Shown: positions 1 through 64,000 of the stretch, piece by piece
How the letters are laid out: each line of letters begins with the position of its first letter
Position numbering within the stretch: the first letter of the stretch is position 1
Source of the DNA: Microbacterium sp. BK668
GTDB taxonomy: Bacteria; Actinomycetota; Actinomycetes; Actinomycetales; Microbacteriaceae
NCBI RefSeq assembly: GCF_004362195.1
Contig: NZ_SNWG01000001.1
Coordinates: forward strand, 1,612,001-1,676,000
Length of the DNA stretch: 64,000 nucleotides
Reading direction: 5' to 3'
The notes under the pieces: generated by a model
What the model saw: only the letters and a program-made list of their open reading frames with translations
Databases searched by the model: none
What the model was told of the DNA's origin: nothing
Program-made: the position numbers and the translations under genes

Positions 1-1
1 C

Positions 2-388
2 ACGGGCGCCCTCCAGTCGCTTCCCGACGACGTCATCGAGGCGGCCAAGATGGACGGGGCCGGCGCCTGGCGCATCTTCCGCTCGATCAAGCTGCCGCTG
101 CTGTTCGTCGCGGTGGCGCCTCTGCTGATCGCGACCTTCGCCTTCAACTTCAACAACTTCCCGGTCATCTTCATGCTGACCGGCGGTAATCCCAGATTCA
201 CGGATACGACGCTGCCGATCGGCTCGACGGACATCATGATCACGATGGTGTACAAGATCGCGTTCGGCAGCGGAGGTGGACGCGACTACGGCCTGGCCAG
301 TGCGCTGTCGATCCTCATCTTCATCATCGTCGCCATCATCGCCGCCATCTCGTTTCGGCAGACGAAGTCCCTGGAGGATCTGCACTGA
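2..388 (+). CDS. Sugar ABC transporter permease, MalF type (3' part only)
   Basis: C-terminal 128 codons of an inner-membrane permease of the carbohydrate-uptake (CUT1, maltose/maltodextrin) ABC family; the start lies outside the window. The EAA loop that docks the ATPase is visible at the very beginning (EAAKMDGAGAWRIFRSIKLP), followed by two or three hydrophobic segments and a lumenal stretch with FNNFPVIFMLTGG, a phrase typical of MalF-like permeases. The stop codon shares one base with the ATG of the next permease (TGATG at 386-390), so the two are translationally coupled. The following GH13 enzyme suggests maltodextrins as substrate. The binding protein should lie upstream of the window. 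Confidence 0.9.
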   Translation, partial: TGALQSLPDDVIEAAKMDGAGAWRIFRSIKLPLLFVAVAPLLIATFAFNFNNFPVIFMLTGGNPRFTDTTLPIGSTDIMITMVYKIAFGSGGGRDYGLASALSILIFIIVAIIAAISFRQTKSLEDLH

Positions 389-1380
389 TGTCCGACTCGA
401 TCGATCGTCAGATCAAAGAAGACCAGCTCCTGGAGAACCGCTACGGCGGCTCCGAGAACGCGATGGCGACGGGCCTCGCCGATGTGACGTCGAAGCCGGA
501 GAAGCCGGTCGGGTCGCACAGGCGGCAGCCGTTCGGCAAGTGGTTCGTCGACAAGGGCTGGCGGCACCTCGTCGGGGTCGCCGCGATCGTCTTCGCGCTC
601 CTGCCGCTCGCATACATCCTCTCGGCCTCGCTGAACCCCGCCGGCACCCTGACCGGATCGAATCAGCTGTTCCGGGCGATCTCGTTCGTCAACTACGAGA
701 ACATCCTCACGCGCGACGGCGGGATCTACCTCACCTGGTACTGGAACGCCCTCGTCATCGCGGTCGTCTCGAGCGCCGCGACGGTGCTCCTGTGCGCGAT
801 GGGCGCCTACGCCTTCTCGCGCATGCGGTTCCGCGGCCGTCGCACGGGTCTGCTGGCACTGCTGATCCTCCAGATGTTCCCGCAGCTGCTCATGATCGTC
901 GCGATCTTCCTCACGATGATCTGGATCACGGACGTCTTCCCGGCGATCGGTCTCGGCACGCACGCGGGGCTGATCATGGTGTATCTCGGCGGCGCCCTCG
1001 GCGTGAACACGTTCCTCATGTACGGGTTCTTCAACACGATCCCGACAGCGATCGACGAGGCGGCCAAGATCGACGGCGCGGGTCACGCCCGCGTGTTCTT
1101 CACGATCATGCTTCCGCTCGTGACGCCCGTCCTCGCCGTCATCGGCCTCCTGAGCTTCATCGGCTTCATCGGCGAGTTCGCCATCGCCAGCGTGCTGCTG
1201 ACCGACCCGCGTGACCAGACCCTCGCGATCGGACTGTTCCAGCTCGTCTCGGGCTTCCAGTCGCAGAACTGGGGCATCTTCGCCGCCGGCGCGGTCCTGG
1301 CCGCGATCCCGGTGATGGTGCTGTTCCTTTTGCTGCAGCGCTACATCGCAGGCGGTCTGATCGCCGGCAGCGTCAAGTGA
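388..1380 (+). CDS. Sugar ABC transporter permease, MalG type
   Basis: 330-residue partner permease of the preceding MalF-like protein, together forming the membrane channel of a maltose-type importer. A hydrophilic N-terminus of about 65 residues precedes the first membrane segment (HLVGVAAIVFALLPLAYILS). The EAA loop is AIDEAAKIDGAGHARVFFTI, near residue 220, and there are about six membrane segments. The ATG overlaps the upstream stop. The first 65 residues are longer and more charged than in Escherichia coli MalG, as is common in actinobacteria. No ATPase gene is visible; actinobacteria often use one shared MsiK-type ATPase encoded elsewhere. A perfect palindrome directly follows and ends the operon. 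Confidence 0.92.
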   Translation: MSDSIDRQIKEDQLLENRYGGSENAMATGLADVTSKPEKPVGSHRRQPFGKWFVDKGWRHLVGVAAIVFALLPLAYILSASLNPAGTLTGSNQLFRAISFVNYENILTRDGGIYLTWYWNALVIAVVSSAATVLLCAMGAYAFSRMRFRGRRTGLLALLILQMFPQLLMIVAIFLTMIWITDVFPAIGLGTHAGLIMVYLGGALGVNTFLMYGFFNTIPTAIDEAAKIDGAGHARVFFTIMLPLVTPVLAVIGLLSFIGFIGEFAIASVLLTDPRDQTLAIGLFQLVSGFQSQNWGIFAAGAVLAAIPVMVLFLLLQRYIAGGLIAGSVK

Positions 1381-1384
1381 AACG

Positions 1385-1416
1385 GCGACGGATGCCTCGG
1401 CCGAGGCATCCGTCGC
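1385..1416 (+). terminator. Perfect 32-bp palindrome, terminator of the permease operon
   Basis: GCGACGGATGCCTCGG is followed directly by its reverse complement, starting 4 bases after the permease stop. It can form a 16-bp stem (with a smaller real stem because of the loop), has no long T tract, and belongs to the GACGGATGCC hairpin family seen at 44659, 60361 and 61385. Confidence 0.75.
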
Positions 1417-1521
1417 TTACAACTGAACAACAATCCATGGGCTCTGTCATGGCGTCCCGCCGTGCAACCACGTCGCTTCCCTCGCGGCGGACTGCCGCGC
1501 GGCCACGAAAGGGCTCCGCCT

Positions 1522-3636
1522 ATGACATCGCTCGTCCCGCACCACGACGGCTCACCGCTCTACGTCTCGAACGCTTCGCCGCACCTCGGCGATGAGGTGA
1601 CCGTTCGCCTTCGGGTGCCCGGGGGATACGGGCCCCTCGAGCGTGTGCTCGTCCGTTCCAACCCCGACCACGAGCCGCTGTGGGTCGAGGCGTCGCGCGA
1701 CGGCGACGCCGACGGCTGGGAGTGGTGGTCGGCGCGGATCGTCGTCGCGAACCCCCGGCACGGCTACCGGTGGCACATGGTGCACCGGGGCGGTCGGACG
1801 GAGATCCTGAGCCAGGGCGGGCTCACCGACATCGACGCGCTGGATGCCGTGGACTTCGCGCTCGTCGCGGGCAACCCGCCGCCCGCGTGGACGAGCGACG
1901 TGGTGATGTACCAGATCTTCCCCGACCGCTTCGCCCGCTCCGCGGCCGCCGACGAGCGCGCGGTGCCGGAATGGGCCCTGCCGGCCGAGTGGGGAGACGA
2001 CCTCATCCCCGTCCCGCCGGGTCGCGGTCAGCAGTTCTTCGGCGGCGACCTCGACGGAATCGTCGAGCACCTCGATCACATCGCCTCCCTCGGGGTGACG
2101 ATGATCTACCACACGCCGATCTTCCCCGCGGAGTCGAACCACCGGTACGACGCCTCGACCTTCGACGAGGTCGATCCGCTTCTGGGAGGGGATGCTGCGT
2201 ACCTACGTCTCATCGAGGCCGCCCACGCTCGCGGCATCCGGATCATGGGTGACCTCACCTCCAACCACTCGGGCGCGGCGCACGAGTGGTTCCGTGCCGC
2301 CCACCGTCACCCCGACGCCCCGGAGAGCGCCTTCTACTACTTCCTCGACGACCAGAACGAGGAGTACGAGGCGTGGCTCGGCGCTCCGACGCTTCCGAAG
2401 TTCGACTGGACCTCCGGCGAGCTTCGGAGGCGCTTCATCGAGGGTGCCGACTCGGTCGTGGCGAAGTGGCTGCTCCCGCCCTACTCGATCGACGGCTGGC
2501 GGATCGACGTCGCGAACATGACGGGCAGGCTGGGCGACATCGACCTCAACGAGTCGGTTCGCCGCGGCATCCGCCGCACGATGACCGAGGTCGAGCCTGA
2601 AACCCTGCTCATCGCCGAGTCGACCAACGATGCCGCGACCGACCTCCAGGGCGACGCCTGGCACGGCGCGATGACCTACCCGGCGTTCACGCGCGGGCTG
2701 TGGGCGTGGCTGTGCGACCCGGCGCCCATCCGGCACATCAACGCCTTCGGCGTGGAGACCGACGAGATGTGGTACTTCGGCATCCCGACCGGCATGCCGT
2801 CGTACGACGGCGCGCAGTTCGTCGCGCAGATGCAGCGGTTCACGAGCCAGCTGCCGTGGCGCGTGCGGCTGGGCTCGATGCTCCCGCTCGACACGCATGA
2901 CACCGCGCGCTTCGCGACGCAGGCCCGGCCGGGCACCATTCCGGTCGCGGTGGGACTGTCGATGACGCTTCCGGGAATCCCGGTCGCGTATGCGGGCGAC
3001 GAGTTCGGACTCGTCGGGGTCGATGGGGAGATGAGCCGCACGCCGATGCCGTGGGACCGCGTCGATGAGCCCCGTACGGCCGAGCGCATCGACCTCTACC
3101 GCGCTCTGATCGGACTCCGCCGCGGGCATTCCGTGCTCGGCGACGGCGGGTTGCGCTGGCTGCATGTCGGGCCGGAGGGTGTGGTCTTCGTGCGCGAGTC
3201 GGTCGACGAGACGGTCCTCGTGGTGGCGGCGCGCGACGACGTGGATGTCGTCCTCCCTGCCGCCGCGGTACCCGGCGCCGGCTCGGCGACCCCTCTGTAC
3301 GGGGACGCGACGCTCGGCGTCGCGGCCGACGGCGGCGTCGTGCTGTCGGCCGACGGACCGGTCTTCGCCGCGTGGTCGCTGCCGGGCGTCGCTGCTCCCG
3401 CCCCCACGGCGCGCGAGCAGGCCGCCCTTCCGCAGGCGGGCGGCATCGCCGACGCGGAGGCGGCGGCGGCGGAAGCAGGCCTCGACGCCGCGGCGGCGGA
3501 AGCGGCCGTCCACGCCGCGGCGGCGGAAGCGGGCCTCGGCGCGGCGGCGGGCCTCGACGCGGCGGCGGGCCTCGACGCGGCGGAGGAAGTCGGCGTCGAC
3601 GTCTCCGACGGCGACCCGTCGAGCTCTCCGTCATGA
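1522..3636 (+). CDS. GH13 alpha-glycosidase (cyclomaltodextrinase/neopullulanase type)
   Basis: 704-residue glycoside hydrolase that should cleave alpha-1,4 (and possibly alpha-1,6) bonds of maltodextrins. An N-terminal beta-sandwich (about residues 10-115) precedes the TIM barrel starting near VMYQIFPDRF. The catalytic set is intact: nucleophile Asp329 in DGWRIDVANM, acid/base Glu366 in LLIAEST, and transition-state Asp460 in LDTHDTARF. No signal peptide is seen, so it is cytoplasmic and fits use of sugar brought in by the upstream importer. The start ATG at 1522 fits the family N-terminus. Oddity: after the C-terminal beta domain the last roughly 80 residues are an Ala/Glu/Gly tail of near-repeats (EAAAAEAGLDAAAAEAAVHA and variants). 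Its stop overlaps the next ATG. Confidence 0.9.
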   Translation: MTSLVPHHDGSPLYVSNASPHLGDEVTVRLRVPGGYGPLERVLVRSNPDHEPLWVEASRDGDADGWEWWSARIVVANPRHGYRWHMVHRGGRTEILSQGGLTDIDALDAVDFALVAGNPPPAWTSDVVMYQIFPDRFARSAAADERAVPEWALPAEWGDDLIPVPPGRGQQFFGGDLDGIVEHLDHIASLGVTMIYHTPIFPAESNHRYDASTFDEVDPLLGGDAAYLRLIEAAHARGIRIMGDLTSNHSGAAHEWFRAAHRHPDAPESAFYYFLDDQNEEYEAWLGAPTLPKFDWTSGELRRRFIEGADSVVAKWLLPPYSIDGWRIDVANMTGRLGDIDLNESVRRGIRRTMTEVEPETLLIAESTNDAATDLQGDAWHGAMTYPAFTRGLWAWLCDPAPIRHINAFGVETDEMWYFGIPTGMPSYDGAQFVAQMQRFTSQLPWRVRLGSMLPLDTHDTARFATQARPGTIPVAVGLSMTLPGIPVAYAGDEFGLVGVDGEMSRTPMPWDRVDEPRTAERIDLYRALIGLRRGHSVLGDGGLRWLHVGPEGVVFVRESVDETVLVVAARDDVDVVLPAAAVPGAGSATPLYGDATLGVAADGGVVLSADGPVFAAWSLPGVAAPAPTAREQAALPQAGGIADAEAAAAEAGLDAAAAEAAVHAAAAEAGLGAAAGLDAAAGLDAAEEVGVDVSDGDPSSSPS

Positions 3637-4415
3637 GCGACACGAGGTTCACCGCGCTCAGCCGGGCGCTCGCCGAGTCGGTCCGGGCACACCCCGACTT
3701 CGCAGGGCTCGCGCTGCTCGGCTCGGCATCGGACGAGGCATCCGGTCGCCGCGACGAATGGTCGGACCACGACTTCTTCGCGATCACGCGAGAGGGCCGT
3801 GGCGTCGCTCTGCGCCCCGACCTGTCGTGGCTGCCCGACGCCGATCGCATCGTGCTGACAGCGCGCGAGGGGGAGCTCGGCTTCGTCGCCGTGTACGACG
3901 ACGGACACGTGCTCGAGTTCGCCCTCGCGGATGCGGCCGAGCTCGCCGAAGCCCTCGCCGGCGCCGCGACGGTGGCCGTAGACGACGAAGCCGAAACGGT
4001 CGCGCGTCTCGTTGCCCGGTCGCGCGAGCGCGCCGATGCCGCCGATGGGTTCGACCCGGAGAACGACGCGCGGCTCGTGCTCGTGAAGCTCCTGATCGGC
4101 GTCGGGCGATACCGCCGCGGTGAGGTGCTCAACGCGGGCGAGTTCGTGCGGGGCTGGGCGGTCCGCCAGCTCGTCCGGGTCATCCGTGGCCGGCTCACCA
4201 CGGCGTCGCCGAGCGTCCGGGACACGATAGATCCGATGCGCCGCTTCGAGCTCGACTTCCCCGAGGAGGCGGGCCGGATCGCGGATGCCGTGGCACAGCC
4301 CGTCGAGGACGCGGCTCGCGAGCTGTTCGGCCTCCTCTGCGAGCTCGAGCCGGAGTGGCCGGACTTCCCGTCCCGCGCGGCCGACGCGGTGGCGGCGCGC
4401 CTCGGCTGGGAGTGA
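3633..4415 (+). CDS. Nucleotidyltransferase-fold protein
   Basis: 260-residue cytosolic protein. The N-terminal part has the pol-beta-type signature GSASDEASGRRDEWSDHDFF (about residues 29-48), where GS and the SDHD acidic pair would bind Mg-nucleotide, as in aminoglycoside nucleotidyltransferases. The C-terminal half is predicted helical with many Arg and Glu. ATG overlaps the TGA of the glycosidase (ATGA), so it is co-translated with it, though no sugar-related role is evident. The substrate is unknown; an aminoglycoside- or lincosamide-modifying role is possible but not shown. Confidence 0.7.
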   Translation: MSDTRFTALSRALAESVRAHPDFAGLALLGSASDEASGRRDEWSDHDFFAITREGRGVALRPDLSWLPDADRIVLTAREGELGFVAVYDDGHVLEFALADAAELAEALAGAATVAVDDEAETVARLVARSRERADAADGFDPENDARLVLVKLLIGVGRYRRGEVLNAGEFVRGWAVRQLVRVIRGRLTTASPSVRDTIDPMRRFELDFPEEAGRIADAVAQPVEDAARELFGLLCELEPEWPDFPSRAADAVAARLGWE

Positions 4416-4468
4416 CCTCGCGTCCGCGCCGCGGCCTTGCGGGGCCTTCCTTCGTCGGACCCTTTTCG

Positions 4469-4474
4469 TAGACT
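4469..4474 (+). promoter_or_regulatory. Candidate -10 box before the FBP-domain gene
   Basis: TAGACT lies 27 bases before the ATG at 4501, which has a strong ribosome site (GAGGAGG) just upstream. It matches the actinobacterial sigma-70 -10 consensus. No convincing -35 is seen, so this is a candidate only. Confidence 0.45.
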
Positions 4475-4500
4475 GGGGGTCGCCACGGCGAGGAGGATCA

Positions 4501-4995
4501 ATGCGCCCGTTGACCGAGAACGACATCCGAGCGACGTTCGTCAACGCCGGACCCGACGATCTGAGGCTGGTGTCGCTGCCGGCCGACTTCATGCTGACCG
4601 ACTGGGACCACTTGGATTTCTTCGCGTGGCGCGACCCGCGCAACCGGGGCAGGGGCTACGTCATCGCCGAGGTCGGGGGCGAGGCGACCGGCGTCGTGCT
4701 TCGGGCCGCCGAAGGCACGTCGCGGGCACGCTCGGCGATGTGCAACCTCTGCCACACGATGCAGCCCGCCGATCAGGTCGCCCTCTTCACCGCCCGCAAG
4801 GCGGGTTCGGCGGGTTCTCACGGCGACAGCATCGGCACGTACATCTGCCGCGACCTCTCCTGTCACGAGAACGTGCGACTGGCCGCACCGCTGGCGCCGA
4901 GTGAGATCCGCGCGAGCGTCGACCTCAAGATCGACGGCACGCGCCGACGCATCGAGGCCTTCGTCGGGCGCGTCCTCGAGGGGGCGGCCGCGTGA
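4501..4995 (+). CDS. FBP-domain zinc-finger protein (FusB-like, EF-G binding)
   Basis: 164-residue protein of the FBP family, the treble-clef zinc-finger domain named after FusB-type fusidic-acid-resistance proteins that bind elongation factor G. Two zinc half-sites are visible: CNLCH (about residues 82-86) and CRDLSCH (about 119-125). The N-terminal half holds TDWDHLDFFAWRDPRNRGRG. Actinobacterial members are usually this length. Whether it really rescues EF-G or acts as a ribosome factor here is not known. A GGAGG ribosome site fixes the start, and its end overlaps the GTG of the next gene by 4 bases. Confidence 0.8.
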   Translation: MRPLTENDIRATFVNAGPDDLRLVSLPADFMLTDWDHLDFFAWRDPRNRGRGYVIAEVGGEATGVVLRAAEGTSRARSAMCNLCHTMQPADQVALFTARKAGSAGSHGDSIGTYICRDLSCHENVRLAAPLAPSEIRASVDLKIDGTRRRIEAFVGRVLEGAAA

Positions 4996-5909
4996 GCGGG
5001 CGTGTCGTCGTGGTGGGCGACGCCCTCATCGACGAACTGCGCGACGACTCCGGGGTGCGCGAGTTCGTTGGGGGAGCGGCGCTCAACGTCGCGGTGGGGC
5101 TCGCGCGTCTCGGCGTGCCCGCCACGCTCATCGCCATGGTCGGCGACGACGAGGCGGGGGAGCACATCCGCTCGTACCTGGGCGACTTCGGTGTCGAGCT
5201 GATCGCGACGACCGGTCCGCACGGTTCGTCGCGCGCGGTCAGCACCCGCAGCGGCGGCGGCGAGCCGGAGTACGTCTTCAATGAGGCCGCGCAGAAGCGG
5301 CGCATCCGCTTCGGAGACGCCGAACGCGCCGCGATCGCCGCGGCACCGATCGTCGCCGTCAGCTGCTTCCCGTTCGACGACGTGGCACAGACTCTGGAGT
5401 TCGCGCAGGCGGTTCGGGATGCCGGGGCCCGCCTCGCGATAGACCCCAACCCCCGCTCGGGCATGATGACGGATCGGGCGGAGTTCGTCCGGGGCTTCGA
5501 GGGCCTGGCCGCGGGCGCCGCGCTCGTCAAGGTGGGCGAGGACGACGCGGCGCTCCTGTACGGCGAGCCGCTCGACGCGCTGCGCGCGCGCCTGATCGAC
5601 CTCGGGGTGGAGGCCGTGCTCGCGACGCAAGGTGCAGCAGGCGCGACGATCGAGGCGGGGGCCGATGTCGTGACGCGGCCGATCTCGGCGCTGCCCGGGC
5701 GCATCGTCGACACGATGGGCGGCGGCGACGCCGCCTTCGCGACGGCCATCGCGGGGGTGCTCGAGGGCAAGCCCGCCGACGGCGACGCGTGGGGAGTCCT
5801 CCTGGAGCGGGCGATGGACGTCTCGGCGGCGACCTGCCGCTTCGAGGGCGCGCTGCTGCGCCTGCCCTCGGCCGTGCAGGATGTCGACCTCGACCGTCTC
5901 GGCACCTGA
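4992..5909 (+). CDS. PfkB-family carbohydrate kinase (fructokinase-like)
   Basis: 305-residue sugar kinase of the ribokinase/PfkB family. The N-terminal sugar-binding signature is FVGGAALNVAVGLARLG and the C-terminal ATP/anion-hole signature is DTMGGGDAAFATA, with catalytic base Asp246. The second motif reads GGGD where most members have GAGD, a tolerated change. GTG start at 4992 overlaps the stop of the FBP gene (GTGA). The likely reaction is ATP-dependent phosphorylation of fructose or another sugar; the substrate cannot be read from sequence. The nearby importer, glycosidase and ROK kinase make this end of the window a sugar-use neighbourhood. Confidence 0.85.
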   Translation: MSGRVVVVGDALIDELRDDSGVREFVGGAALNVAVGLARLGVPATLIAMVGDDEAGEHIRSYLGDFGVELIATTGPHGSSRAVSTRSGGGEPEYVFNEAAQKRRIRFGDAERAAIAAAPIVAVSCFPFDDVAQTLEFAQAVRDAGARLAIDPNPRSGMMTDRAEFVRGFEGLAAGAALVKVGEDDAALLYGEPLDALRARLIDLGVEAVLATQGAAGATIEAGADVVTRPISALPGRIVDTMGGGDAAFATAIAGVLEGKPADGDAWGVLLERAMDVSAATCRFEGALLRLPSAVQDVDLDRLGT

Positions 5910-6096
5910 CCAGGGCCGATCGCACCGGTTCCGGATCCACGTGCCGGATTCGGATCGACGTGCTCGGCCGGTCTGAATCCGGTGCGCCCACCCGAGTTCG
6001 GTGCTTCCGCGCCGGCGATTTCGGACCGCTGGGAATGAAGGGTAATATTGCTGATCGCGCCTCCGGTCGTCTGTGAAAGTCGGACGGGCGCGCACT

Positions 6097-6178
6097 GGCG
6101 AGTTACCCAAGCGGCCAAAGGGATCTGACTGTAAATCAGCCGGCGTAGCCTTCGGGGGTTCGAATCCCTCACTCGCCA
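6097..6178 (+). tRNA. tRNA-Tyr (GTA)
   Basis: Cloverleaf with acceptor arms GGCGAGT/ACTCGCC, anticodon loop CTGTAAA giving anticodon GTA, a long variable arm as expected for a class II tRNA, and T loop GTTCGAATC. CCA is not fully encoded. An 82-nt length fits tRNA-Tyr. Confidence 0.97.
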
Positions 6179-6184
6179 CCGAAA

Positions 6185-6219
6185 GACTGAGGGGCCTCGC
6201 GGAGCGAGGCCCCTCAGTC
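6185..6219 (+). terminator. Terminator after tRNA-Tyr
   Basis: A perfect 16-bp stem, GACTGAGGGGCCTCGC with its complement, around the 3-base loop GGA, only 6 bases after the tRNA. Confidence 0.85.
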
Positions 6220-6288
6220 ATTGATCGGACGCTGCGGGGGATTCGAACAGCGCGCCTGAACTGACCGATTCCTTGACGAGGAGGCCCC

Positions 6289-7212
6289 ATGCCGGACGCC
6301 ATCACCGACGTGGGCCTCGCCGTCGACATCGGCGGCACGAAGGTCGATGCGGCCCTCGTCACGCGCGACGGCGTGCTCCTCGCCGGCACCGCGGCGCGCC
6401 GCCCCACCGGTCGTGCGTCGACCCGCGAGCAGATCTCCGCATCGATCACAGAGGCTGCGGCATCCACTCTCGGTCGACTCGCCCCCGACCAGCGCCTCGT
6501 CGGGATCGGCATCGGCTCGGCCGGTCCGGTCGACCTTCCGAACGGCGCCGTCTCACCGGTCAACCTCCCCTCGGCGCAGGACCTCCGCGTCGTCGACCTG
6601 CTGTCGCGTCTCGCGCCGGGCGTGCCCGTGCGGCTCGCCCTCGACGGCACCTGCATCGCCCTCGCCGAGCACTGGCTGGGCGCACTCGCCGGGTGCCGCA
6701 ACGCTCTCGCCATGGTGGTCTCGACCGGGATCGGCGGGGGTTTCATCGCCGACGGCAGGCCCGTGACGGGCGCGACGGGCAACGCCGGCCACATAGGCCA
6801 GACGCGTCTGGAGGCCGTCGATGACGCCGACCCGCTCGCCGGTACGGTCGAGGCGGTCGGCTCCGGCACGGCAGCCGTCGCCTGGGCGCGGGCGCAGGGA
6901 TGGCCTGGTGACAGCGGCGAAGGCCTTGCCGTCGCCTACCGCTCCGGCGACGACATCGCCGTGCGCGCCGTGAGACGGTCTGCGGATGCTGTCGGCCGCG
7001 CCATCGCGACCGCGGCGACGCTCCTCGATCTCGAGGCGGCCGCCATCGCGGGCGGCTTCGTCAACGTGGCCGACGATTACATCGACCTCGTCCGCGCCGC
7101 TGCGCGCGCGAGCGCTGTGCTGCCGTACGCCCGCGGCGTCCGGGTCGAACGATCGGCGCTCGGCGGCGACGGACCGCTCCTCGGCGCGGCGGCGCTCGTC
7201 CTCCGCGGCTGA
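6289..7212 (+). CDS. ROK-family sugar kinase (glucokinase-like)
   Basis: 307-residue ROK protein without the N-terminal helix-turn-helix of the repressors, so an enzyme rather than a regulator. The ATP-binding motif AVDIGGTKVDAALV lies at residues 11-24. STGIGGGFIADGRPVTGATG and NAGHIGQ mark the sugar-binding region, with His of GHIG as the family residue. The C-terminal Cys-rich zinc motif of many ROK glucokinases is absent, as in several actinobacterial paralogues. Likely role is phosphorylation of glucose or a related hexose released from maltodextrin. GAGGAGG upstream of the ATG supports the start. Confidence 0.85.
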   Translation: MPDAITDVGLAVDIGGTKVDAALVTRDGVLLAGTAARRPTGRASTREQISASITEAAASTLGRLAPDQRLVGIGIGSAGPVDLPNGAVSPVNLPSAQDLRVVDLLSRLAPGVPVRLALDGTCIALAEHWLGALAGCRNALAMVVSTGIGGGFIADGRPVTGATGNAGHIGQTRLEAVDDADPLAGTVEAVGSGTAAVAWARAQGWPGDSGEGLAVAYRSGDDIAVRAVRRSADAVGRAIATAATLLDLEAAAIAGGFVNVADDYIDLVRAAARASAVLPYARGVRVERSALGGDGPLLGAAALVLRG

Positions 7213-7338
7213 TCGCCGGCCGGGCTGCGAACGGGCAGCGAGCCGAGGCATCCATCGCGGGAGACGATCCCCTCGCAGCGGGGCTCCCGCGTGCCAGGAT
7301 GGGCATGCGGGCGGGGGCCCGCGGAAAGTGGGGCCACA

Positions 7339-8307
7339 ATGACCGTGCCCGATCATGCGCCGACCGGCACCGCCGACTCGAAGCTCATCCGGATCTCGCT
7401 GTGGGTGGCGATCGGAGCGCTCATCCTCGCCGCGATCGTCTGCGTCGTCTGGGTCCTGGTGGGCACCGACAACGGTGTCGTCGGGCGCGCCTTCCTCACG
7501 ATCCTGCTCCTCGCCGCCTTCGCGGGGGCGGCGCTGCTGGATGCGCGGCTGGCCCCTCGCCGCCCCGCCTGGTTCGCGCTCGCGAGCATGGTGACGTGGG
7601 TGCTGTGCCTGCTCTTCGGCGCGATCCTGATCTGGCTGCCCGCGCCGGGGTGGTACTACTTCGACGCGTTCGGCCGGTTCATCTCGTTCCTGCTGATCGT
7701 CCTGATCCTGCTGCTCGCGCTGCTGCACGCGCGGCTGCTCATCAAGGCCCACCAGCGCCACGTCACGGTCTTCACCCGCACGGTGACCATCGTGACGATC
7801 GTGCTCGTCGTCATCCTCGCGGCGATGCTCGTCATCCCGCTCGCCTTCCACGAGTACTTCACGTATCCCGATGCCTATTGGCGCGCCGTCGTGGCGATCG
7901 CGATCCTGGCGGCGGTCGGCACGGCACTCGTGCCGCTCGTGAACGCCCTCTTCGCTCCGAAGCGGCCCGCGGCCCGCGGCTACGCCCCGTTCCCCGCGCC
8001 GCAGGGCTCGGCCCCGCTGCCCGGGCTGCAGGGCTCGGCCCCGCCGCCCGCGTGGCCGACCTACGCCGACGGCGTCACGCCGCTGCCCGTCATGCCCGAT
8101 GGCCAGCCCGATTGGAACGCGTACTACACGGGCTACCCGTCGATCGTGCCGCCCTCGGTCGCCCCGTCCGGGCCCGCCGCGCCCGTCCCGCCGACGGGTC
8201 AGGCTCCGCCGCCTGCTGCCTGGCCCCCGCCCGGGGCAGCCGGATCGTCTGCCCAGCCCGGCTACGAGGGCTATCCGCCTCCGCCGCCGCTGCCCCCGCG
8301 ACCCTGA
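7339..8307 (+). CDS. Membrane protein with Pro-rich cytoplasmic tail, function unknown
   Basis: 322 residues. Six or so hydrophobic segments occupy residues 18-215 (for example LWVAIGALILAAIVCVVWVL and FISFLLIVLILLLALLHARL), followed by a Pro/Ala/Gly-rich tail of about 100 residues with two near-copies of LPGLQGSAP-like units and a final run of prolines. The architecture is common in Microbacteriaceae, but I do not recognise a named family. ATG at 7339 is chosen because the upstream in-frame residues look non-coding. It is isolated between ROK and a convergent FAD enzyme. Confidence 0.75.
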   Translation: MTVPDHAPTGTADSKLIRISLWVAIGALILAAIVCVVWVLVGTDNGVVGRAFLTILLLAAFAGAALLDARLAPRRPAWFALASMVTWVLCLLFGAILIWLPAPGWYYFDAFGRFISFLLIVLILLLALLHARLLIKAHQRHVTVFTRTVTIVTIVLVVILAAMLVIPLAFHEYFTYPDAYWRAVVAIAILAAVGTALVPLVNALFAPKRPAARGYAPFPAPQGSAPLPGLQGSAPPPAWPTYADGVTPLPVMPDGQPDWNAYYTGYPSIVPPSVAPSGPAAPVPPTGQAPPPAAWPPPGAAGSSAQPGYEGYPPPPPLPPRP

Positions 8308-8360
8308 TCGGCCGATGCCGGCACCGCGAGTCGCGGGGGCGGGCATCGTCGCCGCAACCG

Positions 8361-9932
8361 TCAGCCGAGCAGCTCGAGTGCCGCCATCGCGGCGTTGTGC
8401 CCGCCGAGACCGCTCACGGCGCCGCCGCGCACCGCGCCGGACGCGCAGACGAGCACCTTGTCGTGCTCGGTCGCGACGCCCCAGCGCTGCGCGGGCGTCG
8501 TCAGCTCGGCGTCGTCGGGTGCCCAGGGCCACGACAGGGGCCCGTGGAAGATGTCGCCGCCGACCATCCCGAGCGAGTCCTCGAGGTCGGCGGTCGTGCG
8601 CGCCTCGATGCAGGGGCTGCCGTCGGGCGCCTCATAGACGCAGTCCGCGATGGACTCGCCCAGCACGGAGTCGAGCGTCGCCTCCGCGGCGCGCAGCAGT
8701 TCGGCGCGCGCGGCAGCCCGGTCGCGGCCGGAGACGAGCCGGTGCGGGACCTGCAGGCCGAAGAGGGTCAGGGTCTGCGCGCCGGAGGCGCGGAGCTCCG
8801 GCCCGAGGATCGACGGATCGGTGAGGGAGTGGCAGTAGATCTCCGCGGGAAGGGGTTCCGGGATGCCGCCGCCCGCCGCGCGCTCGTACGCCGCGTCGAG
8901 CTGCGACAGGGTCTCGTTGACGTGGAAGGTCCCCGCGAAGGCGGCCTCCGGCGAGACCTCCGCATCGCGGAGGCGGGGAAGCCGCCGCAGCAGCATGTTG
9001 ACCTTGACCTGCGCACCCTCGGGGCGCGCGTCGGGCGATCCGCTCGGCCCTCCGCCCGCCGCGAGCAGTCCGTCGAGCACGGCGGGACCGACCCCGCTCA
9101 GGACGAGGCGCCCGCACAGGCGCCGCCCGTCTGCGAGAACGAGTTCCCCGTCGGGGCTGAGCGATATCACCTCGGCGTTCGTGCGGATGCCGGCCCCGGC
9201 ATCCCGAGCCGCCCGCTCCAGCTCGGCGGTGACGCGACCCATCCCGCCGACGGGCACGTCCCAGTCGCCCGAGCCGCCCCCGATGACGTGGTACAGGTAG
9301 CAGCGGTTCTGGCGGAGCGTCTCGTCGCCGGAGTGCGAGAACGTGCCGATGAGGCCGTCGGTCATCGCGATGCCGCGCGCGAGGTCGGTGTCGAGCGACG
9401 ACCGCAGCAGTTCGCCGAGCGGCCGCTCCACGATGGCGGACCACAGCTCGCCTCCGAGCCGCTCGCGCACCGCGGAGGCACGGGGGAGCGGCTCGGTCAT
9501 CGTCGGGAAGATCGTGCGCCCGAGGGGAGCGACGCGAGCCGACAGCTCCGCGAATCTCGCCGCTTCGGCAGGATCACCCGTCGTCCGGGCGAAGGAGTGC
9601 GCGGTGGCCGCGGCATCCATCGTGTCGATGAGGATGCCGCGCGAAGGGTCGGACGGTTCCGGCGTGTACGACGAGAACCGCCGGCGGCGGAGGTCGATCC
9701 GCAGGCCCAGGTCGTCGATCACCCTGCGGGGGAGAAGGCTCACGAGGTAGGAGTAGCGCGACAGGCGGGCGTCGACACCGGCCCACGGCCGCTCCGAGAC
9801 GGCGGCTCCGCCCGGATGCGCGAGCCGTTCCAGGATCACGACGTCCTTTCCCGCGCGGGCGAGATAGGCGGCCGCGGCGAGGCTGTTGTGCCCGCCGCCG
9901 ATGATCACGACGTCGTGGATGCCGGAAGTCAC
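8361..9932 (-). CDS. FAD-dependent oxidoreductase, phytoene-desaturase/PYROXD2-like
   Basis: 523 residues. The dinucleotide-binding fold begins at residue 6 (DVVIIGGGHNSLAAAAYLAR), followed by the acidic ribose-binding Glu in VVILERL. The C-terminal FAD signature is ASGAVRGGAVSGLGGHNAAM. The family resembles carotenoid desaturases and mammalian PYROXD2, but no carotenoid genes are nearby, so the substrate is open. It is transcribed alone, convergent with the membrane protein gene and divergent from the phosphatase gene (69-bp gap holding both promoters). Confidence 0.85.
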   Translation of the reverse strand: MTSGIHDVVIIGGGHNSLAAAAYLARAGKDVVILERLAHPGGAAVSERPWAGVDARLSRYSYLVSLLPRRVIDDLGLRIDLRRRRFSSYTPEPSDPSRGILIDTMDAAATAHSFARTTGDPAEAARFAELSARVAPLGRTIFPTMTEPLPRASAVRERLGGELWSAIVERPLGELLRSSLDTDLARGIAMTDGLIGTFSHSGDETLRQNRCYLYHVIGGGSGDWDVPVGGMGRVTAELERAARDAGAGIRTNAEVISLSPDGELVLADGRRLCGRLVLSGVGPAVLDGLLAAGGGPSGSPDARPEGAQVKVNMLLRRLPRLRDAEVSPEAAFAGTFHVNETLSQLDAAYERAAGGGIPEPLPAEIYCHSLTDPSILGPELRASGAQTLTLFGLQVPHRLVSGRDRAAARAELLRAAEATLDSVLGESIADCVYEAPDGSPCIEARTTADLEDSLGMVGGDIFHGPLSWPWAPDDAELTTPAQRWGVATEHDKVLVCASGAVRGGAVSGLGGHNAAMAALELLG

Positions 9933-10001
9933 GCGCCCACGCTAACCCGAGCCGAGCGGCATCACGTCCATCCGTCCACGGGGCGGCGATAGCGTGGGGG
10001 C

Positions 10002-10796
10002 ATGCCGCTCGCAACAGACCTGGAGGCGCTCGCCTGCGACATCGCACGCGAAGCCGGAGAGCTCGCCCGAAGCCGCCGCCGCGAGGGAGTCGCGATCGCG
10101 GCGACCAAGTCGCATCTCGCCGACATCGTCACCGAAGCCGACCGGGAGGTCGAGCAGCTCATCCGCCGTCGTCTCGGCGCCGAGCGTCCCGGCGACGGGT
10201 TCCTCGGCGAGGAGTCGGGGGGCGAACGCGGCTCGACCGACATCACGTGGGTGGTCGATCCCATCGACGGCACCGTCAACTACGCCTACGGGATTCCCTC
10301 GTACGCCGTGAGCATCGCCGCCGTCGCCGGCGATCCCGACCCCGCCGAGTGGGAGCGGCTCGCCGCCGCCGTCTTCAATCCGGCGTCGGGCGAGCTGTTC
10401 CACGCCGCGCGGGACGGGGGCGCGTGGCTCGACGGTGAGCGTCTCACGGTCAACGCCGAGGCGGCGCCGGCGGGGGCGCTCGTCGCCACCGGTTTCGGCT
10501 ACCGCCCCGAGACGCACGCCGGCGACCTGGCGCGGCTCGCACGAGTCATTCCCATCGCGCGGGATGTGCGGCGCATCGGCGCCGCGTCGCTCGATCTCGC
10601 CTTCGTGGCGGCGGGACGGCTCGACGCGTATTTCGAGCGCGGCCTGCAGCCCTGGGATCACGCGGCCGGCGGCCTGCTGGTCACGGAGGCTGGAGGGATG
10701 CTGGGCGTGCTGCCTGCCGACGACCACGGCCGTGCTCTCATCATCGCCGCCGGACCCGTGCTCTTCGAGAAGATCCGCACGCTTGCGGCAGACTGA
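10002..10796 (+). CDS. Inositol monophosphatase-family phosphatase
   Basis: 264 residues with the complete Mg/Li-sensitive phosphatase signature: TEAD at residues 44-47, EES at 70-72, WVVDPIDGTVNY around Asp86 and Asp89, and PWDHAAGG with Asp219. Family members hydrolyse inositol-1-phosphate, histidinol phosphate or 3'-phosphoadenosine phosphates. The local context does not decide between them. In actinobacteria inositol feeds mycothiol and phosphatidylinositol synthesis, which would fit. Single gene with a short leader; the start ATG is unambiguous. Confidence 0.9.
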   Translation: MPLATDLEALACDIAREAGELARSRRREGVAIAATKSHLADIVTEADREVEQLIRRRLGAERPGDGFLGEESGGERGSTDITWVVDPIDGTVNYAYGIPSYAVSIAAVAGDPDPAEWERLAAAVFNPASGELFHAARDGGAWLDGERLTVNAEAAPAGALVATGFGYRPETHAGDLARLARVIPIARDVRRIGAASLDLAFVAAGRLDAYFERGLQPWDHAAGGLLVTEAGGMLGVLPADDHGRALIIAAGPVLFEKIRTLAAD

Positions 10797-10925
10797 CGAC
10801 GGAGGTCTCGCCCCATTCGATGCGGTGTGCGCATAGTCGATATATCGGAGCCACGCTCCCCCTTGACATGGCATTCCCAGGCGACCCGGGGTAGTGTTTA
10901 TCCGATCGTTACCTCCGCCGCCCGA

Positions 10926-12512
10926 ATGGCGAGGTGGTCAGAACCGAAGTACGCCCCTGTCGTTGTTCCACGCGAGCGACTCCGACCCCGAAAGCCCGCC
11001 CCTTTGACTTTCGACGCCCCTACGGCTGAGCCTGCGCGCACGCGCCGATCCAGCCGCTCCTCCGCCACGCCTGTTCCCCAGGCGACGGCCGAGGCCGCTG
11101 AGGCGATCGTGAGCAGGCGTGACGCCCGCGCTTCGCGCGCTGCGCAGCGGACCGTGTGGTCGGCCCCGGGCGCCCACCGCGACTCCGGTCCCGTCCCGAC
11201 TCCGGCAGACGCTCCGGCGCTCGAGGTGTCGCCGACGGCCGCGGTGTCGCCGGCGGCCGAGGTGTCGCCGGCGGCCGAGGCTGTGCGGACCGCCGATGAG
11301 CAGGTGGAGGATGCCGCGTCCCCCGCGCCCATCACGCGCGCGAGCCGCCGCATCCGCACGCGCCCGACGCCGATCATCGACGAGGCTCCGGAGACGCCGG
11401 CCGAGGCATCCCCCCACTCCATCCCGACGGCCGCGATCGCCTGGGCGGCGGCCGCCACCGCCGCCGCCGCGGCTGCCGCCGGTGTCGCGCAGGCGCCCGC
11501 GCCGGTCGCTGCCGACGAGAGCGATGAGCCCTTCGAGCTCCTCGAGCCGGTGGACGTTCCCGCGCCGGCCGTCGAGGAGGAGACCCCCTCCGACGTTCGG
11601 GACGAGTCATCCGTCGTCGACGAGTTCGAAGCCGCGGCGAGGCTCTTCGCGTTCACCGGCGAGGCCCCGATCCAGTCCGATGCGGAGTCGACCCCGACCG
11701 GCGAAACCGAGGCTGAGGATGCGCCGGAGGCGGCGGCTGAGCCCGCCGCGGCGCACGTCGTGACGCGCCGCGGTCGCCGCGTCGGCCGGCAGGTCGCGAC
11801 CGCGTCGTTCTCGGTCGGCGTCATGGGCATCGTCGGGCTTCTCACCGTCGGGATGACGACCCCGGCCGATGCCGTCGCCGCCGTCACCGGCACCGAGCCG
11901 ACGTCGCTCGTCGCCGCCGAGGATGCAGGCCAGGACATCGAGGCGAACGACATCCAGGCCTACGTCGCGCCCGAGGACGTGCAGAGCGTCGGGCTCGAGC
12001 GCAACGAGAACTACTCCACCGTGTCGATGGGCGAGATCGCCGCCGAACAGGGCATCACCAACTACTCGAGCTTCTACGTCAACGACCCGAACGCGGTCAT
12101 CCAGTGGCCGTTCAAGGTCGGGGTGCCCATCACCTTCGGCTTCGGGATGCGCGACGGACGCATGCACGAGGGTGCCGACTTCGTGCCCGGCCAGGGCGCC
12201 GAGGTGCAGGCGATCGCCGACGGCACCGTCCGCATCGCGACGACCAGCGGCGGCGCGTACGGCGTGACGGTCGTCATCGACCACGTCATCGACGGTCAGC
12301 TCGTCTCGAGCCGCTATGCGCACATGCTCTACGGCTCGCTCAACGTCAAGGTCGGCGACCACGTGACTGTCGGCACGATCCTCGGGAAGACGGGCAACAC
12401 CGGCCGTTCCTTCGGCGCGCACACCCACTTCGAGATCCTGCAGAACGGCACGACGGCGGTCGATCCGATCGAGTGGCTCCGCGCGAACGCCGGTCGGTAC
12501 GACCTCGGCTGA
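10926..12512 (+). CDS. M23-family cell-wall metallopeptidase with long disordered N-terminus
   Basis: About 528 residues. The C-terminal 110 residues are a lysostaphin-type M23 domain with zinc ligands in MHEGADF and the active HxH in GAHTHFEIL, which should cleave peptidoglycan peptides outside the cell. The unusual part is upstream: about 285 residues rich in Ala, Pro, Glu and Ser, with tandem VSPAAE units, precede the only hydrophobic segment (SFSVGVMGIVGLLTVGM), which looks like an internal signal anchor ending in TPADAVA. The start is uncertain: ATG 10926 lacks a good ribosome site and sits in a small hairpin; a downstream TTG is possible. TTGACA at 10863 is a possible -35 but has no well-spaced -10. 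Confidence 0.82.
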   Translation: MARWSEPKYAPVVVPRERLRPRKPAPLTFDAPTAEPARTRRSSRSSATPVPQATAEAAEAIVSRRDARASRAAQRTVWSAPGAHRDSGPVPTPADAPALEVSPTAAVSPAAEVSPAAEAVRTADEQVEDAASPAPITRASRRIRTRPTPIIDEAPETPAEASPHSIPTAAIAWAAAATAAAAAAAGVAQAPAPVAADESDEPFELLEPVDVPAPAVEEETPSDVRDESSVVDEFEAAARLFAFTGEAPIQSDAESTPTGETEAEDAPEAAAEPAAAHVVTRRGRRVGRQVATASFSVGVMGIVGLLTVGMTTPADAVAAVTGTEPTSLVAAEDAGQDIEANDIQAYVAPEDVQSVGLERNENYSTVSMGEIAAEQGITNYSSFYVNDPNAVIQWPFKVGVPITFGFGMRDGRMHEGADFVPGQGAEVQAIADGTVRIATTSGGAYGVTVVIDHVIDGQLVSSRYAHMLYGSLNVKVGDHVTVGTILGKTGNTGRSFGAHTHFEILQNGTTAVDPIEWLRANAGRYDLG

Positions 12513-12572
12513 TCCTCGCCGAGTACTGCTGCGCGAAAGGCGCCAGGATTCAGCGGGATGCCTCGGCTCTGG

Positions 12573-12578
12573 TACTCT
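12573..12578 (+). promoter_or_regulatory. Candidate -10 box for tRNA-Thr/tRNA-Met
   Basis: TACTCT, preceded 18 bases earlier by TTCAGC (a weak -35), lies 29 bases before tRNA-Thr. The spacing fits a stable-RNA promoter. Confidence 0.5.
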
Positions 12579-12606
12579 CTTCTAGTTGCCTGCGCGCGGG
12601 CAGCAC

Positions 12607-12678
12607 GCCCCGATAGCTCAGTGGCAGAGCACTTCCATGGTAAGGAAGGGGTCGTCAGTTCAATCCTGACTCGGGGCT
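12607..12678 (+). tRNA. tRNA-Thr (GGT)
   Basis: 72 nt with acceptor arms GCCCCGA/TCGGGGC, anticodon stem CTTCC/GGAAG and loop ATGGTAA giving anticodon GGT. The T loop is GTTCAATC. It is the first gene of a two-tRNA unit. Confidence 0.96.
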
Positions 12679-12682
12679 CGCA

Positions 12683-12709
12683 GCATCCGGTTCCGTGACC
12701 GGCGGATGC
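12683..12709 (+). other. Hairpin between tRNA-Thr and tRNA-Met
   Basis: GCATCCGGT and ACCGG-C-GGATGC form a 9-bp stem with one bulge, probably a processing spacer. It carries the recurrent GGATGC word. Confidence 0.5.
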
Positions 12710-12714
12710 CTTGC

Positions 12715-12788
12715 GGCAGGGTAGCTCAGTTGGTGAGAGCGCACGACTCATAATCGTGAGGTCGCGGGTTCAAGCCCCGCTCCTGCTA
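12715..12788 (+). tRNA. tRNA-Met (CAT), elongator; island integration target
   Basis: 74 nt. Acceptor GGCAGGG/TCCTGCT with G-U ends, anticodon stem CACGA/TCGTG and loop CTCATAA giving anticodon CAT. The anticodon stem lacks the three consecutive G-C pairs of initiator tRNA, so this is the elongator. Its 3' part from the anticodon loop onward is repeated exactly at 21988-22033, marking an integration site. Confidence 0.96.
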
Positions 12789-12791
12789 CGA
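12746..12791 (+). repeat. attL: left 46-bp direct repeat
   Basis: Runs from the anticodon loop of tRNA-Met to three bases past the gene. All 46 bases are identical to 21988-22033. The bases just outside differ on both sides, which defines the repeat ends. Confidence 0.92.
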
Positions 12792-12792
12792 G

Positions 12793-12816
12793 AAAACCCA
12801 GCTCAGCTGGGTTTTT
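12793..12816 (+). terminator. Terminator after tRNA-Met on the island side
   Basis: AAAACCCAGC and GCTGGGTTTT pair around a 3-base loop and are followed by T residues. It was supplied by the island and replaces the host terminator now found at 22036. Confidence 0.85.
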
Positions 12817-13172
12817 CTGTTGCACCGTTAATGACCGGTAACGACACGCCGTATGTGAGCCGGTTTTGGGGCGGTCGGCGCTCTACTAACTGCGACCAAC
12901 TGACAGTAACGGGCACCCACGCAAGACGCCGACAGGCGGTTTGTGACCTCACGATTATGGATTTCGCAATCGTGAGGTCGCCAACCTGGGCCATCCTCTT
13001 GCGGAGCGCCGCGAGAGTGATTTTCGCTGCTGATCACGCGCGTCCCCAGCGGACGGACGCGGCGCACGCGATATCGACGGCCCAGTGAAGCGCGAGGCAC
13101 GACCGAGCTGTGAGCACCGTCGGACTCTGTGTCGGACTGGCGGCGTTGCTTTCGGAGCGGCCCGGCAGCGGA
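12817..13172. other. Island left end, no gene recognised
   Basis: About 350 bp without a convincing coding frame. It contains the words GCCGGTTTTGGG (12859), ACTAACTGCG and TGCGACCAAC (12891), which recur at the right end near 21865-21899, and the inverted repeat of the tRNA-Met anticodon arm at 12945-12979. These look like recombinase-binding or leftover att-flanking sequences. Confidence 0.55.
12945..12979. repeat. Inverted repeat copying the att core
   Basis: GACCTCACGATT and AATCGTGAGGTC form perfect 12-bp arms around 11 bases. The left arm extended to 15 bases is the complement of the tRNA-Met anticodon arm, and the right arm extended to 14 bases is a direct copy of it. Two extra partial att cores thus lie inside the island, 165 bp from attL. 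Confidence 0.8.
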
Positions 13173-15032
13173 TCATGCCGGTGAGCAGTTGGGGAGTGAG
13201 AGGAGGTTGTTGTTAGAGGTCGCGTCCGCCGTCGTTCGGATATACGGATCTCCCTCTGCCGGGGTAACGACCTCGACGTCGGCCCGAGCGCCGTTCTCGG
13301 CCTGAACGAAAAACCGTTGACCGTCAAGGATCGCGCTTACCATTCCCGGCTTCGTGGCGGTCCAGCGGAATCCCTGTGCATTGCGTCCGCCGAACGCGAT
13401 CAGCCCTGCCTCGTCCGCTTCGCTATTTGGGCGGACGACGCACTCGATTCTGCCGTTATGCCAGTTGATGATGCAGGAGCTCGCACTCGTCGATCGGACA
13501 CCCATGTCGTCCGCGATTTCGAGGGAGAACGTGTACTCCCCGTTCGCGATGTGCCGGCCGCCGCCGGCTGTGTCGCCCATCCAGATCAGGCGGGTGGCTT
13601 GCCCGGGGTTCGCGGAAACTCGCATGCGGTCCCATACGTTGTCGATCGAGGAGTCGAGCGCGAAGGGGTCGCTTCGCGTAGCGATGGCCTGTGCAGGGCC
13701 ATCCTTGTAGCTCACACGCAGGCTCAGGTACACAGGGTGCGATGTCCTGCTGGTCCAGTCCGCGAGGATCGAGGGCGGCACGAACCACCAGTGCGGTGAC
13801 GCGATGAACCGGTTAATCGTCACCGGCGGCTGGATCTTGGAAAAGGCGGAAAACCGAGTTGGCACACCCCCACGAGGCACCATGGTGTACCGAACTTCGA
13901 CCCCGGGCACCGTCGGCCCATACCTGCTATCCATGACCCGCCGAGCGAGGACTTTCATGTCGGTGCCTCGTGTGGCCGTATGTGTTCTGGTGGTTCCTGT
14001 CTGCGGATCGTCGACATGGCCGTCAACAGGGAAGACCTCAGGAGGTATGCCCGGTCGGAACGCTGCGCACCACAGCACAGAGTTGGATCCCCCCGCGAAG
14101 ACGAGGATCTGCTCCTCGTCCGCAACCGCGGCAAGCCCAGCACCGTACCCGTCGGGATCGCCTGGCTCTCCGGGATCGTCCAGTTCTCGGGCCAGCAGCC
14201 AAGGTTCGTGCACCCATCCTGTCGGCGTCCGGTGGGCGTGATGGACCGCACGGCGTCCGTCTGGCGCCCCAAGCGCTGTCGTATAGAAGAGGTGCAGCTC
14301 GCCGTTCCAGGCCACGGCCGCGAGATTCGTGGGTGGGTCGTCGGCGTGTACCGCGAGGGTCCACCGCTCGAAGGTCCACGTCCCGGCTTCGACAGAGATG
14401 TGGGGCGGTGGGGCGTAGTTGCCGTGCATACCGGCAAAGAGCACGGAGATGCTCTGGTCAGGCAATGTCAACGCGGTCAGCGAGTGCGTGGTGCGGCCAG
14501 TGAGTGCAGGAAGAGTCTCGTAGCGGAAGAGCGTGGGAGAGTTCGGTCCTTGGCGGAACGCGTGGCGAACACTCTCCCTGCCTCCTGCCTCTCGTTGGGT
14601 GTAGAAGACGTTCAGCGAACGCGCGCCGCCCGCGGCAGCGACGCGCCATCCTACAGCGGAGTCGACCCGCCCGTCCCGGTCGCCGGCATCTCCGTCGACG
14701 GGGCCGAGGTCGCGCCAGCGATCTCGGCCATCACCTTCGGCGGCGTAGAGCATCGGCAATTCCCGGTATCTCGTCGGCGTCAGCCGCTGCCAGAAAACCC
14801 AAATCCTTCCCATGTAGTGCGCGGCCGCGAATGTATCCAGGCCGAGGTTTCGCGTCGCGTGCCGGCTGACGCGTCTGCCCTCGACGTAGATGCGGCGGCT
14901 CTTGAGATCGTCTGGGTCGTCCTGCTTCGAGAAAAGCAGCTGCGGGTCGCCCTCCGCGTAGGTTGCTATGCGCTCGTCACGTGCCGGCGTTGGCCAATCA
15001 GAGTAGTAAGTCCACACGATCGCTCGATTCAC
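13173..15032 (-). CDS. Propeller-like protein with C-terminal DUF3892-like domain, function unknown
   Basis: 619 residues, no signal peptide and no membrane segment. Residues about 30-360 show repeated short beta-rich phrases ending in LxLFY or IxVFW patterns (HYMGRIWVFWQR, SISVLFAGMHGN, AVAWNGELHLFYTT, EEQILVFAGGSNSVLWCAAF), suggesting a beta-propeller or lectin-like fold. A second beta-rich part follows (about 370-550). The last 60 residues, with FFVQAENG, DPYIRTTADAT and NNNLLSLPNC, resemble DUF3892. The GTG start at 15032 overlaps the TGA of the small upstream gene (GTGA), so the two are translationally coupled; a longer frame from 15167 would run back through that gene and is less likely. 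Last gene of the minus-strand cassette. Confidence 0.7.
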   Translation of the reverse strand: MNRAIVWTYYSDWPTPARDERIATYAEGDPQLLFSKQDDPDDLKSRRIYVEGRRVSRHATRNLGLDTFAAAHYMGRIWVFWQRLTPTRYRELPMLYAAEGDGRDRWRDLGPVDGDAGDRDGRVDSAVGWRVAAAGGARSLNVFYTQREAGGRESVRHAFRQGPNSPTLFRYETLPALTGRTTHSLTALTLPDQSISVLFAGMHGNYAPPPHISVEAGTWTFERWTLAVHADDPPTNLAAVAWNGELHLFYTTALGAPDGRRAVHHAHRTPTGWVHEPWLLARELDDPGEPGDPDGYGAGLAAVADEEQILVFAGGSNSVLWCAAFRPGIPPEVFPVDGHVDDPQTGTTRTHTATRGTDMKVLARRVMDSRYGPTVPGVEVRYTMVPRGGVPTRFSAFSKIQPPVTINRFIASPHWWFVPPSILADWTSRTSHPVYLSLRVSYKDGPAQAIATRSDPFALDSSIDNVWDRMRVSANPGQATRLIWMGDTAGGGRHIANGEYTFSLEIADDMGVRSTSASSCIINWHNGRIECVVRPNSEADEAGLIAFGGRNAQGFRWTATKPGMVSAILDGQRFFVQAENGARADVEVVTPAEGDPYIRTTADATSNNNLLSLPNCSPA

Positions 15033-15511
15033 TGGTGGCGATGGGCGGACGGTGTAAGTAGTGGCGCGATCTCCGACCCGCGGGTTACCTCGGCACGGTG
15101 AACTCCCGGAGGGAAGGCGCGCCCCGTGCAGGGCGGGGCGAAGACGAGACCGAAGCACCATCCCCACCGCTCCGTGTACTCACTTCCGTCGGAGCAGCAA
15201 AACTTCAGGGTCTGCACGAACCCGTAGCAGTTCGCTCCTACGAACCAACAACCCGGCCGGGGGAGCGGCGGACCGCTCCGGTTCGGCCCGATGACGACCA
15301 GCTCGTCGAGCTTGCCAGCACGTTCCTCACAGCTGCGGCATGGCCGGACACCAAGAACCTGCGAGAGGGACTTGAGGATCTCGCCGAGCCCGCGCGATCT
15401 CCGAGTCACGCGTGCCGGTACACCGACGTAGAGGGCCGGGCGACCATGCGACTCCGCGCCGCGCTCCGTGATCGGCATCTCATCCACCACCAACTTCTTC
15501 CGTACGCTCAC
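15029..15511 (-). CDS. Small Cys-rich protein, function unknown
   Basis: 160 residues from a GTG start. The middle holds LGEILKSLSQVLGVRPCRSC followed by EERAGKLDEL, which matches a widespread pattern (amphipathic helix, GxxPCxxCxxRxxxLN) found at the ends of small uncharacterised and phage-associated proteins. A second Cys cluster follows: CWFVGANCYGF, KFCCSDG, WGWCFGLVFAPPC. Nine Cys in about 75 residues suggests metal binding or disulfides. There is no signal peptide. It lies 34 bp after the phospholipase-D-like gene and overlaps the next gene by 4 bases, so it is the middle member of the cassette. No function can be assigned. Confidence 0.6.
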   Translation of the reverse strand: MSVRKKLVVDEMPITERGAESHGRPALYVGVPARVTRRSRGLGEILKSLSQVLGVRPCRSCEERAGKLDELVVIGPNRSGPPLPRPGCWFVGANCYGFVQTLKFCCSDGSEYTERWGWCFGLVFAPPCTGRAFPPGVHRAEVTRGSEIAPLLTPSAHRHQ

Positions 15512-15545
15512 ATCTGCAGTGAACTGGGATCGACCGCTGCTCGAA

Positions 15546-17630
15546 CTAGTCGAGGACGACCATCCGGCTCGTGTCGATGCCGAGACCTGCGAGCTGGTCG
15601 GCGTCTTTCGTTTCGAACCGGTAGGGGAGTATTCGGCCTCGGCTCATCCGGGGTGAGTTGAGGCTGAGCGATGCGACGTTGGCGGCTGCGCGCTCCTGCC
15701 ACAGCGACAGCCACCCTTGCGGCGGCCGGGAGGCGGGAAGCGGGCCAAGATGCTCGGACCACAGTCGTGACCGTAGGGCGCCAACCGCGCCCGTCGCGGG
15801 CTGGTCTGCAACGCCGTCGAGGAGGACTGCGTTGACTTCGACGCTGCGTTTGTCTCCGCGGTAGAGCTCGCGGGCGCCCTCAAGCGAGATCCCGTCGAGG
15901 TTCGCGGTGCCCACCGTCGCCCACGACGTGTCCACGATTCCGACTTTCGAATGCACGTAGACCTGTTGGATGCCGGTCTTCCCTGCAACCGGACCGATCT
16001 GCCAGAGGGTGAACGCGCCTATCTGAGGATGCGGCATCCCCAGTTCACCGACCATCCGCCACTGCTGCCACCGACGGTAGGTGGGGATGTCGGGACTCTG
16101 GTTGATGAGAAGAATGACTTGGAGGGAAGGATTGACGGCGAGGGCACGACGCAACGCGTGTACGGCTTCTCCGCTGCTGAAGTACTGATTCTCCAGATAG
16201 ATGACATCCGTGGCCGCGCCGATCGCCCTCTGGTACGCCTCGAGGACCCCCGCTTCGCCCTTAGCGGTTGCGGGGATCGCGCGTTGCGGGATGGATCGCA
16301 CGATCTGGACACTTTGGCTCCCGACAGCGGGCGGCTGGACTATGGAAGGCAGCTTGTCAGCGCCACGGAAGGCGACATCCGACCGATGGTTCCACATGAG
16401 GGAGAACGTCCGGGCGATGTCAGCGGTCGCGGGACCTGTCATGCTGATCGAAACGTCGTGCACAGGCCGCAATCCGATACCGCTTGCGCCGTGGCTGCCG
16501 CGGCGCGGGTCGACGAGCAGGTGGGACGGAGTGTCCCAGTAGCCTTGCTCGAAGGGTGATCCGATGATCATCGCCCTCGCGGTCGGCAGGCCCGGATCCG
16601 TGATCAGAATCTTCGCGTGCATCGTCTCGAAGGTGAGGGGGAACGAGCGCACCGACACCGTGTGTGGTGCGCGTTGCGCGAACCAGTCTCTGACTTCGTC
16701 GATCGTATCGGGAACGATCGCGTTCTCGTTCAGAAGCACGCGGACGGTGACGCCGGGCCGTTGCCCGGCCTTGAACAGGCTGTCCAACACGAGTGAATCC
16801 GCATGTGTCGCGTTCGTTGGCACCGGGTCTTGGCCCGTGAACGTGGCGATGAAGCCAGTGTCGATCGCGAGCTGCGCAAGGTGCACTTCCGTGGTGGCCG
16901 CGTCGATCAACTCCACAAGCCGTCGCGCGGCGATCGCGTTGTCGACGAGAACTTCAACATCGTTGCCGGATGACAGGCGGGGCGTATTGCTCCGTCCGAG
17001 GGTCACGAGCCATCCTTCGGCCGCGGCCCGGGGCACCACTATGTCTTTCACAACGAGCACCGATTCCGCGACGTTCCGCGCCTCGGATGTCTGCGCCAGC
17101 TGACGGATGCCCACGCGATCGAACACCGTCACCACGATGTCCGGCCGCTCCGACAGCTCGTTGTACACAGTCGGCGAGTACGAGAGAGACCACCTGCCGT
17201 CGGCATCGGTGGCCGTGCGGCCCAACGGGTCGCCGCCGATGAGGTCCAAATCCGTCGCGACGATCACGAGTCCTGCGATCGGGCGCCCCTGCACGTCCAG
17301 CACTCGGCCCTGCACTCCAACGTTGACACCGCTCAGGGTAATGTCGCCGAGCTGCAGGACCTCCTCTGCGACGTCGGTGGCCTTCTTCGTCACAAACAGC
17401 AACGACCCTCCGGTAGAGCGGATTTCGACGACGACGTCGGGCCGGCGTTCGTCGAGCCCGTACGCTTCTGCTGGGTAGGTCAGCGAGAACGCGCCGACGC
17501 TATCCGTGGCTCCCTGTTGCAGAAAGTCTCGGAATGGCCACCCGTCGTCGTCGTATACCCTGACGTTCAGTCCAGGCTGCGGCGCGCCAGTCGTGTCGAC
17601 CACTCGCCCGGAAACTGATGTGTTGACCAT
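15546..17630 (-). CDS. Phospholipase-D-superfamily protein with two transthyretin-like domains
   Basis: 694 residues. Two N-terminal carboxypeptidase-regulatory/transthyretin-like beta domains occur at about residues 4-100 and 104-200; each has a SGRVVD or QGRVLD start, a GxFSLTY or GRWSLSY strand and an ERRPDVVVEI or ERPDIVVTVF strand. Then a two-lobed PLD fold carries both catalytic HKD motifs intact: His338-Lys340-Asp345 (MHAKILITD) and His560-Lys562-Asp567 (VHSKVGIVD), the second followed by GTANLDG. Family members cut phosphodiester bonds in lipids or nucleic acids; which one here is unknown. No secretion signal is visible. AGGAGA seven bases before the ATG is a strong ribosome site. Head of the three-gene minus-strand cassette. 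Confidence 0.8.
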   Translation of the reverse strand: MVNTSVSGRVVDTTGAPQPGLNVRVYDDDGWPFRDFLQQGATDSVGAFSLTYPAEAYGLDERRPDVVVEIRSTGGSLLFVTKKATDVAEEVLQLGDITLSGVNVGVQGRVLDVQGRPIAGLVIVATDLDLIGGDPLGRTATDADGRWSLSYSPTVYNELSERPDIVVTVFDRVGIRQLAQTSEARNVAESVLVVKDIVVPRAAAEGWLVTLGRSNTPRLSSGNDVEVLVDNAIAARRLVELIDAATTEVHLAQLAIDTGFIATFTGQDPVPTNATHADSLVLDSLFKAGQRPGVTVRVLLNENAIVPDTIDEVRDWFAQRAPHTVSVRSFPLTFETMHAKILITDPGLPTARAMIIGSPFEQGYWDTPSHLLVDPRRGSHGASGIGLRPVHDVSISMTGPATADIARTFSLMWNHRSDVAFRGADKLPSIVQPPAVGSQSVQIVRSIPQRAIPATAKGEAGVLEAYQRAIGAATDVIYLENQYFSSGEAVHALRRALAVNPSLQVILLINQSPDIPTYRRWQQWRMVGELGMPHPQIGAFTLWQIGPVAGKTGIQQVYVHSKVGIVDTSWATVGTANLDGISLEGARELYRGDKRSVEVNAVLLDGVADQPATGAVGALRSRLWSEHLGPLPASRPPQGWLSLWQERAAANVASLSLNSPRMSRGRILPYRFETKDADQLAGLGIDTSRMVVLD

Positions 17631-17634
17631 TGGT

Positions 17635-17940
17635 CTATCTCCTCGAATCGCCGGAGCGGGCCGATCCGGTCTGCTCCTCGTAAATGTTTGTTCGGACCTT
17701 CTCGGGTTCTGGCGAAGAGCGATGCTGGCGCATCGCCCAAGGGCGAGACAACAGTCGATCGACGGACGACGCGGGCTTGAAGTCTGGACGGGGATCGCTC
17801 ACGGTTGCACGACGTTGGTCGTACACGCCGATCGCGCGATCGCTGACTACTGTCATGTGCCCCGATCCGCCGCCGCTCAGACCTACCAAGGGGCCCCAAA
17901 GACCTTGAACAGATCTGATGGTTTGGATCCCGAGGCACAT
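17635..17940 (-). CDS. Possible small ORF before the PLD gene
   Basis: 101 codons ending 4 bases before the PLD start, so co-translation is possible. The protein is basic and low in hydrophobics, resembles nothing I know, and has only a weak GGGG ribosome site. It may be leader RNA rather than a gene. Confidence 0.25.
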   Translation of the reverse strand: MCLGIQTIRSVQGLWGPLVGLSGGGSGHMTVVSDRAIGVYDQRRATVSDPRPDFKPASSVDRLLSRPWAMRQHRSSPEPEKVRTNIYEEQTGSARSGDSRR

Positions 17941-18080
17941 CGCCCCGAAGAACGGCTTCGCGACCGGGAAGATCGCCCCTCAACCATTTCGGCCCCCAGA
18001 CGGTGTAGAGCGGAACACGTGGGCCGTTCAATTCGGCCCCTCGTTCCCATGCTCCATGTTGTTTGGGTATCGATCGCCGG

Positions 18081-18323
18081 TCACGATCCGTTCACGCCCG
18101 CCGGGCGGGCTGCCGACTCTGACTCGATTCGGTAAAGGTGCGTCACGCATGAGCTCGCTTCCGGAGGTCCTCTGCTGACTGACTGGGTTCCCGTTGATGT
18201 CGTGCCGCCGGACTGAGACGGAATGGAAGACCTCATCCCGTTTGCCGTCCCACTGACCCGGGTCATCTCAGCTCTCCGAATGACACTTGATCCGTTGATA
18301 GTGACGAGACCCTTGTCGGCCAT
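18081..18323 (-). CDS. Possible small ORF, perhaps frameshifted
   Basis: 80 codons beginning MADKGLVTINGSSVIRRAE, with a good ribosome site (GAAGGA, 8 bases before the ATG). After about codon 20 the codon choice in this frame becomes unlike a gene, while the neighbouring frame (reading DEVFHSVSVRRHDINGNP and on to about 18005) looks more gene-like. A frameshifted small gene at the head of the PLD cassette is a reasonable reading. No family is recognised. Confidence 0.35.
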   Translation of the reverse strand: MADKGLVTINGSSVIRRAEMTRVSGTANGMRSSIPSQSGGTTSTGTQSVSRGPPEASSCVTHLYRIESESAARPAGVNGS

Positions 18324-18515
18324 TATTGGTTTCCTTCAGATTGCCGGTCCCGCCGACCGGTCTCATGACGATGCTGGCGGGCGGCCCCTGAAGTTGCGTC
18401 CACCTGAAGGATTCGTCTCGTGCGTCAAGGGGCGCGAGCGGACTAGCCGCAAGTTGGAGCTTGGGTCCCACTCAGGTCTGATGCGTCTTGCGGATGACGG
18501 CAGTACGCTCGCGCC

Positions 18516-20345
18516 ATGTGGCTACGCCGGCCGACCGTCGCGGAAGCCGTCTTGGCGATCATTTGCGGCACTAACGTCGCGGTCTACTTGGTGCCGACGA
18601 CGGCGTGGGATATTCCTGCGGCGCTCGCGGCGGCCGGTCTTATTCTGGTGATGCCGCAACGCCCGGTCATCGCCGGCGCCCTGGTCTTAGTGTTGCAGTT
18701 GACGTTGACGTTCACTGACCTCATCAATAGCTCGAATGCCGGGTTCCTGGCGACGTACTTCGTTGGCGTGTACTTCCTGGGTCGGTACGCGGAGCCGTGG
18801 CGAGGCGGCCTGATCGCGCTGACCTTCGCGGCCGTGTTCACCTGGGGAGTGTGGAACTTCGGGACCATCGCATTCTCCCTGGTGCTCACCGGATGCACCT
18901 TCGGGTACGGCCGAGTCGTTCAACTCCGCGCGCAGAGGGCGGAACGCGCCAGGATGTCGACGGCGGAACTGGAGGCAACGGATGCGGCGTTGCTCGCCGC
19001 TCGGATCGTCGCTGACGAGCGGGCACGCTTGGGAGGACAGTCTCTCGAGCTGCTCCGCGCCGCGGTGGAAGGCATGCGCGCTGATGCCGCGGCCGCGCGC
19101 GCCGATCTCGACGCGACCCTCATCGAGTCGGTCTGCCAGCGGGGGCGGCAAGGGGTCGCGGAGCTGCGATGGCTGCTCGGGATCCTTCGGTCCGAGCCCG
19201 CACCGGATCCACCGAAAAGGCTGACGGCTCGGTGGCGACCCATCGTGGACGTCATCGTGGGCTCCGTGTTGCTGGTTATCTGTGTGCTGGAGGTGTGGTT
19301 CCAAGTGTGGGAGCCGGCTTCGCCGCTCTCCTGGGTGCTCGCCGTGATGCTTCCGGCGTGCACGCTCATACGGCGGCGCTTCACCCTGCTGGCCTGCACG
19401 GTGGCGGCCGTCGGCGTATGGGCGGGGCTTCTGAGCGGAGTGCTGCCGAGCATCGGGGAACTGCTCTGCGCCACCTTTCTGGCCTGGTCGGCCGGTACCG
19501 CCGCGCGAGCGGTGGTGTGGCTGGCGTTCGGGGCTCTCGCGGTCGGCGTGGCTGCCTGGGGCTCACTGCACGATCCGGGGAATGCTATATTCACGTTCGC
19601 ACTGCTCGCGCTGCCCGCGTTCGCCGGGTTCGAGTGGTCAGCGGAAGACCGCGCGGCGCGCGCCGCCACCGCCCGGGCGGATCGACTACGTGCGGACCTG
19701 AAGGCGAGGGTGGAGTCGGCGCGCCGTGAGGAGCGGTTGCGCCTGGCCCGTGAACTGCACGACGTGACCAGCCACGCCGTTGGCGTGATGGTGCTGCAGG
19801 CCTCCGCCGCGTCCGCCCTGCGCGACCGCGACCCCGCTGCAGCGAGTGAAGCGCTGAAGACGGTGGACAAGACGGCCGCGCAGACATTGCAGGAGCTGGA
19901 TCTGATGTTCGAGCTGCTCGATTCCGGGGCGATCGGCGCCCCCGGACTGGCAACCCCCACGCACGAGCCGTTGCAGACCCTCGTCGACCGGATACGCAAG
20001 ACCGGGCTCGCCATCTCCCTCGCGCAGGCATCCATCCCTCGGCACCTGGATGATGTCGTCTACCGCATCGTTCAGGAGAGCCTGACCAACATCGTGCGGC
20101 ACTCCAACGCCCAACACGTCCGGATCAGCGTCGCCGTGTCGGAGGGGAAGGTGACGGTGCGCGTCGTCGACAACGGCACTCAGACGCCGGGCGGACGCAA
20201 CCCCAGCTCGGACAGTCCGGGGTTCGGCCTGGCAGGTCTCGGGGAGCGCGTCGACCGCGTCGGCGGGACTTTCCGTGCCGGATGGCAAGAGCAGGGCTTC
20301 ACCGTCGAGGCCGTGCTGACCATCGAGCCGGCGGTGACCTCGTGA
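18516..20345 (+). CDS. Sensor histidine kinase (NarL/DesK-type, HisKA_3)
   Basis: 609 residues, unusually long for this class because it seems to contain two membrane blocks: four or five segments in residues 10-130, then a helical region with a DHp-like remnant (about 150-220), then a second membrane block (about 245-380). The dimerisation and phosphoacceptor helix RLARELHDVTSHAVGVMV has His415; a HATPase domain follows with N-box QESLTNIVRHS and a G-box GFGLAGLGERV. The GTGA overlap with the regulator gene makes this a cognate pair. The ligand is unknown; no transporter or other obvious target is next to it on the island. Confidence 0.88.
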   Translation: MWLRRPTVAEAVLAIICGTNVAVYLVPTTAWDIPAALAAAGLILVMPQRPVIAGALVLVLQLTLTFTDLINSSNAGFLATYFVGVYFLGRYAEPWRGGLIALTFAAVFTWGVWNFGTIAFSLVLTGCTFGYGRVVQLRAQRAERARMSTAELEATDAALLAARIVADERARLGGQSLELLRAAVEGMRADAAAARADLDATLIESVCQRGRQGVAELRWLLGILRSEPAPDPPKRLTARWRPIVDVIVGSVLLVICVLEVWFQVWEPASPLSWVLAVMLPACTLIRRRFTLLACTVAAVGVWAGLLSGVLPSIGELLCATFLAWSAGTAARAVVWLAFGALAVGVAAWGSLHDPGNAIFTFALLALPAFAGFEWSAEDRAARAATARADRLRADLKARVESARREERLRLARELHDVTSHAVGVMVLQASAASALRDRDPAAASEALKTVDKTAAQTLQELDLMFELLDSGAIGAPGLATPTHEPLQTLVDRIRKTGLAISLAQASIPRHLDDVVYRIVQESLTNIVRHSNAQHVRISVAVSEGKVTVRVVDNGTQTPGGRNPSSDSPGFGLAGLGERVDRVGGTFRAGWQEQGFTVEAVLTIEPAVTS

Positions 20346-21016
20346 CGGATGCCCCGCCGATCCGTGTGCTTCTCGCCGACGACCAGCACCTCATCAGGGG
20401 CGGCCTGCGCGCGATCATCGACACCGAACCAGACATGCGCGTTGTCGGGGAAGCATCCGACGGCGCCTCCGCGGCACGCGAAGCTGTCACAACCCGCGCC
20501 GACGTGGTCCTGATGGACGTGCAAATGCCCGGAGTGGACGGCATAGACGGAGTGCGGCTCGTCATCGACGCCCGCCCCGAAGCACGCGTGCTTATGCTGA
20601 CCATGTTCGACCTCGATGACTACGTCCTACGCGCGCTGCGCGCCGGTGCGAGCGGCTTCCTCCTGAAGACCACACCACCCGCCGAGCTGACCGCAGCGAT
20701 CCGCGCCTCACAGAGCGGCGCCATGCTCTTCGCACCGTCCGTCACTCGCCGTCTCGTCGAGTCGTACGTGAAGCAGCCCCCCACCCTGGACGGCATCCCC
20801 GAGCGGCTCGCCCCCCTGACACCACGCGAGCTCGACGTCTTCGAGGCGATCGCTCGAGGCCTGTCGAACAGCGAGATCGGCGCGAAGCTATACATGGGCG
20901 AAGCGACCGTGAAAACGCACGTAACGCGTATCCTGTCGAAGTTGGGCTTGCGCGACCGCGTCCAAGCCGTCGTCCTCGCATACGACTGCGGAGTCATGCG
21001 CCCAGCAACCGACTGA
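20342..21016 (+). CDS. Response regulator, NarL/LuxR family
   Basis: 224 residues. Receiver domain with acidic pocket Asp13-Asp14, phosphoacceptor Asp59 (VVLMDVQMPG) and Lys in FLLKTTPP; C-terminal LuxR helix-turn-helix (LTPRELDVFEAIARGLSNSE, then GEATVKTHVTRILSKLGLRD). The GTG start overlaps the kinase stop, so a longer in-frame N-terminus is rejected. It should bind DNA on phosphorylation by the upstream kinase. No target promoter can be assigned from sequence. Confidence 0.9.
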   Translation: MTDAPPIRVLLADDQHLIRGGLRAIIDTEPDMRVVGEASDGASAAREAVTTRADVVLMDVQMPGVDGIDGVRLVIDARPEARVLMLTMFDLDDYVLRALRAGASGFLLKTTPPAELTAAIRASQSGAMLFAPSVTRRLVESYVKQPPTLDGIPERLAPLTPRELDVFEAIARGLSNSEIGAKLYMGEATVKTHVTRILSKLGLRDRVQAVVLAYDCGVMRPATD

Positions 21017-21049
21017 CCCGCCCAGAGGCGCCTCGAGCCAGCCGCGTAA

Positions 21050-21175
21050 CAGAGGCGCAGCCCCGCCAGCTCCGCAGACGGGGCCGACGGCGGCAGCCCC
21101 TACGTGTTGGAGTGCAACGTGGACGGCGAGCGACAACGCCGAGCGCTCGGTCGGTACACCACCGAGCGGGCGTAG
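21050..21175 (+). other. Short open fragment, possibly integrase arm-domain debris
   Basis: Open between stops, ending SPYVLECNVDGERQRRALGR plus YTTERA. The pattern (tyrosine, short beta turn DGER, then basic residues before LGRY and a Thr) recalls the arm-DNA-binding domain at the N-terminus of tyrosine integrases, but the match is short. There is no start codon with a ribosome site. Treated as debris, not a gene. Confidence 0.25.
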
Positions 21176-21706
21176 TCAGCACGTTAGCTTCTCGTCAGCG
21201 AATTCCGGTGGCCACACCACCGAGAACCGCTCGAGCACGATCTCGTCCGTCTCCAACCAGGTCGCCCCACGTGCGGCCGCGCCGCGCTCCCAGTAGCGGC
21301 GATGGTTCCGCCGCCAACTCTCCAGTGACCGGTCGTCCTCGCCCTCGTCGAAGGCGAACTGCGCATCCACGTCGTTGAAGACACACAGTCGCAACTCCAC
21401 CGATCGGATGACGAGCCGCGGCACGCCCCGCCCGTCGCAGGCAATTCAGTGCGAGCCGATCCGCGGCAGCTCCTCGCCCTCGGCGAGGAAGTCGGCGACA
21501 AGCGCTGCCGTGGCTCGCTTGCGGCCGGTCAGGACCAGCTCCAGTAATTCATCGGCGAGACTCTCGGAGTCGCCGAAGTGCTCCAAGGTGTACTCGGCCG
21601 AAACTCTCACAACCTGGGGGTGCGCCTGCGCGTACGCCGCCCACATCACCTCGGCGGCCGCGCGATCACCGGCAGCTGCGCGCTTGGAATAGGAAACGTC
21701 GGTCAC
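21176..21706 (-). pseudogene. ASCH-domain protein interrupted by an in-frame TGA
   Basis: From GTG 21706 the frame gives an ASCH-family N-terminus (EVMWAAYAQAHP, DELLELVLTGRKRATAAL, LPRIGSH) and then meets TGA at 21446-21448. The same frame continues straight on with IACDGRGVPRLVIRSVEL and the rest of the domain to LTC at 21176. The family normally has Trp or another hydrophobic residue after the GSH/GDH turn, so TGG to TGA is the simplest change. ASCH is a PUA-like fold thought to bind RNA or modified nucleosides. Expect 176 codons with codon 87 a stop. Either a true pseudogene or a sequencing error; island decay favours the former. Confidence 0.8.
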
Positions 21707-21987
21707 ACGGTCATCATCACACTCCGCCACGTGACGCGTCATCCACCCGGCGTCGTGAACTGTGATGGGTACGGCCGTCACCACCACGACCTCGCGCCGC
21801 TGCGCGACGCTATCTACAACGCGCAGACGGCCCGATACCTACACGGCGGCCATCTTCGCGACGGGCCGGTTTTGGGCCGGTTCGCCCGTTGCGACCAACG
21901 AGGACTAACTGCGCCTAACAAGCACGGCACCCGCGAAATCCCGCGTCCAATGAGTATTAATTGCGACTCGTGAGGCCGCCCGGTTCA

Positions 21988-22033
21988 ACTCATAATCGTG
22001 AGGTCGCGGGTTCAAGCCCCGCTCCTGCTACGA
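21988..22033 (+). repeat. attR: right 46-bp direct repeat
   Basis: Identical to the 3' part of tRNA-Met at 12746-12791, including the whole T arm and acceptor strand, but with no 5' half of a tRNA before it. A looser copy of the core, CTCGTGAGGCCGCC, lies just upstream at 21967-21980. Confidence 0.92.
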
Positions 22034-22035
22034 AA

Positions 22036-22060
22036 GAAGCGCCCCCGTGTGGGGCGCTTC
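22036..22060 (+). terminator. Original tRNA-Met terminator, now displaced
   Basis: GAAGCGCCCC and GGGGCGCTTC form a perfect 10-bp stem around CGTGT, three bases after attR. It probably ended tRNA-Met before the island inserted. Confidence 0.8.
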
Positions 22061-22158
22061 TCGTATCCGCGGTGGTCGTCCTGACTCCACCCGCGGGCGG
22101 TCCCGCTCCGCAGGGCCGAGCCGCCGAGGCAGCCCGGCCCTGAAGCATTGCGGATGCG

Positions 22159-23175
22159 TCAGACGCGCAGCAGAGCCTTGACGGCGCGGCGCTCATCCAT
22201 CGCCTTGTACGCCTTGGCGGCCTGATCGAGCGGTACCTCGAGGTCGAAGACCTTACCCGGGTCGATCTCGCCCTTCAGGATGAGGTCGATGAGATGGGGG
22301 AGGTAGTCGCGCACGGGCGCCGGTCCGCCGTGCAGGTGCACGTGCGAGAAGAAGAGCTCCTGCCCGTCGAGCGACACGTCGTGCGCAACGCCTACGTAGC
22401 CGACGTGGCCGCCGCGCCGCGTCGCGCGGATCGCCTGCAGCATCGACTCCTGCGTGCCGACCGCCTCGATGACGGAGTGGGCGCCGTAGCCACCCGTGAG
22501 CTCCTTGATCCTCTCGACGCCGGCGTCGCCGCGCTCTTCGACGATGTCGGTCGCGCCGAACTCGCGCGCGAGCGCTTGACGGTCGGTGTGGCGCGACATC
22601 GCGATGATCCGTTCCGCGCCGAGATGCTTCGCGGCGAGGATGCCGAGCAGCCCCACGGCTCCGTCGCCGACGACGGCGACCGTCTTCCCCGGGCCCACTT
22701 CGGCCGCGACGGCGGCGAACCACCCGGTGCCGAGCACATCGGATGCGGCGAGCAGCGACGGGATCTTGTCTGCCGGCGGATGCTCCGCCGTCGCGACGAG
22801 CGTGCCGTCGGCGAGCGGAACGCGCATGTACTCGGCCTGCGAGCCGCCGATGCCCTGGCGGTGGATGCAGCCGGACTGGTACCCCGCCTGGCAGATCTCG
22901 CACGTGTTGTCGGAGGCGAAGAACGAGCCGACGACGAACTGCCCGGGCCGAACGCTCGTGACCTCCGACCCGACCTCTTCGACGATCCCGCAGTACTCGT
23001 GCCCCATCGGCACGGGCTCGGCGACATTGTCGGTGCCGCGATACGGCCAGAGGTCGGACCCGCATACGCACGCGGCGGCGAGCTTGATGATGGCGTCGGT
23101 CGGATGCTGGATCTCGGGCTTCGGCCGCTCTTCGACGCGGACGTCGCGCGGCCCGTACAGGATGGTGGCCTTCAT
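22159..23175 (-). CDS. Zinc-dependent alcohol dehydrogenase (MDR superfamily)
   Basis: 338 residues. The catalytic zinc ligands lie in CVCGSDLWPYRG and GHEYCGIVEEVG (Cys, then His-Glu); the structural-zinc lobe is partial, with Cys in NTCEICQAGYQSGC. The NAD(P)-binding Rossmann motif is VVGDGAVGLLGILAAKHLGA. The protein oxidises an alcohol or reduces an aldehyde; this subgroup is often annotated as theronine- or glutathione-independent formaldehyde-type dehydrogenase, but the substrate is not fixed by sequence. It is 24 bp downstream of the efflux gene on the same strand, so likely co-transcribed. Confidence 0.88.
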   Translation of the reverse strand: MKATILYGPRDVRVEERPKPEIQHPTDAIIKLAAACVCGSDLWPYRGTDNVAEPVPMGHEYCGIVEEVGSEVTSVRPGQFVVGSFFASDNTCEICQAGYQSGCIHRQGIGGSQAEYMRVPLADGTLVATAEHPPADKIPSLLAASDVLGTGWFAAVAAEVGPGKTVAVVGDGAVGLLGILAAKHLGAERIIAMSRHTDRQALAREFGATDIVEERGDAGVERIKELTGGYGAHSVIEAVGTQESMLQAIRATRRGGHVGYVGVAHDVSLDGQELFFSHVHLHGGPAPVRDYLPHLIDLILKGEIDPGKVFDLEVPLDQAAKAYKAMDERRAVKALLRV

Positions 23176-23199
23176 GGGGATTCTCCTTCGGTGAACAGA

Positions 23200-24444
23200 T
23201 CAGTGGATGCTGGCAAACTCGGCGTCCGTCGGCACACCGGTCCCCACCCGGCGCCGTGTGGCGAGGAGCGAAGCGACCGCGGCGAGGACGACGCAGGAAG
23301 CGGTGACGATGCCCAGCGGGAGGATCGCGGCGGCGCCCGCGATGCCGACGAGCGGAGCGGCGACCCCGCCGAGACCGAACCGCACCATGCCCAGCAGCGA
23401 TGATGCGGTGCCTGCGATCCGCGGATGATCTGCGAGCGCGAGGGTCGTCGCGGGCGGGCTCGTGAGCGCGGCGCCGCTGACGAGGAGGAAGAGCGAGACG
23501 ACGACGACCCACACCGGGGTCGGCACGACGCCGGCGAAGACGAGTCCGGCGGCGCCGACCGCCGAGATCGCGATCCCCAGGGCGAGCGTCCTTTGCAGGC
23601 TCCAGCGCTCGGCCGCTCGACCGGCGGCGAATCCGAACACCATGAAGCCGGCCGAGTTGAGACCGAACGCGAGGGCGTACTGCTGCGGCGAGAGTCCGTA
23701 GACGCCCTGCAGGATGTAGGTCGCGCCGGCGAGATACGCGAAGATCGCGGCGTACATGAAGCCCTGGTTGAGAACGGCGCCGACGAACCGCGAGTCGGTC
23801 AGGAGCGTGCGGAAGTCTCGCCCGGTCTGCGCGAAGCCGCCGGTGCGGCGCTCGTCGACCGGAAGCGTCTCCGGAAAGAGCCAGATCGTCGCGGCAAGCA
23901 GCACAACCCCGATCGCGGCGAGGGCGACGAACAGCCCGCGCCAGTCCGTGAGCAGCGCGACCTGCCCGCCCAGGAGCGGCCCGACGATCGCCGCGAGTCC
24001 GCCGATGACGGTCAGCCGGCCGTAGAAGCGGATCAGCCGCGGTCCTTCGTAGACGTCGCGCCCGGCAGCCTGCGCGATGACGATGCCGACGCCGCCGGCG
24101 AGTCCCTGCACGAGACGAGCGCTGATGAGCAGCTCGATCGACGGGCTGAGCGCGCATAGGAGTGACGTGACGATGTAAGCGATCACTCCGATGAGAAGGA
24201 CACCGCGACGCCCGAACCGGTCCGACAGCGGACCCGCGACGAGCTGCCCTCCGGCGAGGCCGATGAGGCACGCGGTGACCGTCAGCTGTGCGGCCGACGT
24301 GACGGCGCCCAGCTCGACGGTCAGTGCGGGGAGAACGGGAAGATAGAGGTCCATCGAGATCGGGCCGAACACCGTGAGCAGGAGGAGCAGCGGCGGAAGC
24401 AGCCGGCCGAAGCGACGCGACGTGTCCGTGACGGAAGAAGGCAT
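23200..24444 (-). CDS. MFS multidrug efflux transporter (Bcr/CflA-like)
   Basis: 414 residues with twelve hydrophobic segments. Motif A between segments 2 and 3 reads GPLSDRFGRRGVLLIG, and segment 1 holds the FGPISMDLYLPVLP phrase typical of drug:H+ antiporters of the Bcr/CflA group. ATG 24444 is preferred over an upstream start because homologues begin close to the first membrane segment. Divergent from the MmyB-like regulator, with about 100 bp between, which suggests that the regulator controls this pump and the dehydrogenase behind it. Exported compound unknown. Confidence 0.9.
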   Translation of the reverse strand: MPSSVTDTSRRFGRLLPPLLLLLTVFGPISMDLYLPVLPALTVELGAVTSAAQLTVTACLIGLAGGQLVAGPLSDRFGRRGVLLIGVIAYIVTSLLCALSPSIELLISARLVQGLAGGVGIVIAQAAGRDVYEGPRLIRFYGRLTVIGGLAAIVGPLLGGQVALLTDWRGLFVALAAIGVVLLAATIWLFPETLPVDERRTGGFAQTGRDFRTLLTDSRFVGAVLNQGFMYAAIFAYLAGATYILQGVYGLSPQQYALAFGLNSAGFMVFGFAAGRAAERWSLQRTLALGIAISAVGAAGLVFAGVVPTPVWVVVVSLFLLVSGAALTSPPATTLALADHPRIAGTASSLLGMVRFGLGGVAAPLVGIAGAAAILPLGIVTASCVVLAAVASLLATRRRVGTGVPTDAEFASIH

Positions 24445-24544
24445 GGATCCAGCATCCGGAAGTCTCCGTACGCGGGGGAGTTCCTGACAAGGGGTGTACC
24501 AGCAGGGCACCTCACGGCCTCGGCGATCGACCTAATCTTCATGC

Positions 24545-25411
24545 ATGGACAACAAGGCGGAAGTGCGCGAGTTCCTCATGTCGCGCCGCGCCAAGCTCAC
24601 GCCCGAGGCAGCGGGGCTGCCGGGCGGCGCCAACCGCCGCGTGCCCGGGCTGCGCCGCACCGAGGTCGCGATCCTCGCGGGAGTCAGCGTCGAGTACTAC
24701 GCGAAGCTCGAGCGCGGCGCCATCGCTGGTGCCTCGGCATCCGTCCTCGACGCGGTATCACGGGCGCTGCAGCTCGACGACACCGAGCGCGGGCACCTGC
24801 TCGACCTCGCCCGGGCGGCCGACGGCATCCCGACATCCGGGCGGCCGCGACGGCGCAGCACCCGAGCCCAGACGCCGCGACCGAGTCTCGAATGGGCGCT
24901 CGCCGCGATCACGGATGCTGTCGCCTTCGTCCGTGACACGCAGCAGAACCTGCTCGCAACGAATGCCCTCGGCCGGGCGTTCTACTCGCCCGTGATCGGC
25001 GATGGCGGGCGCACGCCGAACCTGGCCCGCTTCCAGTTCCTGGATCCCGTCTCGCGGGACTTCTACCCCGACTGGGACCTCTTCGCCGCGATGTGCGTCA
25101 ATATCATGCGGGCCGAGGCGGGCCGCGACCCGCACGACAAGGGGCTGCAAGACCTCGTCGGCGAGCTGTCGACGCAGAGCGAGACCTTCCGCACGCTGTG
25201 GGCCGCGCACGACGTGCGCACGCACGGTTCGGGAACGAAGCGGTTCCACCACCCGGTTGTGGGTGAGCTGATCCTCGCCTATGAGGAGCTCGCGATCACC
25301 GCCGAGCCCGGGCAGATCATGATGGTCTACTCGGCCGAACCCGGCTCAGCCTCGGCCGAACGCCTGCGCCTGCTCGCCTCATGGGCCGCGAAGAGCTCCG
25401 CCACCGTCTGA
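24545..25411 (+). CDS. XRE/MmyB-like transcriptional regulator
   Basis: 288 residues. An N-terminal helix-turn-helix (about residues 8-85, with RVPGLRRTEVAILAGVSVEY and YAKLERG) is followed by the MmyB-type ligand-binding region (YYSPV-like FYSPVIGDG, NLARFQFLDP, FYPDWDLFA, EAGRDPHDKGL). Members of this family bind a fatty-acid or other small ligand in the C-terminal PAS-like domain and commonly control divergent transporter or oxidoreductase genes. Here the divergent efflux pump and dehydrogenase are the obvious targets. GGTGTACC and GGGCACC halves near 24494-24513 are a possible operator. Confidence 0.88.
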   Translation: MDNKAEVREFLMSRRAKLTPEAAGLPGGANRRVPGLRRTEVAILAGVSVEYYAKLERGAIAGASASVLDAVSRALQLDDTERGHLLDLARAADGIPTSGRPRRRSTRAQTPRPSLEWALAAITDAVAFVRDTQQNLLATNALGRAFYSPVIGDGGRTPNLARFQFLDPVSRDFYPDWDLFAAMCVNIMRAEAGRDPHDKGLQDLVGELSTQSETFRTLWAAHDVRTHGSGTKRFHHPVVGELILAYEELAITAEPGQIMMVYSAEPGSASAERLRLLASWAAKSSATV

Positions 25412-25462
25412 GCCAGGGCCGAGATCGCAGAAGCGGACTGAGCAGAGGGCCTGGACAGCACG

Positions 25463-25978
25463 ATGAGCGGCGACCGTCGACACACCGGCCAGGATCGGAG
25501 GCCGGAGCTTCGATTCGGGCGCCTTCCGGAGGTTCCGCTGCCCGCAGTGACCAGGCTGCTGAACGAGCCGCGCAACGCGCGACACATGCCGTTGGCAGGC
25601 AGGTTCGACCAGGCGCAAGCCGCTGAATGGGTCCGGTCCAAGGACGCCCAGTGGCAGCACAACGGGTACGGGCCGTGGGCGGTGTTCGTCGGTGGGGAGT
25701 TCGCCGGGTGGGGAGGGTTCCAGCGGGAGGATGACGGCCCGGACTTCGGGCTCGTCCTGTTCCCTTCCTTCTGGGGTGCGGGAGCCGATGTCGCGCGAGC
25801 GGCTCTGGATGCCGGATTCGAGCATTTCGGATTCGACGAGGTCTTCGTGGCGCTGCCGTATTCACGATCACCGGACCGCGTCCTGGCGAGGTGGGGCTTC
25901 ACTTCCGTCGGGAGCGGCGACTTCGACGGTGTGCCGTTCCGCCGCTATCGCCTCTCTCGCGACGCCTGGAAGAACTGA
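25463..25978 (+). CDS. GNAT-family acetyltransferase
   Basis: 171 residues of the RimJ/RimL-like GNAT group: an N-terminal strand (LRFGRLPEVPLPAV), GPWAVFVGGEFAGWGGFQ as the substrate strand pair, then the acetyl-CoA loop region FPSFWGAGADVARAALDAGF and the terminal strand pair FVALPYSRSPDRVLARWGF. It should transfer acetyl from acetyl-CoA to an amine of a protein or small molecule; the target is unknown. It is 51 bp behind the regulator gene and could be read with it. ATG 25463 has a weak ribosome site. Confidence 0.82.
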   Translation: MSGDRRHTGQDRRPELRFGRLPEVPLPAVTRLLNEPRNARHMPLAGRFDQAQAAEWVRSKDAQWQHNGYGPWAVFVGGEFAGWGGFQREDDGPDFGLVLFPSFWGAGADVARAALDAGFEHFGFDEVFVALPYSRSPDRVLARWGFTSVGSGDFDGVPFRRYRLSRDAWKN

Positions 25979-26000
25979 ACCCGCTCGCTCCTCCTTCTCG

Positions 26001-27593
26001 CTATGCGCCGGCGAGTTCTCGCGAACGCAGGTCCTTCCGGAGGATCTTCCCGGACGCCGATTTCGGGATCGCCTCGACGAATTCCACGCGGCGGACCTTC
26101 TTGTGGGGGGCGACGTTGTCGGCGACGAACGCCGTCACCTCGTCCTCGGTGAGGGCGGACTCGGGGGCGGCGACGACGAAGGCCTTGGGGATCTCCTGCT
26201 TCTCGTCGTCCAGAACGCCGATCACGGCGGCATCCATGATCTTCGGATGAGAGAGCAGGAGCGCCTCGAGCTCGGCGGGGGCGATCTGGTAGCCCTTGTA
26301 CTTGATCAGCTCCTTCACCCGATCGACGATCGAGAAGTAGCCGCCCTCGTGGTAGACGGCGATGTCGCCGGTGTGCAGGAACCCGTCCGCGTCGAGGGTC
26401 TCGGCGGTCGCCTCGGGATTGTTCAGGTAGCCGAGCATGACGTTCGGCCCGCGGACCCACAGCTCGCCGGCAGCGGTGACGCCGTCTTCGCCCACCTTTG
26501 TGATCTCTTCTCCGGTGGCGGTGTCGACGAGCTTGCACTCCTCGTTGGGGAGCATGGTCCCGACGGAGCTGACGGGGATGTCGTGCCGGTCATGCGGCAT
26601 CGCGTGGGAGACGGGGCTGAGCTCGCTCATGCCATAGCCCTGCATCATGCGGGCATGGATGCGCGTTCCCGCCAGGTCGGCGGTCTCGCCGTCCAGCGGA
26701 GCGGCGCCGGAGAAGACGGTGTGCACGCTGGAGATGTCGAACTGGTCGACGATCGGGTGCTTTGCCAGCGCGACCGCGATCGGCGGGGCGATGTACAGGT
26801 AGGTGCAGGAGTAGGTCTGGATGTTGGTGAGGAAGTCCGCCAGATCGAACTTCGGCATCGTGACCAGGCTCGCCCGCTGCCTCAGAGCGAGGTTGAGCAG
26901 GACCGTCATCCCGTAGATGTGGAAGAAGGGCAGCACCGCGAGCACCCGATCCGTGCCGCGCAGGTCGATGTTGGTGCGGCACTGCTGCACGTTGGCGACC
27001 AGGTTGCGGTGACTGAGCATGACCCCCTTCGGCACCCCCGTCGTGCCGGACGAGTACGGCAGCACCGCGACGTGCGTGGCGGGATCGAAATGCACTTCCG
27101 GGGGCGACAGCTGTTCCGCGATCATCGCGCGCAGGTTGGGGTGCCCGTGCGCCCCGTCCAGCACGACGACCCGCTCGTGCGGGATGCCGACGGCCTCGGC
27201 CGCAGCGGATGCCTGCGGCAGCAGCGGCGACACGGTCACGAGCCACGTGGCCCCGGCATCCTTCAGCTGCTTCTCGATCTCTCCGGCGGTGTACAGCGAG
27301 TTGATCGTCGTGACGGTCGACCCCGCCCGGAGGATGCCGTGGAACACGGTCGCGAAAGCGGGGACGTTGGGGCACAGCAGCCCGACCACGGTGCCCGTTC
27401 CCGCGCCGCGGGCAGCGAGGGCTCCCGCGAACGCGTCCACTTGTGCACGGAGAGCTCCGTACGTCGTCTCCGTTCCGGACGCCGGATCGATCAACGCTAT
27501 GCGCCCCGCCTCCTCGCCGGTCAGCGAGCCGAAGAGGAAGTCGTAGACGCTGACCTCGGGGATGTCGACGTCGGGGTAAGGGCTGCGGAACAA
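26001..27593 (-). CDS. Acyl-CoA ligase, 4-coumarate-CoA ligase-like
   Basis: 530 residues of the ANL adenylating superfamily. Motifs in order: AMP-binding P-loop YSSGTTGVPKGVMLSHRN, QGYGMSELSP (A5), YLNNPEATAETLDADGFLHT with TGD (A7), RVKELIKYKGYQ (hinge, A8), and C-terminal catalytic Lys in PKSASGKILRK. Activates a carboxylic acid (aromatic or medium-chain fatty acid) to its CoA thioester via an acyl-AMP. The TTG at 27593 is chosen as start because AAGGAG lies 5 bases before it and the protein then begins FRSPYPDVDIP, as in plant-like 4CL family members. The frame stays open a further 35 codons upstream. No aromatic pathway genes lie adjacent. Confidence 0.87.
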   Translation of the reverse strand: MFRSPYPDVDIPEVSVYDFLFGSLTGEEAGRIALIDPASGTETTYGALRAQVDAFAGALAARGAGTGTVVGLLCPNVPAFATVFHGILRAGSTVTTINSLYTAGEIEKQLKDAGATWLVTVSPLLPQASAAAEAVGIPHERVVVLDGAHGHPNLRAMIAEQLSPPEVHFDPATHVAVLPYSSGTTGVPKGVMLSHRNLVANVQQCRTNIDLRGTDRVLAVLPFFHIYGMTVLLNLALRQRASLVTMPKFDLADFLTNIQTYSCTYLYIAPPIAVALAKHPIVDQFDISSVHTVFSGAAPLDGETADLAGTRIHARMMQGYGMSELSPVSHAMPHDRHDIPVSSVGTMLPNEECKLVDTATGEEITKVGEDGVTAAGELWVRGPNVMLGYLNNPEATAETLDADGFLHTGDIAVYHEGGYFSIVDRVKELIKYKGYQIAPAELEALLLSHPKIMDAAVIGVLDDEKQEIPKAFVVAAPESALTEDEVTAFVADNVAPHKKVRRVEFVEAIPKSASGKILRKDLRSRELAGA

Positions 27594-27755
27594 CGGATCT
27601 CCTTCGATCGGCCGTGCGATGGGTGAGTCGGATGGGGAGCGGGTCGTGCGGACCGCTGGAACGGAGTCGCACGCAGCGTGGGATCCGATGCCCGGCATGG
27701 TACACGCCCTGCCGGGACGCGCGAGCGGACGGCGCTCGGACGGAGTGGCCTCGGC

Positions 27756-28346
27756 CTAGAACGCCCGCACGGGGAGGGGTTTGATGTACGGGTTCAGCAG
27801 CCTGGCCGACTCCTCGACCGTGAGGACTTCATGCGGCTCGAGCGGGATGATCCGCCGCTTCGACTCGTCGATCTCCCAGACGTCCTCGCCGATCAGGCGG
27901 CCCTCGTCGTCGTACGGCCAGATCATGTGCTCGACGTTGGCGACGAGGTAGTGCGCATTCGGGTCCACCGGAGCGCCGGCCTCTGCGAGCACCGTGCCGG
28001 GAGTCTGCTGGTAGATCGTGGCGGTGGAGACGATCATGTTGTCTCCCACGGCGAGCTTCTCGTCGTCGGTGTAGAAGATGCACTGTGCTGAGCGCGACCA
28101 TTCGTCGTACACGGCCTTCACCGCGTCGGCGCCGTCGAGCACCGTGTTGATGCCGAAGACGTTGAAGTGATACACGGGGTGCTCGACGGTCATGTCGGGC
28201 TCGAAGATCTCCTGCCAGCGCCCCGCCATCTCGAGATTGCGGTGGCGGTCGTAGGCGTGCAGCAGCCATCGATGTCGCGGGTTCTCGGTCGTCTCGAGCA
28301 GCCGCGCGATGGCGAGATTGGTTCGGGTGATGTCGAAGCGGCTCAT
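27756..28346 (-). CDS. NTF2-like (SnoaL-type) protein
   Basis: 196 residues with an NTF2-like cone fold signature: helix NPRHRWLLHAYDRHRNLEMA, a target strand FEPDMTVEHPVYHFN, and a C-terminal sheet ending DVWEIDESKRRIIPL. Such proteins act as small isomerases, hydrolases or ligand binders; the conserved His and Asp positions of a specific enzyme are not clear. ATG 28346 has AAAAGG upstream. The ligase is 163 bp downstream on the same strand, and the AraC regulator is divergent, so the three probably form one regulated locus. Confidence 0.75.
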   Translation of the reverse strand: MSRFDITRTNLAIARLLETTENPRHRWLLHAYDRHRNLEMAGRWQEIFEPDMTVEHPVYHFNVFGINTVLDGADAVKAVYDEWSRSAQCIFYTDDEKLAVGDNMIVSTATIYQQTPGTVLAEAGAPVDPNAHYLVANVEHMIWPYDDEGRLIGEDVWEIDESKRRIIPLEPHEVLTVEESARLLNPYIKPLPVRAF

Positions 28347-28380
28347 GGGGACCTTTTCTCTCGTCGGTGAGCGATCAGCC

Positions 28381-28438
28381 TTGACACCATCCCTTGACCA
28401 CCCCGAGCGTGTCTTGACCCTGCGCGACACCTTCTTGA
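28381..28438. promoter_or_regulatory. Repeated TTGAC boxes, candidate AraC operator
   Basis: CTTGAC occurs with starts of TTGAC at 28381, 28394 and 28414, plus TTGATC at 28434, all in the 94-bp gap between the divergent NTF2-like and AraC genes. Direct repeats of this kind are typical AraC-family binding sites. One copy could equally be a -35 box. Confidence 0.45.
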
Positions 28439-28440
28439 TC

Positions 28441-29472
28441 ATGAGTGACATGTCGCTGATCCGAGGCACCGCACTGCTGGGCTTCGCGGACCTCGTGAGC
28501 CAGCTGAACGGCGACCCGGACCGGCTGCTGGCGGCCTATCAGCTCGACCGCGAGGCGATCGGCGATCATGAGCGATTCGTCAGCTATCGGAGCGTCGCGG
28601 GGGTGCTCGAGGCCGCGGCCCAAGCGACCGGCGCAGGGGACTTCGGACGCCGGCTCGGCTCCCGGCAGGGGCTTGAGATCCTCGGCCCCCTCGGCGTCGC
28701 AGCCCGGACGGCGCCGACCGTCGGAGAGGCGCTTCTGGCCATCGAGAACTACATGTCGGTGTACAGCCCCGCCCTCACCGTCGGGGTGCGCGCGGAGCCG
28801 GCCGGATCGACGGCGACGTTCGAGTGGCGCATCGACGTGAGCCGTCCCCCCGTGCATCGCCAAGCCGCGGAACTCGCGCTCGGCGTCGCCTGCCGGGTCT
28901 TCCGCCTTCTGGCCGGCGACGATTTCCTTCCCCTGTCGGTGCAGCTCAGGCACGAGCCGCTCGTCGACCGGTCGGATTATGTGGACTACTTCGGCTGCCC
29001 GATCGACTTCTCCGCCTCCCGCTACGGCTTCGTCTTCCACGCGCGGATCCTGAAGCGTCCGTTGAGGTCCGACAGCGCCGTGCACGCAGTGGTGCAGGAC
29101 TATCTCGACACGATCGTCGTACCGACGACCGCCACCACGGTAGACGCCGTGATCAGGCTCATCCGCCGTACGCTGCCGACCGGCACGCTCGACCTGGATC
29201 TCGTCGCGGAGCAGCTCGCGCAGCATCGGCGCACCCTGCAACGGCAGCTCGCCGCGCAGGGCACCAGCTTCGCGCGGCTGGTCGACCACGTCCGGCGCGA
29301 CGAGGCGGAACGCTACCTTCGCGACACCGACATGCCCCTCGGGCAGCTCGCCGGCCTCCTCGCGCTCAGTGAGCAGAGCGCGCTCACGCGCGCCTGCCAT
29401 CGCTGGTTCGGCGCATCCCCGTCGCAGGTGCGCCGCAGCGCGAGGTCCCTCTCCGGCGCCCCGGTGGAGTGA
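28441..29472 (+). CDS. AraC-family transcriptional regulator
   Basis: 343 residues. N-terminal arabinose-binding-like domain of the type seen in OruR/ArgR-like AraC regulators (residues about 10-215: RGTALLGFADLV, RLGSRQGLEILGPLG, FLPLSVQLRHEP, VDYFGCPIDFSASRYGFVF), then two helix-turn-helix units (LDLVAEQLAQHRRTLQRQLA and MPLGQLAGLLALSEQSALTRA). Likely activates the divergent NTF2-like/ligase genes in response to their substrate. ATG 28441 or 28450 could be used; the region further upstream is the intergenic operator zone. Confidence 0.85.
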   Translation: MSDMSLIRGTALLGFADLVSQLNGDPDRLLAAYQLDREAIGDHERFVSYRSVAGVLEAAAQATGAGDFGRRLGSRQGLEILGPLGVAARTAPTVGEALLAIENYMSVYSPALTVGVRAEPAGSTATFEWRIDVSRPPVHRQAAELALGVACRVFRLLAGDDFLPLSVQLRHEPLVDRSDYVDYFGCPIDFSASRYGFVFHARILKRPLRSDSAVHAVVQDYLDTIVVPTTATTVDAVIRLIRRTLPTGTLDLDLVAEQLAQHRRTLQRQLAAQGTSFARLVDHVRRDEAERYLRDTDMPLGQLAGLLALSEQSALTRACHRWFGASPSQVRRSARSLSGAPVE

Positions 29473-29547
29473 GGATCGCCGTCCGCGTGCGTGCTCCCGG
29501 AAACCGGATGGCCTGCCGGGTCAACCCCCCAGGTCTGGAGTCATGAG

Positions 29548-30159
29548 ATGCGCGATGCTTGGAGGATGGCAGACATCGATTCCGCGGGGGAAGCCGAAAC
29601 GCTCGATGCTCTCACGCGCCGCGTTCAGGAGGCCCGGTTCACCCTGCAGCGCCGCGCCAACGCCGAACTCATCGCGCTCTACTGGCTGATCGGTCGATCG
29701 ATCGTCGAGAGGGAGGCGGAAGGCGATACGGACGGCGCGATCGTCGCGCAGTTCGCCGAGGACCTCCGCACCGAGTTCCCCGCCATGCGGGGCTTCTGCT
29801 CCGCCGACGTGCACCACATGCGCACCTTCGCCGCAGAGTGGCCCGGGAGAGGCGGGATCTTCCAGCAGCCCGTCGGGCAGCTGCCCTGGCCCCACGTCGT
29901 CGCACTGCTCGACCGGCTCGACGACCAAGGGCTGCGAGAGTGGTACGCCGGCAAGGCCATCGAGCACACGTGGAGCTGCGACACCCTCGTGGAGCACATC
30001 TCAGCGCGGCTGCACGAGAGCGACGGGGCCGCTCCGGGGAACTTCGCGGCGGCCCTCAGCCGCGTGGACTCGGACCTGGCCCACGAGATCAGCAATGACC
30101 TGCACACGCGGGACTTCCTCGCGCTCGTCATCGACCGAGTCGGAGCGTCGGCGCGGTAG
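29548..30159 (+). CDS. DUF1016 N-terminal-domain protein, stand-alone
   Basis: 203 residues matching the N-terminal DUF1016 domain of YhcG-type proteins: ANAELIALYWLIGRSIVERE, FSAD-like FCSADVHHMRTFA, QLPWPHVVALLDRL, REWYAGKAIEHTWS. Full YhcG proteins are about 340-380 residues and carry a C-terminal PD-(D/E)XK nuclease domain; this one ends at SNDLHTRDFLALVIDRVGAS, where the nuclease part would start. There is no sign of the nuclease downstream, so it is a natural short form or a truncated gene. ATG 29548 has GGAG 7 bases upstream; 29566 is an alternative. Confidence 0.8.
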   Translation: MRDAWRMADIDSAGEAETLDALTRRVQEARFTLQRRANAELIALYWLIGRSIVEREAEGDTDGAIVAQFAEDLRTEFPAMRGFCSADVHHMRTFAAEWPGRGGIFQQPVGQLPWPHVVALLDRLDDQGLREWYAGKAIEHTWSCDTLVEHISARLHESDGAAPGNFAAALSRVDSDLAHEISNDLHTRDFLALVIDRVGASAR

Positions 30160-30168
30160 CGTCGCGGT

Positions 30169-30552
30169 GTGCGAACACTGACCGACGAGGGGCGGGACTT
30201 CATCCGCCGGCGCCACCTCGCGACGCTGTCGAGCCTTGCGCCGTGGGGCGGGATCCACGCCGTGCCGGTCGGATACACCTTCCAGGACGGCGTGCTGAGA
30301 GTCATCTCCTCGGGCGGCTCCCAGAAGGTGCGCAACCTTCGACGCGACGGCACGGCGACCGTGAGCCAGTTCGAAGGCGCTCGATGGATCACGTTCCAGG
30401 GAGAGGCGACCGTGCGGGACGATCCTGACGCCGTCGCGCTCGCCGTCGCCCTCTACGCAGAGCGCTACCGGCAACCGCGCGAGAACCCTCTGCGCGTCGC
30501 GATCGAGATCGTCCCCTGGCGGGTGATGGGCAGCTCGGGACTCGTCGCGTGA
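30169..30552 (+). CDS. Flavin/F420-binding pyridoxamine-oxidase-fold protein
   Basis: 127 residues from GTG, with the split-barrel fold of F420-dependent PPOX-family reductases: FIRRRHLATLSSLAPWGGIHAVPVGY-like N-terminus and VSQFEGARWITFQGEATV. The size and phrases fit the class annotated as F420-dependent enzymes of unknown substrate. Nine bases separate it from the DUF1016 gene, so the two are likely co-transcribed, with no evident functional link. Confidence 0.8.
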   Translation: MRTLTDEGRDFIRRRHLATLSSLAPWGGIHAVPVGYTFQDGVLRVISSGGSQKVRNLRRDGTATVSQFEGARWITFQGEATVRDDPDAVALAVALYAERYRQPRENPLRVAIEIVPWRVMGSSGLVA

Positions 30553-30801
30553 TCCGGCCGTCCTGGTGATCCGCCCGAGCGTAGTCCGGCCGCTCCGACG
30601 GAGTTCTCACGGGTTCGCGAGGGTCCAGAGCAACACGGATCGTCGCGGAGCTCGGTGCTTCGCGCCGCCGAGGAGGCCCACGATGAGTCCTGTTCCTGCT
30701 TCTTCTCGGCCCAGTCGTCGGACGCGGAGTCCTCGATCCGGTTCATCACCGGGAGTGTTTCAGGGCGAGACTGGAGCGCCCTCCGACGCCGGCGGCGGGA
30801 C

Positions 30802-31386
30802 TCAGTCGGGGGCACGCCCGGCCGGCGACCGAGGCGAAGGGCTCTGGTGCGGGATCGGCTCGGGACGCGTCGCGCGCGACCGGTGGTCGCCGCCGTCGGT
30901 CGGCGGTGCCGAGGCATCCGCCGCGAAAGGCCGCAGGGGCTCGCTGCGGCCCGGCGACCGGGCGAAGCGCCGGCCCGTGACGGCGTGGGCCGTCACCCGG
31001 ATGACGAAGTGCTTCTTCGTCGGGCTCCACGAGCTCAGCCGCTGCACGCCGCTCGCGCGGATCTCGGCGTCGCTGGTGACGCGCGCGGCCGGGCCCCGCA
31101 CGACGACGCTCCACCGCGCTTCGGCGGTCTCGCCGTCGATCTCGAAGGCCGCCACCGGGTGGTGCGCGATGTGCAGCAGCTTGCTGTCACGAGCCGTCCG
31201 CACGTAGAGCGAGCCCTCGTGCGCAACGTAGTTGACCGGGAAGATGTCCGGCGCGCCGTCTTCCCGGACGAGTGCGAGCCTGCCGAGCTCGGTCGACTGC
31301 AGCATCGACCAGCACTCGGCCGCGTCGAGGTGCTCCACTCCGGCCCGAACCGACGACGACATCCCGTGCTGCGAAGCTCCGCTCAT
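30802..31386 (-). CDS. Pyridoxamine 5'-phosphate oxidase-family protein
   Basis: 194 residues. The first 135 form a PPOX split barrel (CWSMLQSTELGRLALV, PDIFPVNYVAHEGSLYVRTA, SKLLHIAHHPVAAFEID, WSVVVRGPAARV), followed by a Pro/Ser/Arg-rich tail of about 55 residues that looks disordered. It probably binds flavin or heme; related mycobacterial proteins use F420. ATG 31386 is divergent from the hydrolase-LuxR gene, 150 bp away. The tail is oddly basic and could be a readthrough extension. Confidence 0.78.
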   Translation of the reverse strand: MSGASQHGMSSSVRAGVEHLDAAECWSMLQSTELGRLALVREDGAPDIFPVNYVAHEGSLYVRTARDSKLLHIAHHPVAAFEIDGETAEARWSVVVRGPAARVTSDAEIRASGVQRLSSWSPTKKHFVIRVTAHAVTGRRFARSPGRSEPLRPFAADASAPPTDGGDHRSRATRPEPIPHQSPSPRSPAGRAPD

Positions 31387-31536
31387 CCTTCTGCGCCTTC
31401 TTCCTGCTTCCCCTTCCGTCCTACTCCCGAAACCGACGCCGATCCAGGCGTGCACCCGCTTAGCGGGAACCAGTCCTGCGGAGCGGGCGGGGGACGGCGT
31501 CGGCAGCAGGTGTGCGCGCGGCATCCGCCTCCTACA

Positions 31537-32634
31537 ATGACCGGCGTGGTGACGTTCGAGCCGGACGTGGTGCAGGACATCCGTTTCGCGCGCTCCGCGG
31601 ACGGCGTCGGCATCGCGTACGCCGTGCACGGCTCGGGACCGCCCCTGCTCATCGACGCCTGCTGGCTCAGCCATCTGCAGTTCGACTGGCAGAGCCCCGT
31701 CTGGCGCCATTTCCTGGTCGGGCTGGGAAGCGTGGCGACCGTCATCCGGTACGACGAGCGCGGTCACGGTCTGTCGGATCGGGGGGTCACCGACCACAGC
31801 CTCCAGGCCCGCGTGGCCGACCTCGAAGCGGTCGCCGACGATGCGGGCTTCGATCGATTCGCGCTCCTCGCGATGGCCCAGGGCGGCCCCGTCGCGCTGG
31901 AGTACGCGGTGCGGCATCCCGAACGCCTGACGCGGCTCATCTTCTACGGCAGCTACGCCGGCGCTCATGCGGGTGCGTCCCCCGAGGAGATCGCGCTCGA
32001 CGAGGCGTTCGAAGCCCTGATCCGCGTCGGGTGGGCGCGCCCGACGTCCGAGTTCCGGCGCGTCTTCAGCAGCCTCATGATCCCGGGCGGAACCGAGGAG
32101 CAGAGGAGCTGGCTCGACGACCTGCAGAAGATGGCGGTGGATGCCGAGACCGCCGTCATCTCGCGCGCGCAGCGACAGAACGCCGACTCGAGCGCTCGCA
32201 TGGCGGAGATCGACCTTCCGACCCTCGTCATCCACAGCCGCGGCGACCAGATGAACGAGTTCCACCACGCGCGCGACCTGGCGTCGCACATCCGCGGTGC
32301 ACGGCTCGTCGCGCTGGAGAGCGACAATCACATCGTCCTCGAGGACGAGCCGGCGTGGCCGGTGTTCCTCCGCGAGGTGTCGGACTTCATCGCGCCCGAC
32401 CGGCTGCCCGACGCGGCGCCCGACCCGGAGGATCTCGCGGCGATCCTCTCGCCGCGTGAGCTCGAGATCCTCCGCCTCGCTGCCGCCGGACGGGACAACG
32501 ACGCGATCGCCGCCGAGCTCGTGCTCTCGGTGAGAACCGTCGAGCGGCACCTTCAGAACGCCTACGCCAAGCTCGGGCTGCAAGGCCGATCCGCGCGGAC
32601 CGCGGCGGTCGCCCGGCTCCTTTCCCGGTCCTGA
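31537..32634 (+). CDS. Alpha/beta-hydrolase-fold LuxR-type regulator without nucleophile Ser
   Basis: 365 residues. Residues about 10-285 are an alpha/beta-hydrolase fold: oxyanion region VHGSGPPLLIDACWLSH, DERGHGLSD, nucleophile elbow LLAMAQGGPVALEYAVRHPE, and acid/base positions in HSRGDQMNEF and LESDNHIVLEDEP. Residues about 300-365 are a LuxR helix-turn-helix (LSPRELEILRLAAAGRDNDA, VLSVRTVERHLQNAYAKL). At the elbow the usual Ser is Ala114 (AMAQGG instead of GxSQGG), so the fold can bind but hardly hydrolyse a ligand; the Asp and His remain. A sensor of a small ester or lactone is a fair guess. A downstream methyltransferase is the nearest possible target. Confidence 0.85.
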   Translation: MTGVVTFEPDVVQDIRFARSADGVGIAYAVHGSGPPLLIDACWLSHLQFDWQSPVWRHFLVGLGSVATVIRYDERGHGLSDRGVTDHSLQARVADLEAVADDAGFDRFALLAMAQGGPVALEYAVRHPERLTRLIFYGSYAGAHAGASPEEIALDEAFEALIRVGWARPTSEFRRVFSSLMIPGGTEEQRSWLDDLQKMAVDAETAVISRAQRQNADSSARMAEIDLPTLVIHSRGDQMNEFHHARDLASHIRGARLVALESDNHIVLEDEPAWPVFLREVSDFIAPDRLPDAAPDPEDLAAILSPRELEILRLAAAGRDNDAIAAELVLSVRTVERHLQNAYAKLGLQGRSARTAAVARLLSRS

Positions 32635-32780
32635 GTGCCGCCTCTGCGCGCGTGGGCCGCCGCCTACGCGTCAGCCGCCAGCCGAGCCGGGCGAGACCGC
32701 CCGATCTGCGCGCTGGCGCCGATGTGCGGACGGATGCCTCGTCCCTACGGTTGCCTCATCAACCACCCACGGGAGGAACA

Positions 32781-33626
32781 ATGTCCATCACAACCACCAC
32801 CGGACCGGCGATCACCGCCACCCCGGAGGACCGCGCCCTCAAGGCCAAGCACGCCGCGATGTGGGCCAGCGGAAGCTACCCCACCGTCGTCGAGGACATC
32901 GTCGGCGGACTCGGCGGCATCCTCGTCGATGCCCTCGACGTGCAGCGCGGCGAGCGGATCCTCGACGTCGCGGCCGGCACCGGCACCTCGGCGATCCCCG
33001 CGGCGCGGCTGGGCGCGGACGTCGTCGCGACCGACCTGACGCCTGAGCTCCTCGAGGTGGGCCGGGTCGCGGCATCCACGGAGAACCGCGGGATCACGTG
33101 GCAGACGGCGGATGCCGAGTCGCTGCCCTTCGCGGACGGCTCGTTCGACGTCGTCATGTCGTCGATCGGGGTGATGTTCGCGCCGCACCATCAGCTCGCG
33201 GCCGACGAGCTGCTCCGGGTGGTCCGCCCGGGGGGACGCGTCGGTGTCCTCAGCTGGACGCCGAGCGGCTTCATCGGCGAGATGTTCGCGGTCATGAGGC
33301 CGTACGCTCCGCCGCCTCCCGCCGGCGCTTCGCCGGCGCCGCTGTGGGGGAGCGCGGATCACGTGCGCGCGCTGTTCGGGGACCGGGTGGCCGACCTCGT
33401 GGCCAGGCAGCGGTCGCTTCGCGTCACGCGCTTCGCGAGTGGCGCGGAGTTCCGCGACTTCTTCAAGGCCAACTACGGCCCCACGATCGCGGTGTACCGC
33501 TTCCTCGCGGACGACGCCGAGAGGGCCGCAGCCCTCGACGAGGAGCTCGCCGCACTCGGCGATCGACACCTCCGCGACGGCGTCATGGGATGGGAGTATC
33601 TGCTGGTCACCGCCCGGCGGGCCTGA
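32781..33626 (+). CDS. Class I SAM-dependent methyltransferase
   Basis: 281 residues. SAM-binding motif I is ILDVAAGTGTSAIPAARLGA, motif II region VVATDLTPELL, motif III/post I FDVVMSSIGVMFAPHH, then VVRPGGRVGVLSW. The family is UbiE/COQ5-like small-molecule methyltransferases. GGAGG 4 bases before the ATG is a strong start. The acceptor is unknown; the adjacent hydrolase-like regulator may control it. Confidence 0.88.
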   Translation: MSITTTTGPAITATPEDRALKAKHAAMWASGSYPTVVEDIVGGLGGILVDALDVQRGERILDVAAGTGTSAIPAARLGADVVATDLTPELLEVGRVAASTENRGITWQTADAESLPFADGSFDVVMSSIGVMFAPHHQLAADELLRVVRPGGRVGVLSWTPSGFIGEMFAVMRPYAPPPPAGASPAPLWGSADHVRALFGDRVADLVARQRSLRVTRFASGAEFRDFFKANYGPTIAVYRFLADDAERAAALDEELAALGDRHLRDGVMGWEYLLVTARRA

Positions 33627-33998
33627 GCCATCACCCAGGGCCCGGTCCGGCTTCGGCCGGGCCCGGCCTTTCGTGCGCCGCCCGGAATTGGCGATCCCCC
33701 TCGAGCGGTGGGAGGTCGCCGAGGGGGATCTGAGCCCGCCGCCGCCGGATGGCCGCCGTTGGAAGGTCGAGCCGCACCGGACTTGGGGAACCCGGCGGTG
33801 ACGCAACGGCGGGCCTGCCGTCAGGGTACGGGGCGGACGCCGCGGACCATCGCGGGTTCGACGAGACGTAGCGCACCTGTAACGCCGTGGACCCACAGCG
33901 GCTCCGCGCCGGGAACCCCGCCCGATCCCTGCGCGCCGTCCGACGCGGCGTCAGCGCACGCCGCTAGCGTTGACCAGCCGCCCGAGCGAGGGAGTCCG
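33627..33998. other. Intergenic region with a hairpin, no gene seen
   Basis: 372 bp. A hairpin at 33639-33668 ends the methyltransferase transcript. The rest has no convincing coding frame, repeat or RNA. Confidence 0.5.
33639..33668 (+). terminator. TTCG-loop hairpin after the methyltransferase gene
   Basis: CCGGC and GCCGG pair around a TTCG tetraloop, extended by GG/CC pairs past bulges and followed by TTT. Confidence 0.6.
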
Positions 33999-34883
33999 AT
34001 GACCGACGTGCCGATCGAGACCTCGCTGCTGCGCACCTACCGGTACGTGCGGATCGGAATCGCCGCCACGGTCCTCGTCATCGCCGTCTCCGTCGGCTTC
34101 GGGGTGGCGGAGGTGGGTCTGCTCGAGTCGATCAGCGCGTACTACTACTCTCCCGCGCGCAACGCGATCGTCGGAGCGCTGATCGCGGCATCCTTCGGGC
34201 TGTTCGCCTTGTCCGGCCGAGGGGTCGAGCGCAACCTCCTCGACGCGGCAGCGCTGCTCGCGCCGATCATCGCGATCGTGCCGACGCCGATCTATCCGGG
34301 CGGAATCCCCGGATTCGGCGGCACCTGCCCGGCGGACGCGCCCTGCGTCCCGCTGGAGGTGCGGGCCGACGTGGACAATAACGTCGCGACCTTCCTCGTC
34401 ACGGGCGCCGTGCTGGTCGTGGTGGCGCTGTTCATCCGCAGCCGGCAGGGGCTGACGTGGCGGCAGATCGCGGCATCCGTCTTCGTCACGGTGCTCGTCC
34501 TCATCTCGGTGGGGCTGACATGGGCGTTCGCCCGTGAGGCGTTCCTGGCCCTCGGGCACTTCGTCGCGACGAGTCTGTTCTTCCTCGTGATCGCCGCGGT
34601 CGCCGTGTGGAATGCCTTCCCCCACGCCGGCGACCCGCTGTGGGTGCAGCCCTCGCGCGCCCTGGCCGTCGCGAACATCGCGATAGCCGCGGCGCTCGTG
34701 GCCGACATCGTCGTGATCGTCGCGCTGGTGGCGGGCGGCGAGATCCCGGATGCCGAGATCCCGCCGGTCTTCGTGTGCGAGTTCGTGGCGCTCGGCCTGT
34801 TCGCGCTGTTCTGGATCCTCCAGTCCGCGCAGAAGTGGCGCGACCCCGATCCGAGTCTGGTGGGGACGCTGCCGCCGGTGTGA
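33999..34883 (+). CDS. Polytopic membrane protein, function unknown
   Basis: 294 residues with seven or eight hydrophobic segments. Recognisable phrases are ESISAYYYSPARNAIVGALI and, in an extracytoplasmic loop, FGGTCPADAPCVP with two Cys that may form a disulfide. The YYYSPARN phrase recurs in uncharacterised actinobacterial membrane proteins; I know no function. GAGGGAG upstream of the ATG supports the start. Isolated between the methyltransferase and a DUF2510 gene. Confidence 0.75.
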   Translation: MTDVPIETSLLRTYRYVRIGIAATVLVIAVSVGFGVAEVGLLESISAYYYSPARNAIVGALIAASFGLFALSGRGVERNLLDAAALLAPIIAIVPTPIYPGGIPGFGGTCPADAPCVPLEVRADVDNNVATFLVTGAVLVVVALFIRSRQGLTWRQIAASVFVTVLVLISVGLTWAFAREAFLALGHFVATSLFFLVIAAVAVWNAFPHAGDPLWVQPSRALAVANIAIAAALVADIVVIVALVAGGEIPDAEIPPVFVCEFVALGLFALFWILQSAQKWRDPDPSLVGTLPPV

Positions 34884-34921
34884 GCCGGGACCCGCCGGGG
34901 CCCGCGGGTAGGGTTGCCGGT

Positions 34922-35599
34922 ATGAGCTCAACACCGCCGGGGTGGTACGACGACCGACACGGCGCCCGTCGCTGGTGGGACGGAGCCCGGTGGACGGAGC
35001 ACACCCAGCCCGGTGAGGATCGTCGTGATGTCACCGCCCTCGACGACGCCGGTATCGGTGCGGGGGCGCCCGCCCCCGGGACCCCCGAGCCGCGGCGGTC
35101 GTCGAGGATGTGGATCGTCTGGGTCGTGATCGGCGTCGTCGTCCTGGGGATGGTCATCGCGGCCATCGTGCTCATCCCGATGCTGCTCACCAGCCTCGTC
35201 GGGGCGGCCGGCGGCGGCACGGAGCCGGGGGATGCCGACGAGAGGGCCGCCGTCGACGCGGTCGAGCTGTACGACGACGCATGGAGCGAGGTCGACTGCG
35301 ACAAGTTCTTCGCCGCGACCACCGAGTCCTTCCGGGCGCAGATCGGCCTTCCCGACTGCGCGGCGTTCGAGGGCGAGGCTCAGGGCTTCAGCGAATCGAT
35401 CGACGACTACGACATCGAAGTCACCGGGATCACCCGCGCCGGCGGCACGATCACGGTCGCGACGACCGAGACCTACCTCTCGCTCACCGACGACGAGAAC
35501 CAGCCTCTCGCGACCCCCGAACCGACCGAGGTGCACTACGAGTACTACGTCGTGGCGGACGGCGAGCGCTGGGCCATCGACGACGCGGCCTCCGACTGA
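34922..35599 (+). CDS. DUF2510 membrane-anchored protein with NTF2-like C-terminus
   Basis: 225 residues. The N-terminal DUF2510 motif PPGWYDDRHGARRWWDGARW is followed by a linker, one membrane segment (IVWVVIGVVVLGMVIAAIVL, about residues 63-85) and an extracellular domain of about 120 residues (YDDAWSEVDCDKFFAATTES, GLPDCAAFEG) resembling a Cys-bridged NTF2/DUF4878-like fold. DUF2510 lies on the cytoplasmic side. The role is unknown. Two bases separate it from the TSUP transporter gene. Confidence 0.8.
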   Translation: MSSTPPGWYDDRHGARRWWDGARWTEHTQPGEDRRDVTALDDAGIGAGAPAPGTPEPRRSSRMWIVWVVIGVVVLGMVIAAIVLIPMLLTSLVGAAGGGTEPGDADERAAVDAVELYDDAWSEVDCDKFFAATTESFRAQIGLPDCAAFEGEAQGFSESIDDYDIEVTGITRAGGTITVATTETYLSLTDDENQPLATPEPTEVHYEYYVVADGERWAIDDAASD

Positions 35600-35601
35600 C
35601 C

Positions 35602-36399
35602 GTGGCCGGATCATCGACGGGCGCCGCTCGCACGACGCGCTTCTACCTCACCTGCATCGGCATCGGCCTGCTCGCCGGCCTGCTCTCCGGGCTCTTCGGT
35701 GTCGGCGGGGGCACCGTCATCGTGCCGCTGCTCGTGCTGCTCCTGCGGTTCGACCAGCGGCTCGCCGCCGGCACGTCCCTCGCCGCGATCGTGCCCACCG
35801 CGACCGTCGGAGTCATCTCGTACGCGATCCACGGATCGGTCGCCTGGATCCCGGCGCTCATCCTCGCCGCGGGCGCCGTCGGCGGAGCGCAGATCGGCAC
35901 GTGGCTGCTGCCGCGCCTGTCGCTGACCGTGCTGCGATGGAGCTTCGTGGGCTTCCTCGCGCTCGTCATCGTGAGCCTCTTCCTCGTCATCCCCTCACGC
36001 GAGGCCGAGCTGCCGTTGAACGTCCTCACCGTGTCGGGCCTGGTCGTGCTCGGCGTCGTGACGGGCACGCTCGCCGGGCTCCTCGGAGTGGGCGGCGGGA
36101 TCATCGTCGTACCGGCGCTCATGATCGTCTTCGGCACGAGCGACCTGATCGCCAAGGGGACGTCGCTGCTCATGATGATCCCGACGGCGATCTCGGGCAC
36201 GATCGGCAACATCCGCCGCCGCAACGTCGACCTCCTGGCCGCCGCCGTCGTGGGTGTCGCCGCGTGCACGACCACCGCGCTCGGGGCGTGGATCGCCACG
36301 CTCGTCGACCCGTTCGTCGGCAACGTCCTCTTCGCCGTGTTCCTCGCCTTCATCGCCGTGCAGATGGCCGTTCGCGCAGTGCGCGGACGCAAGCGCTGA
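35602..36399 (+). CDS. TSUP (TauE/SafE) family anion exporter
   Basis: 265 residues, about eight hydrophobic segments, with the family's duplicated motif: LLSGLFGVGGGTVIVPLLVL in the first half and LAGLLGVGGGIIVVPALMIV in the second. TSUP proteins move sulfite, sulfoacetate or other organosulfur and carboxylate anions. GTG 35602 is used as start because it follows the previous stop by two bases. A hairpin follows the gene. Confidence 0.88.
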   Translation: MAGSSTGAARTTRFYLTCIGIGLLAGLLSGLFGVGGGTVIVPLLVLLLRFDQRLAAGTSLAAIVPTATVGVISYAIHGSVAWIPALILAAGAVGGAQIGTWLLPRLSLTVLRWSFVGFLALVIVSLFLVIPSREAELPLNVLTVSGLVVLGVVTGTLAGLLGVGGGIIVVPALMIVFGTSDLIAKGTSLLMMIPTAISGTIGNIRRRNVDLLAAAVVGVAACTTTALGAWIATLVDPFVGNVLFAVFLAFIAVQMAVRAVRGRKR

Positions 36400-36405
36400 C
36401 GCGTC

Positions 36406-36427
36406 CCGCCCTCGGCCGGGAGGGCGG
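36406..36427 (+). terminator. Hairpin after the TSUP gene
   Basis: CCGCCCTC and GAGGGCGG form a perfect 8-bp stem around GGCCGG, 7 bases past the stop. Confidence 0.65.
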
Positions 36428-36454
36428 CCGCCAGGGGCTCGGTAGGATGGCACG

Positions 36455-36904
36455 GTGCCAGTGAACCCCGACCTCGTCGGGCGGGACTTCCCGCCGACGT
36501 CGCCCTACCTCGTCGGGCGGGAGAAGGTGCGCGAGTTCGCACGCGCCGTCTTCGCCGACGACCCCCAGCACACCGATCCGGCCGCAGCGCAGGCGCTCGG
36601 CTACGCCGACGTCATCGCGCCGCCCACCTTCGCGATCGTCGTCACCGACGCCACCCTGCAGCAGCTGCTGGGCGAGCCCGACTCCGGCATCGTCCTGAAG
36701 AACGTGCTGCACGCGGAGCAGAGATTCCGCTACTCGCGTCCCATCGTCGCCGGTGACGAGCTCACCGCCAGGCTCTCGGTCTCGGGCATCCGCGGGATGG
36801 GCGCGGCCGCGATGGTGACCAGCGAGTCCGAGATCACGGATGCCTCGGGCGACCATGTCGTGACCGCGACGTCCGTGCTGCTCGTCGCGGAGGGGGAGCA
36901 GTGA
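36455..36904 (+). CDS. HadA-like FAS1-type dehydratase subunit
   Basis: 149 residues of the MaoC-like hot-dog fold without the catalytic Asp-His signature, as in HadA subunits: VGREKVREFARAVFADDPQH, FAIVVTDATLQQLLGEPDSG, LHAEQRFRYSRPIVAGDELT. It pairs with the next gene, whose subunit carries the active site. In mycobacteria the HadAB dimer dehydrates 3-hydroxyacyl-ACP in mycolic-acid elongation; Microbacteriaceae lack mycolic acids, so the substrate here is another 3-hydroxyacyl thioester. GTG start; the stop overlaps the GTG of the next gene. Confidence 0.85.
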   Translation: MPVNPDLVGRDFPPTSPYLVGREKVREFARAVFADDPQHTDPAAAQALGYADVIAPPTFAIVVTDATLQQLLGEPDSGIVLKNVLHAEQRFRYSRPIVAGDELTARLSVSGIRGMGAAAMVTSESEITDASGDHVVTATSVLLVAEGEQ

Positions 36905-37302
36905 CCCTCACCGTGGGCGACGTCGTCGCCGAGCGCACCGTGCACCTCACCCGTGAATCGCTCGTCCGCTACGCCGGCGCCTCGGGCGACTTCAACCCGA
37001 TCCACTACCGCGACGACATCGCCGCGGCGGTCGGTCTTCCCGGCGTGCTCGCCCACGGGATGCTCACGATGGGTCTCGCCGTGCAGACGCTCGTGCCGTG
37101 GCTCGGCGACGCCGGCCGCATCCTCGAGTACGGCGTGCGCTTCACGCGCCCCGTCGTCGTCGACCCCGAGGCCGGGGCCGATGTGTCGGTGGTGGCGAAG
37201 GTCGGCGCGGTCGACGACGAGACGGCGCGTATCGATCTGATCGTCTCGCACGACGGCACGACGGTGCTCGTCAAGGCCCAGGCACGGGTGCGTCTGGCCT
37301 AG
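36901..37302 (+). CDS. HadB-like MaoC dehydratase subunit
   Basis: 133 residues. Contains the complete hydratase-2 motif YAGASGDFNPIHYRDD near residues 22-37, with catalytic Asp and His, and HGMLTMGLAVQTL after it. Forms the active half of a heterodimer with the preceding protein. Overlap GTGA with its partner gives balanced synthesis. MurB starts 4 bases downstream, an order conserved across actinobacteria. Confidence 0.88.
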   Translation: MTLTVGDVVAERTVHLTRESLVRYAGASGDFNPIHYRDDIAAAVGLPGVLAHGMLTMGLAVQTLVPWLGDAGRILEYGVRFTRPVVVDPEAGADVSVVAKVGAVDDETARIDLIVSHDGTTVLVKAQARVRLA

Positions 37303-37306
37303 CCCC

Positions 37307-38443
37307 ATGCCCGATGTCGAGCCTCTTCCGCTCGCGCAGCTCACGACGCTGCGCACCGGCGGCCTCCCCGCCCGCCTGATCGACGCGCACTCGCGCGACG
37401 AGCTCGTCGCTGCGCTCCTGGAGGTCTGGGGAGACGGCGAGCCGTGGCTCGTGCTCGGCGGCGGCTCCAACCTCTTCGTCGGCGACGAGCCGTTCGAGGG
37501 GTCGGTCGTGCGGATCCTCACGCGGGGCATCGAGCGGATGCCGTCGCCCCGGCCCGGGTTCGCGCGACTCCGTGTCGAAGCCGGGCATGACTGGGACGCG
37601 CTGGTCGCGTACGCGGTCGAGCAGGGCCTCGCCGGGATCGAGGCGATGTCGGGCATCCCCGGCACGGTCGGCGCGGCGCCTGTGCAGAACATCGGCGCGT
37701 ACGGTCAGGAGATCGTGCAGACGCTGGTGGAGGTGGAGCTGCTCGACGAGTCGACGGGCGAGGTCTCGACGGTGCCCGCCGCCGATCTCGGCCTCGGCTT
37801 CCGGACGTCGGTGCTGAAGCACCACTACGGCTCCGCGCCCCTGCGCTCCGCCGTGATCCTCTCGGTGACCCTCGAGCTCGCGGAGGTCGGCCACGAGGAG
37901 CGGCCCATCGCCGGCTCGCAGCTGCGGACGGCGCTCGGCCTCGCCGAGGGCCAGGGTGTCCCGGTCGCGTGGATCCGCGAGCACGTCCTCCAGACGCGTC
38001 GCCGCAAGGGCATGGTGCTCGATGACGACGACCCCGACACGTGGAGCGCGGGGTCGTTCTTCCAGAACGCGGTGGTCTCGGCATCCTTCGCCCGCACTCT
38101 TCCCGAAGAATGTCCGCGCTGGCCGGTCGCACCCGATCTCGATCCGGTGCTGGTCATCCCGCTGGCGTCCTTCGACGGCTACGTGCCGGCCCCCGTGGCG
38201 GAGGAGCCCGACGTCAAGGTGAGCGCGGCGTGGCTCATCGAGCACGCCGGCATCCGGAAGGGCTTCGCGCTGCCGCGCTCGCGCGCCGCGCTGTCGACGA
38301 AGCACGCGCTCGCGCTGACCAACCGCGGCGGTGCGACGGCGGCGGAGCTCGCCGAGCTCGCCCGCTTCATCCAGGGGCGGGTCCAGTCGGAGTTCGGGCT
38401 CGTCCTGCAGCCCGAGCCGGTCCTCCTCGGCGTCGAGCTCTAG
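37307..38443 (+). CDS. murB: UDP-N-acetylmuramate dehydrogenase
   Basis: 378 residues. Reduces UDP-N-acetylglucosamine enolpyruvate to UDP-N-acetylmuramate with FAD and NADPH, an essential cytoplasmic step of peptidoglycan synthesis. Motifs: LTTLRTGG at the N-terminus, FAD-binding LVLGGGSNLFVGDE, GIEAMSGIPGTVGAAPVQNI, YG of NIGAYGQE, catalytic Ser in SAGSFFQNAV, and WLIEHAGIRKGF near the end with LxLQPEPVLLGVE closing. Type I architecture. Start ATG at 37307 lies 4 bases after the hadB-like stop. Confidence 0.96.
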   Translation: MPDVEPLPLAQLTTLRTGGLPARLIDAHSRDELVAALLEVWGDGEPWLVLGGGSNLFVGDEPFEGSVVRILTRGIERMPSPRPGFARLRVEAGHDWDALVAYAVEQGLAGIEAMSGIPGTVGAAPVQNIGAYGQEIVQTLVEVELLDESTGEVSTVPAADLGLGFRTSVLKHHYGSAPLRSAVILSVTLELAEVGHEERPIAGSQLRTALGLAEGQGVPVAWIREHVLQTRRRKGMVLDDDDPDTWSAGSFFQNAVVSASFARTLPEECPRWPVAPDLDPVLVIPLASFDGYVPAPVAEEPDVKVSAAWLIEHAGIRKGFALPRSRAALSTKHALALTNRGGATAAELAELARFIQGRVQSEFGLVLQPEPVLLGVEL

Positions 38444-38480
38444 CGCCGCGAGACGCCCGGCCCGGTCCGCCTCGTCGAGT

Positions 38481-38546
38481 ACAGGCGATCAGACGGAGGC
38501 AGGCAGTCTCCCGGGTGGGAGGTCCTGCCTCATGCGGTTCGCCTGT
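38481..38546. other. Nested hairpin between convergent murB and zinc-ribbon genes
   Basis: Three concentric pairings: ACAGGCG (38481) with CGCCTGT (38540), AGGCAGG (38497) with CCTGCCT (38524), and CTCCC (38508) with GGGAG (38517) around GGGT. Placed between convergent genes, it probably acts as a two-way terminator, though the internal loops suggest more than a simple stem. Confidence 0.6.
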
Positions 38547-38578
38547 GTCCGGCCGGGCCGGCGGCAAGCGGGGATGCC

Positions 38579-38974
38579 TCAGGCGACGCGTTCGCCGCAG
38601 ATGCCGCAGACCCCCGTCGGCGGCACCTCGACGAAGCAGTTGGGGCACAGCAGCGAGACGCGCTCCGGCTGAGCGGGCGTGCGGCGCACGGGTGCCTGAC
38701 GCGGCGCGCGCTCGGCGCGCGATCGCGGAACGGGGGATGCCGCGGCGGGGCGCCGGGCGGCCGGGACGTGCGCGGCGCAGTAGAAGCGCACGTATCCGGA
38801 GTGGTTCTTCGGATGCCGGTGCTTGTACGCCCAGAGCTCGTCACGCGGTCGCGGTTCACGGTCCGGGCCGCAGCCTGCGCAGCGGGCGGGCTCGCCGGGG
38901 AGGGCATCGGCCAGCAGCACAGGAGACTCGAACGGGAGCGCGTCCCGCCAGTCCGCCGATTCCGTGATCCTCAT
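38579..38974 (-). CDS. Zinc-ribbon protein, function unknown
   Basis: 131 residues. N-terminal Cys pair in ARCAGCG, then Cys-His in FYCAAHVP, a disordered Pro/Arg linker of about 40 residues, and a C-terminal zinc ribbon LLCPNCF...CGICGERV. Similar small proteins occur widely in Microbacteriaceae and are sometimes mislabelled after a neighbouring enzyme. Translationally coupled to the aminotransferase (ATGA overlap). Confidence 0.7.
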
Positions 38975-40176
38975 CGGTCCGCGAAGAGCTCCTGCATCCG
39001 CTTCACACCCTCCAGCAGCGCGTCGTCGCCGAGCGCGTACGACAGGCGCAGGTAGCCGGAGGGCCCGAACGCCTCACCCGGCACGACGGCGACCTCGGCC
39101 TCGTCGAGGATGAGGTCGGCGAGTTCGAGCGACGTCTCGATGCGCTTGCCGCGCCACTCGCGGCCGAGGAGTCCCGTGACATCGGGGTAGGCGTAGAACG
39201 CGCCGAGGGGGTTCGGCACGGTGACGCCCTCGATCTTCGACAGCTCCGAGACGATGAGCTTGCGGCGGCGGTCGAAGGCGACGCGGAACCCCTCCGCCTC
39301 GGTCTGCGGGCCGCTCAGCGCCGCGAGCGCCGCGCGCTGCGCGACGTTGTTGACGTTGGAGCTGAGATGCGACTGGAGGTTGGCCGCGAGCTTGATGGCG
39401 TCGGCGGGGCCCACCATCCACCCGAGGCGCCACCCCGTCATCGCGTAGGTCTTCGCGACGCCGTTGACGAGGATCGTCTGGGCCGCGGCATCCGGAACCG
39501 CCTCGACGATCGACACGGCGCGCACGCCTTCGTAGACCAGGTTCTGGTAGATCTCGTCCGAGATGATCCAGATGCCGTGCTCCACCGCCCACTCGCCGAT
39601 GGCCTTCGTCTCGTCGGCGGTGTAAACCGATCCAGTCGGGTTCGACGGCGAGACGAAGACGAGCGCGGTCGTCTTGTCGGTGCGGGCCGCCTCGAGCTGG
39701 TCGACCGTGACCTTGTACTCCTGATCGGCACCCGCGAACACCTCGACCGGCACGCCGTCGGCGAGGGCGATCGCCTCGGGATAGGTGGTCCAGTACGGGG
39801 CCGGCAGCAGCACCTCGTCGCCGGGGTTCACGACCGCCTGGAAGGCCTGGTAGACCGCCTGCTTGCCGCCGTTGGTCACGACGATCTGGGACGGGGCGAC
39901 GTCCAGGCCCGAGTCGCGGAGGGTCTTCGCCGCGATCGCCTCGCGCAGCACGGGAAGGCCGACGGCGGGCGTGTAGCGGTAGTTGGCGGGGTCGTGGAGC
40001 GCCTCGATCGCGGCATCCACGATGAACTGCGGGGTGGCGAAGTCGGGCTCTCCCGCCGCGTAGCTGATGACCGGACGTCCCGCCGCCTGCAGGGCCTTCG
40101 CCTTCGCGTCGACCTTGAGAGTCGCCGACTCGGCGATCGCGGACAGCTTGCGGGACAGGGGAGCGCGTTCGGTCAC
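38971..40176 (-). CDS. PLP-dependent aminotransferase, aspartate aminotransferase type
   Basis: 401 residues, fold type I, subgroup I-gamma. Motifs: [21 protein letters not shown], the Asn of SPSNPTGSV, Asp and Tyr in [14 protein letters not shown] lysine in [17 protein letters not shown], and the substrate-carboxylate Arg in GYLRLSYAL. Expected reaction is aspartate + 2-oxoglutarate to oxaloacetate + glutamate. GTG 40176 is chosen since 15 upstream codons look non-coding. In many actinobacteria this gene sits close to tRNA-Trp-secE-nusG; here about 18 kb intervene. Confidence 0.92.
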
Positions 40177-40294
40177 GCCTTCGAGCGTACCCGTGACGAA
40201 CGACGTGCGCGGGGGAGGCATCCACCGAATGGGGGATGCCCGCTACCCCGGTCAGGCGTTCCCATCCGGCGTCTCGTCAGGAAGTCTGGAAGGC

Positions 40295-41212
40295 ATGCGG
40301 AACACTGCGGTGCGAGTGCGGAACCTCCGGAAGGCCTACGGCGGCCGGACGGTCGTCGACGGCGTCTCGTTCGACATCGAGCACGGCGAGACGTTCGCGC
40401 TCCTCGGTCCCAACGGTGCGGGCAAGTCGACGACGGTCGAGATCCTGGAGGGCTACCGCCGACGCTCCGGCGGCGAGGTCGCCGTGCTCGGCGAGGATCC
40501 CGGGACCGCCGGGCTCGAGTGGAAGGCCCGCATCGGCATCGTGCTGCAGCCCACGGGATCCGGCGGGCTCTTCACCGTGCGCGAGCAGCTTCGCCAGTTC
40601 GCCGGGTTCTACCCGCGCGCGCGGGACGTCGACGAGGTCATCGCGGCCGTCGGCCTCGAGGCGCAGGCGAAGACGCGCATCTCCAAGCTCTCCGGCGGCC
40701 AGCAGCGGCGCGTCGACGTGGCGCTCGGGATCATCGGGCGGCCCGAGCTGCTCTTCCTGGACGAGCCGACGACGGGGTTCGACCCGCACGCCCGCCGCGA
40801 GTTCTGGGAGCTCATCCGGCGCCTCCAGGGCGAAGGGACGACGATCCTCCTGACGACCCATTATCTCGACGAGGCGGCGCAGCTGGCCGACCGCGTCGCC
40901 GTCATCGCCGACGGGCGCCTGCGGGCGATCGGGCCGGTTGCGACCATCGGCGGAGAAGAGGCCCGCGTGCCGGTCGTGCGCTGGATCGAGGGCGGAGCGT
41001 CGCGCGAGGAGCGCTCACGGGAGCCGTTCGAGTTCGCGACCCGACTCGCGGCACGTCTGGGCGGTGCTCCCGCAGGCCTCGAGATCGCGCGACCCAGCCT
41101 GGAGGACGTCTACCTGAACCTCGTGGCGGAGGCGTCCGCGGAGTCGGGCGACGAGGGCCTCGCCGAGCCCGTGGACGCCGGCGACGAGATCATCCAGGAA
41201 GGCGCGCGATGA
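40295..41212 (+). CDS. ABC exporter ATPase (ABC-2 type, drug/antibiotic group)
   Basis: 305 residues. Walker A GPNGAGKSTTVEIL, Q-loop VLQPTGSGG, signature LSGGQQRRVDVALGI, Walker B LLFLDEPTTGFDP and switch His in LTTHYLD. The C-terminal 75 residues form the DrrA-like extension ending SLEDVYLNLV. Powers the adjacent permease (ATGA overlap). The following two-component system suggests regulation by a cell-envelope or drug signal. Substrate unknown. Confidence 0.92.
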   Translation: MRNTAVRVRNLRKAYGGRTVVDGVSFDIEHGETFALLGPNGAGKSTTVEILEGYRRRSGGEVAVLGEDPGTAGLEWKARIGIVLQPTGSGGLFTVREQLRQFAGFYPRARDVDEVIAAVGLEAQAKTRISKLSGGQQRRVDVALGIIGRPELLFLDEPTTGFDPHARREFWELIRRLQGEGTTILLTTHYLDEAAQLADRVAVIADGRLRAIGPVATIGGEEARVPVVRWIEGGASREERSREPFEFATRLAARLGGAPAGLEIARPSLEDVYLNLVAEASAESGDEGLAEPVDAGDEIIQEGAR

Positions 41213-42054
41213 CAGCCACCGCCGGTGCCGACCGCCCCGCGCTGCGTAGCCCCATCACGCTCGGGCTGTGGCGCACGCGCTTCGAGATCGTCCAGTACTT
41301 CCGCTCGGGAGACACCCTCTTCTTCACCTTCCTCTTCCCGATCGCGATGCTCGGGCTCTTCAGCGTCGTCTTCGGCGCAGACGGGGAGTACCAGCCGGCG
41401 CCGGGCGTGCCGGCCATCTCGGTCGCCGAGCTGTACCTGCCGGGGATGCTGGCGGCCGGGCTCCTCCTGTCGGGCTTCCAGAACCTCGCCATGGACATCG
41501 CCGTCGAGCGATCGGAGGGGACCCTCAAGCGCCTGGGCGGCACACCGCTGTCGCCGGTGTCGTACTTCGCCGGGAAGATCGGGCAGGTCGGGGTGACGGG
41601 GACCCTGCAGGCGATCCTGCTGCTCGCCTTCGCGGTGTTCGCGCTGGGCGCGCAGCTGCCGACGGACCCGGAGAAGTGGGCGGTGTTCGCGTGGGTCTTC
41701 GTGCTGGGAATCACCGGCTCGGCGCTGCTCGGCGTCGCGCTGTCCTCGGTCCCGCGAACGGCCAAGAGCGCGACGGCGGTCGTCGTGCCCATCGCACTCG
41801 TGCTGCAGTTCATCTCGGGCGTCTACCTCTTCTTCTTCCAGCTGCCCGACTGGCTGCAGAACTTCGCCAGCCTCTTCCCACTCAAGTGGATGGCCGAGGG
41901 CATGCGCTACGTCTTCCTGCCCGACAGCTATGGAGTGCTCGAGCAGACGGAGGACTGGAACCTCGCCGGCGTGGCGATCGCCCTGTCGGTGTGGCTGGTC
42001 GTCGGCCTCGTGCTGTCCCGGATCACCTTCCGGTGGATCCGCCGCGACGCGTAG
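41209..42054 (+). CDS. ABC-2 type permease
   Basis: 281 residues with six hydrophobic segments and the ABC-2 layout: FFTFLFPIAMLGLFSVVFGA, LYLPGMLAAGLLLSGFQNLA, ERSEGTLKRLGGTPLS and IALVLQFISGVYLFFFQLPD. Works with the preceding ATPase, whose stop it overlaps. The substrate is likely a lipid, peptide or drug; not resolvable from sequence. Confidence 0.9.
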   Translation: MTATAGADRPALRSPITLGLWRTRFEIVQYFRSGDTLFFTFLFPIAMLGLFSVVFGADGEYQPAPGVPAISVAELYLPGMLAAGLLLSGFQNLAMDIAVERSEGTLKRLGGTPLSPVSYFAGKIGQVGVTGTLQAILLLAFAVFALGAQLPTDPEKWAVFAWVFVLGITGSALLGVALSSVPRTAKSATAVVVPIALVLQFISGVYLFFFQLPDWLQNFASLFPLKWMAEGMRYVFLPDSYGVLEQTEDWNLAGVAIALSVWLVVGLVLSRITFRWIRRDA

Positions 42055-42081
42055 CCTCGGAAGGCGAGGAAGGGGCACGGG

Positions 42082-43269
42082 ATGCTGAACCGGCGGTGGT
42101 GGGACGTCACCGTCATCGGCGCGATCCTCGCCATCGCGGTGTTCTCGTTCCTCGGCTTCGGCCCGACCGATCCCATCCAGCGCCTCATCGTCCTGATGAC
42201 GCTCGGGCTGTTCGTCGTGGGCTACGCGCTCTTCGCCCGTCCCGAGATCGGCACGGAGCCCCCGACGTGGCGCGTCCCGGTGTTCGTCGCGATCGCCGCG
42301 GTGTCGATCTGCATCGGCGTCGCGGCCGGTCCCTTCCTCTCCATGCTGCAGATCGTGGCCTACCCGCTCGCGTGGGTCATCACCCCGGATCGGCGCCAGG
42401 CGATCCTCGCCTCGAGCGTCATCGCGCTGGCCGTGCTCGCGGGGTATCTCGTGGGCGGCGGGCTGTCGTTCGAGGCATTCGTCTCGGGACTGACCACGGC
42501 CGGCTTCTCGGTCGCCTTCGCCATCTCCCTGGGCCTGTGGATCACGAGCATCGCCGAGTACGGCGAGGAACGCGCACGCCTTCTCACCGAACTCACCGCC
42601 GCGCAGGCCGAGGTCGAGGCGCTCAGCCGCGATCGCGGCGCGGCGGGCGAGCGCGAGCGGCTGTCGCGCGACATCCACGACACCCTCGCCCAGACCCTCG
42701 CGGGGCTGGTGATCCTCGCGGAGCGCGCGGGCAAGCAGTCGCGGGAGGGGGCGACGGATGCCGCGGCCGCGACGATCGCGACGGTCGAGCAGGTCGCACG
42801 CGAAGCGCTCGCCGAATCGCGGGCCCTCGTCGCCCGCACGGCGGCGGTCCCCGGCGAACTCGCCTTCGCGGCAGCCGTCGAGCGACTCGCGGAGCGCTTC
42901 CGGGCTGAGGCAGGCCTCGCGATCGACGTCACGCTGCGGATCGACGATGCCGCGCCGCTCGGGCGCGATGCGCAGGTCGTGCTCCTCCGGTGCCTCCAGG
43001 AGGCGCTCGCGAACGTGCGGCGGCACGCGGGTGCGACGCGGGCGGCGGTCGAGGTGACCTCCGCCGGGGGCGTCACCGAGGTGGAGGTGAGCGACGACGG
43101 ACGGGGATTCGACCCCGACGCCCCCCGCTCCGGATTCGGCCTCGACGGCATGGGGGAGCGCGTCGCCCTCGCGGGGGGCTCGATCGACGTCATCTCGGCG
43201 CCGGGGGTCGGAACGACGCTCCGCGTCCGCCTGCCGCACGAACCCGCCCGCGTCGAGGAGGCGCGATGA
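42082..43269 (+). CDS. Sensor histidine kinase (LiaS/NarL-type)
   Basis: 395 residues. Four or five membrane segments (residues about 10-160), a coiled coil (LLTELTAAQAEVEALSRDRG), then the HisKA_3 helix ERLSRDIHDTLAQTLAGLV with His199, and a HATPase domain (N-box QEALANVRRHAG, G-box GFGLDGMGERV). Senses an unknown signal and phosphorylates the next gene's product, with which it overlaps (ATGA). It lies 27 bp behind the ABC permease, the arrangement typical of systems that control their own exporter. Confidence 0.92.
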   Translation: MLNRRWWDVTVIGAILAIAVFSFLGFGPTDPIQRLIVLMTLGLFVVGYALFARPEIGTEPPTWRVPVFVAIAAVSICIGVAAGPFLSMLQIVAYPLAWVITPDRRQAILASSVIALAVLAGYLVGGGLSFEAFVSGLTTAGFSVAFAISLGLWITSIAEYGEERARLLTELTAAQAEVEALSRDRGAAGERERLSRDIHDTLAQTLAGLVILAERAGKQSREGATDAAAATIATVEQVAREALAESRALVARTAAVPGELAFAAAVERLAERFRAEAGLAIDVTLRIDDAAPLGRDAQVVLLRCLQEALANVRRHAGATRAAVEVTSAGGVTEVEVSDDGRGFDPDAPRSGFGLDGMGERVALAGGSIDVISAPGVGTTLRVRLPHEPARVEEAR

Positions 43270-43898
43270 TCCGGCTCGTCATCGCCGACGACCATCCCGT
43301 CGTCCGCGCGGGCCTGGCCGGGATGCTGTCGGACGAGCCCGGCTTCGAGGTCGTCGGCGAGGCATCCGACGGTGAGGAGGCGGTGCGGGTCGCGGGCGCC
43401 GCCGAGGCCGATGTCGTGCTGATGGATCTGCGGATGCCGCGCACCGACGGAGTGGTGGCGACGACCCGCATCGTGGCGGGAGAAGCCGGAGAGCCGCCGC
43501 CGCGCGTGCTCATCCTCACCACCTACGAGTCGGACGACCAGATCCTCGCGGCCATCGCGGCCGGCGCCGACGGGTACCTCCTCAAAGCGTCGCCCCAGGA
43601 GGAGATCGTGGCGGGCATCCGCTCGGTCGCAGCCGGCCAGTCCGCGCTGTCGCCGCGCGTCGCCGTGCGCCTGGTGGAGCGGATGCGGCGTCCCGCGTCC
43701 GAGACGATCCTCACCCCGCGCGAGACGGAGGTGCTGCGCCTGGTCGCGACCGGGCACAGCAACAAGCAGATCGGCGCGCGACTCGGCATCGGGGAGGCGA
43801 CCGTCAAGACGCACCTGCTGAAGACGTTCGACAAGCTGGGCGTCGCCGATCGCACGCACGCCGTGACGACGGCGATGGAGCGCGGATTCCTCCCCTGA
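43266..43898 (+). CDS. Response regulator, NarL/LuxR family
   Basis: 210 residues. Receiver with Asp8-Asp9, phosphoacceptor Asp54 (VVLMDLRMPR) and Lys in YLLKASPQ; LuxR helix-turn-helix LTPRETEVLRLVATGHSNKQ followed by GEATVKTHLLKTFDKLGVAD. Likely activates the ABC exporter operon it belongs to. Confidence 0.93.
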   Translation: MIRLVIADDHPVVRAGLAGMLSDEPGFEVVGEASDGEEAVRVAGAAEADVVLMDLRMPRTDGVVATTRIVAGEAGEPPPRVLILTTYESDDQILAAIAAGADGYLLKASPQEEIVAGIRSVAAGQSALSPRVAVRLVERMRRPASETILTPRETEVLRLVATGHSNKQIGARLGIGEATVKTHLLKTFDKLGVADRTHAVTTAMERGFLP

Positions 43899-43915
43899 GG
43901 GCTACCCTTTCCCTC

Positions 43916-44239
43916 ATGGACGAGTTGGTCTGGGGAGCCGTGATCTCGTCGATCGTGCTCGTCGTGGCGGGCGTTCTCGTCTGGTGGCTCTGGGGAACCT
44001 GCGCCTGCGCCCTCACGGGCGCCGTCGGCACCGTGGTCGGCGGCGTGCTCGCGCTCGCGCCGCTTCTGGCCGTTGCGGATCAGGATGTCGCGCTGCGGAT
44101 GTCGTTCGTCATCACGGTGGTGACGGTGGTCTGGCTGCTCAGCTGGTCGGTCGCCAGCGGGATCCGCGGCCAGCGCCTGGCGCGAGAGGCCGAGGCGCAG
44201 GCCCTGGGCGCCGCGCGCGGTGCCGCCCCCAGGGCCTGA
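43916..44239 (+). CDS. Small membrane protein, function unknown
   Basis: 107 residues with three hydrophobic segments (ISSIVLVVAGVLVWWLW, ALTGAVGTVVGGVLALAPLL, SFVITVVTVVWLLSWSVASG) and a short cytoplasmic Arg/Ala tail. It starts 17 bp after the regulator stop and may be part of the same operon. No family recognised; length and isolated TM core could equally mark a signal-transduction accessory. Confidence 0.65.
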   Translation: MDELVWGAVISSIVLVVAGVLVWWLWGTCACALTGAVGTVVGGVLALAPLLAVADQDVALRMSFVITVVTVVWLLSWSVASGIRGQRLAREAEAQALGAARGAAPRA

Positions 44240-44242
44240 GCG

Positions 44243-44578
44243 TCAGAGGTCGAGCGGCCAGGTCGGCCGGAGTTCGATGAGACCCGAGGTGGCCATCGGG
44301 TGCCGCGCCGCGATCTCGATCGCCTCCTCCAGCGAGGCGGCCTCGAGCACGTCGAACCCTGCGATCCATTCGTGGGTCTCGGCGAAGGGTCCGTCCGTCA
44401 CGATCACCGTGCCGCCGCGGCGCCGCACGGTCTTGGCGTCGGCCGGCGGGCGCAGACGGTCTCCGTCCGTCGCCTTGCCGGCCCCGTAGGTCTCGTCGAC
44501 CCACTGCTCGATCGGGATCGGCGGCTCCTCCTTCTCCTCGAGGGAGGGATCGACGACCACGAGCATGAGGAATTTCAT
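44243..44578 (-). CDS. YCII-related (DGPF) domain protein
   Basis: 111 residues with the family layout MKFLMLVVVDPSLE, DGDRLRPPADAKTVRR, VTDGPFAETHEWIAGFDVLE and EAIEIAARHPM. Such proteins form a ferredoxin-like barrel with a His-Asp pair; some are dehydrochlorinases or accompany ECF sigma factors, but none is adjacent. ATG at 44578 is supported by AAAGGA upstream. Convergent with the small membrane protein gene (3-bp gap). Confidence 0.82.
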   Translation of the reverse strand: MKFLMLVVVDPSLEEKEEPPIPIEQWVDETYGAGKATDGDRLRPPADAKTVRRRGGTVIVTDGPFAETHEWIAGFDVLEAASLEEAIEIAARHPMATSGLIELRPTWPLDL

Positions 44579-44658
44579 CGCGCTGTCCTTTCCGTGAAGC
44601 GACGTTACGCTCTGTGCGTCGAACGACCGGATGCCGAGTCGACGAACCACGGAAAGAA

Positions 44659-44696
44659 GGGACGGATGCCCCGGCAGAAGCCGGAGCATCCGTCCC
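44659..44696 (-). terminator. Terminator of the malate synthase gene
   Basis: A 17-bp stem with one mismatch: GGGACGGATGC-C-CCGGC pairs with GCCGG-A-GCATCCGTCCC around AGAA, 34 bases beyond the malate synthase stop. Shares the GACGGATGC core with the hairpins at 1385, 60361 and 61385. Confidence 0.75.
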
Positions 44697-44729
44697 TCGC
44701 GATCTTGTGGGATCACGCCGACCGGACGG

Positions 44730-46376
44730 TCAGGCCACGTCCACGAGGTGCTTCGCGTAGGCGGGCAGGGTGAGGAACGCCGGGAAATCCGCGCCGAGTG
44801 CGACCTCGCGGAAGATCTCGGCGGCGTCGTCGAAGCGGTCGCCCTCGTGACGGTCGGCGTCCCGGAGGACGCGACGGATCAGGCCTTCGACGTGCTCGCG
44901 CGTGATCGGGGTGCCGTCCTCGGTCTCGCGGTCCTGGTGCACCCACTGCCACACCTGGCTGCGGCTGATCTCGGCGGTCGCGGCATCCTCCATGAGGTTG
45001 TCGATCGCGACGGCGCCGAGCCCGCGAAGCCACGCCTCGATGTAGCGGATCGCGACCGACACGTTGTCGTGGACGCCGCGTGCCGTGATCGGCCGGCCGA
45101 TGTGCACGTCGAGCAGCTGGGCCGCCGTCACCTCGACATCGTCGCGCTGCCGATCGACCTGGTTCGGCCGGTCGCCGAGCACCGCGTCGAACTCCGCCTG
45201 CGCGGCCGGGATGAGGTCGGGGTGGGCGACCCAGGTCCCGTCGAAGCCGTCGCCGGCTTCCCGCTTCTTGTCGGCGGAGACCTTCTCGATCGCTCGCGCG
45301 GTGACCTCCGGGTCGCGCCGGTTCGGGATGAAGGCGCTCATGCCGCCGATGGCGAACGCCCCGCGCTTGTGGCACGTCTTGACGAGGAGCTCGGTGTACG
45401 CCCGCATGAACGGCACGGTCATCGTCACTTCGCTGCGATCGGGAAGCACGAAGCGCGCGCCCCGCCCCCGGTAGTTCTTGATGATCGAGAAGATGTAGTC
45501 CCACCGGCCCGCATTCAGTCCCGCGCAGTGGTCGCGCAGCTCGAAGAGGATCTCCTCCATCTCGAAGGCGGCGGGGAGGGTCTCGATCAGCACGGTCGCG
45601 CGGATCGTGCCGTGCGGGATGCCCGCGTAGCGCTCCGAGAAGCTGAACACCTCGTCCCACAGCCGCGCCTCCTCGCTGGACTCGAGCTTGGCGAGGTAGA
45701 AGTACGGTCCCCGGCCGGCGTCGATGAGCGCCTGCGCGTTGTGGAAGAAGTACAGCCCGAAGTCGACGAGTGATCCGGACGCAGCCATCGCGCGCCCCGA
45801 TCGGTCGGTGTAGCGAAGGTGCTGCTCCGGGAGGTGCCAGCCGCGCGGCCGCATCACGATGGTGGGCGTGCGCTCGGCGGTCACCGTGTAGACCCTGCCT
45901 TCGGCGCTGGTGTGGCGCAGCTGCCCGCGGATCGCGTCGAAGAGGCTGAGCTGGCCCCCGATGACGTTCTTCCATGTGGGGCTCGTCGCGTCCTCCTGGT
46001 CGGCGAGCCAGACGAACGCGCCGGAGTTGAGGGCGTTCACGGTCATCTTGGGATCTGTCGGGCCGGTGATCTCGACGCGGCGGTCCTCGAGCCCCGGGCC
46101 GGCCCCGGCGACCCGCCACGCGGCGTCGTCGCGGATGTGCGCCGTGTCGTCGCGGAACTTCGGGTCGCGGCCGTTGCCGATCTCGTAGCGGCGCCGCATG
46201 CGGTCGGCGAGCCGGTCGTGGCGGCGTCCCGCGAAGCGGTCGTGCAGCTCGGCGAGGAACGCGACGGCCTCGGGCGTGAGGATCTCGTCGTAGCGGGGCC
46301 CGATGCGGCCGAGGATCTCGATCGCGGGGCCGCGGCGGGTCTCGGTGGGCGGGGGAGACGTGTCGATGAGGGTCAT
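44730..46376 (-). CDS. aceB: Malate synthase A
   Basis: 548 residues, class A length. Condenses glyoxylate with acetyl-CoA to malate, the second enzyme of the glyoxylate shunt. The malate synthase signature region LRDHCAGLNAGRWDYIFS is intact; MTVNALNSGAFVWLADQEDA holds the N-terminal conserved block and RPRGWHLPEQHL a further one. It lies 48 bp downstream of isocitrate lyase on the same strand, so aceA-aceB form one transcript divergent from the RamB-like regulator. Unlike Corynebacterium, where aceA and aceB are divergent from each other, here they are tandem. Confidence 0.95.
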   Translation of the reverse strand: MTLIDTSPPPTETRRGPAIEILGRIGPRYDEILTPEAVAFLAELHDRFAGRRHDRLADRMRRRYEIGNGRDPKFRDDTAHIRDDAAWRVAGAGPGLEDRRVEITGPTDPKMTVNALNSGAFVWLADQEDATSPTWKNVIGGQLSLFDAIRGQLRHTSAEGRVYTVTAERTPTIVMRPRGWHLPEQHLRYTDRSGRAMAASGSLVDFGLYFFHNAQALIDAGRGPYFYLAKLESSEEARLWDEVFSFSERYAGIPHGTIRATVLIETLPAAFEMEEILFELRDHCAGLNAGRWDYIFSIIKNYRGRGARFVLPDRSEVTMTVPFMRAYTELLVKTCHKRGAFAIGGMSAFIPNRRDPEVTARAIEKVSADKKREAGDGFDGTWVAHPDLIPAAQAEFDAVLGDRPNQVDRQRDDVEVTAAQLLDVHIGRPITARGVHDNVSVAIRYIEAWLRGLGAVAIDNLMEDAATAEISRSQVWQWVHQDRETEDGTPITREHVEGLIRRVLRDADRHEGDRFDDAAEIFREVALGADFPAFLTLPAYAKHLVDVA

Positions 46377-46424
46377 GGTGGTGTCCTTAAGCTTTCGGGG
46401 GCGGATGCCGCGGCATCCGCTCGA

Positions 46425-47756
46425 TCAGTGGAACTGGGCGGTCTCGGTGGAGCCCGCGAGGGCCAGGGTGGCGCTGTCTGGGTTGAGCGCGGTCGACACG
46501 ACGTCGAAGTAGCCGGTCCCCGCCTCGCGCTGGTGCTTGGTGGCGGTGTAGCCGCGCGCTTCGGCGGCGAACTCGGCCTCCTGCAGCTCGACATACGCGC
46601 TCATGGCGCGCTCGGCGTAGCCCTTGGCGAGGTCGAACATGGAGTGGTTCAGGGCGTGGAAGCCGGCGAGGGTGATGAACTGGAACTTGTAGCCCAGCTC
46701 CGCGAGCTCCTTCTGGAAGCTCGCGATCTGCTCGTCGTCGAGGTGCCGCTTCCAGTTGAAGCTCGGCGAGCAGTTGTAGGCGAGCAGCTTGCCGGGGAAC
46801 CGCTCGTGGATCGCGGAGGCGAAATCCCGAGCGAGCGCGATGTCGGGCTCGCCCGTCTCGACCCACAGCAGGTCGGCGTACGGGGCGAAGGCGAGTCCCC
46901 GGCTGATGACGGCCTCCAGTCCCGGGCGCACGCGGTAGAAGCCCTCGGTCGTGCGCTCGCCTGTCGTGAAGGCCTGGTCGCGCTCGTCGACGTCGCTCGT
47001 GAGGAGGTCGGCGGCGAGGGCGTCCGTGCGCGCGATGATGACGGTCGGCACCCCGGCGACGTCGGCCGCGAGCCGTGCCGCGTTGAGCGTGCGGATGTGC
47101 TGCTGCGTCGGCACGAGAACCTTTCCGCCGAGGTGTCCGCACTTCTTCTCGCTCGCGAGTTGGTCCTCCCAGTGGATGCCGGCGGCGCCCGCCTGGATCA
47201 GGGAGTGCGCGAGCTCGTAGGCGTTGAGCGGTCCGCCGAAGCCCGCTTCGGCATCGGCCACGATCGGTGCGAGCCAGTCCTGGGAGACCTGGCCGGCGCC
47301 GATGGATGCCTCGGCGTGCTCGATCTGGTCCTGCCGGAGGAGGGCGTTGTTGATGCGCCGGACGACGGCGGGGACCGAGTTCGCGGGATACAGGCTCTGG
47401 TCGGGGTAGGTCTGGCCGGCGAGGTTGCCGTCTGCGGCCACCTGCCACCCGCTGAGGTAGATGGCCTTGAGGCCGGCGCGCACCTGCTGCACGGCCTGGC
47501 CACCCGTGTAGGCCCCGAGCGCCCGGATGTACTCCTCGGTGTGCAGGAGGTTCCAGAGGTTCTCCGCCCCTCGCTGGGCGAGCGTGCTGTCCTCTCGCAC
47601 CGACCCGCGCAGACGGACGACGTCCCCCGCCGTATACGTGCGCTCGATGCCGTCCCATCGGGGGTCGGTGTCCCAGATCTCCTGGAGCTCGGCCGCGGTC
47701 TGCGTCTGGTCCCCGGCGCGCAGCGGGGGCTGACCGGGAGTGGCGTGGATCGTCAT
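46425..47756 (-). CDS. aceA: Isocitrate lyase
   Basis: 443 residues, the standard short bacterial ICL. Cleaves isocitrate to glyoxylate and succinate, bypassing CO2 loss when growing on acetate or fatty acids. The active-site signature [11 protein letters not shown] carries the catalytic Cys; [13 protein letters not shown] and [14 protein letters not shown] are the other active-site blocks, with Asp-Glu metal ligands in [11 protein letters not shown] 47756 has GAAGGAG upstream. First gene of the aceA-aceB unit. Confidence 0.96.
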
Positions 47757-47860
47757 GGGGTCTCCTTCTTCGGAGTCCGGCACCTCAGGTGCGGCGCCGG
47801 ACGGGCTCGTCGTGAGACCACTGTCCGTGAAGAAGCGGATGCCTGGTGACCAGATGCGCT

Positions 47861-47874
47861 GTGAACTTTCGAGC
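47861..47874. promoter_or_regulatory. Candidate RamB operator between aceA and the regulator
   Basis: GTGAACTTTCGAGC resembles the corynebacterial and mycobacterial RamB box, in which AACTTTGC is the core. It lies 30 bases before the regulator start and 105 bases before the isocitrate lyase start, so it could control both. Confidence 0.45.
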
Positions 47875-47903
47875 TATTTCTGGTTCTGTGACAGACTGCC
47901 GGT

Positions 47904-49382
47904 ATGACGGCGATGTCGGCACGCGAACTTGGGACGGAGCAGCCCGACGATGATGGGGTGGACTCTCTCACCATCGGCCGACGCATCCGCCAGCTCCGCA
48001 CCGCGCAGGGGATGACGCTCGAGGAGCTCGCGACGGCGGTGGACCGCGTTCCCAGCCAGCTCTCGATGATCGAGAACGGCCGGCGCGAGCCGAAGCTCAC
48101 TCTCCTGCGGGCGATCGCCCGCGTGCTCGGCGTCTCGCTCGAGGCGCTGCTGGAGTCCGAGCCGCTCGACGAGCGCGCGACGCTCGAGATCGCGCTGGAG
48201 CGGGCGATGAAGGGTCCGACCTTCCAGGCCCTCGGCATCCCGCCCTTCCGCATCGGCAGGACGGTGCCGACCGAGGCCCTTCGGACCATGCTCGCCCTGC
48301 AGTCCGAGATCGAGCGCCTCCGCGACGAGCGCGCCGCGACCCCGGAGGAGGCTCGGCGGGCGAACGTCGCGCTGCGGCGGCTCATGCGCACGCAGAGCAA
48401 CTACTTCGCCGAGCTCGAGACGAAGGCGCGCGAGATCCTCGATGCCGTCGATCACCCCGGTGGTCCCCTCACGCAGCGGACGGCGTCCGACATCGCGGCG
48501 CATCTGGGCTTCACGCTGCACTACGTGCCCGACCTCCCCCAGACCACCCGCAGCGTCGCCGACATCAAGAACGGCCGGCTCTATCTGTCGAGCAGGCTGA
48601 CGGCGCGGGGCGATCCGCGCACCGCCGTGCTCCAGGCGCTGTCGAGCCGAATCCTGGGGCACACCGAGCCGACGAGCTACGCGGAGTTCCTCCGCCAGCG
48701 CGTCGAGACGAACTACCTCAGCGGAGCCCTCCTCATCCCGGAGGCGCACGCCGTGCCGTTCCTTCAGGACGCCAAGCGCGACAAGGCGATCTCGATCGAA
48801 GACCTGCGCGACGCGTACTCGGTCTCGTACGAGACCGCCGCCCATCGCTTCACCAATCTTGCGACGCAGCATCTCGGCATCCCGGTGCACTTCCTCAAGG
48901 TGCACGAGTCGGGCGTCATCACGAAGGCGTACGAGAACGACGACGTGAACTTCCCGACCGACCGCCTCGGCTCGATCGAGGGGCAGATGTGCTGCCGCAA
49001 GTGGACCTCACGCGTCGTGTTCGACGTCGACGACCACTTCAACCCGTACTACCAGTACACCGACACCGGCAACGGCACGTACTGGTGCACGGCGCGCGTG
49101 GAGTTCTCGAGCGAGGGAGCTCACTCCGTCTCGGTGGGGGTGCGCTTCGACGACACGAAGTGGTTCCTCGGGCGCGACACCCCCCATCGCGGTGTCTCGA
49201 AGCACTCCGTCGAGGTGTGCTGCCGGCGCGCGCCGGCCGACCTCGAGGCGGCTTGGCGCGACAGCTCGTGGCCGAACGTGCGCACCCCGCGGACGCTGCT
49301 GGCGACGCTTCCGACAGGGGCCTTTCCGGGCGTCGACACGACCGACGTGTACGAGTTCCTCGAGGCGCACGCGCCGCGCTGA
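47904..49382 (+). CDS. ramB: RamB-like XRE-family regulator of acetate/glyoxylate metabolism
   Basis: 492 residues. Helix-turn-helix at about residues 25-85 (IGRRIRQLRTAQGMTLEELA, VPSQLSMIENGRREPKLTLL), a central domain resembling IrrE/ImmA-type short-chain-fatty-acid sensors (about 150-330), and the C-terminal DUF2083 block with the Cys cluster GQMCCRKW and VEVCCRRAP, typical of RamB. In Corynebacterium glutamicum RamB represses aceA, aceB and pta-ack on glucose. Its position divergent from aceA is a strong contextual match. First ATG chosen; MSAREL four codons on is an alternative. Confidence 0.9.
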   Translation: MTAMSARELGTEQPDDDGVDSLTIGRRIRQLRTAQGMTLEELATAVDRVPSQLSMIENGRREPKLTLLRAIARVLGVSLEALLESEPLDERATLEIALERAMKGPTFQALGIPPFRIGRTVPTEALRTMLALQSEIERLRDERAATPEEARRANVALRRLMRTQSNYFAELETKAREILDAVDHPGGPLTQRTASDIAAHLGFTLHYVPDLPQTTRSVADIKNGRLYLSSRLTARGDPRTAVLQALSSRILGHTEPTSYAEFLRQRVETNYLSGALLIPEAHAVPFLQDAKRDKAISIEDLRDAYSVSYETAAHRFTNLATQHLGIPVHFLKVHESGVITKAYENDDVNFPTDRLGSIEGQMCCRKWTSRVVFDVDDHFNPYYQYTDTGNGTYWCTARVEFSSEGAHSVSVGVRFDDTKWFLGRDTPHRGVSKHSVEVCCRRAPADLEAAWRDSSWPNVRTPRTLLATLPTGAFPGVDTTDVYEFLEAHAPR

Positions 49383-49386
49383 GTCG

Positions 49387-49629
49387 TCAGGAGGTCCCGG
49401 CGAACTCTCCCGCCGCGATGGCGTCGGCGTACTTGCGGATGTCGGGCCCGGGCTCGTAGTCGATGAAGCGGTCCTTGAGTCGGGCGTTGAGCTGCGCGAA
49501 GGCGTCGTCGGACGAGATGCTCCCGCCCGAGCCCGCGATGTCGAGCACGGCCTCCCTCAGCACGCGGTCGGAGTCCTCGAGGATCTTCGCGCGGGCCTGC
49601 TCGTTCCAGCTGATCTCTGAAGCGTCCAT
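49387..49629 (-). CDS. Small acidic protein, function unknown
   Basis: 80 residues beginning MDASEISWNEQARAKILED, with IDYEPGPDIRKYADAIAAGE near the end. Codon use is gene-like, and it ends 5 bases from the convergent regulator stop. Soluble, helical, no family recognised. The frame stays open upstream through the GC repeats at 49696-49783 but that part is simple repeat and is not counted. Confidence 0.6.
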   Translation of the reverse strand: MDASEISWNEQARAKILEDSDRVLREAVLDIAGSGGSISSDDAFAQLNARLKDRFIDYEPGPDIRKYADAIAAGEFAGTS

Positions 49630-49695
49630 GCCGCGACGATAGGCGCATGCCCGTGACCCTGGGGCGGGGTTGCGTCGGCCGCCTGTCGTGTGCTT

Positions 49696-49783
49696 GCCGT
49701 CGGGCGCGCGGCGGCGCGGCGTCGGGCCGTCGGGCGCGCGGCGGCGCGGCGTCGGGCCGTCGGGCGCCCGGCGGCGGGGCGCC
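49696..49783. repeat. GC-rich 30-bp tandem repeats
   Basis: Two identical 30-bp units (49696-49725 and 49726-49755, each starting GCCGTCGGGCGCGCGG) and a third degenerate unit to 49783. No spacers of unique sequence, so not a CRISPR array. Confidence 0.85.
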
Positions 49784-49853
49784 ATAGCGGAAGGGGCGCT
49801 GCGTGGAGGCGCGGCCGACGAGCGCCCCTGGCGCTGCGCAAGGTCGCGGTGAC

Positions 49854-49901
49854 GTGCAGGATCGCGGATGCCTCGGGACACATGTCTCCGCGATCCTGCA
49901 C
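49854..49901. repeat. Palindromic repeat, copy 1
   Basis: Perfect 15-bp arms GTGCAGGATCGCGGA and its complement around 18 bases that include TGCCTCGG. The following ATCTCCGCG extends the likeness to the copies at 60348 and 61369. This copy seems rearranged relative to those two. Confidence 0.75.
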
Positions 49902-49997
49902 ATCTCCGCGATCCGGCGCGCTCGGGATGCCGCGAGGCGGCGGAACGGGACGAACGACCTCTGCTCCGCCCCGGTGTACCCGCCCGGCCGGGAAGCT

Positions 49998-51533
49998 TCA
50001 GGCGTCCCGGCCCACCTGCAGCGCGGCCCACACGTCGGCGCGGGCGGCGAAGGACGTGAGGTCCGTGCCGAGCAGACGCTGGGCGAGGGCGATCCGCGCG
50101 CGGACCGTGTGGCGGTGCACCCCGAGCGCCGTCGCGGCCGCGTCGATGCGGGCATCCTGCTCGAGCCAGGTCCGGACGGTCTCGACGAGCGCCGTTCCGT
50201 GCACGGCGTCATTCTCGCGAAGGGGGGCCAGGCGGGCGGCGGCGAGGGACCGGGCGGCGTCGGAGTCCAGCGCCGAGAGGAGTCCGGATGCCGCGATCTC
50301 GCCGAACCGGCTCACCGGCTGGCTTCCGCGGCGAAGCGCCGTGAGGGCCTGCGAGTGCGCGTCGGCGAACTCCGCCCACGGCGCCGGCTCGGACACCCCC
50401 AGACGAGCGGCGAAGCGGTCCGCGAGCTCGGCGAACACCTGATCGTCGCTGCTCGCCACGACGAGGTGGTCCTCCGCCCGCCCGTGGAAGACCGACCCGC
50501 GCGTCTCCGACGCCCGGAGCGTGAGCCACTCGGCCACCGCGTCCGCCCGCGCCGTCGCCGGATCGGTCACTCCGACCCGCACCGGCGATGCGGGGAAACC
50601 GCCCCAGAGATCGCGCGCGATGCGCCGCGCAAGGGCGGGCTCCCCCGAGAGGAGAAGCTGGACGAGCCCCGTGCGCAGGAGCTCCTGCGCACGGGTGAGG
50701 CGCTGCTGCTGCTCGAAGGCGAGGCCGGCCATGGCGACGACGGACGTGACGACGCCCCGGCCCTCCTGGTCGAGCTCGCCGCCCGCGATCGCGATCACGC
50801 CCCGCAGATGCCCCCCACGGCCCAGCGTCTGCATCGTGAAGGCCTGGTCGCCGATCCGCAGCGATGAGCCGGCCCGCGCCCCGCGGCGCAGGACGGCGCC
50901 GACCTCCTCGGTCAGCCCCGCGAGCACCGCCTCCGGCAGGCCCGCGACGGGGTGCTCACGGCTCAGCGCGCCCGCCGCGTCGAAGAGCCCGACCCACATG
51001 CCGAGCTGACGTGACAGCTCCGCGAGGGTCGCACCGAGGCCGTCGGGCCGGAGTGCCGCGAGGGCGATCGCGCGCTGCGCGGCGAGCGCCCAGCTCCGCC
51101 GCGCGTACGCCTGTGCGGCGATCGCCTCGGCGTTGGCGCGGGCGACGGCGATGAAGGGCGTCCGGTACGGCACCTCGAACAGCGGCATGCGCTCGTCGCG
51201 GCATGCGTCGACGAGCGCGGGCGGGATGCCCTCGCGCACGACCTCGGTGCCGAAGCCGAGCGCGACGACGCCGCGCGCCGACAGGCGGTGCACGTAGTCG
51301 CGGATGAGATCCGGGTCGTCGCCGGCACCGTGGAACTGCGTCCCCGTCGTGAGCAGCGCGAGCCCTTCGGACAGGAACGGTGTGGGGTCGGCGAGGTCGG
51401 AGCTGTGCACCCACCGCACGGCCTGGTCGAGCGCACCGGGCAGGAGGTCGGACTCCTCGGACTGCAGCGTCAGGTGCAGCTCGTGCCGGCGCAGCAGCGA
51501 GCGGAGCGTCGCGGCATCGGTCGCGGCATCCAT
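49998..51533 (-). CDS. PucR-family transcriptional regulator
   Basis: 511 residues. N-terminal PucR purine/polyamine-sensing domain (about residues 5-125), a GAF-like centre with GGHLRGVIAIAGGELDQEGR, and the C-terminal PucR helix-turn-helix (TVRTWLEQDARIDAAATALG, VHRHTVRARIALAQRLLG). ATG 51533 has GAGGTG upstream. It is divergent from gabT, and TGTAC boxes lie in the gap, so it very likely activates or represses the putrescine/GABA operon. Related PucR proteins regulate polyamine and GABA use. Confidence 0.9.
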   Translation of the reverse strand: MDAATDAATLRSLLRRHELHLTLQSEESDLLPGALDQAVRWVHSSDLADPTPFLSEGLALLTTGTQFHGAGDDPDLIRDYVHRLSARGVVALGFGTEVVREGIPPALVDACRDERMPLFEVPYRTPFIAVARANAEAIAAQAYARRSWALAAQRAIALAALRPDGLGATLAELSRQLGMWVGLFDAAGALSREHPVAGLPEAVLAGLTEEVGAVLRRGARAGSSLRIGDQAFTMQTLGRGGHLRGVIAIAGGELDQEGRGVVTSVVAMAGLAFEQQQRLTRAQELLRTGLVQLLLSGEPALARRIARDLWGGFPASPVRVGVTDPATARADAVAEWLTLRASETRGSVFHGRAEDHLVVASSDDQVFAELADRFAARLGVSEPAPWAEFADAHSQALTALRRGSQPVSRFGEIAASGLLSALDSDAARSLAAARLAPLRENDAVHGTALVETVRTWLEQDARIDAAATALGVHRHTVRARIALAQRLLGTDLTSFAARADVWAALQVGRDA

Positions 51534-51564
51534 CGGCACCTCACCCACCCCGGTCGTGGTCCTC

Positions 51565-51602
51565 GTGTACGACATGTACAGGGAACTCAGGAGAATGTAC
51601 AT
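51565..51602. promoter_or_regulatory. TGTACA operator pair between pucR and gabT
   Basis: Imperfect palindrome GTGTACGACATGTACA (51565-51580) and a second palindrome ATGTACAT (51595-51602), centres about two helical turns apart. They sit 32 bp from the regulator start and 46 bp from gabT, a good layout for a regulator controlling both directions. Confidence 0.6.
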
Positions 51603-51647
51603 CGCGGAGAGTGCACCTGTCGTGCGGTGATCCGTACGCTCCCGAGC

Positions 51648-53006
51648 ATGACCGCGACCGAAACCGTCACCGCAACGCCGCTCGGCGGACCCTCCCTTCC
51701 GCAGGAGCGTCGTCTCGTCACCAGCATCCCGGGTCCGCTCTCCCAGAAGCTCCTCGCGCGCAAAGCGGCCGCCGTCGCTGCGGGCGTCGGTCACACCGCA
51801 CCCGTCGAGGCGGTGGCGGCGGGAGGCGGAGTCGTCGTCGACGCCGACGGCAACTCGCTCATCGACCTGGGTTCGGGCATCGCCGTGACGACGCTCGGCA
51901 ATGCGCACCCCAGGGTCGTCGAGGCGATCCAGGCGCAGGCCGCGCAGTTCACGCACACGTGCTTCATGGTTTCGCCGTACGAGTCGTACGTCGCCGTGGC
52001 CGAAGCGCTCAACCGCGTCACGCCGGGCGACCACGCCAAGAAGAGCGCGCTGTTCAACTCCGGCGCCGAGGCCGTCGAGAACGCGATCAAGATCGCCCGC
52101 AAGTTCACGAGGAAGCAGGCCGTCGTCGCCTTCGACCACGGCTACCACGGCCGCACGAACCTCACGATGGCGCTGACGGCCAAGGCGATGCCCTACAAGA
52201 GCGGCTTCGGCCCCTTCGCCTCGGAGATCTACCGCGCGCCCCTCTCGTATCCCTTCCGCGATCGACTGAGCGGGGCGGATGCCGCGAAGAAGGCGATCTC
52301 GATCATCGAGAAGCAGGTCGGCGCCGACAATCTGGCGGCCGTCATCATCGAGCCGATCCAGGGGGAGGGCGGGTTCATCGTCCCCGCCGACGGCTTCCTC
52401 AACGCCATCGTCGACTGGTGCCGCGCGAACGACGTCGTCTTCATCGCCGACGAGATCCAGACCGGCTTCGCGCGCACGGGCGCGATGTTCGCGAGCGACC
52501 GCTTCGGCATCGTCCCCGACCTGATCACGACTGCCAAGGGCATCGCGGGCGGCATGCCGCTCGCCGCCGTCACCGGTCGCGCCGAGATCATGGATGCCTC
52601 GCACACCGGCGGCCTCGGCGGCACGTACGGCGGCAACCCGATCGCGTGCGCGGCGGCGCTCGCGGCGATCGAGGCCTTCGAGACCGAGGGTCTCATCGAG
52701 CGCGCGAACGAGATCGGCGAGATCCTCGTGCGCCGGCTGCGGGAGCTTCAGGACAGCGACGCCCGCGTCGGCGACGTCCGCGGCCACGGCGCCATGATCG
52801 CCGCCGAGTTCGTCGACCCGGCGACCGGCGAGCCCGACGCGGCGCTCACGGGTGCCATCGCCAAGGCGTGCATCGCCGAGGGTGTCATCGTCCTCACCTG
52901 CGGCACCTACGGCAACGTCATCCGTTTCCTGCCGCCGCTCAGCATCCCCGACGCGCTGCTCGACGAGGGCATCGACGTCGTCGCGGCGGCGCTCGCCGCC
53001 AACTGA
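51648..53006 (+). CDS. gabT: 4-aminobutyrate aminotransferase
   Basis: 452 residues, class III PLP aminotransferase. Converts GABA and 2-oxoglutarate to succinate semialdehyde and glutamate. Motifs: NSGAEAVENAIKIARKFT, FDHGYHGRTNLTMAL, IIEPIQGEGGFI, ADEIQTGFARTG with the cofactor Asp, and the PLP lysine in TTAKGIAGGMPLAAV. First gene of a five-gene operon with putrescine oxidase, a stress protein, a permease and a semialdehyde dehydrogenase. Confidence 0.93.
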   Translation: MTATETVTATPLGGPSLPQERRLVTSIPGPLSQKLLARKAAAVAAGVGHTAPVEAVAAGGGVVVDADGNSLIDLGSGIAVTTLGNAHPRVVEAIQAQAAQFTHTCFMVSPYESYVAVAEALNRVTPGDHAKKSALFNSGAEAVENAIKIARKFTRKQAVVAFDHGYHGRTNLTMALTAKAMPYKSGFGPFASEIYRAPLSYPFRDRLSGADAAKKAISIIEKQVGADNLAAVIIEPIQGEGGFIVPADGFLNAIVDWCRANDVVFIADEIQTGFARTGAMFASDRFGIVPDLITTAKGIAGGMPLAAVTGRAEIMDASHTGGLGGTYGGNPIACAAALAAIEAFETEGLIERANEIGEILVRRLRELQDSDARVGDVRGHGAMIAAEFVDPATGEPDAALTGAIAKACIAEGVIVLTCGTYGNVIRFLPPLSIPDALLDEGIDVVAAALAAN

Positions 53007-53086
53007 CCTCGCGGCTGTCGGACCCGGCCGGGGGAGGCCGGGTCCGACGGCCGTGAACACACTGACCTCGAGCAAAGGAGCAAGAA

Positions 53087-54463
53087 ATGTCGGAGCTGAC
53101 GCGCGATGTCGTCGTCATCGGCGCGGGAGCGGCGGGTCTGACCGCCGCGAACGAGCTGAAGAAGGCGGGACTGTCGGTCGCCGTGCTGGAAGCGCGGGAC
53201 CGCGTCGGAGGGCGCCTGTGGACCGACGTCATCGACGGCGCGATGCTCGAGATCGGCGGGCAGTGGGTGTCGCCCGACCAGCAGGCGCTCATCGACACGC
53301 TCGACGAGCTGGGGCTCGAGACGTACGACCGCTACCGCGACGGCGACTCGGTCTACGTCGGCCCGGACGGCCAGGCCAAGCGCTTCACGGGGGAGATGTT
53401 CCCGGTCGCGCCCGAGACCGAGCGCGTGATCGCCGAGATCACCGCGGAACTCGACGCGATGGTCGCCGAGATCGATCCCGACCGGCCCTGGGCGCACCCC
53501 AAGGCCGAGGAGTGGGACACGATCTCGTGGGAGGCGTGGCTGCGCGCCAAGACCGACGACGACGAGGCTGTTCGCAACCTCGCCTTCCCGACCGGCTCGG
53601 CGATGCTCACCAAGCCCGTGCACGCCTTCTCGCTGCTGCAGTCGCTGCTCATGGCCGCCTCGGCCGGCAGCTACTCGCACCTCGTCGACGCAGACTTCAT
53701 CCTCGACAAGCGCGTGGTCGGGGGCCTCCAGCAGGTTCCGCTGCTGCTCGCCGAGCGCCTCGGCGACGATGTCTTCCTCGGACAGCCGGTCCGCTCGCTC
53801 GAGTGGACCCCCGCCACCGGCTCGGCGGCCGGGGGTGTCACGGCGGTGACCGACACGCACACGGTGCACGCGCGGTACGCGATCCTCGCGCACGCGCCCG
53901 TCCTCTACTGCCGCATCCAGTTCGTGCCGGCCCTGCCGCGCCTGCAGCACCAGATGCACCAGCACATCTCGATGGGCTTCGTCATCAAGGTGCACGCCGT
54001 CTACGACCGCCCGTTCTGGCGGGAGCAGGGCCTGTCGGGTACGGCGTTCAGCCCGTACGAGCTCTCGCACGAGGCGTACGACAACACCAACCACGGCGAC
54101 GAGCGCGGGACCCTCGTCGGATTCGTGTCGGACCGCAATGCGGACGACGTCTTCCGGCTGTCGGCCGAGGAGCGCCGGGAGCGCATCCTCGAGTCGCTCT
54201 CGCACTACTACGGTCCCGAGGCCAAGAACCCGGTCGTCTACTACGAGAGCGACTGGGGCTCGGAGGAGTGGACGCGCGGCGCGTACGCGGCGAGCTTCGA
54301 TCTCGGCGGCCTGCACCGCTACGGCGCCGACCTTCGTGCCGCGGTCGGTCCGATCCACTTCGCGTGCAGCGACATGGCGGGCGCCGGCTACCAGCACGTC
54401 GACGGCGCCATCCGCATGGGCCGCCTGGTCGCGGGGAACATCCTCGAGGACGCCCGCGCATGA
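53087..54463 (+). CDS. Flavin amine oxidase, putrescine oxidase type
   Basis: 458 residues of the monoamine-oxidase family. FAD-binding motif VIGAGAAGLTAANELKKAG with Glu in VAVLEARDRVGGRLW, LEIGGQWVSPDQ, GFVIKVHAVYDRPFWRE, and the C-terminal FAD block MAGAGYQHVDGAIRMGRLVA. It resembles the Rhodococcus and Micrococcus putrescine oxidases, which oxidise putrescine to 4-aminobutanal, H2O2 and ammonia. Together with gabD and gabT this gives a complete putrescine to succinate route. AAAGGAG upstream of the ATG; stop overlaps the next ATG. Confidence 0.88.
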   Translation: MSELTRDVVVIGAGAAGLTAANELKKAGLSVAVLEARDRVGGRLWTDVIDGAMLEIGGQWVSPDQQALIDTLDELGLETYDRYRDGDSVYVGPDGQAKRFTGEMFPVAPETERVIAEITAELDAMVAEIDPDRPWAHPKAEEWDTISWEAWLRAKTDDDEAVRNLAFPTGSAMLTKPVHAFSLLQSLLMAASAGSYSHLVDADFILDKRVVGGLQQVPLLLAERLGDDVFLGQPVRSLEWTPATGSAAGGVTAVTDTHTVHARYAILAHAPVLYCRIQFVPALPRLQHQMHQHISMGFVIKVHAVYDRPFWREQGLSGTAFSPYELSHEAYDNTNHGDERGTLVGFVSDRNADDVFRLSAEERRERILESLSHYYGPEAKNPVVYYESDWGSEEWTRGAYAASFDLGGLHRYGADLRAAVGPIHFACSDMAGAGYQHVDGAIRMGRLVAGNILEDARA

Positions 54464-55344
54464 GCGGGCACATCGTCGCCGGCTACACCGCCACCGATGC
54501 GGGTCGGGATGCTGTCGCCCTGGGTGCGCGCCTCGCCGTCGCCACGGGGGCGCGGCTCGACCTCGTGATCGTGCTCCCCGCCGATGACCGGAGCGTCATC
54601 ACGCCGCCCGACGCCGGGTACGACCGCTATCTGCGGGGACAGGCGGAGGAGTGGCTCGCGGCCGCCGCGGAGTCCGTTCCCGACGGACTCGACCGCGCGA
54701 CGCATGTGCGCTTCGCGGACTCGTTCGCCGAAGGGCTGATCGCCGCGGCGCACGAGCTGGATGCCTCGCACATCGTTGTCGGCGCCGCCAACGGCGGCCT
54801 GCGGGGACGGCACCGCCTCGGCACGGTGGCCACCGAGCTGCTGCACTCCTCGGACGTGCCCGTCGTCCTCGCCCCCGAGGGGTATCGCCGCATCGAGGTG
54901 ACGGGCGTGAGCCGCATCACGGCCGCCATCGGCACCCGTCCGGGGGCGGACGCTCTCCTCGAGGAGAGCGTCGCCCTCGTCGTGGCCACCCGGGCCAGGC
55001 TGCGCCTGCTGTCTCTCGTCTCGGTCGACCTCCCGGCCGGCGTCGACACCGGCGTCATCCGCGTCGCCGGTGCCGCGCACGCCGACGACGTGCTCGGCAA
55101 GGCTCTGGAGACCCTCCCGGAGTCGGTCCCTGCCGACGTCGTCGTCGCCCGCGGCGACAGCATCGAGGACGCCGTGGCGCACCTCGGCTGGGAGCCCGGC
55201 GAGCTGGCCGTCGTCGGCTCCAGCAGGCTGGCCCAGCCCCGCCGGCTGTTCCTCGGCTCGACCGCGGCGAAGATGCTGCACGAGCTTCCCGTCCCGATGG
55301 TCGTGGTGCCGCGCACGCGCGACAAGGAAGGTATCCGCGCATGA
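54460..55344 (+). CDS. Universal stress protein, two Usp domains
   Basis: 294 residues with tandem UspA folds (about 1-140 and 150-290). The first has the nucleotide-binding loop GAANGGLRGRHRLGTVATEL, the second GSSRLAQPRRLFLGSTAAKM, in place of the usual G-2x-G-9x-G-S/T; both keep enough to bind ATP. Its position inside the catabolic operon, overlapping the oxidase stop and the permease ATG, suggests a role tied to uptake or to peroxide from the oxidase. Confidence 0.88.
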   Translation: MSGHIVAGYTATDAGRDAVALGARLAVATGARLDLVIVLPADDRSVITPPDAGYDRYLRGQAEEWLAAAAESVPDGLDRATHVRFADSFAEGLIAAAHELDASHIVVGAANGGLRGRHRLGTVATELLHSSDVPVVLAPEGYRRIEVTGVSRITAAIGTRPGADALLEESVALVVATRARLRLLSLVSVDLPAGVDTGVIRVAGAAHADDVLGKALETLPESVPADVVVARGDSIEDAVAHLGWEPGELAVVGSSRLAQPRRLFLGSTAAKMLHELPVPMVVVPRTRDKEGIRA

Positions 55345-56912
55345 GCGCTTCCCAGACCGGGGCGGCGTCGCCGCTGGCCCCCGCCTCCGGCCCCCACGCC
55401 GGCGAACTCTCCCAGAAGGGCCTGAGCGCCGGCGCCGTCGGCGTCATCGGCGCCGTCGTGATCGGCATCTCGACGATCGCCCCGGCATACACCCTCACCG
55501 CCTCACTCGGCCCCACCGTCGCGGTCGTCGGCACGCAGGTGCCGGCGATCATCCTCGTGGGCTTCATCCCGATGCTGCTGACCGCCTTCGGCTATCGCGA
55601 GCTCAACCGCGCCATGCCGGACTCGGGCACGTCGTTCACGTGGGGCGTCCGCGCCTTCGGCCCGTGGATCGGGTGGCTGACGGGATGGGGTCTGGTCGCC
55701 GCGACCGTCATCGTGCTCTCGAACCTCGCGGGGATCGCGGTGGAGTTCCTCTTCCTGCTGATCGCCCAGCTGACGGGCAACCCCGCCATCGCCGAACTGG
55801 CGTTCAACCCCTTCATCAATGTGGCCGTGTGCCTGCTGTTCATGCTGGGCGCGACCCTCGTGTCGTACCGCGACATGCAGACGACGCAGAAGTTCCAGTA
55901 CGTGCTGGTCGGCTTCCAGGTCGTCGTGCTCGTGCTGTTCGCGGTGGTGGCCATCGTCAAGGCGGTCGACGGCGAGGCGCCCGACCCGACCGCGTTCTCG
56001 TGGTCGTGGTTCAACCCCTTCGAGGTGCCGACGTTCAGCGCCTTCGCCGCAGGCCTGTCGCTGTCGATCTTCATCTTCTGGGGGTGGGACGTCGTCCTGA
56101 CGATGAACGAGGAGACGAAGAACCCCGCGAAGACGCCGGGCCGGGCGGCGATGCTCACCGTCGTCATCGTCGTCGCGCTGTACCTCCTCCTGTCGATCGG
56201 TCTCATCATGTTCGCTGGAGTCGGTACAGGCGCTCTGGGTCTCGCCAACGAGGACATCTCGGCGAACGTCTTCTTCGCCCTGTCCGACCCCGTGCTCGGG
56301 CCACTGGCCTTCCTCGTCTCGCTGGCCGTGCTGTCCAGCTCCGCCGCCTCGCTGCAGTCGACGGCGGTGGGGCCGGCGCGCACCCTCCTCGCCATGGGGC
56401 ACTACGGCGCGCTGCCGCGGCAGTTCGCCCGTGTGAGCCCGCGATTCTTCACGCCGGGCTTCGCGACCATCGTGTCCGCCGTCGTGGCGTCGGTGTTCTA
56501 CGCCGTGATGCGCGTGCTGAGCGAGAACGTCCTGACCGACACGATCCTGTCGCTCGGCATGATGATCTGCTTCTACTACGGCCTGACCGCGTTCGCGTGC
56601 GTGTGGTACTTCCGCAAGCAGTGGTTCGACTCCGCGCGGAGCTTCTTCTTCACCTTCCTGTTCCCCCTCGTCGGCGGCGGCATCCTGGCGGTGCTGTTCG
56701 TGACGACACTCATCGACTCGATGGATCCCGCCTACGGCAGCGGATCGAGCATCGGCGGCGTCGGGCTGGTGTTCGTGCTGGGCGTCACGATCATCCTCGT
56801 CGGCGTCGTCATCATGATCTGGCAGGCGATCAAGCGTCCGGCGTTCTTCCGCGGCGAGACGCTGTCGAAGGATGCCCCGCCCAGCGCCCGACGCGCACGT
56901 CAGACTGTCTGA
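55341..56912 (+). CDS. APC-family amino acid/polyamine permease
   Basis: 523 residues, twelve or more hydrophobic segments. Segment 1 carries GAVVIGISTIAPAYTLTASL and segment 3 region GTSFTWGVRAFGPWIGWLTG, the APC signature. NEETKNPAKTPGRAAM is the conserved cytoplasmic loop. Probable substrate is putrescine or GABA by context. ATGA overlap with the stress-protein gene. Confidence 0.9.
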   Translation: MSASQTGAASPLAPASGPHAGELSQKGLSAGAVGVIGAVVIGISTIAPAYTLTASLGPTVAVVGTQVPAIILVGFIPMLLTAFGYRELNRAMPDSGTSFTWGVRAFGPWIGWLTGWGLVAATVIVLSNLAGIAVEFLFLLIAQLTGNPAIAELAFNPFINVAVCLLFMLGATLVSYRDMQTTQKFQYVLVGFQVVVLVLFAVVAIVKAVDGEAPDPTAFSWSWFNPFEVPTFSAFAAGLSLSIFIFWGWDVVLTMNEETKNPAKTPGRAAMLTVVIVVALYLLLSIGLIMFAGVGTGALGLANEDISANVFFALSDPVLGPLAFLVSLAVLSSSAASLQSTAVGPARTLLAMGHYGALPRQFARVSPRFFTPGFATIVSAVVASVFYAVMRVLSENVLTDTILSLGMMICFYYGLTAFACVWYFRKQWFDSARSFFFTFLFPLVGGGILAVLFVTTLIDSMDPAYGSGSSIGGVGLVFVLGVTIILVGVVIMIWQAIKRPAFFRGETLSKDAPPSARRARQTV

Positions 56913-56934
56913 GACGAACGAAACGGAGATCACA

Positions 56935-58293
56935 ATGAGCGACTATGCCGTCGTCAACCCCGCGACGGGGGAGACTCTCGCCACCTACCCGACGATCAGC
57001 GACGCCGACCTCGAGCAGGCGATCGCAACGGCGGATGCCACGTACCGCGTGTGGCGCGACGTTCCCGTGGCCGAACGGGCCGGACGGGTGCGCCGCGTGG
57101 CCGAGCTGCACCGAGAGCGGCGCGACGAGCTCGCGGCGATCATCGTGCGCGAGATGGGCAAGCCTCTCGTCGCCGCGCTCGGTGAGGTGGACTTCGCCGC
57201 CGACATCACGGAGTACTACGCCGACAACGCCGAGAAGATCACCGGCGACCAGCCGATCGACATCCTCGGCGAGGGCTCGGCCGTCATCCGCCGGTCCGCG
57301 CTGGGCGTGCTCCTGGGGATCATGCCGTGGAACTTCCCGTACTACCAGGTCGCCCGCTTCGCAGCCCCCAACATCGTGGTCGGGAACACGATCCTGCTCA
57401 AGCACGCGCCCCAGTGCCCGGAGTCCGCGGCCGCGATCGAGAGGATCTACCGCGACGCGGGCCTGGAGGGCGCGTACATCAACGTCTATGCGACGAACGA
57501 GCAGGCCGCGACCATCATCGGCGACCCGCGCGTCCAGGGCGTCTCGGTCACGGGCTCGGAGCGCGCGGGCGCCGCGGTGGCGGAGGCCGCGGGCCGCAAC
57601 CTCAAGAAGGTCGCCCTCGAGCTCGGCGGGTCGGACCCGTTCATCCTGCTGTCGACCGACGACCTCGACGCGACCGTGCAGGCCGCCGTCGACGCGCGCC
57701 TGGACAACACCGGACAGTCCTGCAACGCCGCGAAGCGCTTCATCGTGACGGAGGGTCTCTACGACGCCTTCCTCGAGAAGTTCGCAGCCGCCATGACCGC
57801 CGCGAAGGTCGGTGACCCGCTCGCCGACGACACGGTCCTCGGCCCGCTCTCGTCGGTCACAGCCGCCGAGCGCCTCGCCGAGCAGGTCGACCGAGCCGTC
57901 TCGCAGGGGGCCACCCTGGTGACGGGCGGGAAGCGGGACGGTGCGTTCTACGCGCCCACCGTTCTGACGGATGTGACGAGCGAGATGGATGCCTACCGCG
58001 AGGAGTTCTTCGGACCCGTCGGCGTCGTCTACAAGGTCGCCGACGAGGACGAGGCCGTCAAGGTGGCCAACGACACCCCGTTCGGACTCGGCTCCTACCT
58101 GTTCACGACCGACCAGAAGCAGGCCGAGCGGGTCGCCGACAAGATCGACGCGGGAATGGTCTACGTCAATGTCGTGCTGGCGGACTCGCCCGAGCTTCCG
58201 TTCGGCGGCGTGAAGCGCTCCGGCACCTCGCGTGAGCTGGGCCTTCTGGCAGCCGACGAGTTCGTCAACAAGAAGCTCATCCGCATCGCCTGA
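56935..58293 (+). CDS. gabD: Succinate-semialdehyde/aminobutanal-type aldehyde dehydrogenase
   Basis: 452 residues, aldehyde dehydrogenase superfamily. LGIMPWNFPYYQVARFAAPN and LKHAPQCPESA bind NAD(P); general base Glu in VALELGGSDPF and nucleophile Cys in NTGQSCNAAKRF; EEFFGPVGVVYKV near the C-terminus. By context it oxidises succinate semialdehyde to succinate, and perhaps 4-aminobutanal to GABA. Since no second aldehyde dehydrogenase is present here, one enzyme may do both. Last gene of the operon. Confidence 0.88.
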   Translation: MSDYAVVNPATGETLATYPTISDADLEQAIATADATYRVWRDVPVAERAGRVRRVAELHRERRDELAAIIVREMGKPLVAALGEVDFAADITEYYADNAEKITGDQPIDILGEGSAVIRRSALGVLLGIMPWNFPYYQVARFAAPNIVVGNTILLKHAPQCPESAAAIERIYRDAGLEGAYINVYATNEQAATIIGDPRVQGVSVTGSERAGAAVAEAAGRNLKKVALELGGSDPFILLSTDDLDATVQAAVDARLDNTGQSCNAAKRFIVTEGLYDAFLEKFAAAMTAAKVGDPLADDTVLGPLSSVTAAERLAEQVDRAVSQGATLVTGGKRDGAFYAPTVLTDVTSEMDAYREEFFGPVGVVYKVADEDEAVKVANDTPFGLGSYLFTTDQKQAERVADKIDAGMVYVNVVLADSPELPFGGVKRSGTSRELGLLAADEFVNKKLIRIA

Positions 58294-58454
58294 CGGCATG
58301 CCCGCCGAGATCGCTCGGATGACGGCCGTGGCCCGCGTGCCCTCGTCATCCGTGCGATTTCGGCGCGCCGGAGCCGCACCCGCGGGGGTGCGGGAAGATG
58401 GGAGACGAGCCCTTCCGGTGGCCGGCTCGGTTCGCGGCCCGCGAGGCCATGCCG

Positions 58455-58460
58455 TACACT
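58455..58460 (+). promoter_or_regulatory. Candidate -10 box for tRNA-Trp-secE
   Basis: TACACT lies about 110 bases before tRNA-Trp and after the gabD stop. A good -10; the -35 is unclear. It would drive tRNA-Trp, secE and nusG together. Confidence 0.45.
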
Positions 58461-58571
58461 GGAAGTGCAGGAACAAGTCTGCATTCTTTCGCCGTGCCCG
58501 GGTTCCGGGCAAAGCCCCTCACAGACAGGACACGGCGGACGCGTGCGGGCAATCGAGACCTCGGGGTCTCT

Positions 58572-58644
<73 letters not shown>

Positions 58645-58680
58645 CGCGTCAGCTCGAGCTGGCACACGGAAGGTAATCAG

Positions 58681-58965
58681 GTGGGTTCGATGGTCCAAGA
58701 CGAGCCGAAGGGCGAGGTCGTCGCCAAGTCCGAGGCGACAGCACCGCGCGAGAAGAAGCTGGGCTTCTTCGCGCGCATCGCGCTCTTCATCCGTCAGGTG
58801 TTCGGCGAGCTCCGCAAGGTCGTCACCCCGACCCGCCAGGAGCTTGTCAAGTTCACGGCGGTCGTGCTGGCGTTCGTCGTCGTCATGATGGGGATCGTCT
58901 ACGGTCTCGACCTGCTGTTCGTCTGGCTCACGACCGTCGTCTTCGGCGTGCCGGCTGGGGCTTGA
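58681..58965 (+). CDS. secE: Preprotein translocase subunit SecE
   Basis: 94 residues, one membrane segment near the C-terminus (FTAVVLAFVVVMMGIVYGL) preceded by the family signature FIRQVFGELRKVVTPTRQEL. Clamps the SecY halves in the inner membrane. GTG 58681 is chosen since GGAAGG lies 7 bases upstream; ATG 58690 is too far from it. The N-terminal 30 residues are charged and specific to actinobacteria. Confidence 0.95.
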   Translation: MGSMVQDEPKGEVVAKSEATAPREKKLGFFARIALFIRQVFGELRKVVTPTRQELVKFTAVVLAFVVVMMGIVYGLDLLFVWLTTVVFGVPAGA

Positions 58966-59032
58966 GCACCCACCTGTGACGCGACGCGGGCGGGGATGAC
59001 GCATCCCGTGCCCACGAACGGAAGAGAACGAA

Positions 59033-60253
59033 GTGTCTGAAAGATATGTCGACGACGCCGACTGGGCGACCGCCGCGGAGCAGTCGTCGGAGGACGACGA
59101 AGCCCAGGAGGGCAACGTGCTGGCCGACCAGCAGCGCTCCGTCGAGGCGGCGGAGCATGCGGCGCTGCACGTCGTGGGCGACTCCGACGACGAGGACGAA
59201 GACCTCGCCGACCTGGACGACATCGACATCGACGACCCGGAGGCCGACGCGATCGTGAACGACGCACTGAATCTTGACGAGGCGGCGGAGTCGCAGGCGG
59301 CCGCCGAGGTCCTCAACGACGCCATCGCCGAGGAGGCGGCCGACCTGGAGGCCGCCGCCGCGGACGACGTGACCCCCTACGACGGCCCCGACGTCAACGG
59401 CGAGCCCGACGAGCCGGTGCTGAGCGAGGAGTTCCGCGAGGACCTCGCCGCGGCCGAGGCGGAGGTCGACGACACCGAGGCGTCCGTCTCGCCCGCCGAC
59501 GCGGCGGAGGGCTTCGTCGACCTCGACGCGGCCGACGACGAGGACTCCACCGGCGCGTACGCCACCGGGAGCGCCGACATCCAGGGCGAGGACGCGCCGT
59601 CCGACGAGGACGCGCCGTCCGACGAGGACGAGGACCCGTACGAGGCATTCCGCACGGAGCTGCGCAGCCTTCCGGGCAAGTGGTACGTCATCCACTCCTA
59701 CGCCGGCTTCGAGCGCAAGGTGAAGGCCAACATCGAGCAGCGCAAGTCGACGCTCGAGGTCGAGGAGGACATCTACCAGATCGAGGTCCCGATGGAGGAC
59801 GTCGTCGAGATCAAGAACGGGCAGCGCAAGATGGTCACGCGCGTGCGGATCCCCGGCTACGTGCTCGTGCGCATGGAGCTGAACGAGGACACCTGGTCGG
59901 TCGTGCGTCACACGCCGGGCGTCACGGGCTTCGTGGGCAATGCGCACAACCCGACTCCGCTTCGCTTCGAAGAGGCCTTCAACATGCTGAAGAGCCTCGT
60001 CGAGATCAAGGAGACCGCCCCCGCGAAGGCCGGCGCCGCCAAGAAGGGTGCCGCCGCCGCCGCGCGGGTCATCCCCGCGGAGGTCGACTTCGAGGTCGGC
60101 GAGACCATCACGATCAAGGAGGGCTCGTTCGCGGGTCTCCCGGGCACGATCAGCGAGATCAAGCCCGAGAGCGGCAAGCTCACCGTCCTCGTCTCGCTCT
60201 TCGAGCGTGAGACCCCGGTTGAGCTGTCGTTCGACCAGGTCACCAAGCTCTAA
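59033..60253 (+). CDS. nusG: Transcription factor NusG with long acidic N-terminus
   Basis: 406 residues, compared with 181 in Escherichia coli. The NGN domain starts at Trp217 ([20 protein letters not shown]) and the KOW domain is at about residues 352-400 ([20 protein letters not shown]). The first 210 residues are an acidic, Asp/Glu/Ala-rich extension with an exact tandem of EDAPSD near its end. Actinobacterial NusG commonly has such an extension, but this one is very long. It binds RNA polymerase and couples or pauses transcription. A hairpin after the stop ends the secE-nusG transcript. Confidence 0.95.
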
Positions 60254-60266
60254 GCAGACCGCTTCG

Positions 60267-60299
60267 CGAAGGCGCTCCGTCCACGGCGGGGCGCTTTCG
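60267..60299 (+). terminator. Terminator after nusG
   Basis: CGAAGGCGC-T-CCG pairs with CGG-CGGG-GCGCTTTCG around TCCA, 14 bases past the stop. Separates nusG from the downstream ribosomal protein genes. Confidence 0.7.
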
Positions 60300-60347
60300 T
60301 CGTTACCGCGCGGGCTGCTTCACCGGGTGCGCCGACTGCGAGCAGAA

Positions 60348-60415
60348 CCGCGGAGATGTGCGGGATGACGGATGCCTCGGCCTCCGGCATCCCGCGATCC
60401 TGCACATCTCCGCGG
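60348..60415. repeat. Palindromic repeat, copy 2
   Basis: Outer arms CCGCGGAGATGTGCGGGAT and its near-complement (18 of 19 pair), and inner arms GGATGCC/GGCATCC around TCGGCCTCC. Lies just before the DUF559 gene. Confidence 0.85.
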
Positions 60416-60521
60416 TCCTGCACGCTTTGCCGCCTCCTCCCCAGGCCCGGCGCGAGGCCGGCTCTTCACGTCGTGGCGCGTGCCGTGGTGTGCGGGTGCG
60501 GCCGCGCGCGACGCTCGAGCC

Positions 60522-61352
60522 GTGGAGTCTGTGACCGAGACGGTTCGCCGGGCGGGGGGAGTGGTGCGCGTCGCGGTGCTCCGCGCCCAGGGGTATTCGC
60601 GCCGCGCTATCGAGGGCGCCGTTTCGTCCGGGCGGCTCACCCGCCCGCGGAACGGCTGGGTCGCTGATCCCGCCGCGGACGCCCATCTGGTGGCAGCCGC
60701 GCGTGCCGGCGTCGTGCTGACCTGCCACACTCAGGCGCGTCGGCTCGGGCTGTGGGTGCTGCGTGCCGACGCGGTGCATGTCGCCGCGCCGCCGCAACAT
60801 CACGTCGGGGAACTGAGGGCCGGCACCCACGTGCACTGGGCGCGGCCGGTCGTGCCGCGGCATCCCGACGCCCTTGTGGATCCGATCGAGAACGTGCTGG
60901 CCCTCGTGGCGTCGTGCCTCCCGCACGAAGAGGCACTCGCCGTGTGGGAGTCGGCGCTGCGTCACGAGCTCGTGCTCCGCGAATCGCTCGAGCGTTTGCC
61001 GCTGCCCACAGCCGCGCGCTCCCTGCTCGCGGAGTGTTCGCCGTACTCCGACTCGGGGCTCGAGACGTTCGTGCCCGGGCGGCTGCGCTTCCTGCGTCTG
61101 CCGATCCGGCAGCAGGTGTGGCTGGCGGGCCACGCCGTCGACTTCCTCATCGGCGACCGCCTCGTGCTCCAGGTCGACGGCGGTCACCACGTGGGCGCGC
61201 AGCGGCGCAGCGACATCGCGCACGATGCGCGGCTGACGCTGCTCGGGTACCACGTCATCCGCGTCGACCTCGCCCAGGTCGTCTCGGCGTGGCCCGAGGT
61301 GCACGACCTGATCGTGCGGGCCATCGCGCAGGGGCTTCATCGGGCAGCGTGA
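60522..61352 (+). CDS. DUF559 protein, Vsr/restriction-endonuclease fold
   Basis: 276 residues. N-terminal winged helix resembling AbiEi-type antitoxin heads ([30 protein letters not shown]), a middle helical part, and the C-terminal DUF559 core [20 protein letters not shown] continuing [18 protein letters not shown] and [16 protein letters not shown]. The D...QVDG..HH arrangement is the Vsr-like nuclease active site. DUF559 proteins are abundant in Actinobacteria and largely uncharacterised. Here it interrupts nusG-rplK and is bracketed by two direct copies of the palindromic repeat. GTG 60522 or 60531 may be the start; the upstream in-frame part runs through the repeat and is not used. Confidence 0.82.
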
Positions 61353-61368
61353 GCCCCCGTGCGCAATC

Positions 61369-61431
61369 GCGGAGATGGGCGGAATGACGGATGCCTCGGC
61401 CCCCGGCATCCGCGATCCTGCACGTCTCCGC
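61369..61431. repeat. Palindromic repeat, copy 3
   Basis: Same layout and orientation as copy 2: outer arms GCGGAGATGGGCGGAA and TCCTGCACGTCTCCGC (13 of 16 pair), inner arms GGATGCC/GGCATCC around TCGGCCCCC. Starts 16 bases after the DUF559 stop. Confidence 0.85.
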
Positions 61432-61469
61432 AGATCCGCACCGCGGAGGACGGCGAAGCCGGCATCCGG

Positions 61470-61475
61470 TAGACT
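61470..61475 (+). promoter_or_regulatory. Candidate -10 box of the rplK-rplA promoter
   Basis: TAGACT in the context GGTAGACTAGAG, 102 bases before rplK. A new promoter is needed here because nusG has its own terminator and the DUF559 unit intervenes. No clear -35. Confidence 0.5.
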
Positions 61476-61576
61476 AGAGCGGTTGCGCGCATCGCGCGAC
61501 GAACCCCCACCACGTCCAGGGCTCGCCTGGCTCGTGGAAGCGCGCCTCGCACGGGCGCTCGAAACGAAGGAACACA

Positions 61577-62008
61577 ATGGCACCGAAGAAGAAGGTGACC
61601 GGCCTGATCAAGCTTCAGATCAACGCCGGTGCAGCCAACCCGGCGCCGCCGATCGGCCCCGCGCTCGGTCAGCATGGCGTCAACATCATGGAGTTCTGCA
61701 AGGCGTACAACGCCGCGACGGAGTCGCAGCGCGGCAACGTCATCCCCGTGGAGATCACCGTCTACGAGGACCGCAGCTTCACGTTCATCCTGAAGACCCC
61801 GCCCGCGGCGGAGCTCATCAAGAAGGCCGCGGGCCTCCAGAAGGGCTCGAAGACGCCGCACACGGTCAAGGTCGGCAAGCTCACCAAGGAGCAGGTCCGC
61901 CAGATCGCCGAGACGAAGCAGCCCGACCTGAACGCGAACGATCTCGAGGCCGCCTCGAAGATCATCGCCGGCACCGCCCGTTCCATGGGCATCACGGTCG
62001 AGGACTGA
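61577..62008 (+). CDS. rplK: 50S ribosomal protein L11
   Basis: 143 residues, complete. N-terminal domain [20 protein letters not shown] with the conserved Pro pair that contacts thiostrepton, and the C-terminal rRNA-binding domain ending [20 protein letters not shown] plus MGITVED. GAAGG lies upstream of the ATG. Forms the GTPase-associated centre of the large subunit. Confidence 0.98.
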
Positions 62009-62022
62009 GGGGAGCAGGAAAC

Positions 62023-62712
62023 ATGGCTACGAAGTCCAAGGTCTACGAGGCCGCGGCGACGAAGATCGACCGCGACAAGTTCTACACCCCCACCGAGGCA
62101 GTCGCCCTCGCGAAGGAGACCGGCTCGAAGAAGTTCGACTCGACCGTCGAGGTCGCGCTGAAGCTCTCGGTCGACCCGCGCAAGGCGGACCAGATGGTGC
62201 GCGGCACCGTCATCCTCCCGCACGGCACCGGCAAGACGGCGCGCGTCATCGTCTTCGCGACGGGTCCGGCCGCTGAGGCCGCGATCGCCGCGGGCGCTGA
62301 CGAGGTCGGCGGCGCCGAGCTCATCGAGAAGGTCGCCGGCGGCTACACGTCGTTCGACGCTGCCGTCTCGACCCCCGAGCTGATGGGCCAGGTCGGACGT
62401 CTGGGCAAGGTCCTGGGTCCGCGCGGCCTCATGCCGAACCCCAAGACCGGCACCGTGACCCCCAACCCGGCCAAGGCCGTGGAGGAGATCAAGGGCGGCA
62501 AGATCGAGTTCCGCGTCGACAAGCACGCCAACGTGCACTTCGTCGTGGGCAAGGCATCGTTCTCCCAGGAGCAGCTGGACGAGAACCTCAAGGCCGCGAT
62601 CGACGAGATCGTGCGCCTCAAGCCCTCGAGCTCGAAGGGCCGCTACATCCAGAAGGGCGCCGTCTCGACCACGTTCGGTCCGGGCATCCCGCTGGATGTC
62701 AACGCGTTCTGA
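62023..62712 (+). CDS. rplA: 50S ribosomal protein L1
   Basis: 229 residues, complete, with the two-domain L1 layout: [37 protein letters not shown], the hinge signature [20 protein letters not shown], and [17 protein letters not shown]. Binds 23S rRNA at the E-site stalk and its own mRNA as translational repressor. 14 bp behind rplK. Confidence 0.98.
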
Positions 62713-62748
62713 TCGAGATCGCGGCCCCGGCCGCACATCGAGATCCGC

Positions 62749-62778
62749 AAGGGGTCCCGCCGCCAGGCGGGGCCCCTT
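62749..62778 (+). terminator. Terminator after rplA
   Basis: AAGGGGTCCCGCC and GGCGGGGCCCCTT (one mismatch) around GCCA, 37 bases past the stop. Confidence 0.85.
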
Positions 62779-62904
62779 CCGCGTTCCCGCGCCAGTGGAG
62801 CCGTCGCACTTCGTAATCATCCGCGTCGTGCGGCCGAGGGCGGGGTTACGGTTGACATTTCGCCTACGGGCGAACGCGCACCGACACAGCATCAAGGAGT
62901 CCCC

Positions 62905-63720
62905 ATGTCCCGCCGCGCCATCGTCCTCACCGCGCTCGCCGCAGCATCCGTCGCCCTGCTCACCGCCTGCAGCAGCGGCGGTCCCGCACCCGCCGCCTCC
63001 AGCGGCGCCTCCGCCGACGACGAGCTCGGGCTCGTGACACCCGGCACGCTGACCGTCGCGACGGAGGGCACCTACCGCCCCTTCAGCTACCACGACGAGG
63101 GCTCGGGCGACCTCACGGGCTACGACGTCGAGATCGTCGAGGCCGTCGCCGAGAAGCTCGGCCTCGACATCCAGTTCCAGGAGACCCAGTGGGACGCGAT
63201 CTTCGCGGGTCTGGACGCCGGCCGCTTCGACGTCATCGCGAACCAGGTTTCGATCAACCCCGAGCGTGAGGCGAAGTACCTCTTCAGCCAGCCGTACACC
63301 GTCTCGCCTGGCGTCATCGTCGTGAAGGAGGGCGACGACTCGATCAAGAGCTTCGACGACCTCGCCGGCAAGACCACCGCGCAGTCCCTCACGAGCAACT
63401 GGTACGAGCTCGCGCAGGACAGCGGCGCGCAGGTCGAGGCCGTCGAGGGCTGGGCGCAGGCCGTCGCCCTGCTGCAGCAGGGTCGCGTGGATGCCACCAT
63501 CAACGACAACCTGACGTTCCTGGACTACGAGAAGACGAACGGGCCGACGGGCCTGAAGATCGCCGTCGAGACCGACGACCCCGCCGAGAACGCCTTCGCC
63601 TTCACGAAGGACAAGCAGGACCTCGTCGACGCCGTCGACGAGGCGCTCGACGAACTGCGCGCGGACGGCACGCTCGCGCAGATCAGCGAGAAGTACTTCG
63701 GTGCCGACGTCACGCAGTGA
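62905..63720 (+). CDS. Amino acid ABC transporter substrate-binding lipoprotein
   Basis: 271 residues. Lipoprotein signal peptide with lipobox LLTAC (Cys22). SBP_bac_3 domain: TLTVATEGTYRPFSYHDEGS, GYDVEIVEAVAEKLGLDIQF, WDAIFAGLDAGRFDVIANQV, NPEREAKYLFSQPYT. The closest pattern is cystine- and polar-amino-acid binding proteins. Anchored outside the membrane, it feeds the permease whose GTG overlaps its stop. Confidence 0.92.
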   Translation: MSRRAIVLTALAAASVALLTACSSGGPAPAASSGASADDELGLVTPGTLTVATEGTYRPFSYHDEGSGDLTGYDVEIVEAVAEKLGLDIQFQETQWDAIFAGLDAGRFDVIANQVSINPEREAKYLFSQPYTVSPGVIVVKEGDDSIKSFDDLAGKTTAQSLTSNWYELAQDSGAQVEAVEGWAQAVALLQQGRVDATINDNLTFLDYEKTNGPTGLKIAVETDDPAENAFAFTKDKQDLVDAVDEALDELRADGTLAQISEKYFGADVTQ

Positions 63721-64000
63721 TCGCTGAAGCCGCGACAGGTCCGGCGGCGACGCCGTGGGACCTGTTCCTCAGCTCCTTCTGGCCGATCACGCTCGCGGGG
63801 CTGACCGGGACGATCCCGCTCGCGGTCATCTCCTTCGTCGTCGGCCTTCTCATCGCGCTCGGCATCGCGCTCATGCGCATCTCGCGCAATCGCGTGCTGT
63901 CGAGCATCGCCCGGTTCTACGTGTCGGTGATCCGCGGCACGCCACTGCTCGTGCAGCTGTTCGTGATCTTCTACGGCCTGCCCTCGATCGGCGTCGTGCT
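63717..64000 (+). CDS. Amino acid ABC transporter permease (5' part, cut by window end)
   Basis: First 94 codons of a polar-amino-acid (His/Glu/cystine type) permease. GTG at 63717 overlaps the lipoprotein stop (GTGA). Two membrane segments are visible (ITLAGLTGTIPLAVISFVVG and YVSVIRGTPLLVQLFVIFYG), the second with the RGTPLLVQLF signature of this family. Should be followed by an ATPase outside the window. Confidence 0.92.
   Translation, partial: MIAEAATGPAATPWDLFLSSFWPITLAGLTGTIPLAVISFVVGLLIALGIALMRISRNRVLSSIARFYVSVIRGTPLLVQLFVIFYGLPSIGVV

Follow-up and report, generated by a model that had tools for sequence, protein, structure and literature searches.

We analysed a stretch of 64,000 nt from Microbacterium sp. 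BK668 (GCF_004362195.1, NZ_SNWG01000001.1, 1,612,001-1,676,000, forward strand), called the window below; coordinates are positions within it. A mobile-looking island of 9.24 kb (12792-22033) carries three minus-strand genes, here named A, B and C. The features are as follows.

12746-12791, plus strand: left attachment repeat, the 3' half of tRNA-Met, an exact 46-bp direct repeat
13173..15032, minus strand: C, orphan protein of 619 aa with a C-terminal DUF3892
15029..15511, minus strand: B, small Cys-rich protein of 160 aa (149 aa if translated from an internal ATG)
15546..17630, minus strand: A, predicted eukaryotic-type phospholipase D of 694 aa
18516..20345, plus strand: HisKA_3 histidine kinase, inside the island and divergent from A-B-C
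20282..21016, plus strand: LuxR-type response regulator after the kinase (ORF as listed; the true start is probably further in)
21988-22033, plus strand: right attachment repeat, an exact 46-bp copy of the left one

Coordinates and sequence bear out the gene arrangement described in an earlier sequence-only reading of this DNA: 34 bases separate A from B, and the stop of B and the GTG start of C share GTGA. We infer one transcript, a three-gene operon. The start of B is uncertain: in a database entry for this protein, translation begins at the internal ATG. The highest mean hydropathy over any 19 residues of A, B or C was 1.41 (2.51 in the neighbouring membrane kinase), and by this measure none of the three contains a strongly hydrophobic, export-like stretch.

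The genes had also been placed on an island, and this can now be stated more sharply. The 46-bp repeats are exact and correspond to the 3' half of the tRNA, which would suit a putative tRNA-integrated island, and the GC content is 0.653 compared with 0.705 in the remaining window. Inspection by eye found no integrase among the island ORFs. When eight relatives were examined for an empty site, alignment was confined to a 44-bp repeat and the side bearing the tRNA, and the downstream flank had no match. In a relative, the element occupying this tRNA has a tyrosine-integrase-like ORF, as judged by eye. Two tRNAs were the sole matches in an Rfam scan; a promoter scan returned no promoter-like site, and a terminator scan returned two terminator-like sites, below the number in shuffled sequence. 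Regulation of the trio by the HisKA_3 kinase would be only a guess. Strong kinase homologues were found in one of 38 genomes (G023), which has two, both adjoining a regulator but with remaining neighbours that differ from A-B-C (on short contigs). The kinase-regulator pair was therefore set aside as co-resident cargo and not taken as a component of the system.

In protein A, Pfam recognised two N-terminal stretches of the transthyretin-like CarboxypepD_reg domain (7.5e-13) and two of PLDc_2 (8.7e-15), giving the order CarboxypepD_reg twice, HKD1 (H338), HKD2 (H560). The HKD residues, read directly, are H338/K340/D345 and H560/K562/D567. Across 31 aligned rows, A being one of them, H338, K340, K562 and D567 were invariant, while D345 and H560 were at least 90% conserved. 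The two intact HKD motifs and two N-terminal transthyretin-like domains proposed earlier are thus both present. Their pairing had been called unusual; it is not unique, since PF13620 and PF13091 occur together in 25 of 69 matches, A counted.

A profile of A searched against the PDB was closest to PLDalpha1 (4.4e-24), PLD1 (2.2e-23), PLD2 (2e-22) and 7v53 (4.2e-20), followed by a 'Phospholipase' chain, 7e0m (9.6e-9). Other bacterial-size PLD chains (8ctq, 8ctp, and 1v0r and 1f0i, presumably Streptomyces enzymes) gave 6e-4 to 3e-3. With A as a single sequence, 7v53, which we take to be PldA, was the best match (1.3e-8), and PLDalpha1 scored 5.4e-8. The motif pairs GSPFEQGYWDTPSH/GGIDLAYGRWDDNEH, RPVHD/MPWHD, YLENQYF/YIENQFF and LWSEHLG/LWYEHLG appeared in the same order in the alignments of A; PWHD and EHLG are marks of the eukaryotic-type PLD family. 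The catalytic His of 7v53 that aligned with A is position 855, the position given for the catalytic His of PldA in PMC9550806.

Plant PLDalpha and human PLD1/PLD2 share with A two HKD motifs per chain and the succession of (P)WHD-like, ENQ(Y/F)F and EHLG motifs. Eukaryotic PLDs begin with PX/PH or C2 (PMC9550806), whereas A has two CarboxypepD_reg domains there and its type is found in bacteria and archaea. With both HKD motifs in one chain and a profile nearer to eukaryotic than to other bacterial PLDs, the assignment of A as a putative eukaryotic-type phospholipase D is well supported, the N-terminus being the point of departure from that class. A is likelier to be a lipase than a nuclease, because its nearest solved relatives are lipid-cleaving PLDs, and it probably cuts membrane lipids from within the cell. 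A nuclease was not our first choice, since PLD3/PLD4 exonucleases reached 2.6e-4 at best in the profile search, where eukaryotic-type PLDs were far stronger; matches to a virion nicking-joining enzyme (0.0046) and TrmBL2 (0.0055) were likewise far weaker.

Searching genome contigs with A as a single sequence gave no relatives, while an alignment-based search gave 366 stretches encoding relatives. Among the best 80 of these 366, A-like PLDs were found in archaea (methanogens), Nitrospira and several bacterial phyla, with varied neighbours. Close A-type proteins (E <= 1e-40) were present in one of 396 phylum genomes, with two candidates scored per genome. At 17 of 34 loci encoding distant relatives (L002-L035), the PLD gene adjoined an unrelated DUF6603-type gene. 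A was absent from phage records and from the viral contigs reached by the search patterns; 87 plasmid records matched it, and the 20 of these listed match the PLD part alone at 24-28% identity. An origin as phage or plasmid cargo was rejected on these grounds.

The C-terminal tail of C matched DUF3892 (7.8e-9; 36.3 bits, cut-off 22.3), as had been suggested, over the second half of the Pfam model only (positions 34-71 of 71), and phrog_8224 (5.9e-12). We could not substantiate the propeller-like repeats also ascribed to C: the best off-diagonal self-match in hhalign had P = 0.067, Pfam contained no matching propeller family and the PDB gave no match. A protein search that scored the 8000 candidates with the most words in common returned only C itself, and C was not found in phages or plasmids.

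Protein B has a CxxC (Cys 58, 61) and cysteines 88, 95, 105, 106, 119 and 128, all eight invariant in 14 rows, B included, so the two Cys clusters noted before are real. They belong to an N-module (GLG..CxxC..R...LD, residues ~27-76) and a conserved six-Cys core (residues 88-128). Judged by this conservation, B is a true family under strong constraint. Full-length B was found in one of 198 genus genomes, its own; its absence elsewhere rests on samples, with 9 candidates scored per genome for class and phylum and 18 for the genus. B was not detected in plasmids or viral contigs, and phage matches involved the N-module only (four Nonlabens phage records, E 0.2-0.3). As a stand-alone protein of about 50 residues, the N-module adjoins PatG-like genes in five other genomes. 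Four are class genomes in which it lacks the Cys core and has a PatG-like gene less than 2 kb away, and such a gene is equally close in Nitrospira G968. These four are among the 12 of 393 genomes with PatG_C (hypergeometric P = 5e-7, relatedness ignored). A weak sixth match (G865, 2.7e-4) had no PatG in its 3.2-kb locus, and the search that found PatG_C in 12 other genomes found none in the genome of B.

The trio as a whole was not recovered elsewhere. Thirty genomes encoding distant relatives of A, taken from 30 of the 34 loci L002-L035 (all but L013, L022, L031 and L033), had neither DUF3892 nor full-length B (0 of 30 for each; up to 124 candidates scored per genome for B). Because C has no homologue, the three genes may be neighbours by chance. 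A and B probably occur together on one other contig: their rows in the protein searches (P0003 and P0074) share a contig count of 2, a longest contig of 16570 and their sources, and listed and real contig sizes were equal in the two checkable cases (P0012/L003, 10464; P0015/L005, 72303). The earlier proposal, an enzyme accompanied by binding or escort proteins and perhaps acting as an effector, agrees with these results, and the enzyme can be specified as a predicted eukaryotic-type PLD. A single conserved system would be a conjecture, A-B linkage elsewhere being deduced from that one contig.

A limited literature search yielded no described system of this composition. An anti-phage role had been suggested as well, and a PADLOC check gave weak DrmC matches for A (4e-5; NCBIfam 3.9e-5), a generic PLD/HKD similarity, and nothing for B or C. 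DISARM was rejected since A scores 23.3 bits against DrmC where the NCBIfam cut-off is 133, and B and C match no DISARM partner in PADLOC. Min-Wnt-DUF3892 effectors (PMC12419801, section 28) resemble the trio in combining DUF3892 with a predicted lipid-head-group enzyme and in having no evident secretion signal. They differ in that the enzyme of the trio is a PLD and not a lipocone, and stands on a separate protein from DUF3892. That section describes DUF3892 as typically fused to Min-Wnt, an intracellular enzyme with a predicted action on lipid head groups and a proposed antiviral function; the antiviral role of DUF3892 is a proposal only.

Our tentative interpretation, which we hold to be possible but short of probable, is that A-B-C comprises an intracellular conflict effector directed at membrane lipids and two partners that bind or sense. 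A would be soluble and cytoplasmic, acting at the inner membrane face, with its two transthyretin-like domains replacing the PX/PH or C2 of animal and plant PLDs. It may hydrolyse or swap phospholipid head groups via a phosphohistidine intermediate, which would damage or remodel the membrane. C could serve as sensing or targeting partner through its DUF3892 tail, and B as a disulphide- or metal-stabilised adaptor or brake. The likeliest use would be an abortive-infection-like effector, switched on in the cell that makes it to counter phages or other mobile DNA. The reading draws on the kinship of A to eukaryotic-type PLDs, its conserved catalytic residues, the low hydropathy of all three proteins, the constraint on B, the probable second contig with A and B, and the Min-Wnt fusions of DUF3892. 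The tRNA-island location and the rarity of full-length B are consistent with this role; the 0 of 30 counts, the DUF6603-type neighbours, the lack of A in phage records, the weak DrmC matches as sole defence families, the missing promoter-like site and the solitary C speak against it. A narrower version is rather improbable: an undescribed immune device in which a DUF3892 sensor licenses a separate PLD to strip head groups from its own membrane on infection, restrained by the Cys-rich adaptor. Such a device would spread the proposed Min-Wnt-DUF3892 logic across separate proteins, and the module of B recurs in PatG/S8 clusters and in a Nonlabens phage protein.

Alternatively, A could be an intercellular weapon: a membrane lipase that leaves the cell through lysis or some other route, for which C would do the binding or targeting and B would be a cognate inhibitor or packaging factor. 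The model would be P. aeruginosa PldA (Tle5), a T6SS effector that belongs like A to the bacterial eukaryotic-like PLD group and has a cognate inhibitor, PA3488 (PMC9550806). The single-sequence match to 7v53 fits this explanation, but only at the level of the enzyme family. PldA has different neighbours and a different N-terminus, described in that paper as a peripheral helical domain in place of PX/PH or C2. By eye, the island ORFs included no secretion, injection or T6SS genes, and with no export-like stretch in A, B or C we consider a weapon unlikely.

It is likewise doubtful that A came along as a passenger, an ordinary enzyme of lipid remodelling or phosphatidyl transfer, with B and C as unrelated neighbours. 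The varied surroundings of A-like PLDs in methanogens, Nitrospira and others and the lack of relatives of C would suit a passenger; the tight spacing with its GTGA overlap, the probable second A-B pair and the rarity of close A-type and B proteins would not. Very improbably, B serves a Cys-rich peptide maturation system related to S8/PatG clusters, either as precursor or as partner, with A and C as accessories. In favour, its N-module is a stand-alone neighbour in PatG_D/PatG_C and S8 peptidase clusters (cyanobactin-like proteases), close to PatG-like genes in the five genomes above, with the P value given for four of them. Against it, the weak match G865 has no PatG in its locus, and the trio has no PatG-like gene, its genome no PatG_C and its island no protease by eye.

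Under the preferred reading, an intracellular conflict effector, the trio might belong to a device for defence or competition, undescribed as a set. Eukaryotic-type PLDs are rare in prokaryotes. PldA, the prokaryotic comparison here, is an injected effector, while A would represent a soluble branch with transthyretin-like domains. Through B, a short Cys-pair module that has no name becomes linked to S8/PatG clusters, and A-B-C would make what DUF3892 senses testable. A soluble transthyretin-PLD branch with Cys-rich and DUF3892 partners would likewise make PLD chemistry testable as a prokaryotic intracellular defence effector.

The layout read from sequence alone was confirmed: A, the phospholipase D (PLD)-type gene, B, the Cys-rich gene, and C, the DUF3892-tailed gene, are three minus-strand ORFs; A and B are separated by 34 bases, and B overlaps C at a GTGA. 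Their placement on an island also held, as the tRNA-Met 3' half recurs exactly at the other border, delimiting a 9.24-kb element.

12746-12791: tRNA-Met 3' half, left repeat, exact repeat at other border
13173-15032, minus strand: ORF, C
15029-15511, minus strand: ORF, B
15546-17630, minus strand: ORF, A
21176-21424 (within 21176-21787), minus strand: ASCH-domain ORF, only C-terminal half of model matched
21988-22033: right repeat copy, identical to tRNA-Met 3' half

Third-position GC was 0.75-0.78 in A, B and C versus 0.86-0.91 in three genes beyond the island. The initial 11 residues of B are uncertain. A plus-strand ORF opposite C (13980-15101) was taken as spurious because C itself bears a curated domain.

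Besides the trio, a HisKA_3 kinase gene, a LuxR-type regulator gene and an ASCH-domain fragment lie on the island; no integrase was seen among its ORFs. Strong relatives of the kinase were found in one of 38 other genus genomes, there amid other neighbours. Another ORF without a match lies upstream of the ASCH ORF in the same direction, and the whole region (21176-21787, minus strand) is probably a decayed gene. Further partial copies of the tRNA-Met were present on the same contig in 4 of 16 other same-genus genomes (G002, G008, G011, G015); this tRNA is an integration hot spot within the genus. Three elements read at the site (L125, L126, L127) differ in their ORFs, and in G015 a tyrosine-integrase-like ORF, read by eye, adjoins the tRNA. 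Just inside the left border, an imperfect palindrome (12938-12986; 19-nt arms, 89%) includes the attachment-core sequence AATCGTGAGGTCGC and is a possible recombinase site.

Pfam assigned CarboxypepD_reg and PLDc_2 to A, each in two stretches. When a 31-row profile of A was searched against the PDB, it matched plant PLDalpha1 (4.4e-24), human PLD1 (2.2e-23), human PLD2 (2e-22) and chain 7v53 (4.2e-20), which we take to be P. aeruginosa PldA. The following match was 7e0m, a chain named 'Phospholipase' (9.6e-9); further PLD chains, presumably with Streptomyces enzymes among them, scored 6e-4 to 3e-3. The single sequence and a narrower alignment (A3) gave the same outcome. Motifs typical of eukaryotic PLD line up with A in order. 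The catalytic histidine of 7v53 that aligned to A is position 855, the same number as in the PldA paper (PMC9550806). That paper describes the PldA active site as eukaryotic-like, PX/PH or C2 domains at the N-termini of eukaryotic PLDs, and a PldA C-terminal domain missing from prokaryote PLDs. Part of the N-terminal region of A matched lipoxygenase chain 5ek8 (6.1e-7, profile against PDB), a possible hint that this region faces lipids. We consider it very probable that A is a eukaryotic-type PLD acting on a lipid substrate; from a hydropathy scan, an intracellular location is fairly likely.

In the protein search with A, where the 8000 candidates with most shared words were scored, 25 of 69 matches, A included, had both CarboxypepD_reg and PLDc_2. 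Eight close relatives (P0002-P0009; sources jgi, lgn, ena) showed 59-68% identity over the whole length. A genome-contig profile search with the A alignment gave 366 encoding stretches, and among the best 80 this identity was not attained (top, 47%). At the 34 best loci (L002-L035), the next ORF downstream belonged to ORF cluster c1 in at least 17, a lower bound, some other contigs ending early. Two tested c1 proteins were DUF6603 (2.5e-113, 7.7e-136), a domain of which no mention was found in the literature searched. A c2 protein comes next in L011, L015, L016, L019, L023 and L025; of c2 and c3, two proteins each were tested, none with a Pfam match above cut-off. PLD, DUF6603-type c1 and c2/c3 together look like an undescribed conserved cluster.

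L011 10001-21827; L015 10004-21848; L016 8453-20337; L019 10001-22009: A-type PLD cluster loci
L021 15868-18441: Peptidase_M64 ORF (Pfam)
L021 734-2530; L020 1734-3530; L023 7474-9465: homologous M64-like ORFs, resemblance by eye

Distant A-type PLDs are followed by c1 in Anaerophaga, Chitinispirillaceae, Acidobacteria, Myxococcota, Nitrospira, Actinomadura and others, and large unnamed c2 and c3 proteins often come after it. In L021 c1 occurs twice, with a Peptidase_M64 protein in between; in Nitrospira and Actinomadura, M64-like ORFs lie near the A-type PLD.

In an alignment of 14 rows, B among them, eight cysteines are invariant and a core is conserved. The AlphaFold2 model of B (mean pLDDT 74, pTM 0.46) predicts two helices (42-52, 59-71) and a beta meander (88-123). 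Full-length B occurred in one of 198 genus genomes, its own; apart from that genome, none of 393 class genomes and none of 395 phylum genomes contained it (overlapping samples, with 9 or 18 candidates per genome scored). Partial matches comprised the N-module alone (about residues 27-76, with CxxC), in four class genomes (G215, G408, G465, G544), in G968 and weakly in G865 (2.7e-4). Except for G865, whose 3.2-kb locus showed neither a PatG-like gene nor an S8 peptidase ORF, the module had a PatG-like gene no more than 2 kb away; each of the four class loci also showed S8 peptidase ORFs, two of the loci by a Pfam test and two by eye. PatG_C was found in 12 genomes of a 394-genome class sample, all four N-module genomes among them (hypergeometric P = 5e-7, kinship between genomes ignored). 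PatG_C genomes without the module had long open frames of 622-862 aa, probably fused proteases, with the exception of G432 (270-aa frame, no N-module in the 15 kb covered). The module also matched a Nonlabens phage protein (phrog_32048; 5e-12 once that protein was left out of the model).

L088-L091; L132 5113-7472: 50-residue Cys-pair module, GLGD..K..T...GI.PC..C..RA..LN, beside PatG_D/PatG_C
L130 3974-4333: N-module in gp37 of Nonlabens phage P12024L, two genes ahead of that for the large terminase subunit

Neighbours of the Cys-pair module are short PatG_D/PatG_C proteins and Cys-rich proteins, one of them STIG1-like, with an S8 peptidase in 4 of 5 loci.

DUF3892 was found at the C-terminus of C; the propeller repeats proposed for this protein are unproven. 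The protein search (8000 candidates scored) returned only C itself, there was no relative in PDB, phages or plasmids, and comparison with ORFs around A relatives gave nothing at a useful E-value (best 0.21). The lipocone paper (PMC12419801) describes DUF3892 as usually fused to Min-Wnt domains, with a fold also found in dsRNA-binding and HPF proteins; it suggests viral RNA or modified ribosomes as what DUF3892 senses, and lipid-linked precursors as a possible target of the Min-Wnt part.

Of the trio, A and B probably recur together. Records P0003 (A) and P0074 (B) both list two contigs, the longest of 16570, and the sources jgi and lgn, and the listed size was the real contig size in two checked cases (P0012/L003; P0015/L005); we infer that A and B lie together on one other contig. 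The 30 whole genomes searched that have distant A relatives (30 of L002-L035; completeness unstated) contained DUF3892 in none and B in one, as the N-module only (G968), with full-length B in none. That A and B form a functional unit appears reasonably probable; extending the unit to C is tentative, at somewhat under even chances. A conflict role of any kind has even to moderately good prospects, the self-directed form being favoured, and an intracellular one would be preferred mainly because of the parallel with Min-Wnt-DUF3892 proteins.
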